A DNA stretch of 33,555 bases, taken from NCBI RefSeq assembly GCF_004360145.1, contig NZ_SAIT01000024.1, forward strand, positions 1 through 33,555, in the 5' to 3' direction. Shown piece after piece: positions 1 to 33,555 of the stretch. How positions within the stretch are numbered: position 1 is the first letter of the stretch; the number at the start of each line of letters is the position of its first letter. The stretch comes from Aliiroseovarius marinus. Lineage in GTDB: Bacteria > Pseudomonadota > Alphaproteobacteria > Rhodobacterales > Rhodobacteraceae. The notes under the pieces were generated by a model, which was given only the letters and a program-made list of their open reading frames with translations, was not told where the DNA came from and searched no databases. The position numbers and the translations under genes are program-made.

Positions 1-1
1 T

Positions 2-217
2 ACGCCGCCCTACTGGCCCACTTTTGCGCCGCCCTTGACAGTACGACACACACCGCGCGCGGGCTATTACATCGGCCTGCCCGGGCAGGTGCAGGACATC
101 GATGGACGGACCTTCACGGTCGCCTGCGGTGACGGAAACTGTATTGATATTCTTGATTGGCAGGGGGCGGAGGTGCCTCCGAAAATACATAGTAAACTTG
201 GAAAGATGACGACATGA
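2..217 (+). CDS. Formyltransferase-like protein, C-terminal fragment (5' end outside window)
   Basis: The frame is open to the left edge, so only about 71 C-terminal residues are visible. They contain GLPGQVQDIDG followed by TVACGDGNCIDIL, which resembles the C-terminal oligonucleotide/sugar-binding (Formyl_trans_C) domain of methionyl-tRNA formyltransferase and related sugar N-formyltransferases. The N-terminal catalytic domain that would settle the substrate lies outside the window. The stop codon overlaps the next start by ATGA, indicating translational coupling to the PIG-L deacetylase. With a deacetylase and a DegT aminotransferase following directly, an amino-sugar formyltransferase is more likely than the housekeeping fmt gene, but that is inference from context. 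An internal TTG at 35 could be misread as a start; nothing supports it. Confidence 0.6.
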   Translation, partial: TPPYWPTFAPPLTVRHTPRAGYYIGLPGQVQDIDGRTFTVACGDGNCIDILDWQGAEVPPKIHSKLGKMTT

Positions 218-918
218 GCACGCTTGCCTCGACCGCATTTGGCGGCGATCCCAACGCACCGGTTCTGGTGATTGCCCCCCATCCCGATGACGAGGTGCTG
301 GGCGTCGGCGGCACGATCGCGCGGCTGGCCGATGAGGGCCGCGAGGTGCATGTGGCAGTGGTCACCAAAGGGGGGTTGCCGCTCTTTACCGAAGACATGA
401 CCGCCCGCGTCCGGGCCGAGGCCCGCGCTGCCCATGATCATCTGGGCGTGGCCAAGACCCATTGGCTGGACTTCCCCGCTGCCGAACTGGCCGAGCATCC
501 GCATGGCGGATTGAACGCGGGGCTGGGCAAGCTTGTGCGCGATCTTGCGCCGGGGCTGATATTCGTGACCCATCCGGGCGACATTCATATGGATCACCAG
601 CTGTCGTTCCTCTCCACTCTGGTCGCCAGTCGTCCGCATCAGCAGGACTATCCGACGACGATCATGGCCTATGAAACGCTGTCGGAAACCAACTGGAACG
701 CGCCCTATCTGACGCCCGCTTTCGTGCCGAATGTGTTCATCGACGTGTCCGCGACGCTCGACCGCAAGCTGGAGGCCTTCCAGATGTTTGCAAGCCAAGT
801 GAAAGAGCCGCCGCATGAACGCTCGGTCAACGCGCTTCGTGCCTTGGCAACCCTGCGCGGGGCCACGGTACACCGTCCTGCAGCCGAGGGCTTTGTCCTT
901 GTGCGCAGCGTGATCTGA
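214..918 (+). CDS. PIG-L family deacetylase (LmbE-like)
   Basis: A 234-residue protein of the PIG-L/LmbE family: zinc-dependent N-deacetylases acting mainly on N-acetylglucosaminyl groups. The N-terminal strand is followed by the hallmark HPDDE at residues 23-27, and HMDHQ lies at 125-129, supplying the likely zinc ligands His23, Asp26 and His128 and the catalytic Asp25. Length is typical for the bacterial family and there is no signal peptide, so it is cytosolic. The ATG overlaps the stop of the upstream formyltransferase-like gene, and only 11 bases separate it from the aminotransferase downstream. Deacetylation followed by N-formylation of an amino sugar would be a coherent use of these neighbours, but the substrate is not determined by sequence. 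Confidence 0.88.
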   Translation: MSTLASTAFGGDPNAPVLVIAPHPDDEVLGVGGTIARLADEGREVHVAVVTKGGLPLFTEDMTARVRAEARAAHDHLGVAKTHWLDFPAAELAEHPHGGLNAGLGKLVRDLAPGLIFVTHPGDIHMDHQLSFLSTLVASRPHQQDYPTTIMAYETLSETNWNAPYLTPAFVPNVFIDVSATLDRKLEAFQMFASQVKEPPHERSVNALRALATLRGATVHRPAAEGFVLVRSVI

Positions 919-929
919 GGGAGGGTTCC

Positions 930-2093
930 ATGTCCAACTGGCCCGTATTCGACGAAGAACAGATCGCTGCCGTGACCGAGGTGTTGCGCTCGGGCAAGGT
1001 GAACGCGTGGACCGGCCCCGATGTGTGGGCCTTCGAGGAAGAGTTTGCCGATTGGTTCGGCGTCCCCCACGCGATTGCGATGGCGAACGGCACCGTCACG
1101 CTGGACGCGGCCCTGCATGTGCTGGGCCTGTCCGATGGGGACGAAGTTATCGTCACACCCCGCAGCTTCATTGCCTCGGCCAGTTCGGTGTCCCTGAAAG
1201 GCGGTGTGCCGGTCTTCGCGGATGTGGACCCCGACAGCCAGAACATCACCGCCGACACCATCGCCCCCCTGATCACGCCCCGCACCAAAGGGATCATCCC
1301 CGTACATCTGGGCGGCTGGCCTTGCGATATGGCCGCGATCATGGATCTGGCGCGGGCGCATGATTTGTGGGTGATTGAAGATTGCGCGCAGGCGCATGGT
1401 GCGATGATCGGGGAGCAACATGTGGGCGGCTTCGGCACTTTCGGGTCGTTTTCCTTCTGCCAGGACAAGATTATGACCACGGGTGGCGAGGGCGGTATGT
1501 TGACCACTGCCGACCGAGACCTCTGGTCCAAAGCGTGGAGCTTCAAGGATCACGGCAAGGACTATGATGTGGTGTTCAACACCGAGCACCCTCCGGGCTT
1601 TCGGTGGCTGCACGGGGCTGGGCCGGGCACGAACCTGCGCATGACCGGGCCGTCGGCGGCCATCGGGCGGGTGCAGTTGAAGCGGTTGGCTGACTGGCGG
1701 GCACATCGCACGGCGAACGCGGGTATTCTGGCGCGGGCGCTCTCTGGGTTGGAGGCGATCCGTCTGCCCGATGTGCCGGACGATCTGACCCACGCTTACT
1801 ACCGTTTCTATGCCTTCGTGCGCCCTGAAGCGTTGAAAAACGATTGGAGCCGCGACCGTATCATCGCCGAGGTCTCGGGGGGCGGGTTCCCGATCTTCTC
1901 GGGGAGTTGTTCCGAGATCTATCGCGAAGGCACCTTCACGCGCTATGGTTTGGGACCAGATGCGCCGCTTCCGGTGGCGCGGGATTTGGGCGACACCAGC
2001 CTGTGTTTCTTGGTGGACCCGACTTGGGCCACAGAGCGCACGCAGGCGCTGGGTGACTGTTTGCAAACGGTGATTGGTAACGCGACACGGTAA
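930..2093 (+). CDS. DegT/DnrJ/EryC1/StrS family PLP-dependent aminotransferase
   Basis: A 387-residue fold-type I aminotransferase of the sugar-nucleotide class. The PLP-binding segment VIEDCAQAHGA sits at 148-158 (Asp151 and Gln154 contact the cofactor in the family), and the Schiff-base lysine is Lys180 in FCQDKIMTTGGEGG. Such enzymes transfer an amino group, usually from glutamate, to a keto-sugar nucleotide in O-antigen, capsule or antibiotic-sugar pathways. A strong ribosome site (GAGGGAGG) precedes the ATG. It follows a PIG-L deacetylase and a formyltransferase-like gene, suggesting a formamido-sugar on a surface glycan. The family also contains GDP-perosamine synthase and UDP-4-amino-sugar synthases, which cannot be told apart by eye. 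Confidence 0.88.
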   Translation: MSNWPVFDEEQIAAVTEVLRSGKVNAWTGPDVWAFEEEFADWFGVPHAIAMANGTVTLDAALHVLGLSDGDEVIVTPRSFIASASSVSLKGGVPVFADVDPDSQNITADTIAPLITPRTKGIIPVHLGGWPCDMAAIMDLARAHDLWVIEDCAQAHGAMIGEQHVGGFGTFGSFSFCQDKIMTTGGEGGMLTTADRDLWSKAWSFKDHGKDYDVVFNTEHPPGFRWLHGAGPGTNLRMTGPSAAIGRVQLKRLADWRAHRTANAGILARALSGLEAIRLPDVPDDLTHAYYRFYAFVRPEALKNDWSRDRIIAEVSGGGFPIFSGSCSEIYREGTFTRYGLGPDAPLPVARDLGDTSLCFLVDPTWATERTQALGDCLQTVIGNATR

Positions 2094-2104
2094 GAAAGAG
2101 CGGA

Positions 2105-2920
2105 ATGGGAACGTTTCTAAACAACCTGTTTCAAAAGTTCGGGGGCGGCGCAGAATTTAACGCGCCACTGGCCCCGGATCAGCCTTTTCTGGTGATTGGG
2201 GATATCCACGGGCAGCTCGATGCGCTCGACGCCACATTAGATCGCATCGCAGATGACCCGAAGCACGCCGATCTGCCCCTTGTCTTTGTCGGAGACTACA
2301 TGGATCGCGGCCCGCACAGCGCGGGGGTGCTGAGCCGGTTGATGGCGCTGCAAGCGTCGGACCCGCGTGATGTCACCTGTCTGCGCGGAAACCACGAACA
2401 GCTTTTGCTGAACTTTCTAGATAACCCGCCAATGAACGCGCCGGTCTGGTTCGCGAATGGCGGGCTTGCCACGCTGAACAGTTTTGGCATCCGTGCCACG
2501 AAGCTGGACATGCGTGGGGACCGCGTTCTGATGGTGCGTGAGCGGTTGAAGATGGAGATGGGGGACGAGGCATTGGGCTTTCTGCGATCTCTGCCCAACC
2601 TGTGGCAAACCGGAAATGTTGCAGTGGTGCATGCGGGTGCGGACCCTACCACGTCGATCACCGACCAAGAGGACGACGTGTTGATCTGGGGCCACGCCGA
2701 TTTCAGGACGCGGCCGCGGGCCGATGGGGTCTGGGTGGTGCATGGCCACACGATTGTGCCCAACGTGATGGTCCGTCAGGGACGCATCTCGGTTGATACC
2801 GGAGCCTTTCAGACAGGCGCGCTGCCTGCGGTGGCGGTGTCCACCGATGGCGTGCGCGTTATGGGGCAGGGGGGTATTCAGCAGATCTGGCCTGACCGGG
2901 ACATGCACGAAGCCAGTTGA
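2105..2920 (+). CDS. Metallophosphoesterase (PP1/ApaH-like serine-threonine phosphatase fold)
   Basis: A 271-residue calcineurin-like phosphoesterase with the full set of metal-binding blocks in order: GDIHG (32-36), GDYMDRG (63-69), GNHE (95-98), His176 in VHAG, and VHGHT (212-216). This spacing matches bacterial PP1-like protein phosphatases and ApaH-type diadenosine tetraphosphatases. There is no signal peptide or membrane segment. It begins 11 bases after the aminotransferase stop, so it is probably co-transcribed with the amino-sugar genes, although its own role there (protein dephosphorylation or a nucleotide hydrolase) is unknown. About 168 bases without a recognisable feature separate it from the creatinase gene. 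Confidence 0.88.
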   Translation: MGTFLNNLFQKFGGGAEFNAPLAPDQPFLVIGDIHGQLDALDATLDRIADDPKHADLPLVFVGDYMDRGPHSAGVLSRLMALQASDPRDVTCLRGNHEQLLLNFLDNPPMNAPVWFANGGLATLNSFGIRATKLDMRGDRVLMVRERLKMEMGDEALGFLRSLPNLWQTGNVAVVHAGADPTTSITDQEDDVLIWGHADFRTRPRADGVWVVHGHTIVPNVMVRQGRISVDTGAFQTGALPAVAVSTDGVRVMGQGGIQQIWPDRDMHEAS

Positions 2921-3088
2921 CAGAATCCACTTTCACGGCCACAACTTCCCCATCCGCAGCGATGGCGTCGCTGCCCTGTGTGCCACATGCACACCGGTCC
3001 GGAGATCAACTGCCCTGGACGCCGGGGAGTTTGGTTGGCCGGGCATATCCCATTCACGTCCCGGCCTCGGAAGATGGAGAGATGTGAT

Positions 3089-4297
3089 ATGTCACGCCCT
3101 CAGTATTTTGTTTGTGAAAACGGTGAAAAAGCCCCGCTGCCTTTCTCGGATGCGGAATATGAACGCCGCTTGGCCGGTCTGCGCAAGATCATGGCCGCTC
3201 GTGGTGTCGAAGCTGTTGTCTTCAGCTCGATGCACAACATCGCCTATTATTCAGGCTTTCTGTATTGTGCCTTTGGTCGCCCCTATGCCCTGGTGGTGAC
3301 CGCAGATCGCTCGACCACGGTGTCGGCCAATATCGACGCAGGCCAGCCGTGGCGCCGCTGCTACGGTGACAACGTCATTTACACCGATTGGGAGCGCAAC
3401 AACTATTGGCGCGCTGTAAAAAGCCTTGTCGGCAACGCCAAGTCGGTCGGGATCGAAGGCGACCACATGACCTTGGCACAGCGTGGTCTGGCGGAAGAGT
3501 TCCTGTCGGACAGCACCTTTACCGACATTGCTGGTGACACGATGCAGGCCCGCATGATCAAGTCGGCCGAGGAAATCGCGCTGATCCGCGAAGGCGCGCG
3601 CATTGCGGATGTCGGCGGGGCCGCCATTCACGACGCGATCCGCGTTGGCGCCCGCGAGATTGACATCGCTATGGCGGGTCGGGACGCGATGGAGCTTGAG
3701 ATCTCGCGCGCCCATCCCGATAGCGAAATTCGCGACACGTGGGTCTGGTTCCAGTCGGGCATCAACACCGATGGCGCCCACAACCCAGTCACCACGCGCA
3801 AGCTGGAGGGCGGCGATATCCTGTCGCTGAACACCTTCCCGATGATCTCGGGCTACTACACCGCGCTGGAACGCACGCTGTTCGTCGGCGAGCCGGATGC
3901 GGAAAGCCTGCGGATTTGGGAGGCCAACGTTGCTGCGCACGAGCTGGGTATTTCGCTGATCAAGCCGGGTGCGACTTGCTCGGGCATCACCGCCGAAATC
4001 AACAAGTTCTTCGAAAGCGAAGGCCTGCTGCAGTATCGCTCTTTCGGCTACGGTCACTCGTTTGGCGTGTTGTCGCACTACTATGGCCGCGAGGCTGGGT
4101 TGGAGCTGCGAGAGGACATCGACACCGTGCTGGAACCCGGCATGGTTGTGTCGATGGAGCCGATGCTGTTCCTGCCGGAAGGCACAGCAGGTGCTGGCGG
4201 TTATCGTGAACATGATATTCTGGTGGTCGGAGAGGACGGTGCCGAGAACATCACCGGCTTCCCCTATGGCCCGGGTCATAACATCATTTCGCGATAG
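3089..4297 (+). CDS. Creatinase (creatine amidinohydrolase), M24 fold
   Basis: The 402-residue protein closely matches the well-studied Pseudomonas creatinase (about 403 residues) from end to end as I recall that sequence. Shared stretches include FGRPYALVV, QSGINTDGAHNPVTTRK, GYYTALERTLF, SHYYGREAGLELREDID and GAGGYREHDIL. The catalytic residues align: His231, Glu261, His323, Arg334 and Glu357, counted from this start. Creatinase hydrolyses creatine to sarcosine and urea without a metal, despite its aminopeptidase fold. The ATG at 3089 is chosen because it gives the family length and follows GGAGAG at about 8 bases; an upstream in-frame start at 2978 would add 37 unrelated residues. The next genes encode an ABC importer. 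No sarcosine oxidase or urease gene is in the window. Within M24 the DMSP lyase DddP is related, but its sequence differs clearly. Confidence 0.93.
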   Translation: MSRPQYFVCENGEKAPLPFSDAEYERRLAGLRKIMAARGVEAVVFSSMHNIAYYSGFLYCAFGRPYALVVTADRSTTVSANIDAGQPWRRCYGDNVIYTDWERNNYWRAVKSLVGNAKSVGIEGDHMTLAQRGLAEEFLSDSTFTDIAGDTMQARMIKSAEEIALIREGARIADVGGAAIHDAIRVGAREIDIAMAGRDAMELEISRAHPDSEIRDTWVWFQSGINTDGAHNPVTTRKLEGGDILSLNTFPMISGYYTALERTLFVGEPDAESLRIWEANVAAHELGISLIKPGATCSGITAEINKFFESEGLLQYRSFGYGHSFGVLSHYYGREAGLELREDIDTVLEPGMVVSMEPMLFLPEGTAGAGGYREHDILVVGEDGAENITGFPYGPGHNIISR

Positions 4298-4654
4298 GAA
4301 CTGATTCTGGCGTAAAATTGCCCTGAAGGGTCGCGCGAGTGTCATCCTGACGGTGTGATTTACTCAGAGTAAAGAGAGAAACCCGGGCGGCAGAACAGTT
4401 GCAAGCGTAGATTTGCCCCTGCCGCCCGGTCACCAATCAACGGCTTTCCCCAAGGTCAGAAAACGGCAGGGTGAAGCGTTTATAAAAAGAGGTTTGGCGC
4501 GAACTGACAGTTAAGCTTTGGTGTGTAATGCGCGCGCAGAAAAGCACAATTAATTGTCAGACAGTAGGAATTCAGTCGAATTGACTGTTGATATCGCTCA
4601 TTTCTTCGTGTTGGCTGGTGCAAGATAAAAAAGAACATAGACCAGGGGGGTCAC
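4298..4654. other. 357-base intergenic region with several inverted repeats, probable control region of the transporter operon
   Basis: No gene is visible. The region holds four symmetric elements: TTTACTcagAGTAAA (4359-4373), a long hairpin with CCGGGCGGCAG (4383-4393) pairing with CTGCCGCCCGG (4419-4429) around a 25-base loop, the perfect palindrome ACAATTAATTGT (4546-4557), and CAGTCgaattGACTG (4573-4587). The GC-rich hairpin could end creatinase transcription, although no T-run follows it. The AT-rich palindromes look like operator sites. A promoter for the downstream transporter genes is expected here, but I could not assign -35/-10 boxes with confidence. The hairpin region was considered as a riboswitch and no known class was recognised. 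Confidence 0.5.
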
Positions 4655-5755
4655 TTGGCTGAAGCTGTTACCGACGACGGGTTTGTCGTTTTTGATCGTG
4701 TCCAAAAAAGCTACGACGGGGAAACACTGGTTGTTAAAGACCTGAACCTGTCGATCGCGAAGGGCGAGTTTCTTACCATGCTTGGGCCGTCTGGCTCCGG
4801 GAAAACCACCTGCTTGATGATGCTGGCCGGTTTCGAGACCGCAACCCACGGTGATATTCGCCTGGGTGGTCAACCGATCAACAACATCCCGCCGCATAAG
4901 CGTGGTATTGGCATGGTGTTCCAGAACTATGCGCTGTTCCCGCACATGACGATTGCCGAAAACCTGGCCTTCCCGCTGGAAGTCCGGAAGATGGGCAAAT
5001 CCGAGCGTGAAGAGAAAATCAAGCGTGCACTGGACATGGTGGAGATGGGGGCCTTTGGCGGCCGTCGTCCGTCGCAACTGTCCGGTGGTCAGCAGCAGCG
5101 TGTGGCGCTTGCCCGTGCGCTGGTGTTTGAGCCCGAACTGGTTCTGATGGACGAACCGCTGGGCGCACTGGATAAGCAATTGCGCGAAAAGATGCAGTTC
5201 GAAATTACCGATCTGGCACATAATCTGGGCATCACCACGGTCTACGTGACGCACGACCAGACCGAAGCGCTGACCATGTCCGACAACGTGGCGGTATTTG
5301 ACGATGGCCGCATTCAGCAGCTGGCGCCGCCGGACCTGCTGTACGAAAAGCCGGAAAACAGCTTCGTTGCGCAATTCATTGGTGAGAACAACACCTTGGA
5401 AGGCGTTGTGACCGAGATCTCGGGCGATACCTGTGTGGTCCGTCTGGACGACGGGGAAGAGCTGGACGCGACCCCGATCAACGTCTCGAAGGTCGGCGAG
5501 CGCACCAAAGTGTCGATCCGTCCCGAGCGTGTCGAATACAACAAAGAACGCCTGCAGGAAGGCGCCCATACGCTGAAAGCCGAAGTGCTTGAGTTCATCT
5601 ATATGGGCGACATTTTCCGCACCCGTCTGCGCGTCGCTGGCAATGATGAGTTCATCATCAAGACCCGTAACGCACCGGACGTCGAGCGCCTGAAACCGGG
5701 TCAGCAGATCGAGATCGGCTGGCTGTCGCAGGACTGCCGCGCGCTGGACGCATAA
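4655..5755 (+). CDS. ABC transporter ATP-binding protein, polyamine/opine type (PotA-like)
   Basis: A 366-residue ATPase subunit with Walker A GPSGSGKT (44-51), Q-loop VFQNYALFPHMT, signature LSGGQQQR (142-149), Walker B LVLMDEP (162-168), switch His200 and a C-terminal TOBE-like regulatory domain from about 250. It would power import through the two permeases encoded downstream. The start is TTG at 4655, just after a strong AGGGGGG ribosome site; the frame is open further upstream but no better start was seen. Closest known relatives are spermidine/putrescine transporter ATPases. Its position after creatinase suggests the substrate may be creatine or another guanidino compound, which is inference. 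A 116-base gap precedes the binding-protein gene. Confidence 0.93.
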   Translation: MAEAVTDDGFVVFDRVQKSYDGETLVVKDLNLSIAKGEFLTMLGPSGSGKTTCLMMLAGFETATHGDIRLGGQPINNIPPHKRGIGMVFQNYALFPHMTIAENLAFPLEVRKMGKSEREEKIKRALDMVEMGAFGGRRPSQLSGGQQQRVALARALVFEPELVLMDEPLGALDKQLREKMQFEITDLAHNLGITTVYVTHDQTEALTMSDNVAVFDDGRIQQLAPPDLLYEKPENSFVAQFIGENNTLEGVVTEISGDTCVVRLDDGEELDATPINVSKVGERTKVSIRPERVEYNKERLQEGAHTLKAEVLEFIYMGDIFRTRLRVAGNDEFIIKTRNAPDVERLKPGQQIEIGWLSQDCRALDA

Positions 5756-5871
5756 TCAGAATTGCTGCGGGGGCGTGGCAACACGGCCCCGGGCATCTTG
5801 CCAGGGAATTGCCATGCAGCCCGTCTTGCAATTCCGACCAACCAAACGGGCTAACTAGGGAGAATTAAAGT

Positions 5872-6978
5872 ATGAAACTTGCGAAGATGTTTATGGCCAC
5901 CTCGGCCCTGACGCTTGCCGGCAATGTGGCAACCGCCGAGGATATGGCCAACGAACTGACGCTGGTGTCCTGGGGTGGTGCCTATCAGGCCAGCCAGGTG
6001 AAGGCCTATGTCGAACCGTATCTGAAGATGCACCCGGAAGTGAAAGTCACTTGGGACGAAAGCTCGGCTGAAGCCGTGGCCAAGCTGCGCGCCATGAACG
6101 AAGCTGGTAACGTCACCTGGGACCTTGTTGACGCTGTTGCTTCGGACTCGATGCGTCTGTGTGACGAAGGTTTGGCAGAAGAGCTGAACCACGACGAAGA
6201 TCTGGCCGCTGCCCCCGATGGCACCTCGGCGTCGGACGACTTCGGCGACCTTCTGGTTTCGGACTGCTTTGTACCGCAGATCGTTTACTCGACCACCTTC
6301 GGCTACCGCAAAGACCTGGTTGGCGAAACCAAGCCCGACAGCGTTTGCGCCATCTTCGATCTGGACACCTGGCCGGGCAAGCGTGCTCTGCAGAAGCGTC
6401 CGATCGACAACGTAGAATGGGCTCTGTACTGCGACGGCGTTGCCAAGGACGAGATCTATGACGTTCTGGGCGAAGACGGTGGCATGGAGCGCGCTCTGGC
6501 CAAACTGGACACCATCAAAGACCAGGTTGTCTGGTGGACCGCTGGTGCAGAAACCCCGCAGCTGCTGGCTGACGGCGAAGTTGTCTTCGGTTCGACCTTC
6601 AACGGTCGCCTGTTCTCGGCCATCGCCGAGCAGAACCAGCCGATCGAAATGCTGTGGGACATGCAGTCGTTCGACCTTGACGGTTGGGTTGTTCCCGCTG
6701 GTCTGCCGGCAGACCGCAAAGCCCGCGTTATGGACTTCCTGAAGTTCGCAACCGACACCCAGCGTCTGGCTGATCAGGCTGCCTACATCTCGTACGGCCC
6801 GGCCCGTAAGTCGTCGGCTCCGCTGGTTGGTAAGCACGCCGAACTGGGCATCGACATGGCGCCGCACATGCCGACCGACCCTGCAAACTCGGGCAACGTT
6901 CACGTGTATGACTACGAATGGTGGGCAGACAACCGTGACGATCTGAACGCAAAATTCGAAGCTTGGCTGGCCAAGTAA
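5872..6978 (+). CDS. Periplasmic substrate-binding protein of ABC transporter (PotD/PotF-like)
   Basis: A 368-residue secreted binding protein. The N-terminus is a classical signal peptide with likely cleavage after residue 22 (NVATA before EDMAN). The mature part begins with ELTLVSWGGAYQ, typical of spermidine/putrescine-type extracellular solute-binding proteins. It delivers the substrate to the permease pair encoded next. The ribosome site AGGGAGAA precedes ATG. Codon use is noticeably optimised (runs of CTG, GGT, ACC, AAC), consistent with high expression, and a very stable hairpin follows the stop. The substrate is uncertain; adjacent creatinase makes creatine a reasonable candidate, with polyamines or other cationic amines the alternatives. 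Confidence 0.92.
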   Translation: MKLAKMFMATSALTLAGNVATAEDMANELTLVSWGGAYQASQVKAYVEPYLKMHPEVKVTWDESSAEAVAKLRAMNEAGNVTWDLVDAVASDSMRLCDEGLAEELNHDEDLAAAPDGTSASDDFGDLLVSDCFVPQIVYSTTFGYRKDLVGETKPDSVCAIFDLDTWPGKRALQKRPIDNVEWALYCDGVAKDEIYDVLGEDGGMERALAKLDTIKDQVVWWTAGAETPQLLADGEVVFGSTFNGRLFSAIAEQNQPIEMLWDMQSFDLDGWVVPAGLPADRKARVMDFLKFATDTQRLADQAAYISYGPARKSSAPLVGKHAELGIDMAPHMPTDPANSGNVHVYDYEWWADNRDDLNAKFEAWLAK

Positions 6979-6987
6979 TTTGAATGC

Positions 6988-7011
6988 GAAGGGGGCCTTC
7001 GGGCCTCCTTC
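6988..7011 (+). terminator. Intercistronic hairpin with UUCG tetraloop
   Basis: GAAGGGGGCC and GGCCTCCTTC form a 10-bp stem (one G-U pair) closed by a C(UUCG)G tetraloop, right after the binding-protein stop. No T-run follows, so it is more likely an mRNA 3'-end stabiliser or partial attenuator than a full terminator. Such hairpins commonly raise binding-protein mRNA over the permease part of ABC operons. Confidence 0.7.
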
Positions 7012-7090
7012 ACCCCCTATTTATCTATCTGATTTGTTTGTCAATTTAGCTGACTGAAACCAAGAAACGGCAACAGCCGACAGGGAAGAT

Positions 7091-8365
7091 ATGAGCGATA
7101 CAACTGATACCGGCGGCCCGGTTCTGGCCGCAGATGGAACGCCGCTGAAGCGCAGCCTTGCGCGCGCCTTGCGGCGACAGAAACTGCGGGCCTTGATGCT
7201 GATTGCCCCGCTTTTGCTGTTCATTCTGATCAGCTTCATCCTGCCGGTTGCAGACATGCTCTATCGTTCGGTGAAGAACGGGATCGTGGCCGACACGCTG
7301 CCGCGCACCGTTGTCGCGATTGCCGACTGGGATGCGGAGAGTGGGGACCTTCCAAGTGAGGCCGTCTATGCCGCGATGGCTGCCGACCTGAAAGAGGCTG
7401 CTGCTGCCAAGACCCACACCAAGGTCGGCACACGCCTTAACTATGAGAACCCCGGCATCGCGTCGCTGTTCCGTAAGACTGGGCGCAAGGCCAAGAAGTT
7501 CGACATCGAGGGCGTTGCCTCGTGGAAAGACGAGTTGATCGACATCAACAAAGACTGGGGTGACATCGATAACTGGCGCACCATCCAGACCTATTCGCCG
7601 CGTGTGACACAGGGTTACTTCCTGAACGCAGTGGACATGCGCGTGGGCACCGACGGTGCAGAACTGCGCCCCGAGGCCGAGCGGATCTATATGAACCTCT
7701 TGGGACGGACGCTGTGGATGTCGCTGGCGATTACCGTGTGCTGTATCATTCTGGCCTATCCGGTGGCGTGGATCCTTGCGAACCTGCCAATGCGCAAAGC
7801 CAACATTCTGATGATCCTAGTGCTTTTGCCCTTCTGGACGTCACTTCTGGTGCGGACCTCGGCATGGAAAATCCTGCTGCAGCAACAGGGCGTGATCAAC
7901 GACATCCTTGTCTGGATCGGCCTTGTGGATGACAGCGCACGACTTGTGATCATCAACAACCAGTTCGGTACGATCGTGGCGATGACCCACATTCTGCTGC
8001 CGTTCATGATCCTGCCGATGTATTCGGTGATGCAGACCATCCCGCCCAGCTATCTGCGCGCTGCGAAAAGCCTTGGCGCAACTGACTGGACCGCGTTCTG
8101 GAGGGTCTACTTCCCGCAGACCGTACCGGGTATCGGTGCAGGCTCGATCCTCGTGTTCATCTTGGCGATCGGTTACTACATTACGCCGGCATTGGTCGGG
8201 GGTACGAAAGGCACGTTCATCTCGAACCAGATTGCCTTCCACATCTCAAGCTCGTTGAACTGGGGTCTGGCCTCGGCACTGGGCGCAATCCTTCTGGCGG
8301 TCGTTCTGGTCCTGTACTGGGCGTATGACAAGATCGTCGGCATTGACAACGTGAAGCTGGGGTAA
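7091..8365 (+). CDS. ABC transporter permease (PotB-like) with long periplasmic insertion
   Basis: A 424-residue inner-membrane permease. The first membrane segment lies at about 33-58 (LMLIAPLLLFILISFILP); the others begin only at about 208 and run to the C-terminus. The EAA coupling loop reads LRAAKSLGATDWTAFWRVYF, the cytosolic contact for the ATPase. The roughly 150 residues between TM1 and TM2 are hydrophilic and much longer than in E. coli PotB (about 285 residues in total), giving a large predicted periplasmic loop. The ATG follows AGGGAAG at a normal distance. It forms a heterodimer with the next permease, 5 bases downstream. Two-permease polyamine/opine importers are the family; the substrate here is unproven. 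Confidence 0.9.
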   Translation: MSDTTDTGGPVLAADGTPLKRSLARALRRQKLRALMLIAPLLLFILISFILPVADMLYRSVKNGIVADTLPRTVVAIADWDAESGDLPSEAVYAAMAADLKEAAAAKTHTKVGTRLNYENPGIASLFRKTGRKAKKFDIEGVASWKDELIDINKDWGDIDNWRTIQTYSPRVTQGYFLNAVDMRVGTDGAELRPEAERIYMNLLGRTLWMSLAITVCCIILAYPVAWILANLPMRKANILMILVLLPFWTSLLVRTSAWKILLQQQGVINDILVWIGLVDDSARLVIINNQFGTIVAMTHILLPFMILPMYSVMQTIPPSYLRAAKSLGATDWTAFWRVYFPQTVPGIGAGSILVFILAIGYYITPALVGGTKGTFISNQIAFHISSSLNWGLASALGAILLAVVLVLYWAYDKIVGIDNVKLG

Positions 8366-8370
8366 CGGAC

Positions 8371-9222
8371 ATGGCACTTCCTCCATATGCAACCACCGGC
8401 CAGCGGGTCTGGCACTATACCTTCCGCGTGATCTGTGGACTGATCTTCTTCTTCCTGATCGCTCCCATCGTCGTGGTGATCCCGCTTAGCTTCAACTCGC
8501 AGGATTTCTTTACCTTCACGAAAGAAATGCTGAGTTTCGATCCGGCAGGGTATTCGCTGAAGCACTATCGTGACTTCTTCGGGAACCCGGATTGGCAGGA
8601 TGCCCTGTGGAACTCGATCAAGATCGCACCGGCCGCCACGCTGCTGTCCGTGTCGCTGGGCACCTTGGCTGCGATTGGCCTGAGCCAGCCGCACGTGCCG
8701 GCTCGCCGTGCCATCATGGCCACGCTGATCTCGCCGATGATCGTTCCGCTGATTATCTCGGCAGCCGGGATGTACTTCTTCTATTCCCGCATCGGTCTGG
8801 CCGGCACCTATTGGGGTGTTGTGCTGGCGCACGCTGCACTGGGCATTCCCTTCGTGATCATCACCGTGACTGCAACGCTGGTGGGCTTTGACCGCTCGCT
8901 GACCCGTGCAGCGGCCAACATGGGCGCGGATCCGGTAACCACCTTCTTCCGCGTGCAGATGCCGCTGATCCTGCCGGGCGTGATCTCGGGTGCGCTGTTT
9001 GCCTTCATCACCTCGTTCGACGAAGTTGTTGTGGTGATCTTCGTGGGCTCGGCCAAACAGCAGACGCTGCCATGGCAGATGTTCACCGGCTTGCGCGAGC
9101 AGATCAGCCCGACCATTCTGGCGGTTGCCACGATCCTGGTGGCCATCTCGATCGCGCTTCTGACCACGGTCGAATTGCTGCGCCGCCGCTCCGAGCGCCT
9201 GCGCGGGATGTCCCCGGGCTGA
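8371..9222 (+). CDS. ABC transporter permease (PotC-like)
   Basis: A 283-residue inner-membrane permease of standard PotC size with about six membrane segments, the first at 16-38 (VICGLIFFFLIAPIVVVIPL). The EAA loop is TRAAANMGADPVTTFFRVQM. It starts 5 bases after the partner permease and is followed by a strong intrinsic terminator, so it ends the operon of ATPase, binding protein and two permeases. Together they form a complete importer. Order and family are those of polyamine/opine systems. Confidence 0.92.
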   Translation: MALPPYATTGQRVWHYTFRVICGLIFFFLIAPIVVVIPLSFNSQDFFTFTKEMLSFDPAGYSLKHYRDFFGNPDWQDALWNSIKIAPAATLLSVSLGTLAAIGLSQPHVPARRAIMATLISPMIVPLIISAAGMYFFYSRIGLAGTYWGVVLAHAALGIPFVIITVTATLVGFDRSLTRAAANMGADPVTTFFRVQMPLILPGVISGALFAFITSFDEVVVVIFVGSAKQQTLPWQMFTGLREQISPTILAVATILVAISIALLTTVELLRRRSERLRGMSPG

Positions 9223-9248
9223 TTGCTACAGAAAAACTGAAAAAGATC

Positions 9249-9275
9249 AGGCGCCTTTCAGGCGCCTTTTCTTTT
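9249..9275 (+). terminator. Intrinsic terminator of the ABC transporter operon
   Basis: The 8-base palindrome AGGCGCCT occurs twice, three bases apart, forming a GC-rich hairpin directly followed by TTTCTTTT. It lies 26 bases after the last permease gene. Confidence 0.88.
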
Positions 9276-9380
9276 GCAAATTGTTGTCCTGACGGTGCCT
9301 GGAAAAGGAATTTATTAACCGTTTTCCGGCAACTCTGTCCGAAATGTGTGACGGAGTGCGCAGCCGGATTGCTTCGGCCC

Positions 9381-9409
9381 CTTGCAGCCCCCCAAACACA
9401 GGACTAGGT
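9381..9409 (+). promoter_or_regulatory. Possible heat-shock type promoter for clpP
   Basis: CTTGCA (9381-9386) and CTAGGT (9404-9409) are separated by 17 bases and lie about 50 bases before the clpP start. CTTG boxes mark sigma-32 promoters in alphaproteobacteria; the -10 match is poor, so this is only a candidate. Confidence 0.28.
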
Positions 9410-9459
9410 TGGCATCAGGTGCCCAGAACGGGCTTTGGCGCGAAGAGAAAGCAGGCGAC

Positions 9460-10092
9460 ATGCACGATCCGATTGATACCTATATGAACACCCTTGTCCC
9501 GATGGTGGTCGAGCAGACCTCGCGCGGGGAACGGGCCTATGACATTTTCTCGCGCCTGTTGAAGGAACGGATCATTTTCCTGTCCGGCCCGGTGCATGAC
9601 GGCATGTCCAGCCTGATCGTGGCGCAGCTTCTGCACCTCGAGGCTGAGAACCCGAACAAAGAGATTTCGATGTACATCAACTCGCCGGGTGGCGTGGTGA
9701 CCTCGGGGCTGTCGATCTATGACACGATGCAATACATCAAACCCAAAGTGTCGACCTTGGTGATTGGTCAGGCCGCGTCGATGGGATCGTTGCTGCTGGC
9801 TGCTGGTGAAAGCGGTATGCGCTTCTCGCTTCCCAATTCGCGCATCATGGTGCACCAGCCTTCGGGCGGCTATCAGGGGCAGGCGACGGATATCATGATC
9901 CACGCACAGGAAACCCAGAAGCTGAAAGACCGCCTGAACGGGATCTATGTGAAGCACACGGGTCAGAAAATGGAAGCCGTGGTTGACGCGCTGGAGCGTG
10001 ACAACTTCATGGACCCCGAGGCCGCTAAAGACTGGGGTCTGATTGACGAGATCGTCGAGAACCGTGCCAAAGGCGACGACGCCGAGGCCTGA
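9460..10092 (+). CDS. clpP: ATP-dependent Clp protease proteolytic subunit
   Basis: A 210-residue ClpP serine protease with the complete triad Ser107 ([11 protein letters not shown]), His132 (VHQPSGG) and Asp181 (ERDNF). The 49-residue His-Asp spacing matches E. coli ClpP. It forms the tetradecameric degradation chamber used by ClpX and ClpA. The ATG at 9460 is preferred: it gives [19 protein letters not shown], the usual alphaproteobacterial N-terminus, whereas an upstream in-frame start at 9382 would add 26 unrelated residues. The ribosome site is weak (GCAGGCGAC). clpX follows 134 bases downstream, after a hairpin. Confidence 0.96.
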
Positions 10093-10097
10093 TCTTG

Positions 10098-10118
10098 AAG
10101 GGCCCATCGCGGGCCTTT
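10098..10118 (+). terminator. Hairpin between clpP and clpX
   Basis: AAGGGCCC and GGGCCTTT form an 8-bp stem (one G-U pair) with a 5-base loop just after the clpP stop. No T-run follows, so it probably lets part of transcription through to clpX. Confidence 0.5.
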
Positions 10119-10226
10119 CAAAAAGCTGATTGTGAATACCCCGACCCTGGCCTAAGCTGGGGGAAGGGGCAAAGACCGCCCGGAAGGGCTTAACGGGGTC
10201 GGTATCCGGCCTAATGGGACTGGACT

Positions 10227-11495
10227 ATGGCGAATAATTCCTCTGGTGACAGCAAGAACACGCTTTACTGCTCGTTCTGCGGCAAAAGCCAGCACGAGGT
10301 GCGCAAGCTGATTGCGGGGCCGACGGTGTTTATCTGTGATGAATGCGTTGAGCTGTGCATGGACATCATCCGTGAAGAAACCAAGTCGTCGGGGCTGAAG
10401 TCCTCGGACGGGGTGCCGACACCTTCGGAAATCTGCCAGGTTCTGGATGATTACGTGATCGGGCAGGGGCATGCGAAACGTGTGCTGTCTGTGGCCGTGC
10501 ACAACCACTACAAGCGTTTGAACCACGCCGCCGCCAATGGCGACGAGATTGAGCTGGCGAAGTCCAACATCATGCTGATCGGGCCGACGGGCTGCGGTAA
10601 GACGTTGCTGGCCCAAACGCTCGCGCGCATTCTGGACGTGCCCTTTACCATGGCAGACGCCACCACACTGACCGAAGCCGGTTACGTGGGCGAGGACGTG
10701 GAAAACATCATTCTGAAGCTGCTGCAGGCGTCGGAATACAATGTCGAGCGCGCACAGCGCGGCATCGTTTATATCGACGAGGTCGACAAGATTACCCGCA
10801 AGTCGGACAACCCCTCGATCACCCGCGACGTATCGGGCGAGGGTGTGCAGCAAGCGCTCTTGAAGATCATGGAAGGCACCGTTGCCTCGGTTCCGCCGCA
10901 AGGTGGCCGCAAGCACCCGCAGCAGGAATTCCTGCAAGTGGACACCACGAACATCCTGTTCATCTGTGGCGGCGCGTTCGCGGGTCTGGATAAGATCATC
11001 GCACAGCGCGGCAAGGGCTCGGCCATGGGCTTTGGCGCTGATGTGCGCGAAAATGACGACCGTGGTGTGGGCGAGCTGTTCAAAGAGCTTGAGCCTGAAG
11101 ACCTGCTGAAATTCGGTCTAATTCCGGAATTCGTTGGCCGTTTGCCGGTGATTGCAACGCTGGAAGATCTGGACGCGGATGCTCTGGTTACCATCCTGAC
11201 CGCGCCGAAGAACGCCTTGGTCAAACAGTACCAGCGCCTGTTCGAACTGGAAGACGCGCAGCTGACCTTTACCGAGGATGCGCTGAAAGCCATCGCGAAA
11301 CGGGCTATTGAACGCAAGACCGGCGCGCGCGGGCTGCGCTCGATCATGGAAGACATCCTGCTGGACACGATGTTCGAACTGCCGGGACTTGAGAACGTGG
11401 ACGAAGTGGTCGTGAATGACGAGGCGGTGACCTCGGACGCGAAGCCGCTGATCATCTACGCGGACACCGCGAAGGAAGAAGTGACCGCCAGCTAA
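10227..11495 (+). CDS. clpX: ATP-dependent Clp protease ATP-binding subunit ClpX
   Basis: A 422-residue AAA+ unfoldase. The N-terminal C4 zinc-binding domain has Cys15, Cys18, Cys37 and Cys40. Walker A is GPTGCGKT (119-126), Walker B is [10 protein letters not shown] with Asp184/Glu185, and the RKH pore motif is in GGRKHPQQ. The ClpP-docking loop reads MGF rather than the E. coli IGF tripeptide (GSAMGFGAD). ClpX recognises tagged substrates, unfolds them and feeds ClpP. The length is standard. A spacer of 134 bases with a hairpin separates it from clpP, and a clear intrinsic terminator follows. No frameshift or missing residue was seen. Confidence 0.97.
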
Positions 11496-11524
11496 GCGCG
11501 CAAACTGATTCCCGAAATCATTAC

Positions 11525-11558
11525 AAAGCCATCGCCCTGCGCGGTGGCTTTTCCTTTT
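11525..11558 (+). terminator. Intrinsic terminator after clpX
   Basis: AAAGCCATCGC pairs with GCGGTGGCTTT (one G-U) around a 5-base loop and is followed by TTCCTTTT. It lies 30 bases downstream of the clpX stop. Confidence 0.85.
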
Positions 11559-11679
11559 AAGGCCTGCCTGCGCACGAAACTGGCCTCAAATCGCGCATGG
11601 AACGTGGATTGACGGGCAAAGCTCTGGACCTTCGCACCAGCTTGGGCCATATCAAGTGTAAGAAATTTCGGAGATCGAC

Positions 11680-12051
11680 ATGCGGCTTCTTTCGCTTCTG
11701 ACATGGTACCACAGTGAGACGATCGGAACCTGGCTGTTCACACGCCGTAAGGGCGTGAAAGTCGGGCAGGACGATCAGGGCAATGTCTTCTATCGCAACC
11801 AAGACGACAGCCGCCGCTGGGTGATCTATAACGGCGAGCCCGAGGCAAGCCGCGTCAGCCCCGAATGGCATGGCTGGCTGCACCACACGTTTGACAACTG
11901 CCCGGAAGACAAGCCGCTGGTCCACAAGGACTGGGAAAAGCCGCATCAGGATAACCTGACCGGTACGGCGCTGGCCTATGCGCCGGTTGGGTCCCTGCGG
12001 CAGGCCGCCCCGGTCGAGCGTAGCGATTATGAAGCTTGGCAGCCTGAGTAA
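11680..12051 (+). CDS. NDUFA12-family NADH:ubiquinone oxidoreductase accessory subunit
   Basis: A 123-residue protein of the NDUFA12 (B17.2) family, a supernumerary subunit of complex I shared by alphaproteobacteria and mitochondria. Diagnostic stretches are [13 protein letters not shown], the central RRWVIYNG, and PPEWHGWLH-like [10 protein letters not shown]. It is small and soluble, expected on the matrix/cytosolic arm of complex I at the inner membrane. The start follows GGAGATCGAC. It stands 185 bases after clpX, beyond a terminator, and shortly before mlaD, with which it may share a transcript. The gene order with mlaD and a DUF2155 gene is, to my knowledge, common in Rhodobacterales. 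Confidence 0.92.
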
Positions 12052-12093
12052 GCTAGTTTCGACGATCAGTCCTCTGAGTGAGGGAGATTTCGC

Positions 12094-12552
12094 ATGAGCA
12101 ATACCCACACAACCGAGGTCGTCACCGGCAGCATCGTGCTGGCGGTTGCCGTTGGGTTCCTGCTGTATGCAGGCCAGATTGTGGGCCTGTCTGGGACGGG
12201 AACGACCACCAGCTATACCGCGTCTTTCCGGACGGCGGATGGTATCTCGGTCGGGACGGATGTGCGTCTGGGCGGCGTTAAGGTTGGCACAGTGACCGAC
12301 ATCACGCTGAACCCGGACACGTTTCGGGCCGACGCGGATTTCACCGTGCAGTCTGACGTAGCTTTGCCGGAAGACACCGCCATCATCATCTCGTCCGAAG
12401 GCCTTCTGGGCGGTAATTTCGTCGAGCTTTTGCCCGGCGGATCGCCCTTCAATCTAGAGCCGGGTGCCGAGATCGAAGACACTCAAGGCTCGGTCAGCCT
12501 TGTGCAGCTATTGCTGAAATACGTCGCCGGTGGCGAGGATAGCGCCGAGTGA
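12094..12552 (+). CDS. mlaD: MlaD-type phospholipid-transport periplasmic subunit (MCE domain)
   Basis: A 152-residue single MCE-domain protein. One N-terminal membrane anchor (about 9-28, TGSIVLAVAVGFLLYAGQIV) is followed by the MCE domain (YTASFRTADGISVGTDVRLGGVKVG) and the LLGGNFVELLPGG segment. MlaD forms a hexameric ring on the MlaFE transporter and shuttles phospholipids between inner and outer membranes. The partners mlaE, mlaF and mlaC are not in this window. A good ribosome site (GTGAGGGAGA) lies before the ATG. Its stop overlaps the GTG start of the following DUF2155 gene. Confidence 0.92.
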   Translation: MSNTHTTEVVTGSIVLAVAVGFLLYAGQIVGLSGTGTTTSYTASFRTADGISVGTDVRLGGVKVGTVTDITLNPDTFRADADFTVQSDVALPEDTAIIISSEGLLGGNFVELLPGGSPFNLEPGAEIEDTQGSVSLVQLLLKYVAGGEDSAE

Positions 12553-12908
12553 TCCGCGCTGCTGTCATCCTGTCCGCCGCGTTGTTCGCGGCCGGCACGG
12601 CTTGGGCCGAAACCGCAAAGGCGTCGGGTGCCCTTCTGCGTGGATTGGACAAGGTGTCGGGCACGCCCGTGGACTTCAAGATGAACGTGGGCGACACGGT
12701 CGAACTGGGCCGTCTGCGCGTCACCTTGGGCGAATGCCGCTATCCCACCGACAACCCCTCGGGCGACGCCTTTGCGTGGCTGGTGGTACGCGATGGCAAT
12801 GCAGAAGAGACCACGTTCGAAGGCTGGATGATCGCATCCTCGCCTGCGCTGAACGCGCTTGACCACCCGCGCTATGACGTCTGGGTGTTGCGCTGCGTCA
12901 CCGAATAA
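12549..12908 (+). CDS. DUF2155 domain protein, secreted
   Basis: A 119-residue protein with an N-terminal signal peptide (likely cleavage after GTAWA, residue 20) and a DUF2155 domain: LDKVSGTPVDFKMNVGDTVE, then LGECRYP and FEGWMIASSPALNALDHP. The function of the family is not established; linkage with mlaD suggests an envelope role. The GTG start overlaps the mlaD stop. The 3' end overlaps the convergent aat gene by 37 bases (12872-12908), so no terminator fits between them. Confidence 0.88.
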   Translation: MIRAAVILSAALFAAGTAWAETAKASGALLRGLDKVSGTPVDFKMNVGDTVELGRLRVTLGECRYPTDNPSGDAFAWLVVRDGNAEETTFEGWMIASSPALNALDHPRYDVWVLRCVTE

Positions 12909-13522
12909 GCGTCTGGCAGGGGGCGACATGTCAGGTCGGCTTGACCCTCCAACGCAGTTCTCAACAGCTGATGATAGGCCGCGCGCGGGATCTCGACCGC
13001 GCCCAAACTGGCCAGATGCGGGGTTAGGAACTGCGTGTCGAACAGCGTAAAGCCGCAGGCCCGTAGATGGGTCACCAGATAGGCAAGTGCGATCTTTGAG
13101 GCGTCCCGACGGCGCGAGAACATGCTTTCCCCAAAAAACGCCCTGCCCAGCGTAACCCCATAGACGCCTCCGATCAGCGCGTCGCCCTCCCACAGCTCAA
13201 GCGAATGGGCGTGGCCCATCCGGTACAACTGAGCATACAGCGCGAAAATTGTGTCGTTGATCCAGGTTTCCTCCCGGTCAGCACATCCCGCAACAGTCCC
13301 CGCAAAATCCCGGTTCAGGGTGACCTGATAAGGCGTGCGGCGGATCGTGCGGGCAAGGCTGCGCGAGATGTGAAAGCTGTCCAGCGGAAAGATCCCGCGA
13401 AGTTTTGGATCGACCCAGAAGATTTCGGGATCATCGCGCCCTTCGGCCATGGGAAAGACACCCATAGCATAGGCTTTCAACAGCAGTTCTGCGGTGAGAG
13501 GAGGAGGGGTGGGGTGGGCCAA
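12872..13522 (-). CDS. aat: Leucyl/phenylalanyl-tRNA--protein transferase
   Basis: A 216-residue Aat enzyme. Family landmarks are LLKAYAMGVFPMAE, PKLRGIFPLDSFHISRSL, ELWEGDALIGGVYGV, FFGESMFSRRRDASKIAL and LFDTQFLTPHLASLGA. It moves Leu or Phe from tRNA onto the N-terminus of proteins starting with Arg or Lys, marking them for ClpS/ClpAP under the N-end rule. The start is TTG, with AAGGG about 4 bases upstream inside the 6-base gap after the accC stop. It is the last gene of the minus-strand accB-accC-aat set. No clpS gene is in view. Confidence 0.95.
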   Translation of the reverse strand: MAHPTPPPLTAELLLKAYAMGVFPMAEGRDDPEIFWVDPKLRGIFPLDSFHISRSLARTIRRTPYQVTLNRDFAGTVAGCADREETWINDTIFALYAQLYRMGHAHSLELWEGDALIGGVYGVTLGRAFFGESMFSRRRDASKIALAYLVTHLRACGFTLFDTQFLTPHLASLGAVEIPRAAYHQLLRTALEGQADLTCRPLPDAYSVTQRNTQTS

Positions 13523-13528
13523 TGGCCC

Positions 13529-14881
13529 TTACCCCATGTTTTCGTCCAACCAGCGTTCCAGCCAGTGGATATTGTAGTCACCCGAGTGGATGTCGGCCTC
13601 GGCCAGCAGCATGTCGAACAGCGGCACCGTGGTTTCAATCCCATCGATGATCAGCTCGCCCAAGGCGCGGCTCAGACGTGCCAGTGCTTCGGGGCGGTCG
13701 CGGCCATGCACGATCAGCTTGCCGATCAGGCTGTCGTAATAGGGCGGGATCGAATAGCCGTCATAGAGCGCGCTATCCATCCGTACACCTAAACCGCCGG
13801 GGGCGTGATACTGGGTGATCTTACCCGGGCTGGGGGTGAAGTTCGGCAGACGCTCGGCGTTCAGGCGGACCTCGATCGCGTGGCCGTTCACCACCAGATC
13901 CGACTGGGCGAAGGACAGCTTGTTGCCTTCCGCCACAAGGATCTGTTCGCGGACCAGATCAACATCGAAGATATATTCGGTAACGGGGTGTTCCACCTGC
14001 AGACGGGTGTTCATTTCAATGAAATAGAACTCGCCATCTTCATAGAGGAACTCGATCGTACCAGCGCCGGAATAGCCCATTTCGGCCACAGCGTTGGCGC
14101 AGATTGTACCAATCTTTTCACGCTCTTCCGGGGTGATCGAGGGGCCAGGGGCCTCTTCAAACACCTTCTGGTGACGACGCTGCAAGGAGCAGTCACGTTC
14201 CGCCAGATGCACGCCGCCGCCTTGGCCGTCGCCAAAGACCTGCACTTCGATGTGACGCGGCTTTTGGAGGTATTTCTCCATATAGACTTCGTCATTGCCG
14301 AAGGCGGCTTTCGCTTCCGAGCGCGCGGTCGAGAACGCGGTGTCGATGTCGGCCTCGGTCTCGGCCACTTTCATGCCGCGTCCGCCACCACCTGCGGTGG
14401 CTTTGATGATGACCGGATAGCCCATCTCGGCCGCGGTTTTGCGCGCGCTTTCGATGTCAGGCACACCACCGTCCGAGCCCGGAACAACCGGAATGCCCAG
14501 CTTGATCGCGGTGTCTTTCGCGGTGATCTTGTCGCCCATCATGCGGATGTGCTCGGCCGAGGGGCCGATGAAGGTGATCTCGTGATCTTCCAAGGCCTGC
14601 ACGAAGGTCGCGTTTTCCGACAGGAAGCCGTAACCGGGGTGCACAGCTTGTGCGCCGGTGATTTCGCAAGCGGCGATGATCGCGGGGATCGACAGATAGC
14701 TGTCGGCGCCGGCGTTGGGGCCGATACAGACGCTTTCATCTGCCATGCGCACATGCATCGCGTCCACATCAGCGGTCGAATGCACGGCAACGGTTTTGAT
14801 GCCCATCTCGCGGGCGGCACGGATCACGCGCATCGCAATCTCGCCCCGGTTGGCAATTAGGATTTTATCGAACTGGGCCAT
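13529..14881 (-). CDS. accC: Acetyl-CoA carboxylase biotin carboxylase subunit
   Basis: A 450-residue biotin carboxylase with ATP-grasp fold. The glycine-rich lid loop GGGGRGMK is at 164-171 and the active-site segment [14 protein letters not shown] starts at 289 (Glu289, Asn291, Arg293, Glu297). The N-terminus [20 protein letters not shown] is the usual signature. It carboxylates the biotin on AccB using ATP and bicarbonate, the first half of malonyl-CoA synthesis. The start lies 10 bases after the accB stop with an AGGGGCGG ribosome site. The carboxyltransferase genes accA and accD are not in the window, as is normal. Confidence 0.97.
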
Positions 14882-14891
14882 GATCCGCCCC

Positions 14892-15398
14892 TTATTCGAT
14901 GATCATCAGCGGCGCGCCAAATTCGACCGGCGAGCCATCTTCGACCAGAATGCGGGTCACTTTACCTGCACGCGGGGCCGGGATCTGGTTCATGGTCTTC
15001 ATGGCTTCCACGATCAGCAGGGTCTGGCCTTCCGACACGGTATCGCCCACGTTGACGAAGGACGGGCTGCCGGGCTCTGCCTGAAGGTAGGCGGTGCCGA
15101 CCATCGGCGATGGAACGGCGCCGGGGTGGCTTGCCGGATCGTCAGAAGCCGCGGCCGGAGCGTCTGCGGCGGGTGCGGCTGCCGGGGCGGCAGCGGCGGC
15201 TACGGGTGCAGGGGCCGCAGCGGCAACGGGGGCTGCGATCTGCTGTACAACCTCTTTCGCGCGGCTGACGCGTACGTTCAGGCTGTCGTTTTCGCCATAG
15301 TCGCGCATGACTTCCAGCTCGGTCAGGTCGTTTTCCTGAAGCAGTTTCGCCAGCGCTTCGATGAATGCCACATCGGTTTCGTGATTTTTCTTGGCCAT
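14892..15398 (-). CDS. accB: Acetyl-CoA carboxylase biotin carboxyl carrier protein
   Basis: A 168-residue BCCP. The N-terminal helix region is followed by an alanine/proline-rich flexible linker (about 56-92) and a C-terminal biotinyl domain with Lys134 in EAMKTMNQI, the biotinylation site. The thumb-containing [13 protein letters not shown] is present. The start follows GAGGACCT. It is 129 bases downstream of a proline-rich hypothetical gene on the same strand and is coupled to accC. Confidence 0.97.
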
Positions 15399-15526
15399 AG
15401 GTCCTCGCCCTAGATTGTCTGCCTGTCTATCTATGCAGGCTTCACGTCATTGCAACGCTTATAAGACGCTACGTAAGGGGAGAAAAGCAAGAAGGGCAGC
15501 GAAATCGGAAAATCGCCCGATATCGG

Positions 15527-15973
15527 TCAGGAATTCTGGGCAGCCTCCGTCGAAACCGGGTCGTCAGATTGGGGGGGGCTGTCGTCCTGACGGATCTCGG
15601 GCGTATCTGGCGCCTCGTCCACGTCGGTGAGTTGTTCGGGCTGGGGCTCCTGGCTCTCAGACAGAGACCGTGCCAGTTCGATCTGTGCCAGACGCTGGTG
15701 CAACTCGCGTTCCATTTCCAACACGTTCATCTGGAAGGTTGGCGGCGGTCCGACCGGTTGGTTCGGGTCCGGAGGCGGCTCGATTGCAGTGTGTTTTCGG
15801 CTGTCGGTCAATGCCTGCGTGTTGCCATGTTCCTGCGTGTTATGGGCATCCGCGCGGGTTTCGCCGGCTGTGGGCGATTTTTCCACGCGGTTCGGGTCAG
15901 GGGCCGGACGCACGGACCTCTGCGCCATCAATGTGGCCTGCGCCCCCAAGGGGGAGGGTACTGTAAATTCCAT
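15527..15973 (-). CDS. Hypothetical proline/glutamine-rich protein with short coiled coil
   Basis: I do not recognise a family. The chosen start (MEFTVPSPLG) has GGAG six bases upstream and gives 148 residues; the frame stays open upstream but would then run into the regulator gene. The sequence is low in hydrophobic residues and rich in Pro, Gln, Asp and Glu. One likely helix, VLEMERELHQRLAQIELARS, resembles a short coiled coil and would be the only ordered part. There is no signal peptide or membrane segment. It lies between a PAS-LuxR regulator and accB on the same strand, so it may be co-transcribed with either. Confidence that it is a real gene is moderate. Confidence 0.55.
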   Translation of the reverse strand: MEFTVPSPLGAQATLMAQRSVRPAPDPNRVEKSPTAGETRADAHNTQEHGNTQALTDSRKHTAIEPPPDPNQPVGPPPTFQMNVLEMERELHQRLAQIELARSLSESQEPQPEQLTDVDEAPDTPEIRQDDSPPQSDDPVSTEAAQNS

Positions 15974-16092
15974 TTCAAGCTCCGTTACCTGCGGAGCCCC
16001 CACCATGTGGCAGTTTATCCAGCCAAAAGTTGCCAGAGGCTTAAGATCTGGTGGAAAATGTTCACGAAGGTTAACGCGGTCTAAACGAAGTC

Positions 16093-16635
16093 TTACAGCG
16101 GCATGCCCGAGAACTTCGCCACAAGCTCGGGCAGTTTGCGGGCGCCGAACTTTTGCAACAGCCGCGCGCGATGTGCTTCGACGGTGCGATAGCTCAGCCC
16201 CAACGACAGGCCGATCTCTTTCGACGTCTTGCCCTGACAGGTCAGGATGGCCACGTCGCGTTCGCGGGGCGTCAGTTCGACCACAGGGCGTTCGGCCGAT
16301 AGGTCGGCAAAGCTCCAAACGCCTTGGCGGAACGGGTCGTCAGGCGTCAAGCTGGTGCCGCGTACGCGACACCAGAACATGTCGCCATCCAGCCGTCGCA
16401 TCACGCGCTCGTCTTCATAGCGCCCGGTTTCACGCAGGATATCGCCCCCGACTCGCGCCACTTTTTCATAGTCTTTCAGGGATGGGTACAGCCGTTCCAG
16501 TGGCATGTCTTTGAAGCTGTCGACCTCGGCCCCGAACATCTCGGCAAAACGCAAGTTGCATTGGCGCACGATCCTGTTTTCGGTCAGCGCAAGCCCTGTG
16601 GGCGCGTACATGAAGGCAAGATCCATCTGCGTCAT
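16093..16635 (-). CDS. PAS-domain LuxR-type transcriptional regulator
   Basis: About 180 residues from the chosen ATG at 16635 (MTQMDLAF). An N-terminal PAS domain (MYAPTGLALTENRIVRQCN to FWCRVRGTSL) precedes a GerE/LuxR helix-turn-helix (LTPRERDVAILTCQG, YRTVEAHRARLLQKFG). The frame extends to 16770, but the extra 45 residues look non-coding and would overlap the divergent acyl-CoA synthetase start; AGTGGGG precedes the chosen start. There is no autoinducer-binding or receiver domain, so the signal is probably sensed by the PAS domain. It is transcribed divergently from the acyl-CoA synthetase gene across about 120 bases and may control it. Confidence 0.85.
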   Translation of the reverse strand: MTQMDLAFMYAPTGLALTENRIVRQCNLRFAEMFGAEVDSFKDMPLERLYPSLKDYEKVARVGGDILRETGRYEDERVMRRLDGDMFWCRVRGTSLTPDDPFRQGVWSFADLSAERPVVELTPRERDVAILTCQGKTSKEIGLSLGLSYRTVEAHRARLLQKFGARKLPELVAKFSGMPL

Positions 16636-16755
16636 GGCCCCACTCTGCCAAAGCTTTGACGACAATTCAAACAGTTGCGTAGTTATACGGGGCTTGCATG
16701 GACATAAAATGTCGTCCGATAGTCGTTTGGTCGATCGTGATGAAAGGGAGGTCTC

Positions 16756-18261
16756 ATGAATCTGGCGCATTGGCTAGAGCGCACAGCACAAGTGCATGGC
16801 GACCGGCCCGCAGTGTTTCGCGGGGGTGATCAGATTTTTACCTATGATGGGTTTTTCCGCGCGGCGCAGGGGCTGGCGGCGGGTTTGGCCGCGCGTGGGG
16901 TAGGCCCCGGCGACCGCGTGGCTCTGTTCATGAAGAACTGTCCGCAATATCTGTTGGGATTCTACGGCGTGTGGGGGTTGGGTGCGGCGGTGGTGCCGAT
17001 CAATGCCAAGCTCCACCCGAAAGAGGCTGCTTTTATCCTCGAGAACTCGGGCGCCAAGCTGGTCTTGGTGACGGATGACTTAGCCGATGGGCTTGCCGAC
17101 GTGACCGACGTTCCCCTTGTTCGCGTCGAACGCCCTGAATTTGTCGAACTGTTCATGCACGAGCCGCTGCCGGTGGCCGAGCGCGCGGGATCTGATTTGG
17201 CGTGGCTGTTCTATACATCCGGTACAACCGGGCAGCCCAAAGGCGTCTATATCAGTCACGAGATGATCCGCTCGACCTCTTTGTCCTATTTGTTGGATTG
17301 CGACGACGTTTCGCCCGATGATGGGGTCTTCTATATGGCGCCGATGAGCCACGGGGCCGGGATCTATTCACCGATCCACGTGGCGCGCGGGGCGCGGCAC
17401 ATAACGCCTGCCTCGGGTGGATTTGACGAGATTGAGCTTTTGGACACGGCGGAGGCACAAGGCCCGCTCCAGATGTTTATGGCGCCCACGATGGTGCGGC
17501 GGTTTACGGATATCGCGAAAGCGGCGGGGCGGCGCGGCGAGGGGATCAAGACCATCGTCTATGGCGGTGGCCCCATGTATCTGGCGGATATCGAAGATGC
17601 CGTCGACTGGTTTGGGCCGCGCTTCGTACAGATTTATGGGCAGGGCGAATGCCCGATGGCAATCACGGCCTTGCCGCGGGATGACGTCGCCGACCGCGCG
17701 CATCCGCGCTGGCGCGACCGTCTGGCCTCGGTCGGGCGGGCGCAAAGCGTGGTTGAGGTGCGGATCGGCGACGAGGCGGGCCAGCCCTTGCCCCCCGGAG
17801 GGGTGGGCGAGATCATGGTGCGCGGCACCCCCGTCATGCCCGGCTATTGGAATAATCCCGAGGCCACCGCGAAAACGCTGGTGAATGGCTGGCTGATGAC
17901 CGGCGACATGGGGTTTCTGGACGAAGACGGCTATCTGACCATGCGGGACCGGTCGAAAGACGTGATCATCTCGGGCGGGACAAACATCTACCCGCGCGAG
18001 GTGGAAGAGGCGCTGCTGACCCACCCGGATGTGCACGAGGTCAGCGTGGTCGGTCGCCCAAGTGCCGAGTGGGGCGAAGACGTGGTGGCGTTCGTTGTGC
18101 TGGTGGAAGGGGTTGCGTTGAACGAGGCCGCGCTGGACGCGCACTGTCTTGAAAACATTGCCCGGTTCAAGCGGCCCAAAGTCTATTTTGCGCTGCCTGA
18201 GCTGCCCAAGAACAACTATGGCAAAGTGTTGAAAACCGAGCTGCGCAAGCTGTGTGAATAA
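16756..18261 (+). CDS. AMP-forming acyl-CoA synthetase (ANL superfamily)
   Basis: A 501-residue adenylate-forming ligase. The phosphate-binding loop is YTSGTTGQPKG, the aromatic/A5 motif is YGQGECPMAI, and A7/A8 is TGDMGFLDEDGYLTMRDRSKDVIISGG. The catalytic A10 lysine is Lys490 in PKNNYGKVLK. It converts a carboxylic acid to its CoA thioester via an acyl-adenylate. The exact acid cannot be read; medium- or long-chain fatty acids, or aromatic acids, are typical of this subgroup. A strong ribosome site (AAAGGGAGG) precedes the ATG. The gene is divergent from a PAS-LuxR regulator and ends at a strong terminator. Confidence 0.92.
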   Translation: MNLAHWLERTAQVHGDRPAVFRGGDQIFTYDGFFRAAQGLAAGLAARGVGPGDRVALFMKNCPQYLLGFYGVWGLGAAVVPINAKLHPKEAAFILENSGAKLVLVTDDLADGLADVTDVPLVRVERPEFVELFMHEPLPVAERAGSDLAWLFYTSGTTGQPKGVYISHEMIRSTSLSYLLDCDDVSPDDGVFYMAPMSHGAGIYSPIHVARGARHITPASGGFDEIELLDTAEAQGPLQMFMAPTMVRRFTDIAKAAGRRGEGIKTIVYGGGPMYLADIEDAVDWFGPRFVQIYGQGECPMAITALPRDDVADRAHPRWRDRLASVGRAQSVVEVRIGDEAGQPLPPGGVGEIMVRGTPVMPGYWNNPEATAKTLVNGWLMTGDMGFLDEDGYLTMRDRSKDVIISGGTNIYPREVEEALLTHPDVHEVSVVGRPSAEWGEDVVAFVVLVEGVALNEAALDAHCLENIARFKRPKVYFALPELPKNNYGKVLKTELRKLCE

Positions 18262-18297
18262 AAAAGGCGCGCCGTGTCTGGCGCGCCTTTTTTGTTT
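18261..18297. terminator. Bidirectional intrinsic terminator
   Basis: AAAAAGGCGCGCC pairs with GGCGCGCCTTTTT around a 6-base loop, with a T-run on either strand. It ends the acyl-CoA synthetase gene on the plus strand and the lipoprotein gene on the minus strand. Confidence 0.93.
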
Positions 18298-18310
18298 TAT
18301 GCTGTCCTGA

Positions 18311-18595
18311 TCAGACCGGGCAGGGCGCGGTGCGATAGGTGCCGTCGCCATTCGAATAGGCGCACTGGTTGGTGTGATAGTTGCGGGCCACCATGATGCC
18401 AGCGGCAGCGCCGGCCAGCGTGGTCAGAACCGTCCAGTTCTTGTTAGCGCCAATGGCGTTGGCGGTGATCAGGCCGGCACCGATACCGGCGACGCCACCG
18501 ATGATGGTTTTCTCTTGATCGGTCAGCGGGCGGCTCATGCAGGCGGTCAGCGCCAGCGAGGCCACACAAGCAAGGGTCAGTACGGATTTCTTCAT
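18311..18595 (-). CDS. Small outer-membrane-type lipoprotein with glycine zipper
   Basis: A 94-residue protein with a lipoprotein signal peptide and lipobox LTAC, so Cys19 is the likely lipidated residue. A glycine-zipper-like stretch follows (IIGGVAGIGAGLITANAIG, then LAGAAAGIMVA), reminiscent of the 17-kDa surface antigen/SlyB type. Two cysteines sit in the C-terminal tail (NQCAYSNGDGTYRTAPCPV) and could form a disulfide. The ribosome site GGAGG lies before the ATG. Its role is unknown; such lipoproteins usually sit in the outer membrane. It ends at a bidirectional terminator. Confidence 0.85.
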   Translation of the reverse strand: MKKSVLTLACVASLALTACMSRPLTDQEKTIIGGVAGIGAGLITANAIGANKNWTVLTTLAGAAAGIMVARNYHTNQCAYSNGDGTYRTAPCPV

Positions 18596-18880
18596 GTTAT
18601 CCTCCAGGATGAAAGGCTGTTTTCATACTCTTTCTAGGGGATTTGAAGGTCAAGGACACATATCGGCGCAGTGCGGCCAGATCCCGGCGGGAATTTGCCA
18701 CCCAATTCGGGCGGTGTCTTCTGTAGATTTGTTAATGTGGAATTGTATTCACGTTCACCTTTGAAAAATGCATGTTAAGGCGCTACAAAGGCATAATCTT
18801 TTTGTAAACACACTTGAAGGGTTCTGGTGTAAATTGAAAACGCCGCCGGCCCCCATGAACGCATCGCAAAGTGACGATCT

Positions 18881-20221
18881 ATGCCGCATTCCAGACTAAC
18901 CGGAAGCCGAATTCGCGAACGTAGGCTTGTGCTGGGCCTGAAGCAAGCTGCGCTTGCCAAAGAGGTCGGGATTTCCGCTGCCTATCTGAACCTGATCGAG
19001 CATAACCGCCGCCGGGTGGGGGACAGTCTTCTAGAAGCTCTGGCGAAGGCGCTGAAGACCGATCCGGCCGTGCTGGCAGAAGGCGCCGAGGCGGCGCTGT
19101 TAGGTGCGCTGAGCGAGGCGGACAAACGACTGCCGCAAGCGCAGGCAGAACTTGACCGGTCCGAGGATTTTGCAGGGCGATTTCCCGGTTGGGCGTCGTT
19201 GGTTATGGCGCAGAACCAGCGGATCCAAGAACTTGAACAGATGGTCGAGGCACTGTCTGATCGCCTGACCCATGACCCTGAATTGGCCGCGTCTTTGCAC
19301 GAAGTAATCTCGGCGGTGACCGCGATCCGGTCGACCGCCGCCATTCTGTCCGGCGGTGGCGAGGTTGATCAGGAATGGCAGGATCGCTTCCTGCGCAACA
19401 TGCGGGACGAGGGGATGCGCCTATCCAGTGCCGCGCAGGGCTTGGTCGAATTCTTGGATGCGGGCAGCAGCGAAGAGGTTGTCCCCATTGGGCCGTCGGA
19501 AGAGCTGGCGACATTTCTGGATGCGAACGACCACTTCTTCCCCGACCTTGAAGCCCCATCTGCGTGGAAGGCTGGTGCGCGGGATCAGGCCATTGCGGCG
19601 GTGATTGCGGAAAGCGCGGCGCTGACCTCGCGCGAGGCACAGGACATGGCGCGGCATTTCCTGTTGCAATATATCGAAGATGCAGAGGCGATGCCCATAC
19701 AGGCCTTCCAGACCGCGCGCACGGCGCATAGGTGGGATCCGGCGGCTCTGGCCCGCGAGTTCCGGCAATCCTTGCCGTCTGTCATGCGACGCATCGCCTT
19801 TTTGCCGCCGACCTCGGATGGGACGGTGGCGGGGCTTATAAGCTGCGATGGCGCGGGTGCCTTGGTCGTCCGCAAAGCCGTGCCGGGGTTTGCCTTGCCG
19901 CGCTTTGGCGCGGCCTGTCCGTACTGGCCGCTGTTCCAAGCTTTGGCGCAGCCGGAACGCCCTATTCGTGCCGTGGTCCGTCAGCCTGGAGGCGCGCGTC
20001 GTCGCCATGTCTGTCAGGCGGTGTGCGTGCAGCAGGATGCGCTGTCCTTTGACCGCCCACCCGTCTACGAGGCTTATATGCTGATCCGCGAATTGGACGA
20101 CGCGCTGGATGGCGACGCGCTGTCCCATGCTGCCCCGATCGAAGTCGGTTCCACCTGTCGGGTGTGCCCACGCACTGATTGTGCCGCCCGCCGCGAGGCG
20201 ACAATCCTGTCGGCCGGGTAA
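18881..20221 (+). CDS. XRE-family regulator with kinase-dimerisation-like middle segment and DUF2083-like C-terminus
   Basis: A 446-residue protein. An N-terminal XRE helix-turn-helix (about 8-62, IRERRLVLGLKQAALAKEVG) resembles short-chain fatty acid regulators. Residues 108-192 contain a coiled segment followed by LHEVISAVTAIRSTAAIL (His140) and EGMRLSSAAQGLVEFLD, which look like the two helices of a histidine-kinase DHp domain. The C-terminal part, with ACPYWPLFQAL and a final CRVCPRTDC, fits DUF2083. No HExxH protease motif of the IrrE type was seen. The ATG is preceded in frame by TGA and has only a weak ribosome site. It is followed by a response regulator and a histidine kinase. The XRE/DUF2083 assignment is firm; the DHp resemblance is my observation. 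Confidence 0.85.
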   Translation: MPHSRLTGSRIRERRLVLGLKQAALAKEVGISAAYLNLIEHNRRRVGDSLLEALAKALKTDPAVLAEGAEAALLGALSEADKRLPQAQAELDRSEDFAGRFPGWASLVMAQNQRIQELEQMVEALSDRLTHDPELAASLHEVISAVTAIRSTAAILSGGGEVDQEWQDRFLRNMRDEGMRLSSAAQGLVEFLDAGSSEEVVPIGPSEELATFLDANDHFFPDLEAPSAWKAGARDQAIAAVIAESAALTSREAQDMARHFLLQYIEDAEAMPIQAFQTARTAHRWDPAALAREFRQSLPSVMRRIAFLPPTSDGTVAGLISCDGAGALVVRKAVPGFALPRFGAACPYWPLFQALAQPERPIRAVVRQPGGARRRHVCQAVCVQQDALSFDRPPVYEAYMLIRELDDALDGDALSHAAPIEVGSTCRVCPRTDCAARREATILSAG

Positions 20222-20341
20222 TTTTGCCGTTATTTCAAGGCCGCATCCCGGCCGTTCAGGCGTGTTTTACTTGATTGCGGCCATGATCTTGGCGATAGTC
20301 GCTGGACGGTGCGGGCATGTCGCATCCCGGGGGAGGGGCTT

Positions 20342-20710
20342 ATGAAAAGACAGGTGCTGGTCATCGAGGATGAACCGAACATCGCCGAGGCCATCAGCTT
20401 TATCCTTAGTCGCGACGGTTGGAGCGTCTCGACCCATGCCAGTGGCACAACTGCGGTTCAGGCTGTGCGGGATGCCAAACCCGATGTTCTGATCCTTGAC
20501 GTGATGCTGCCCGGCAAGTCGGGCTATGACATTCTACAGGACCTGCGCAGCGCCGATGACACCCGCGCACTTCCGGTTTTGATGCTGACCGCACGCGGGC
20601 AGAAAACAGACCGCGATCTTGCCGAGCGGCTGGGTGTGAACCGGTTCATGACCAAACCCTTCTCGAATTCTGAAATACTGACGAACCTGCGCGAGCTGGT
20701 TGGAGGCTAA
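20342..20710 (+). CDS. Single-domain response regulator (CheY-like receiver)
   Basis: A 122-residue receiver domain without an output domain. The acidic pair is Asp10/Glu11, the phospho-acceptor Asp53 in LILDVMLPGKSG, the switch Thr83 in MLTARGQ and Lys105 in MTKPF. The start at 20342 (MKRQVLVIEDEP) follows GGGAGGGG; an upstream in-frame start at 20309 would add 11 residues without domain support. It is separated from the upstream XRE gene by 120 bases and is followed after 6 bases by a small membrane protein and then a histidine kinase, its obvious phosphodonor. Output must go through protein partners. Confidence 0.93.
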   Translation: MKRQVLVIEDEPNIAEAISFILSRDGWSVSTHASGTTAVQAVRDAKPDVLILDVMLPGKSGYDILQDLRSADDTRALPVLMLTARGQKTDRDLAERLGVNRFMTKPFSNSEILTNLRELVGG

Positions 20711-20716
20711 CCACGC

Positions 20717-21010
20717 ATGAGGTCCCAGCGTGAACCCTTGTTCCTAGCGCGCCAAAGCTATCGCCGGCGCCGAGTCGAGGATGCCGCGCGACTGCTGCCT
20801 CTGCTGGGTGTGGTTCTGTTTCTTTTGCCCCTGATGGTTGGGGGAGAGATCGGGTCGGTGCGCCTTGCGTTTGTCTTTTCGTCTTGGTTCATCCTGATCC
20901 TGTCTGCCATGTTGCTGGCCCGCCATCTTGGACGTGACGCCGAGCAACGCCCCATCGGTTCGCAGTCCAAACCGCTTGCACCCTCGGAAGACCCGGCAGG
21001 GCGCCGCTAA
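20717..21010 (+). CDS. Small two-helix membrane protein of unknown function
   Basis: A 97-residue protein not assigned to a known family. A basic N-terminus (RQSYRRRR) precedes two predicted membrane helices (LLPLLGVVLFLLPLMVGG and LAFVFSSWFILILSAMLLA), then a hydrophilic tail. The size and helix number recall small partner proteins found beside SLC5-type transporters, but no specific match was recognised. Its TAA overlaps the ATG of the SLC5-kinase gene by one base, so translation is coupled; a role in assembly or signalling of that kinase is plausible but inferred. Confidence 0.8.
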   Translation: MRSQREPLFLARQSYRRRRVEDAARLLPLLGVVLFLLPLMVGGEIGSVRLAFVFSSWFILILSAMLLARHLGRDAEQRPIGSQSKPLAPSEDPAGRR

Positions 21011-23748
21011 TGCTGACATTCAACACGCTTGTCGGGGTCTGCTTCCTTTATGTCATCATGTTGTTTCTGGTGGCGTTTGTGGCCGACAAACGCGCGCGGC
21101 GCAGCAAGGTGCGGTTCCTCTCGTCCCCGATGATCTACACGCTGTCGCTGTCGGTCTATTGTACCGCGTGGACCTTCTATGGCGCGGTCGGATACGCGGC
21201 GCGCTCGGGGTTGGAGTTCGTGACCATCTATCTAGGTCCGACCTTGGTGATGATTGGATGGTGGTGGTTCCTGCGCAAACTGGTGCGGGTAGGGCGCAGC
21301 CAGCGCGTGACGTCGATCGCCGACTTGGTCTCGTCCCGCTATGGCAAGTCAAACTTGTTGGGCGTGCTGGTGACCCTGATCGCGGTGATCGGCACGACGC
21401 CCTATATCGCGCTCCAGCTGCAATCCGTGACGCTGTCCTTCGCCGTCTTTGCCCGCGACCGGTCTGCGGGGTGGGTCATTCCAGACCTTGAGCAAACTGC
21501 GATTTGGGTGGCCGGCGGACTGGCCCTGTTTACGATCCTCTTTGGGACGCGAAACCTTGACGTGAATGAACGCCATCACGGTGTTGTCACCGCCATCGCG
21601 GTCGAGGCCGTGGTGAAGCTTGTCGCGCTGATGGCGGTCGGGATCTTCGTGGTTTGGGGCATTGGCGGCGGGTCGCAGGGCATTTCCGCCGCGATACAAC
21701 AGGCCATTCAAGCCGCCCCCGAGGGCGCGTGGTCCCTGCAAGGCGGGCGCTGGGTCGGTCTGACCTTTCTATCTGCAGCCGCCTTCCTGACCCTGCCGCG
21801 CATGTTCCAGGTTCTGGTGGTTGAGAATGTGGATGAACGGCAGCTGGCCACAGCCTCGTGGGCGTTCCCGCTGTATCTGTTCCTGATGAGCCTTTTCGTC
21901 ATTCCCATCGCCGTTGTGGGCTTGGCGATCTTGCCAAAGGGCGAAAACCCCGACCTCTTTGTGCTGACTCTGCCGCTTTACTTCGAGAGGGACGGGCTGG
22001 CGATGCTGGCCTTCCTTGGCGGTTTCAGCTCGGCCACCTCGATGGTGATCGTGGCCTCGATCGCGCTGGCGACGATGGTGTCGAACCACATCATCATGCC
22101 TTTGTGGCTGTCGACCCGGCTTGGCGTGGACGCGTCAGAATACCGAGACGCCCGTCAGATCCTGCTCTCAGCCCGTCGCTTGTCCATCGTGGGCATCCTT
22201 GCGCTGGGCTATTTCTATTACCGCATTTCGGGCGGGGGGGCCGCATTGGCGGCCATCGGTCTGATCTCGTTTGCTGGCGTCGCACAGGTGCTGCCCGCGA
22301 TGGCTGGCGGGTTGTTCTGGCGCGGCGCGTCGCGCAGCGGGGCCGTGGCGGGCCTGATCACTGGCTTTGTCATTTGGGCCTACACGCTGTTCTTGCCCAG
22401 CTTCGGCGAGGCGGGCGTGATGAGCGCCTCGATGTTGGCAGACGGCCCGTGGGGGATCGCGGCCCTGCGCCCGCAGGCCTTGTTCGGTGTAGATGGGCTG
22501 GACCCGGTCGTGCACGCGCTGTTTTGGTCTTTGATCCTGAACTGTTCGGTGTTCGTCTCGGTCTCGCTACTGTCCTTCCCCAGCCCGCTCGAGCGTTTGC
22601 AGGCGGCCCAGTTTGTCAATGTGCTGGACCAATCCGGCCCGGCTCGCGGGCGTAGTTTCAACGCGGCCACGTCGGAAGACCTGTTGGTGATGGCGCAAGA
22701 AATCATGGGCTCGGATCAGGCGCAGGCGTGGTTTCAGGCGCAGGCCGAACAGCAGGGGAAACAGGGCTATCTGCCAGACACGACCCCGGATTTCATTGGG
22801 CGATTGGAGCGCGAGCTATCGGGTCTTGTCGGCACCGCAACCGCCCACGCCATGATTGGGCAGATCTTGGGCGGTACGACCGTGTCGGTGGATGACTTGC
22901 TGGCCGTGGCGGATGAAACCCAGCAGATGCTGGAGCAGACCTCGCAACTGGAAGCCAAGCAGTTGGAGCTGACCACCACAGCGCGCCAGCTGTCCGAGGT
23001 GAACGAAAAGCTGACCCAGCTGTCGATCCAGAAGGACGCGTTCCTCAGCCAGATCAGCCACGAATTGCGCACGCCCATGACCTCGATCCGGGCGTTTTCG
23101 GAAATCCTGCGGGATGGAGGGGCAAATGATCCCGAGGCCGCCGCGCGGCACGCCTCGATCATCCATGACGAAAGCGTGCGCCTGACGCGGCTGCTGGACG
23201 ACCTTCTGGATCTCAGCGTGTTGGAAAATGGTCAGGTGCAGCTCTATCCGCGGCGCGAGGTGATGCGCGAGGTGCTGGACCGCGCGATTGCGGCCACAAG
23301 CTCGGTCATTGATCAGGAAAAGATGCATATCCACCGCAATCGTTCGGACGAGGGGGTGGCGCTGTATACGGATACAGACCGGCTGGCGCAGGTGTTCATC
23401 AACCTGATTTCAAACGCCGCGAAATACTGCGATGCCAAGGACAAGCGGTTGGCGATCCGCGTGCGCCAACGCGGCGGGCGGCTGCAAGTGGATTTCGTCG
23501 ACAATGGCAGCGGTGTGCCCTTGGAAAGCCAGTCGATGATTTTCGAGAAGTTCTCGCGCCTGTCCGATCAGGCGGCCGCAGGCGGTGCGGGCCTTGGCTT
23601 GGCCATTTGCCGCGAGATCATGGACAAATTGGATGGGTCCATCACCTATCTGCCGGGGCAAAGTGGGGCCGCGTTCCGCGTGACACTGCCAATTGGCACG
23701 CAATCCCCATTTGGCCGCACATGGCCGTCAGACATCAATCATTTATAA
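21010..23748 (+). CDS. SLC5-type transporter fused to histidine kinase (CbrA-like)
   Basis: A 912-residue inner-membrane sensor. Residues 1 to about 535 form a sodium/solute symporter (SLC5) domain with many membrane segments (for example YTLSLSVYCTAWTFYGAVGY near the start). A linker and coiled coil (about 640-675) lead to HisKA with His684 in SHELRTPMTSIRAFSEIL. The HATPase has N-box NLISNAAKYC (from 798), DNGSGVP (831-837) and GGAGLGLAICREI. No PAS domain or C-terminal receiver was recognised, unlike some CbrA relatives. The architecture suggests that transport or ligand occupancy drives autophosphorylation and transfer to the single-domain response regulator encoded upstream. The ligand is unknown; amino acids or carboxylates are typical for the family. 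Confidence 0.93.
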   Translation: MLTFNTLVGVCFLYVIMLFLVAFVADKRARRSKVRFLSSPMIYTLSLSVYCTAWTFYGAVGYAARSGLEFVTIYLGPTLVMIGWWWFLRKLVRVGRSQRVTSIADLVSSRYGKSNLLGVLVTLIAVIGTTPYIALQLQSVTLSFAVFARDRSAGWVIPDLEQTAIWVAGGLALFTILFGTRNLDVNERHHGVVTAIAVEAVVKLVALMAVGIFVVWGIGGGSQGISAAIQQAIQAAPEGAWSLQGGRWVGLTFLSAAAFLTLPRMFQVLVVENVDERQLATASWAFPLYLFLMSLFVIPIAVVGLAILPKGENPDLFVLTLPLYFERDGLAMLAFLGGFSSATSMVIVASIALATMVSNHIIMPLWLSTRLGVDASEYRDARQILLSARRLSIVGILALGYFYYRISGGGAALAAIGLISFAGVAQVLPAMAGGLFWRGASRSGAVAGLITGFVIWAYTLFLPSFGEAGVMSASMLADGPWGIAALRPQALFGVDGLDPVVHALFWSLILNCSVFVSVSLLSFPSPLERLQAAQFVNVLDQSGPARGRSFNAATSEDLLVMAQEIMGSDQAQAWFQAQAEQQGKQGYLPDTTPDFIGRLERELSGLVGTATAHAMIGQILGGTTVSVDDLLAVADETQQMLEQTSQLEAKQLELTTTARQLSEVNEKLTQLSIQKDAFLSQISHELRTPMTSIRAFSEILRDGGANDPEAAARHASIIHDESVRLTRLLDDLLDLSVLENGQVQLYPRREVMREVLDRAIAATSSVIDQEKMHIHRNRSDEGVALYTDTDRLAQVFINLISNAAKYCDAKDKRLAIRVRQRGGRLQVDFVDNGSGVPLESQSMIFEKFSRLSDQAAAGGAGLGLAICREIMDKLDGSITYLPGQSGAAFRVTLPIGTQSPFGRTWPSDINHL

Positions 23749-23793
23749 ACCTTGTCTTGGCAGTGTCGAAGCGATCTATCGCGTGGAACTGAC

Positions 23794-24771
23794 ATGGCCG
23801 ATCCAGACACATTCAGCGTGTTGCAACGCAAAGCCGGGGCAGGGCAGCCGTCTTCGGATATTCCGCGCCTCTCGGCGACGGGGGCGTTGGGCAATGCACT
23901 GCGGCGCGCGGGGCAGGATGTGGCTCGTGTTCTGATCGCGGTGTCGTCAGTCGACCAAGGCAAGGCGGTGCTGGACGAGGTGTTGGATGATCTGCCAGAC
24001 AACGCGCTTCTGTGTCTGGTCGAAGGACCGGACAGCAGCTTCGGTCTGGCCGTTCTGGACCTTAGTTTAATGGCTGGATTGGTCGAGGCCCAGACGATCG
24101 GGAATGTCTCCAAAGCCGCGGTCACGGATCGTGCGCCGACGCGGACTGATGCGGCCATCTGCGCCGATTTTGTGGATCGCATGATGGAGTGTTTCGAGGT
24201 CGAGGCGCATGGCGCGAAACTGGACATCGTTCCTCAGGTCTCGGGTTATCGTTATGCGTTGCCGATTATGGATCCCGAAGTCATCTCGTTGACGCTGGCA
24301 AACGTTCACTATCATACGTTTCGGGCCGAACTGGATCTTGCGGGTGGCGCAAAACAGGGCGTGTTGACCGTGATCCTACCGTGCGAAGCCCCGGCCAGCA
24401 CCAAGCAAAGCCCTGCGCCCGACAGGGACGCGCCAGAGCACACAATCGCAGACGTGGCGATGAGCTGCCGGGCAGAACTGCGGGCGATTTTGCATCAGGT
24501 CCATCTGCCCGTCACGGACGTGGCAAATCTGGAAGTTGGAATGGTGATCCCTGTACCGCTTCAGGCGCTGGGACAGGTGGCGCTGCTGGATCCTGACGGT
24601 GAGGTTGTGACCACCTGCCGATTGGGGCGAATGCACGGCCAGCGCGCCCTGCGAATTGGCCCCGCGACCGATCCCCGCGTGGTGCCAATGATGCCTGAGC
24701 AGACGCTCGCGGGCGCGACCACAGCCCCCGCGTCGTCGCCCCCTGCACAGGCAGATATGCCGACCCCCTAA
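23794..24771 (+). CDS. FliM/FliN-like protein with C-terminal SpoA domain
   Basis: A 325-residue protein starting MADPDTFSVLQRKAG (ATG at 23794; upstream residues in the frame add nothing recognisable). The C-terminal part, from about 220 to 295 (AELRAILHQVHLPVTDVANL, LQALGQVALLDPDG, MHGQRALRIG), reads as a SpoA/FliMN_C domain, the C-ring fold that binds FliN and the export apparatus. The middle resembles a reduced FliM-like domain. No other flagellar gene is in the window; it follows a histidine kinase by 45 bases. It may be a switch-like accessory protein rather than the main FliM; a type III secretion relative is the other option. A Pro/Ala-rich tail follows. Confidence 0.7.
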   Translation: MADPDTFSVLQRKAGAGQPSSDIPRLSATGALGNALRRAGQDVARVLIAVSSVDQGKAVLDEVLDDLPDNALLCLVEGPDSSFGLAVLDLSLMAGLVEAQTIGNVSKAAVTDRAPTRTDAAICADFVDRMMECFEVEAHGAKLDIVPQVSGYRYALPIMDPEVISLTLANVHYHTFRAELDLAGGAKQGVLTVILPCEAPASTKQSPAPDRDAPEHTIADVAMSCRAELRAILHQVHLPVTDVANLEVGMVIPVPLQALGQVALLDPDGEVVTTCRLGRMHGQRALRIGPATDPRVVPMMPEQTLAGATTAPASSPPAQADMPTP

Positions 24772-24845
24772 AGCCTGAAATTGCTTGACCTGTATCAATG
24801 CAACGCGCCCTGTCTCGTTTCAAAGTCAGGGCAAAGGAGAACACT

Positions 24846-25172
24846 ATGGTAGATGTGAACAGGTACCGTGATATTCTGAACGCGCGGATGAAAGAATTGG
24901 ACAAGCGCCTTCACGAAATTGAAGACGAGTTGGACAGCCACCAGTCGAAGGACTGGGAAGAACTGGCAGTTGAGCGCGAAGAAGATGAGGTTTTGGAAGG
25001 TCTGGGAAATTCCGGCCAGAATGAAATCGCCATGATTCAGGCCGCTTTTGCCCGCATGGATGAGGGCGAGTTCGGCTATTGTGTCGAATGTGGCAACGAA
25101 ATCTCGGCCGAGCGGCTGAACGTGCTGCCGCACACGCCCTTCTGCCGCGACTGCGCCGCGAAGCACGCATAA
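24846..25172 (+). CDS. DksA/TraR family zinc-finger transcription factor
   Basis: A 108-residue DksA-like protein. An N-terminal helical region (RYRDILNARMKELDKRLHEI) precedes a complete C4 zinc finger, YCVECG and FCRDC, within GEFGYCVECGNEISAERL. Such proteins enter the RNA polymerase secondary channel and modulate transcription, often with ppGpp. It is shorter than E. coli DksA (151 residues) and closer to the short DksA/TraR paralogues. The start at 24846 follows AAAGGAG; a start at 24798 would add 16 residues that look like leader sequence. A perfect 12-bp hairpin lies at its 3' end. Confidence 0.9.
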   Translation: MVDVNRYRDILNARMKELDKRLHEIEDELDSHQSKDWEELAVEREEDEVLEGLGNSGQNEIAMIQAAFARMDEGEFGYCVECGNEISAERLNVLPHTPFCRDCAAKHA

Positions 25173-25174
25173 GG

Positions 25175-25208
25175 ACGATCGCCGCCAGTGGAGGGGCGGC
25201 GATCGTTT
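25175..25208 (+). terminator. Hairpin after the DksA-like gene
   Basis: ACGATCGCCGCC and GGCGGCGATCGT form a perfect 12-bp stem with an 8-base loop, followed only by TT. It is probably a terminator or 3'-end stabiliser. Confidence 0.65.
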
Positions 25209-25252
25209 CCCAGATGGGATCGTCCATCTGATGGCATAAAGGAGAGGATGCA

Positions 25253-25465
25253 ATGGCATTTGAAGAGCTTAAAGCCTCGATCAGTTTGATCTTGGACGAA
25301 ATCGCAAAACGCCCCGAGGACCGCCACGTCCTGCAAGAACAGCTGCGCGAAAAGATCGCCGAGTTGGATAAACTGGGCCTGCCGGTGCCCGAAGATATCC
25401 GCCGCTTCGAGAGCGAACTTGAAGAGGATGATTCCGACGACCTGTTCGACAACATGCCCGTTTGA
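25253..25465 (+). CDS. Small acidic conserved-looking protein of unknown function
   Basis: A 70-residue protein, not recognised as a named family. It is helical and highly charged (LKASISLILDEIAKRPEDRH, LREKIAELDKLGLPVPEDI) and ends in an acidic run (ELEEDDSDDLFD). There is no signal peptide or membrane helix. A strong ribosome site (AAAGGAGAGG) supports translation. It lies 80 bases after the DksA-like gene, beyond a hairpin, and before a fatty-acid oxidation gene with which it shares no obvious role. Confidence 0.72.
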   Translation: MAFEELKASISLILDEIAKRPEDRHVLQEQLREKIAELDKLGLPVPEDIRRFESELEEDDSDDLFDNMPV

Positions 25466-25496
25466 GCGGGCGTCGCAGTCACTTTTTGTGACAAAT

Positions 25497-25512
25497 CCGA
25501 CCAAACGGTCGG
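25497..25512. promoter_or_regulatory. Inverted repeat, candidate TetR-type operator upstream of the beta-oxidation gene
   Basis: CCGACCaaacGGTCGG is a perfect 6-bp inverted repeat with a 4-base spacer, 84 bases before the start of the hydratase/dehydrogenase gene. GACC/GGTC symmetry of this size is typical of TetR-family sites. No regulator gene is adjacent. Confidence 0.35.
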
Positions 25513-25595
25513 GAAAGATGGTGTGACATCGCCATCAGCCATTGACAAGGTTGCCCCTGTTCTGCCCCTAAAGGGCAACTGATTACGGAGGAACC

Positions 25596-27680
25596 ATGTC
25601 CGAGCCTGTCACCCTGCGCGTCGAAAACACTGTTGCGGTCATCACCATCGAAAACCCGCCAGTCAATGCCCTTAGCCACGCGGTACGTTCCGGCCTGTCC
25701 GAAACCATTCAGGCCGCGATCGCGGACGACGCGGTGAAGGCCATTGTGCTGACCGCCGCAGGGCGGACCTTCCCGGCAGGCGCGGATGTGCGCGAGTTTG
25801 GCCGTCCACGCGAGACGCCGATCCTATCGCAGGTGTGCGATTTGCTGGAAAACAGCCCAAAACCCACGATTGCTGCCGTGCATGGCAATGCGCTTGGCGG
25901 CGGATTTGAGCTGGCGCTGGCATGCCACTATCGCGTCGTGCTGCGCGGCGCTCGGCTGGGTCTGCCCGAGGTGAAATTGGGCGTACTTCCGGGCGGGGGC
26001 GGGACACAGCGAGTCCCACGCATCGTCGGCGCCGACGCGGCTTTGGACATGATGCTGACAGGCAAGCCAATTCCGGCGCAGAAAGCGCTTAGCCTTGGCC
26101 TTGTGGACCAGATCGCGAATGACGATGTTGCAGGCGCCGCTGTCGCGATGGCAGAGCAGGTGATCGCAGATGGCGGCAAAACCCGGCCGACGCGCGCGCG
26201 CGCTGAGGGTCTGCAAGATCCGGTAGGATATGCGAACGCCATCGCCGCCCGCCGTGAGAAGATGAAAAACGATCCGCAGCCCTCGGTGGCCGAGATCATC
26301 AACTGTGTCGAAGCCGCGCAGATCTTGCCGTTCGAAGCGGGCATCGCCAAAGAGCGCGCCGCCTTTGACGAATGCGAAACAGGCCCCGAGGCGACCGCTA
26401 TGCGCCATGCCTTCTTCGCTGAACGCCGCGCCGCGAAAGTGCCCGAGCTCAAAGGCGCGACTCTGCGTCCGGTCTCGACCATTGGCGTGGTCGGCGCGGG
26501 CACCATGGGAGCGGGCATTGCGATTGCCTGTCTGGATGCAGGCTTCCCTGTTGTTCTGGTCGAACGCGATCAAGAGGGCTTGGAGCGCGGCGTTCAGCGT
26601 ATCGTCGCGAACTATGGCAAGTCTGTCGCCAAAGGGCGCATCGACGCTGCCACTGGCGAAGAACGCCTGTCGCGCCTGACCGGCACCACCAATATGCAGC
26701 ATCTGGCACCGGTCGATCTGATCATCGAGGCTGTGTTTGAAGACGAGGACGTCAAGCGCAACGTGTTCGCCCAGTTGGATGCGGTGATGAAGCCGGGCGG
26801 GATCCTTGCGACGAACACTTCGTATCTGGATATCGACGCGCTGGCGGCGACAATCTCGCGTCCACAGGATGTGGTTGGCTATCACTTCTTCTCGCCCGCG
26901 CACATCATGAAGCTGCTGGAAATCGTGGTTGGCGAGAAGACCGATCCCAACGTGGTCGCGACCGGGTTTGAATTGGCCCGCAAGCTACGCAAAGTGCCGG
27001 TGCGGGCAGGGGTCGCCGATGGCTTTATCGGCAACCGCGTGCTGGCGGCCTATCGTCTGGCGGCGGATTTCATGCTGGAAGATGGTGCGACGCCGGCCCA
27101 GATTGACGCGGCGATGCGCGCTTATGGATTCCCGATCGGCCCGTATCAAGTGTTGGACATGGCCGGGCTGGACATCTCGTGGGCGCGGCGCAAGCGTCTT
27201 GCCGCCACGCGGGCACCGGAGGATCGCTATGTCTCGATTGGGGACAAGATCTGCGAGCAAGGTTGGTTCGGCCAGAAAGCGGGCCGGGGGTACTACATCC
27301 ACGATCAAGAAGGTGGCCCGGTCGAAAATCCCGACGTCTTGGCGATCATCGAAGAAGAGCGCCGGATCCAAGGGATCACCCCGCGCAGTTTCACCCAGCA
27401 GGAAATCCAAGAGCGCTGCCTGTTTGCCATGGCGAACGAAGGCGCGCGTCTTGTGGCGGAAGGGGTCGCGCTGCGTCCGTCCGATGTGGATGTGGTGCTG
27501 CTCTATGGCTACGGCTTCCCGCGCCATCGCGGTGGCCCGATGATGGCGGCCGATCAGGCCGGTCTACTGGCTGTGAAGAACGCGCTGACCGGCTGGCAAG
27601 TGGAAGAGCCGCGCTTCTGGGCGCCGTCGCCACTGTTTGACGAGCTGATCAAGAACGGCAAGAAATTCGGGGATCTGTGA
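25596..27680 (+). CDS. Bifunctional enoyl-CoA hydratase/3-hydroxyacyl-CoA dehydrogenase
   Basis: A 694-residue multifunctional beta-oxidation enzyme. The N-terminal crotonase domain (about 1-190) has the oxyanion segment HGNALGGGFELALACHYRV and the catalytic-glutamate region GLPEVKLGVLPGGGGTQR. The dehydrogenase domain starts near residue 293 with the NAD-binding GVVGAGTMGAGIAIACLDAG, followed by HFFSPAHIMKLLEIVVGE (catalytic His) and the C-terminal dimer domains. It hydrates 2-enoyl-CoA and oxidises the 3-hydroxyacyl-CoA. The size matches FadJ and peroxisomal MFE-1 types. No thiolase gene is adjacent. ACGGAGG precedes the ATG and an inverted repeat upstream may be an operator. Confidence 0.93.
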   Translation: MSEPVTLRVENTVAVITIENPPVNALSHAVRSGLSETIQAAIADDAVKAIVLTAAGRTFPAGADVREFGRPRETPILSQVCDLLENSPKPTIAAVHGNALGGGFELALACHYRVVLRGARLGLPEVKLGVLPGGGGTQRVPRIVGADAALDMMLTGKPIPAQKALSLGLVDQIANDDVAGAAVAMAEQVIADGGKTRPTRARAEGLQDPVGYANAIAARREKMKNDPQPSVAEIINCVEAAQILPFEAGIAKERAAFDECETGPEATAMRHAFFAERRAAKVPELKGATLRPVSTIGVVGAGTMGAGIAIACLDAGFPVVLVERDQEGLERGVQRIVANYGKSVAKGRIDAATGEERLSRLTGTTNMQHLAPVDLIIEAVFEDEDVKRNVFAQLDAVMKPGGILATNTSYLDIDALAATISRPQDVVGYHFFSPAHIMKLLEIVVGEKTDPNVVATGFELARKLRKVPVRAGVADGFIGNRVLAAYRLAADFMLEDGATPAQIDAAMRAYGFPIGPYQVLDMAGLDISWARRKRLAATRAPEDRYVSIGDKICEQGWFGQKAGRGYYIHDQEGGPVENPDVLAIIEEERRIQGITPRSFTQQEIQERCLFAMANEGARLVAEGVALRPSDVDVVLLYGYGFPRHRGGPMMAADQAGLLAVKNALTGWQVEEPRFWAPSPLFDELIKNGKKFGDL

Positions 27681-27701
27681 CCCCGATCACCTAAAGCGAC
27701 G

Positions 27702-27724
27702 GATGGGGCCAGGGCGGCCCCATC
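27702..27724. terminator. Hairpin between convergent genes
   Basis: GATGGGGCC and GGCCCCATC form a perfect 9-bp stem with a 5-base loop between the beta-oxidation gene and the convergent small membrane protein gene. There is no T-run, so termination efficiency is uncertain. Confidence 0.6.
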
Positions 27725-27730
27725 GGAATG

Positions 27731-27946
27731 TCAGCCCAGCGACACGCCTAGGATGACGCACATCAGGCCCAGCACGGACAGACCCAGCGCGCCCATGTTC
27801 AGCGCCATGGCTTTTTGAATGCGCGCGCGCAGTTCGGCATCTTCCAGCCCTTCACGTTTGGCCTTCATGACCTTCAACGCGCTGGCCACCAGCCCTGCAA
27901 GGCCGATAACCGACATGATTGCTCCTACGATGATCAGCCAGTCCAT
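27731..27946 (-). CDS. Small two-helix membrane protein of unknown function
   Basis: A 71-residue protein with two membrane helices (WLIIVGAIMSVIGLAGLVAS and ALGLSVLGLMCVILGVSL) joined by a charged loop (KVMKAKREGLEDAELRARIQ). No family was recognised. The ribosome site AAGGAGACCGCC precedes the ATG, supporting translation. It is convergent to the beta-oxidation gene and divergent from gapR. The cytosolic loop is long and helical, as in small membrane-anchored scaffolds, but no role is assigned. Confidence 0.75.
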   Translation of the reverse strand: MDWLIIVGAIMSVIGLAGLVASALKVMKAKREGLEDAELRARIQKAMALNMGALGLSVLGLMCVILGVSLG

Positions 27947-28099
27947 GGCGGTCTCCTTTTTGGTTTCTCAGCGCCTACCGCGCGGGATGCCGCTGTGCAA
28001 GCCCTGAGAGGTCTTGAAGGTGATCCCCTGTCGGGCTAAATCGGGTTTCAACATCGCCTGTCACGTTTCGCGGGCAATCATCACAGGTAAGAGGGCCCC

Positions 28100-28357
28100 A
28101 TGGACGATCATCAGACCCAAAGCAGCTATCGCGTCACCGCAGACGAGCTTCGCCAGTTCATCGAACGCATCGAGCGTTTGGACATGGAGAAAAAGGACAT
28201 TGCGGATCAGCAAAAAGAGGTGATGGCAGAGGCCAAAGGTCGTGGTTACGACACCAAGGTCATGCGCAAGTTGATCGCCCTGCGTAAGCGCGACGCCAAC
28301 GATATCGCCGAGGAAGAAGCAGTTCTGGATATGTATAAGGAAGCGCTGGGCATGTAA
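28100..28357 (+). CDS. gapR: GapR-family DNA-binding protein (DUF2312)
   Basis: An 85-residue DUF2312 protein. [41 protein letters not shown] and IALRKRD are the conserved stretches. In Caulobacter GapR is a small coiled-coil nucleoid-associated protein that binds overtwisted DNA ahead of polymerases and helps topoisomerases. The length is typical. The ATG follows AGAGGG and a terminator follows the stop. No other replication gene is nearby. Confidence 0.93.
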
Positions 28358-28378
28358 GCCCGCCACATATCGGATCGG

Positions 28379-28404
28379 AAGGGGCCCTTTGGGGCCCTTT
28401 TTTT
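28379..28404. terminator. Intrinsic terminator after gapR
   Basis: AAGGG(G)CCC pairs with GGGCCCTT, one bulged G, followed by seven T residues in total. It lies 22 bases after the gapR stop and touches the stop of the convergent hypothetical gene. Confidence 0.82.
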
Positions 28405-29281
28405 ATGGGCTCAGGACAGTGACGCCTGGGATTTTGGCGATATCCTTGATGTCGCTTTCGTAGTTTTCGGTCAGCTCGTCGACCAAATCCTGTGTCCAGC
28501 CCGACAGCCCGATCTCGTGCTCGACCGCGCCGTCCTTTGCAAACTTGTCCAGGAACGCGGCAAGGATCCGGCGGCGGTGCACTTCGTTCTGGAAAGGGTT
28601 TTCGCGCAAATACGTGCGGAGCCGGGTCATCCCCTCGGGTTTGGTGATCCGCTCCAGAATGTCCAAGCTGCCGCGTTCAAGTTTGTTCTCGCTGTCCAAG
28701 CCCGCGATGGCCTGCATGACATCTGGCCAGATCAACGGTGTATCCTCATTGCACCAGACCGTGATCGGTGTCTCGGGATTGGCCTCGCGAATATTCTCGA
28801 TCACGTCAGCCCAGAACAGATCACGCGGATCTGCCGAGCCCAGCATCAGCTCGCGCTTCTCGTCATCCAGTCGGGCAGCGAGGTCGGGCATGAAATTGGC
28901 AATGTTGCTGATCCCCATGAAATAACTGACATCATGGTCGGGGAACAGGTTGCGCATCCAGGACGTGTTGCGCGACGCCAAGGGGTAAAGGCGCCCGCCT
29001 TCAATCGCGCGGTGATGCACCCCCATCGAATGCTCATGGCCCAGAATGATCCGATCGGCTTCTTTGGAATCAATCAGCTCGTCAATCAGCATATCTTGCG
29101 TGTCGGCGCTGGCCACGCTGCCCTTCAGCTTGACCATGATCTGACCCAGAAGCCCGCGATACCGCGTGGGGCCGGGGACGGCGATCCCTTGTTGAAACAG
29201 CTGCCCCGCGTTCTTCAGAAGCGATTTCGTTAGAAGGTCGTCATCTGTGCAATGTGCGCCGATATGGATTGCGATTTTCAT
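28403..29281 (-). CDS. Hypothetical protein of 292 residues
   Basis: I do not recognise a family. The chosen start (MKIAIHIGAHCTDDDLLTKS, ATG at 29281, preceded by AGGCGAC) begins with a short strand and IHIGAHCTDDD, faintly like the P-loop start of sulfotransferase-type proteins (HIG followed by a turn), but the usual lysine of that loop is absent. The remainder is a soluble mixed alpha/beta protein with ADRIILGHEHSMG and YFMGISNIANFMPDL. There is no signal peptide. The reading frame extends to 29347, with 22 residues of doubtful coding value. It is divergent from the FbpB-type permease, separated by 87 bases. Confidence 0.7.
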   Translation of the reverse strand: MKIAIHIGAHCTDDDLLTKSLLKNAGQLFQQGIAVPGPTRYRGLLGQIMVKLKGSVASADTQDMLIDELIDSKEADRIILGHEHSMGVHHRAIEGGRLYPLASRNTSWMRNLFPDHDVSYFMGISNIANFMPDLAARLDDEKRELMLGSADPRDLFWADVIENIREANPETPITVWCNEDTPLIWPDVMQAIAGLDSENKLERGSLDILERITKPEGMTRLRTYLRENPFQNEVHRRRILAAFLDKFAKDGAVEHEIGLSGWTQDLVDELTENYESDIKDIAKIPGVTVLSP

Positions 29282-29368
29282 CTGTCGCCTGTGTTCTCTT
29301 GCCCTGCCGGAGTAAAACATACTGGGGATTTCTGGACAGTTAAACAAGTTTCAGGTTAAAGCCGATAC

Positions 29369-31030
29369 ATGGTTGAGCAAAAGACTCGGATAGAGGCGCC
29401 AAGACGCGCTGGGTATCGGCTAAATATCTGGTCTGTCGGGGCATTTATGATTGCCGCGCTGGTCCTCATGCCGATCCTGTCGATCCTATGGCTGGCGCTG
29501 ACGCCCGAGGAAAATGCATGGCCGCATTTGATGGCGACGACCTTGCCGCGCTATGTGAGTAACACGGTGATCATCTCGTTGTCGGTGGGTTTACTGTCTG
29601 CCGCCGTTGGGACCGGGTCGGCATGGCTGATCACCATGTACCGCTTCCCCGGTGCGCGCTGGCTCGAGTGGCTTTTGCTGACGCCCTTGGCGATCCCCGC
29701 CTATGTCGGCGCCTATGCGCTGGTCGACTTTCTGGAGTATGCGGGACCGCTTCAAACCGGTCTGAGGGCCGTGTTCGGCTGGGAGAGTGCCCGCGACTAT
29801 TGGTTCCCCGAGATCCGCTCGCGCTGGGCCGCCATCGTAGTGTTGGCGGCCGCACTAAACCCTTATGTCTTCCTACTGGCCCGCGCTGCGTTTCGCGAGC
29901 AATCCGCTGATGCCTACGAGGTCGCCCGCGCCTTGGGGGCAGGGCCCTTTGCCCGGTTCTGGCGTGTTGGTCTTCCCTTGGCACGCCCTGCGATCGCAGC
30001 AGGTGTCGCCATCGTGATGATGGAGACGGTCTCGGATTTTGGTGTCGTCGACTACTTCGCCGTCCAAACCCTGACCACGGGCATTTTTACCGTCTGGCTG
30101 GAAAGCCACAACGCCGGGGGCGCGGCCCAAATCGCCTTGGTCATCCTCGGCTTCGTCTTCCTGCTGGCCGCGCTTGAAAAGCTGGGCCGCTCGCGCAGCC
30201 GGTTCTATCGCATGTCACGCCAAAGCCGTCCGGTCGAGCCGCGTGCCTTGGGGCGGTTGGGCGGATTGGCAGCCCTGTTCCTGTGCGCTGTTCCCTTCGT
30301 GATCGGCTTCGTGTTGCCTGTCGCCGTGCTGTTCTCGCACGCGCTGGCCAAGCCGGAATACTGGCTGTCGAACGGACTGCTCTCGGCCTTGGTGCACACG
30401 CTGACTGTAGGGTCTGTCGCAGCCCTTGTCACCGTGTTGGGCGCGCTGTTCCTTGTATACGGCGTGCGTCTGTCCGGCAGCGCCTTGGCCCGCAAACTGA
30501 TGCCGCTGACCACCATCGGCTATGCCGCCCCCGGGGCTGTGCTGGGCATCGGCATCCTGATCCCGATGGCGGCTGCGGATAACGCGATGGCGGACGGCGT
30601 TCTGGCCGTCACGGGCTGGGATCCCGGGCTGGTCATGACCGGCACCGCCTTTGCCGTGATCTATGCCTATTGCGTGCGGTTCTTCGCGATTGCCCAAGGC
30701 GCGACGGATGCCGCAATCGAGCGTGTTTCGCCCAATATCCCCATGGCAGCTCGGTCTCTTGGCCGTTCGGCCCGCGGCGCTCTGGCCGAAGTCTATTTCC
30801 CGTTGATTCGTGGCTCGGTCGGCACAGCGCTTCTGCTGGTCTTTGTGGACAGCGTAAAAGAGCTGCCCGCTACCCTGCTTTTGCGCCCCTTCAACTACGG
30901 CACGCTGGCCACGCGCGTTTATGAACAGGCGTCGCTTGAACAACTGGGACAAGCCGCCCCGCCAGCATTGATGGTGATCGCCGTCGGCCTTTGCGCCGTC
31001 GCCCTGATGGCCCGCGCCAGCCGCCGCTGA
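29369..31030 (+). CDS. Ferric-iron-type ABC transporter permease (FbpB/AfuB-like), fused double permease
   Basis: A 553-residue permease made of two homologous membrane halves, as in FbpB/SfuB iron(III) transporters. Each half has an EAA loop: YEVARALGAGPFARFWRVGL in the first and MAARSLGRSARGALAEVYFP in the second. It would carry ferric iron, or a related oxyanion/thiamine-type ligand, across the inner membrane with a periplasmic binding protein and an ATPase. Neither partner gene is in the window, so this gene is apart from the rest of its system. The start is ATG at 29369 with a weak ribosome site. It is the last chromosomal-type gene before the tRNA-Thr locus. Confidence 0.9.
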   Translation: MVEQKTRIEAPRRAGYRLNIWSVGAFMIAALVLMPILSILWLALTPEENAWPHLMATTLPRYVSNTVIISLSVGLLSAAVGTGSAWLITMYRFPGARWLEWLLLTPLAIPAYVGAYALVDFLEYAGPLQTGLRAVFGWESARDYWFPEIRSRWAAIVVLAAALNPYVFLLARAAFREQSADAYEVARALGAGPFARFWRVGLPLARPAIAAGVAIVMMETVSDFGVVDYFAVQTLTTGIFTVWLESHNAGGAAQIALVILGFVFLLAALEKLGRSRSRFYRMSRQSRPVEPRALGRLGGLAALFLCAVPFVIGFVLPVAVLFSHALAKPEYWLSNGLLSALVHTLTVGSVAALVTVLGALFLVYGVRLSGSALARKLMPLTTIGYAAPGAVLGIGILIPMAAADNAMADGVLAVTGWDPGLVMTGTAFAVIYAYCVRFFAIAQGATDAAIERVSPNIPMAARSLGRSARGALAEVYFPLIRGSVGTALLLVFVDSVKELPATLLLRPFNYGTLATRVYEQASLEQLGQAAPPALMVIAVGLCAVALMARASRR

Positions 31031-31037
31031 ATTTTGC

Positions 31038-31066
31038 TTGCACCTTCCAAAAGAAGCACGTAGATC
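31038..31066 (+). promoter_or_regulatory. Candidate promoter of the left tRNA-Thr copy
   Basis: TTGCAC (31038-31043) and TAGATC (31061-31066) are separated by 17 bases and end 10 bases before the tRNA 5' end at 31077. The -10 match is partial. No equally good promoter was seen before the intron-containing copy at 31419. Confidence 0.4.
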
Positions 31067-31074
31067 GTGCCCGA

Positions 31075-31113
31075 GTGCCCCTATAGCTCAGCTGGTAGAG
31101 CAACTGATTTGTA
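31075..31113 (+). repeat. 39-bp direct repeat, left copy (probable attachment site)
   Basis: These 39 bases are identical to 31417-31455. They cover the 5' half of tRNA-Thr through the anticodon TGT plus one base. Direct repeats of a tRNA part are the usual trace of site-specific integration. Confidence 0.85.
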
Positions 31114-31120
31114 AGCAGTG
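31077..31120 (+). pseudogene. Truncated intron-less tRNA-Thr(UGU) 5' fragment
   Basis: GCCCCTATAGCTCAG, the D arm and the anticodon stem-loop ACTGATTTGTAAgCAGT are present. The 3' anticodon stem follows directly, without the intron of the copy at 31419, but carries G instead of T at 31115, and the sequence departs from tRNA after 31120. T arm and acceptor 3' strand are missing, so it cannot make a tRNA. It keeps the better promoter. Confidence 0.8.
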
Positions 31121-31416
31121 GCCCAAATTTGAAAAATTCACTCACAAAATGTAAGAAATATAAGCAAAAACAGTAAGATAAGGTTATAATCTTTCTGCTT
31201 CTCGAGTGCGGCATACTACCTTCTATACTACCAATGTCTGGAATTTCTCGTAGTTTACAAGGTTGGTTGGGTGCAGCCCGAAAAAGAACTAAGGATGTAA
31301 TCAGTTATCTCTTGATGCCCATTTGGTTGTTTGTTACATGGGCGATGCGTTGTAAGCAGTTAGGTATGGTCAAGGGGCCTAACTTGGTGCTTACTTCGCC
31401 TAACACTTTTGTAAAT
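31114..31416. other. 303-bp AT-richer insert between the two tRNA-Thr 5' halves
   Basis: No convincing gene: the 64-codon frame at 31234-31428 has no ribosome site and runs into the tRNA. The segment holds two copies of ATACTACC (31213-31220 and 31225-31232) in direct orientation, 12 bases apart, like integrase arm sites. It also holds short echoes of the anticodon region: TGTAATCAGT at 31296-31305 and TTGTAAGCAGT at 31350-31360, the latter matching the left junction at 31109-31119. It looks like the remnant or attachment region of an integrated element. Confidence 0.55.
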
Positions 31417-31455
31417 GTGCCCCTATAGCTCAGCTGGTAGAGCAACTGATTTGTA
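31417..31455 (+). repeat. 39-bp direct repeat, right copy
   Basis: Identical to 31075-31113. It ends one base inside the intron, exactly where the two copies diverge (AGCAG on the left, GCGTA on the right). Confidence 0.85.
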
Positions 31456-31744
31456 GCGTAGCTTCAGGCTCAAACTGGAGTAAGTTGCAGCCCTCATTGG
31501 AAATGATGAGGTGAACTGGTGTCAAATTCGGGGAAACCTTAGCAGCGAAAGCTGTTGGCAATCCCGAGCGAAGCCTTTCGGCGCAAGCCGGATGGAACGT
31601 GTAGAGACTTGACGGCACCCACCTACGGCCAACCGGCTATGGTGAAGGGAAAGTCCAGACCACAAAGCGCCCTCGGGCGTGGCGGCTAAAGTCGTAGTGG
31701 TATGAATCAGTGGGTCGGGAGTTCGAGTCTCTCTGGGGGCACCA
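31419..31744 (+). tRNA. tRNA-Thr(UGU) gene interrupted by a group I intron
   Basis: The 5' exon is 31419-31454 and the 3' exon 31705-31744. Joined, they form a full cloverleaf. The acceptor stem pairs GCCCCTA with TGGGGGC. The D arm is GCTCAGCTGGTAGAGC. The anticodon arm is ACTGA, loop TTTGTAA, TCAGT, with anticodon TGT. The T arm is GGGAG, TTCGAGT, CTCTC. Discriminator A73 and an encoded CCA follow. The 5' exon ends in T and the intron ends in G, as group I splicing requires, placing the intron between positions 36 and 37. Without splicing the gene cannot yield a functional tRNA. Whether another intact tRNA-Thr(UGU) exists elsewhere in the genome is not visible. Confidence 0.9.
31455..31704 (+). 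ncRNA. Group I self-splicing-type intron (IC3-like, Azoarcus tRNA-Ile kind)
   Basis: A 250-nt intron without an ORF. Core elements in order: P2 CCTCAT/ATGAGG (from 31491); P3-J3/4 region GTGTCAAATTCGGGGAAACC (31520-31539); P6 hairpin CAGCGAAAGCTG with a GNRA loop; GGCAATCCCGAGC; the P7/P3 strand GTGTAGAGACTTGACGGCAC; P8 GGCCaaCCGG; and the P7 3' strand AAAGTCCAG. These match the Azoarcus tRNA-Ile intron as I remember it, including an apparent compensating change in P7 (ACUU/AAGU here, ACUA/UAGU there). A possible guide sequence GUAAGUUG (31480-31487) lies next to P2 and can pair with the 5' exon end UUUGU, starting with the U-G pair at the splice site. The class assignment is strong; splicing activity is untested. 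Confidence 0.9.
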
Positions 31745-31798
31745 CAAAAATCCTTTTATCTTGCACCGAAACGTCTTGCACATTGCAGGGCCACTGAC

Positions 31799-31817
31799 GT
31801 GCAGTGAGCTACTGCAC
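31799..31817. promoter_or_regulatory. Inverted repeat upstream of the H-NS-like gene
   Basis: GTGCAGTgagctACTGCAC is a perfect 7-bp inverted repeat in the 192-base region between the tRNA and the H-NS-like gene. No T-run follows, so an operator is more likely than a terminator. Confidence 0.4.
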
Positions 31818-31936
31818 AACGATCATCATACATCGCATAGATTGTTCGTTTAACCTTTGCCTGAACGTGATCCGTAGACACAGAGTACGACATCTTCTAA
31901 CGTGCGGACAAATCTTCACCGAAGGACATTAAGGCT

Positions 31937-32329
31937 ATGACAAAAGACATTAGTGAAATGCAGCCCGATGAGCTTGCTAAGCACATCGAAGAAGCCCAGA
32001 AAATTCTTCAGAAGAAAAAAGATGACGAGCTTGCGAAGCTCGCAGCTGACATTTCTGCTGCAATCAAGAAAAGTAATTTTTCTTTGGAAGAAGTCTTGGA
32101 GCAACTTGGCGTTGCCCCTTCTTTAGGAAAATCAAACAAAGCGGACAGCAACAAAAAGGGCAAAGTTTATGTGAACCCTAACAACCAAAGTGAAACTTGG
32201 GGTGGTGCTGGAAGGGTTCCAGGTTGGCTCGTCAGCTATTTGGAGGACGTTAAAGAGATTAAATTCGATAAGTTTAGCATCAAGCACCCACTTATTGCAC
32301 CCGAGCTTGCAAAGCTTGAGAAAAAGTGA
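31937..32329 (+). CDS. H-NS family nucleoid-associated protein (atypical)
   Basis: A 130-residue protein. The N-terminal helical region (MQPDELAKHIEEAQKILQKK) fits an oligomerisation coiled coil. The C-terminal segment VYVNPNNQSETWGGAGRVPGW (78-98) resembles the H-NS DNA-binding signature, in which YxNPxNxxxTWxGRGRxPxW is usual. Here the central arginine of the GRGR hook is replaced (GGAGR), and a 30-residue tail follows. H-NS-like proteins silence AT-rich foreign DNA; mobile elements often carry one to hide their own genes. A very AT-rich spacer lies just downstream. Lower GC than the core genes supports transfer. Confidence 0.78.
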   Translation: MTKDISEMQPDELAKHIEEAQKILQKKKDDELAKLAADISAAIKKSNFSLEEVLEQLGVAPSLGKSNKADSNKKGKVYVNPNNQSETWGGAGRVPGWLVSYLEDVKEIKFDKFSIKHPLIAPELAKLEKK

Positions 32330-32334
32330 CTTCT

Positions 32335-32459
32335 GGTCTTTTGTAAGTAATTAATAATAATAGTAAATAAAAATAAATAACACTTAATTAATATTTATTA
32401 TTGATTTATTAAATTAATATGATATAGATACTTCATAACTTTTAATATGGAGTATTTAA
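32335..32459. other. Extremely AT-rich spacer upstream of repA
   Basis: About 125 bases made almost entirely of A and T (TAATTAATAATAATAG, AATAAATAACACTTAATTAA and similar), with no gene. It lies between the H-NS-like gene and the repA start. It could be the repA promoter, an H-NS target or a DNA-unwinding element; no iterons were seen. Confidence 0.6.
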
Positions 32460-33377
32460 ATGAGTTATAATTTTAGAGATTGGAGACTTGATGTCTCGAA
32501 TGTAATTGGAACCAAACCGAAGGAGCTCGATTTTGTGTTGCCGGGATTACTGGCTGGCACAGTAGGCCTGCTGGTTGCCCCGGGTTCCGTAGGCAAATCC
32601 TTCTTGGCTCTTGAATTCTGCATCTCGATTGCAGCGGGACGTGATGTCTTTGGGCTGTTTTCTGGGCAAGAGTTCAAAAAAGGGCCAGTATGCTTCCTGT
32701 CGCTTGAAGACGGTGGGGCAGTGCTTCATCATCGGCTCTATGCTTTGCGTGAGTATCTGACAGATGAAGACAAAGCGAACATCGAGCAAAATTTTGATGT
32801 GTTTGATGCATCAGGTCGTGGCTTTTCGCTGACGATGGCTGATGGCTCGCTTCCAAGTATGGTTTTTCAAGCACTCGAAGAATACTTGGATGTTCGCAAG
32901 CCAGTTCTTCTTGTAATTGATACGCTGAACCGAGCTTTGAGTGGTTTGAACGAGAGCTGCTCGGCGGTTGCATCGAAGGTGCTGCATCAGCTCGAACAGC
33001 TGAACCGCAAAGTGGGCTGCGCAACGCTCATCCTGCATCATGCGAACAAAAGCAGCGTCCTGAATGGCAACAGCACAGCACAGGGCATTCGTGGCAGTTC
33101 CGCTTGGTCTGACAATGCTCGCTGGCAGGCAAACATGGCAGTCATGTCAGAAGCGGAACTTGCCAACTATGAAGTTGACCAAGACAATCGAAAATCATGG
33201 GTCAAACTGGATCTCGTCAAATGTAATCACATTGCCAACACTCACGACATCTGGCTGACACGTGATGAACACGGCGTTCTGGTTGGTCAGGTTCCTCCAA
33301 GATCCACGAATAGTGGTAGGACCAGAAAGCGCCGTAAAGGTGGTGATGACATCGATAACGGTGACATCCCATGGTAA
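32460..33377 (+). CDS. repA: IncQ-type RepA replicative helicase
   Basis: A 305-residue RecA-fold ATPase resembling RepA of plasmid RSF1010. Shared stretches include FVLPGLLAGTVGLLVAPG, HHRLYALREYL, RGSSAWSDNARWQ and a LHHANK segment after the second beta sheet. Walker A is APGSVGKS (40-47), and the Walker B aspartate is Asp154 in VLLVIDTLNR. RSF1010 RepA is a hexameric 5'-3' helicase that opens the IncQ origin. GGAG precedes the ATG by 7 bases. A basic C-terminal tail (GRTRKRRKGG) is an addition relative to my memory of RSF1010 RepA. It overlaps the next gene by 7 bases, the RepA-RepC order of IncQ plasmids. Confidence 0.88.
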   Translation: MSYNFRDWRLDVSNVIGTKPKELDFVLPGLLAGTVGLLVAPGSVGKSFLALEFCISIAAGRDVFGLFSGQEFKKGPVCFLSLEDGGAVLHHRLYALREYLTDEDKANIEQNFDVFDASGRGFSLTMADGSLPSMVFQALEEYLDVRKPVLLVIDTLNRALSGLNESCSAVASKVLHQLEQLNRKVGCATLILHHANKSSVLNGNSTAQGIRGSSAWSDNARWQANMAVMSEAELANYEVDQDNRKSWVKLDLVKCNHIANTHDIWLTRDEHGVLVGQVPPRSTNSGRTRKRRKGGDDIDNGDIPW

Positions 33378-33555
33378 CGCTGCCTGAATTTGCTTTGGTG
33401 GATCCTGTCACCCTGAACACAGGTCTGTTTCGCTCCCTACCCAAGGGGGCGAGGCCTGTGCTGGATGCCAAAAAAGAACAAAAGGATTTGGCTTATCGAT
33501 ATGCAGGGCATCATGTTATAAAGGGCGGCGCAATATTGGACCACGGTAGCGCCGC
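33371..33555 (+). CDS. repC: IncQ-type RepC replication initiator, N-terminal fragment (runs off the window)
   Basis: The frame starts at ATG 33371 inside the repA 3' end and stays open to the window edge, giving 61 residues. The start of the protein, with TGLFRSLPKGARP, then LAYRYAGHHVIKGGAILDHG, resembles the N-terminus of RSF1010 RepC (a GLFRAL motif followed by a Y-x-Y-G segment). RepC binds iterons at oriV and recruits RepA. The repA-repC overlap points to translational coupling, the standard IncQ arrangement. Only the N-terminus is visible, so the call rests on this match and on position. Confidence 0.7.
   Translation, partial: MVTLPEFALVDPVTLNTGLFRSLPKGARPVLDAKKEQKDLAYRYAGHHVIKGGAILDHGSA

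Follow-up and report, generated by a model that had tools for sequence, protein, structure and literature searches.

Known bacterial hosts of tRNA group I introns include tRNA-Leu(UAA), the tRNA-Ile(CAU) of Azoarcus, tRNA-Arg(CCU) and tRNA-fMet, and the introns belong to subgroup IC3. Introns in cyanobacterial tRNA-Arg, Gly and Lys are described in the available part of PMC5733544, and the accessible portion of the tRNAscan-SE 2.0 paper (PMC8450103) gives group I introns as the reason why fMet and Ile2 tRNAs were missed. According to the accessible sections of a 2014 review (PMC3984707), every phage group I intron known at the time was located in a protein gene, despite the many tRNAs of phages. 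tRNA-Thr(UGU) is not named as a host in the accessible text of these three papers, nor in that of PMC4033280, PMC11835236, PMC11915505, PMC13386836 and PMC4177764. The preliminary description of the present locus had suggested a new or rarely noted host gene, which agrees with the open-licence literature where, among the matches listed, no description of tRNA-Thr(UGU) as a host was found; older or closed papers may name it. Within the literature covered, tRNA-Thr(UGU) is, as far as searched, a new host gene for a known type of ribozyme.

The other close system is tRNA-dependent lysogeny. In the available parts of the study by Guerrero-Bustamante and Hatfull (2024, PMC10865867), mycobacteriophage Fionnbharth disrupts the only tRNA-Lys-TTT gene of its host and requires its own tRNA-Lys, and Gordonia phage Daredevil integrates at tRNA-Lys-TTT without rebuilding it, is reported to lack a tRNA of its own, and forms clear plaques. 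Introns are not mentioned in that paper, and the own tRNAs of five phages from that study were found to be intronless when their sequences were read.

The window, a stretch of 33,555 nucleotides from Aliiroseovarius marinus, resembles these lysogens, as described in the available parts of PMC10865867, in that DNA is inserted in an anticodon arm, the sole tRNA is not rebuilt, and a tRNA of the same isotype is carried in cis. It differs from them in its Rhodobacterales host, in that no integrase is seen, and in that the replacement tRNA contains a group I intron. We consider it rather probable that an element broke the tRNA-Thr(UGU) gene of the host, and that the cell lives on an element-borne replacement gene with this intron. 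Each of the two components, the type of intron and the strategy of rescue, has been described on its own; tRNA-dependent integration with a group I intron in the replacement tRNA is likely a new variant.

The split tRNA-Thr(UGU) gene and its intron

The whole gene occupies 31419-31744 on the forward strand, in agreement to the base with the preliminary description. The 5' exon (31419..31454, +) ends at anticodon base U36 and is followed by a group I intron of 250 nt (31455..31704, +), which has no ORF and G as its last base, and by the 3' exon (31705..31744, +), which includes the CCA (31742-31744). It had been claimed that the intron lies just 3' of the anticodon, that the halves join at T31454/A31705 and that 250 nt separate them. 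The gene is indeed split after base 36, the junction and the separation are exact, and the joined exons are recognised by ARAGORN as a tRNA-Thr(tgt) of 76 nt. When the unspliced window was searched with ARAGORN at its default settings no tRNA was called, and with introns allowed the same gene was misread as tRNA-Ile(tat).

The group I model RF00028 (Intron_gpI) matches over its full length at 31472-31669 (model positions 1-253; 33.5 bits, E 7.5e-7), with a score below the gathering score of 50, so that a default Rfam scan shows nothing. This is the sole RF00028 match in the whole genome up to E 1, a loose limit at which 8 of 14 control genomes also match, two of them above the cut-off. The whole gene is predicted to form a somewhat more stable fold than shuffled sequences do (z -2.67, with 1 of 100 shuffles as good).

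Evidence for a group I intron also comes from the helices and their covariation. Helices P1-P9 were assigned manually in the sequence of the window and then scored on an alignment of 13 introns, each with 12 nt of exon per side, comprising the window, 11 loci from the pattern scan described below and the megaplasmid of Tritonibacter mobilis F1926; a third Tritonibacter record (L055) was omitted. In P1, the exon bases UUGU and the intron bases AGC (31451..31457, +) pair with the guide GUUGCAG at 31484-31490; all seven pairs form in the window, and the U-G pair at the 5' splice site, which sets U36 opposite G, is kept in 13 of 13 introns. P2, P3, P4, P5, P6, P7, P8 and P9 come next, with the 5' strand of P3 at 31518..31523 (+; partner 31614-31619) and that of P7, the guanosine-site helix, at 31606..31610 (+; partner 31651-31655). 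Every helix forms in the window, including the P3-P9 core with its P3/P7 pseudoknot and the U-G-bearing P1, and with the terminal G the structural features expected of a group I intron are present.

Standard pairing was found in 94.6% of 1021 pair cells across the 13 aligned introns. Changes on both sides occurred in 14 of 80 pairs, compared with a mean of 5.6 in shuffled alignments (0 of 500 as high) and 1-7 pairs in slid versions. P3, P4, P7 and P9 do not vary, the core positions being invariant in 13 of 13 introns; these helices therefore contribute no covariation, and the double changes are mostly located in peripheral, outer helices.

The intron is like other bacterial tRNA group I introns in its anticodon-loop site, the U-G at the 5' splice site, the final G, a length of 200-300 nt and the lack of an ORF, and it presumably resembles the Azoarcus intron and subgroup IC3. 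Its position after base 36 is shared with the Arg(CCU) and Ile(CAU) introns that the splice finder placed there. In contrast to the known bacterial tRNA introns, it has tRNA-Thr(UGU) as host, forms part of a sequence clade of its own, and is found in a replacement gene within foreign DNA. The intact core, and the fact that the gene is the sole tRNA-Thr(UGU) copy in the assembly, suggest that it very probably splices in the cell.

The broken host gene and the inserted DNA

As far as position 31119, the window is collinear (72-93% identity) with every one of the 18 same-genus loci used for comparison. This shared region includes an ABC-type permease-like gene of 553 aa, so named by appearance (29369..31030, +), which is collinear with its relatives and is the native neighbour of tRNA-Thr(UGU). 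At 31077..31119 (+) it is followed by a broken host tRNA-Thr(UGU) with an intact 5' half; 43 of the 76 nt of the tRNA are present, with one mismatch (97.7%), before the gene stops in the anticodon arm. Past 31119 the relatives read AATCAGTAGGTCC... / AATCAGTAGGTCCGCGG and the window reads AAGCAGTGGCCCAAATTTG. In the 20 same-genus genomes the gene is whole and intronless, as judged from 17 full reads and, in three cases, from the coordinates of abutting halves.

The 5' half of the tRNA is present twice as an exact direct repeat of 39 nt (31075-31113 and 31417-31455), consisting of two leader bases and the 5' half up to A37, and the first copy is that of the host. The intron-bearing copy begins about 300 bp (300-304) beyond the host break. 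Its 3' half (GTGGGTCGGGAG) differs from the genus's own 3' half and is 98% like that of two other genera of the family (G030, G034).

From 31120 to 33555 the DNA is foreign, as judged from the end of synteny and from the GC content, which is 60.1% in 1-31119 and 46.2% in 31120-33555. We regard it as the visible part of a mobile element with its right end outside the contig. It contains one ORF with an H-NS-like C-terminal domain (31937..32329, +; PF00816, E 1e-6) and one similar to AAA_25 / RepA-family helicases (32460..33377, +; PF13481, E 7.6e-31), the nearest plasmid relative of the latter being 41% identical (Sulfitobacter indolifex). An iterated profile search found no integrase in the window, the contig of which ends 1.8 kb past the tRNA, at 33555. 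The right-hand junction is not in the contig, and the region downstream of the corresponding locus of a relative (G018) is rearranged in the own genome over contigs C4 and C14. The left end of the element (31114-31416) gave no match to plasmids, and a scan for sigma-70-like promoters, which expects about one by chance, gave none upstream of the replacement gene.

In the own genome RF00005 gave 40 tRNA matches in 39 loci, 38 of which were typed, and the only other threonine tRNAs among them are Thr(CGU) and Thr(GGU). A search of the assembly with the native tRNA (to E 0.01) found no other UGU copy and no trace of the displaced native 3' half. tRNA-Thr(UGU) is required for the decoding of ACA. 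In 27 ORFs regarded as belonging to the host, 47 of the 488 threonine codons are ACA. The assembly is a draft of 33 contigs on which the sole-copy result depends, and tRNA-Tyr, tRNA-Ile(GAU) and tRNA-Ala(UGC) are not among its typed tRNAs either, so that the draft is without some tRNA genes; these three absences are probably assembly gaps. In this assembly, the sole host tRNA of its isotype is thus broken at a short core and not restored, and a tRNA of the same isotype is located on the inserted DNA (31419-31744). From this sole-copy status, the replacement tRNA would be needed for survival.

The preliminary description was right about the intron, its splice points and its host gene, and its suggestion on the descent of the intron, considered below, is not supported. 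It did not report the 39-nt repeat, the broken host tRNA 300 bp upstream, the foreign DNA or the 11 further genomes. It is this setting, beside a broken host gene in foreign DNA, that makes the finding more interesting than first reported.

Related introns and integration loci in other genomes

A pattern scan that covered one genome per species in 84,980 species matched 22 stretches, 11 of which are complete intron-bearing tRNA-Thr(UGU) genes, all in Rhodobacterales. The 11 matches outside this order were left out of the counts; among them, L115 was called tRNA-Thr(tgt) by ARAGORN and Asn by the splice finder. Close relatives of the intron are found, with the same intron and gene arrangement, in 11 further Rhodobacterales genomes. 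Among 394 sampled genomes of the family, 35 had any match to the window intron, and at least 80% identity over at least 200 nt was found only in the own genome and in a Roseovarius record (G153, which shares coordinates with G445 and was counted with it as one genome).

In a tree of 43 tRNA introns the 13 Thr introns cluster at 97/100, separate from those of Leu, Arg and Lys tRNAs; the cluster also takes in a single viral tRNA-Ile intron on a long branch (L207). That row is too unsure to give a direction of descent, and the idea that the intron was acquired from a tRNA-Ile type relative finds no support in the tree and was rejected.

Intron-bearing tRNAs were also seen beyond this group. A viral contig (L236, - strand, ~5187-5481) has a tRNA-Thr(UGU) with a group I intron after U34, that is, at another insertion place and outside the Rhodobacterales Thr clade. 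Candidates were present in 20 of 50 viral stretches (L195-L242, L161, L163; splice finder), for Leu, Arg, Asn, Ile, Ala and other tRNAs, some of them low-scoring and some repeated sequences; they run against the statement, in the accessible part of the 2014 review (PMC3984707), that phage introns avoid tRNA genes. This intron type matched 1272 plasmid records, mostly at 60-80% identity; the records read were L056, L058 and those of Tritonibacter. On plasmid pCTX-M3 (L056, 2861-3159) and its relatives, a tRNA-Leu-like gene that lacks annotation contains a group I intron and is located near aac(3)-IId, and in L036 / L076 (G045) an intron-bearing tRNA-Leu(UAA) is found ~60 bp from an integrase-like ORF.

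No intact native tRNA-Thr(UGU) was found in the 12 genomes with the intron-bearing tRNA when these were searched with the native tRNA to E 0.01. The native copy is broken by an insertion in four genomes, a pseudogene in one, represented only by 3' pieces in one, and without trace in six. Ten partial matches were read and identified as six tRNA-Lys, one Trp, one Ala and two tRNA-Thr remnants, and the remaining weaker ones were read in part.

In Roseovarius the break in the native tRNA falls within the anticodon loop; a gene from the native neighbourhood adjoins this tRNA, and the intron-bearing tRNA is 277 bp off. In Paracoccus rhizosphaerae the tRNA-Thr(UGU) directly follows the host gene that also precedes it in the window and is broken in the T arm, and in Sulfitobacter brevis 57 nt of the tRNA are left, again with a break in the T arm. 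The intron-bearing tRNA is on a different contig from the break in both genomes, where the two may have arrived separately. The Sulfitobacter and Paracoccus element ends are alike in 24 of 30 nt by eye, and no match between them was found with blastn. As a separate observation, these two otherwise different insertions (L171 and L290) both break tRNA-Thr(UGU) after GGTTC.

Such cases would fit a second explanation, which we consider possible but clearly less likely than the first, namely that the intron-bearing tRNA is a redundant, transferred second copy, and that the native copy, no longer needed, then degenerated or became the target of an unrelated element. In addition to the separate contigs of Sulfitobacter and Paracoccus, and the six of 12 genomes where the native tRNA was simply not found, this explanation is favoured by Ruegeria arenilitoris, which retains a full-length, decayed native gene that has no insertion (the order is native flank, decayed tRNA, intron-bearing tRNA ~500 bp on, decayed integrase). 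However, the short distance between the intron copy and the break, 304 bp in the window and that noted above in Roseovarius, is hard to explain by chance.

The remaining genomes are less complete. Ruegeria ANG-R has two 3' pieces, one of them decayed, and could alternatively represent an element beside an intron gained in place. In Salipiger, Roseivivax and Pseudooceanicola no tRNA-Thr(UGU) was found after the native neighbour gene, and in two Ruegeria genomes and Tritonibacter no remnant was found in the 3.9-4.1 kb beside a short match to a native flank from Ruegeria; evidence of this kind is weak. The intron copy is not the sole tRNA-Thr(UGU) of Roseivivax, where an array of 21 tRNA genes within 6.6 kb (L180; Roseivivax halodurans, G447:C21) holds another, divergent tRNA-Thr(tgt).

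tRNA-Thr(UGU) is an integration hotspot in these bacteria: additional 3' halves lie close to intronless copies of the gene in at least five relatives and at least six Ruegeria-type genomes. In 4 of 4 extra 3' halves read, identity to the tRNA begins in the anticodon loop, 4-7 nt before A37, which indicates that the cleavage sites of this group's integrases lie a few bases or less from the position of the intron. Several of the genus's intronless genes have integrase-like ORFs nearby, as do the intron copies in Tritonibacter, in Sulfitobacter and, in decayed form, in R. arenilitoris. In Tritonibacter mobilis F1926 (L054 vs L055) an extra integrase-bearing insert of ~4.4 kb directly 3' of the intron-bearing tRNA has, on the side away from that gene, a 12-nt repeat of the tRNA 3' end.

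The hotspot also lends some weight to a third explanation, that the intron homed into a resident tRNA-Thr(UGU) in place, by a reverse splicing route that would need no intron ORF, and that the fragments nearby are ordinary scars of a busy integration site. We find this improbable, since the intron copy lies outside the native locus in the window, Roseovarius, R. arenilitoris, Paracoccus, Salipiger, Roseivivax and Pseudooceanicola, and the 3' exon in the window is foreign to the genus. Furthermore, three Ruegeria intron copies have a common leader of 136-188 nt upstream that was not found at 20 intronless loci. The same leader precedes an intronless tRNA-Thr(UGU) away from the native locus in another Ruegeria genome (L294, G452:C11), showing that the intron is no necessary part of such replacement genes. 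That the locus is dead, its intron and exons decaying while ACA is decoded by a different tRNA absent from the draft, is very hard to believe with both exons, all core helices and the invariant core positions intact, even if tRNA genes are missing from the assembly.

Proposed course of events and the role of the intron

In the explanation that we prefer, that of a broken host gene and an element-borne replacement, a mobile element would insert at the anticodon loop of the single host tRNA-Thr(UGU) gene and destroy it, and a complete replacement gene would be carried ~300 bp inside the left end of the element. The guide GUUGCAG would pair with the exon bases UUGU, and a cut would be made after U36 with a guanosine cofactor. 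After a second cut behind the last G of the intron the exons would be joined to give an ordinary tRNA-Thr that reads ACA. At the sequence level this is supported by the broken host gene, the foreign flank, the sole copy, the intact and covarying intron, and the recurrence in related genomes, and we infer in addition splicing in the cell, insertion by an integrase, and arrival of the replacement on the same element.

A parallel case, to judge from its sequence, looks to be present in Daredevil. At 2879-3190 of L057 (NC_048021.1) there is an unannotated intron-bearing tRNA-Lys(UUU) beside the integrase, 154-170 bp from a 16-nt attP-like copy of its own anticodon arm. The intron is 72% identical to the window intron over 187 nt, and RF00028 gave no match on Daredevil up to E 0.01. 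Daredevil thus shares an intron-bearing tRNA of the same isotype with the window element, and in its case the tRNA adjoins both integrase and attachment core. Unlike the window element it is a free phage with tRNA-Lys, and in the available parts of PMC10865867 it is reported to be without its own tRNA and to form clear plaques. The clear plaques argue for a tRNA that is not functional enough in this host, or for some other defect.

The position of the intron, inside the anticodon-arm core that an integrase would cut, raises the idea that it hides the replacement tRNA from the element's own integrase, since a core split by an intron would let the element keep a copy of its own target that is perfect in every other respect. 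We regard this as doubtful. In its favour, the joined exons of the window restore the full native arm ACTGATTTGTAATCAGT, and those of Daredevil restore all 16 nt of the attP-like core, which is split by the intron alone. The longest run shared between the phage's own tRNA arm and the region upstream of int is 7 nt in Fionnbharth, 9 nt in Gabriela and MsGreen, 8 and 7 nt in AvadaKedavra, 7 nt for the second Lys gene of MsGreen, 10 nt in OneUp and 16 nt (intron-split) in Daredevil. With the exception of OneUp, these lengths agree with the idea. As the OneUp core is 10 bp according to the available parts of PMC10865867, the 10 nt of its intronless tRNA make up the whole reported core, and an unsplit copy is tolerated there. 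Also against the idea, an intron in the anticodon does not cover the T-arm breaks in Sulfitobacter and Paracoccus, and the Ruegeria genome G452 has the leader without the intron. As a related possibility, the intron might in addition join the broken host half, which has the same UUUGU, to the new 3' half by splicing.

The locus joins two subjects that have been separate, group I introns in tRNA genes and elements that pay for a broken essential tRNA with a copy of their own. If our reading is right, it leads to a testable proposal for why some element-borne tRNAs have a self-splicing intron exactly at the place where the integrase cuts, and tRNA finders that skip introns would miss replacement genes of this sort and call genomes or phages tRNA-less, of which Daredevil may be an instance.
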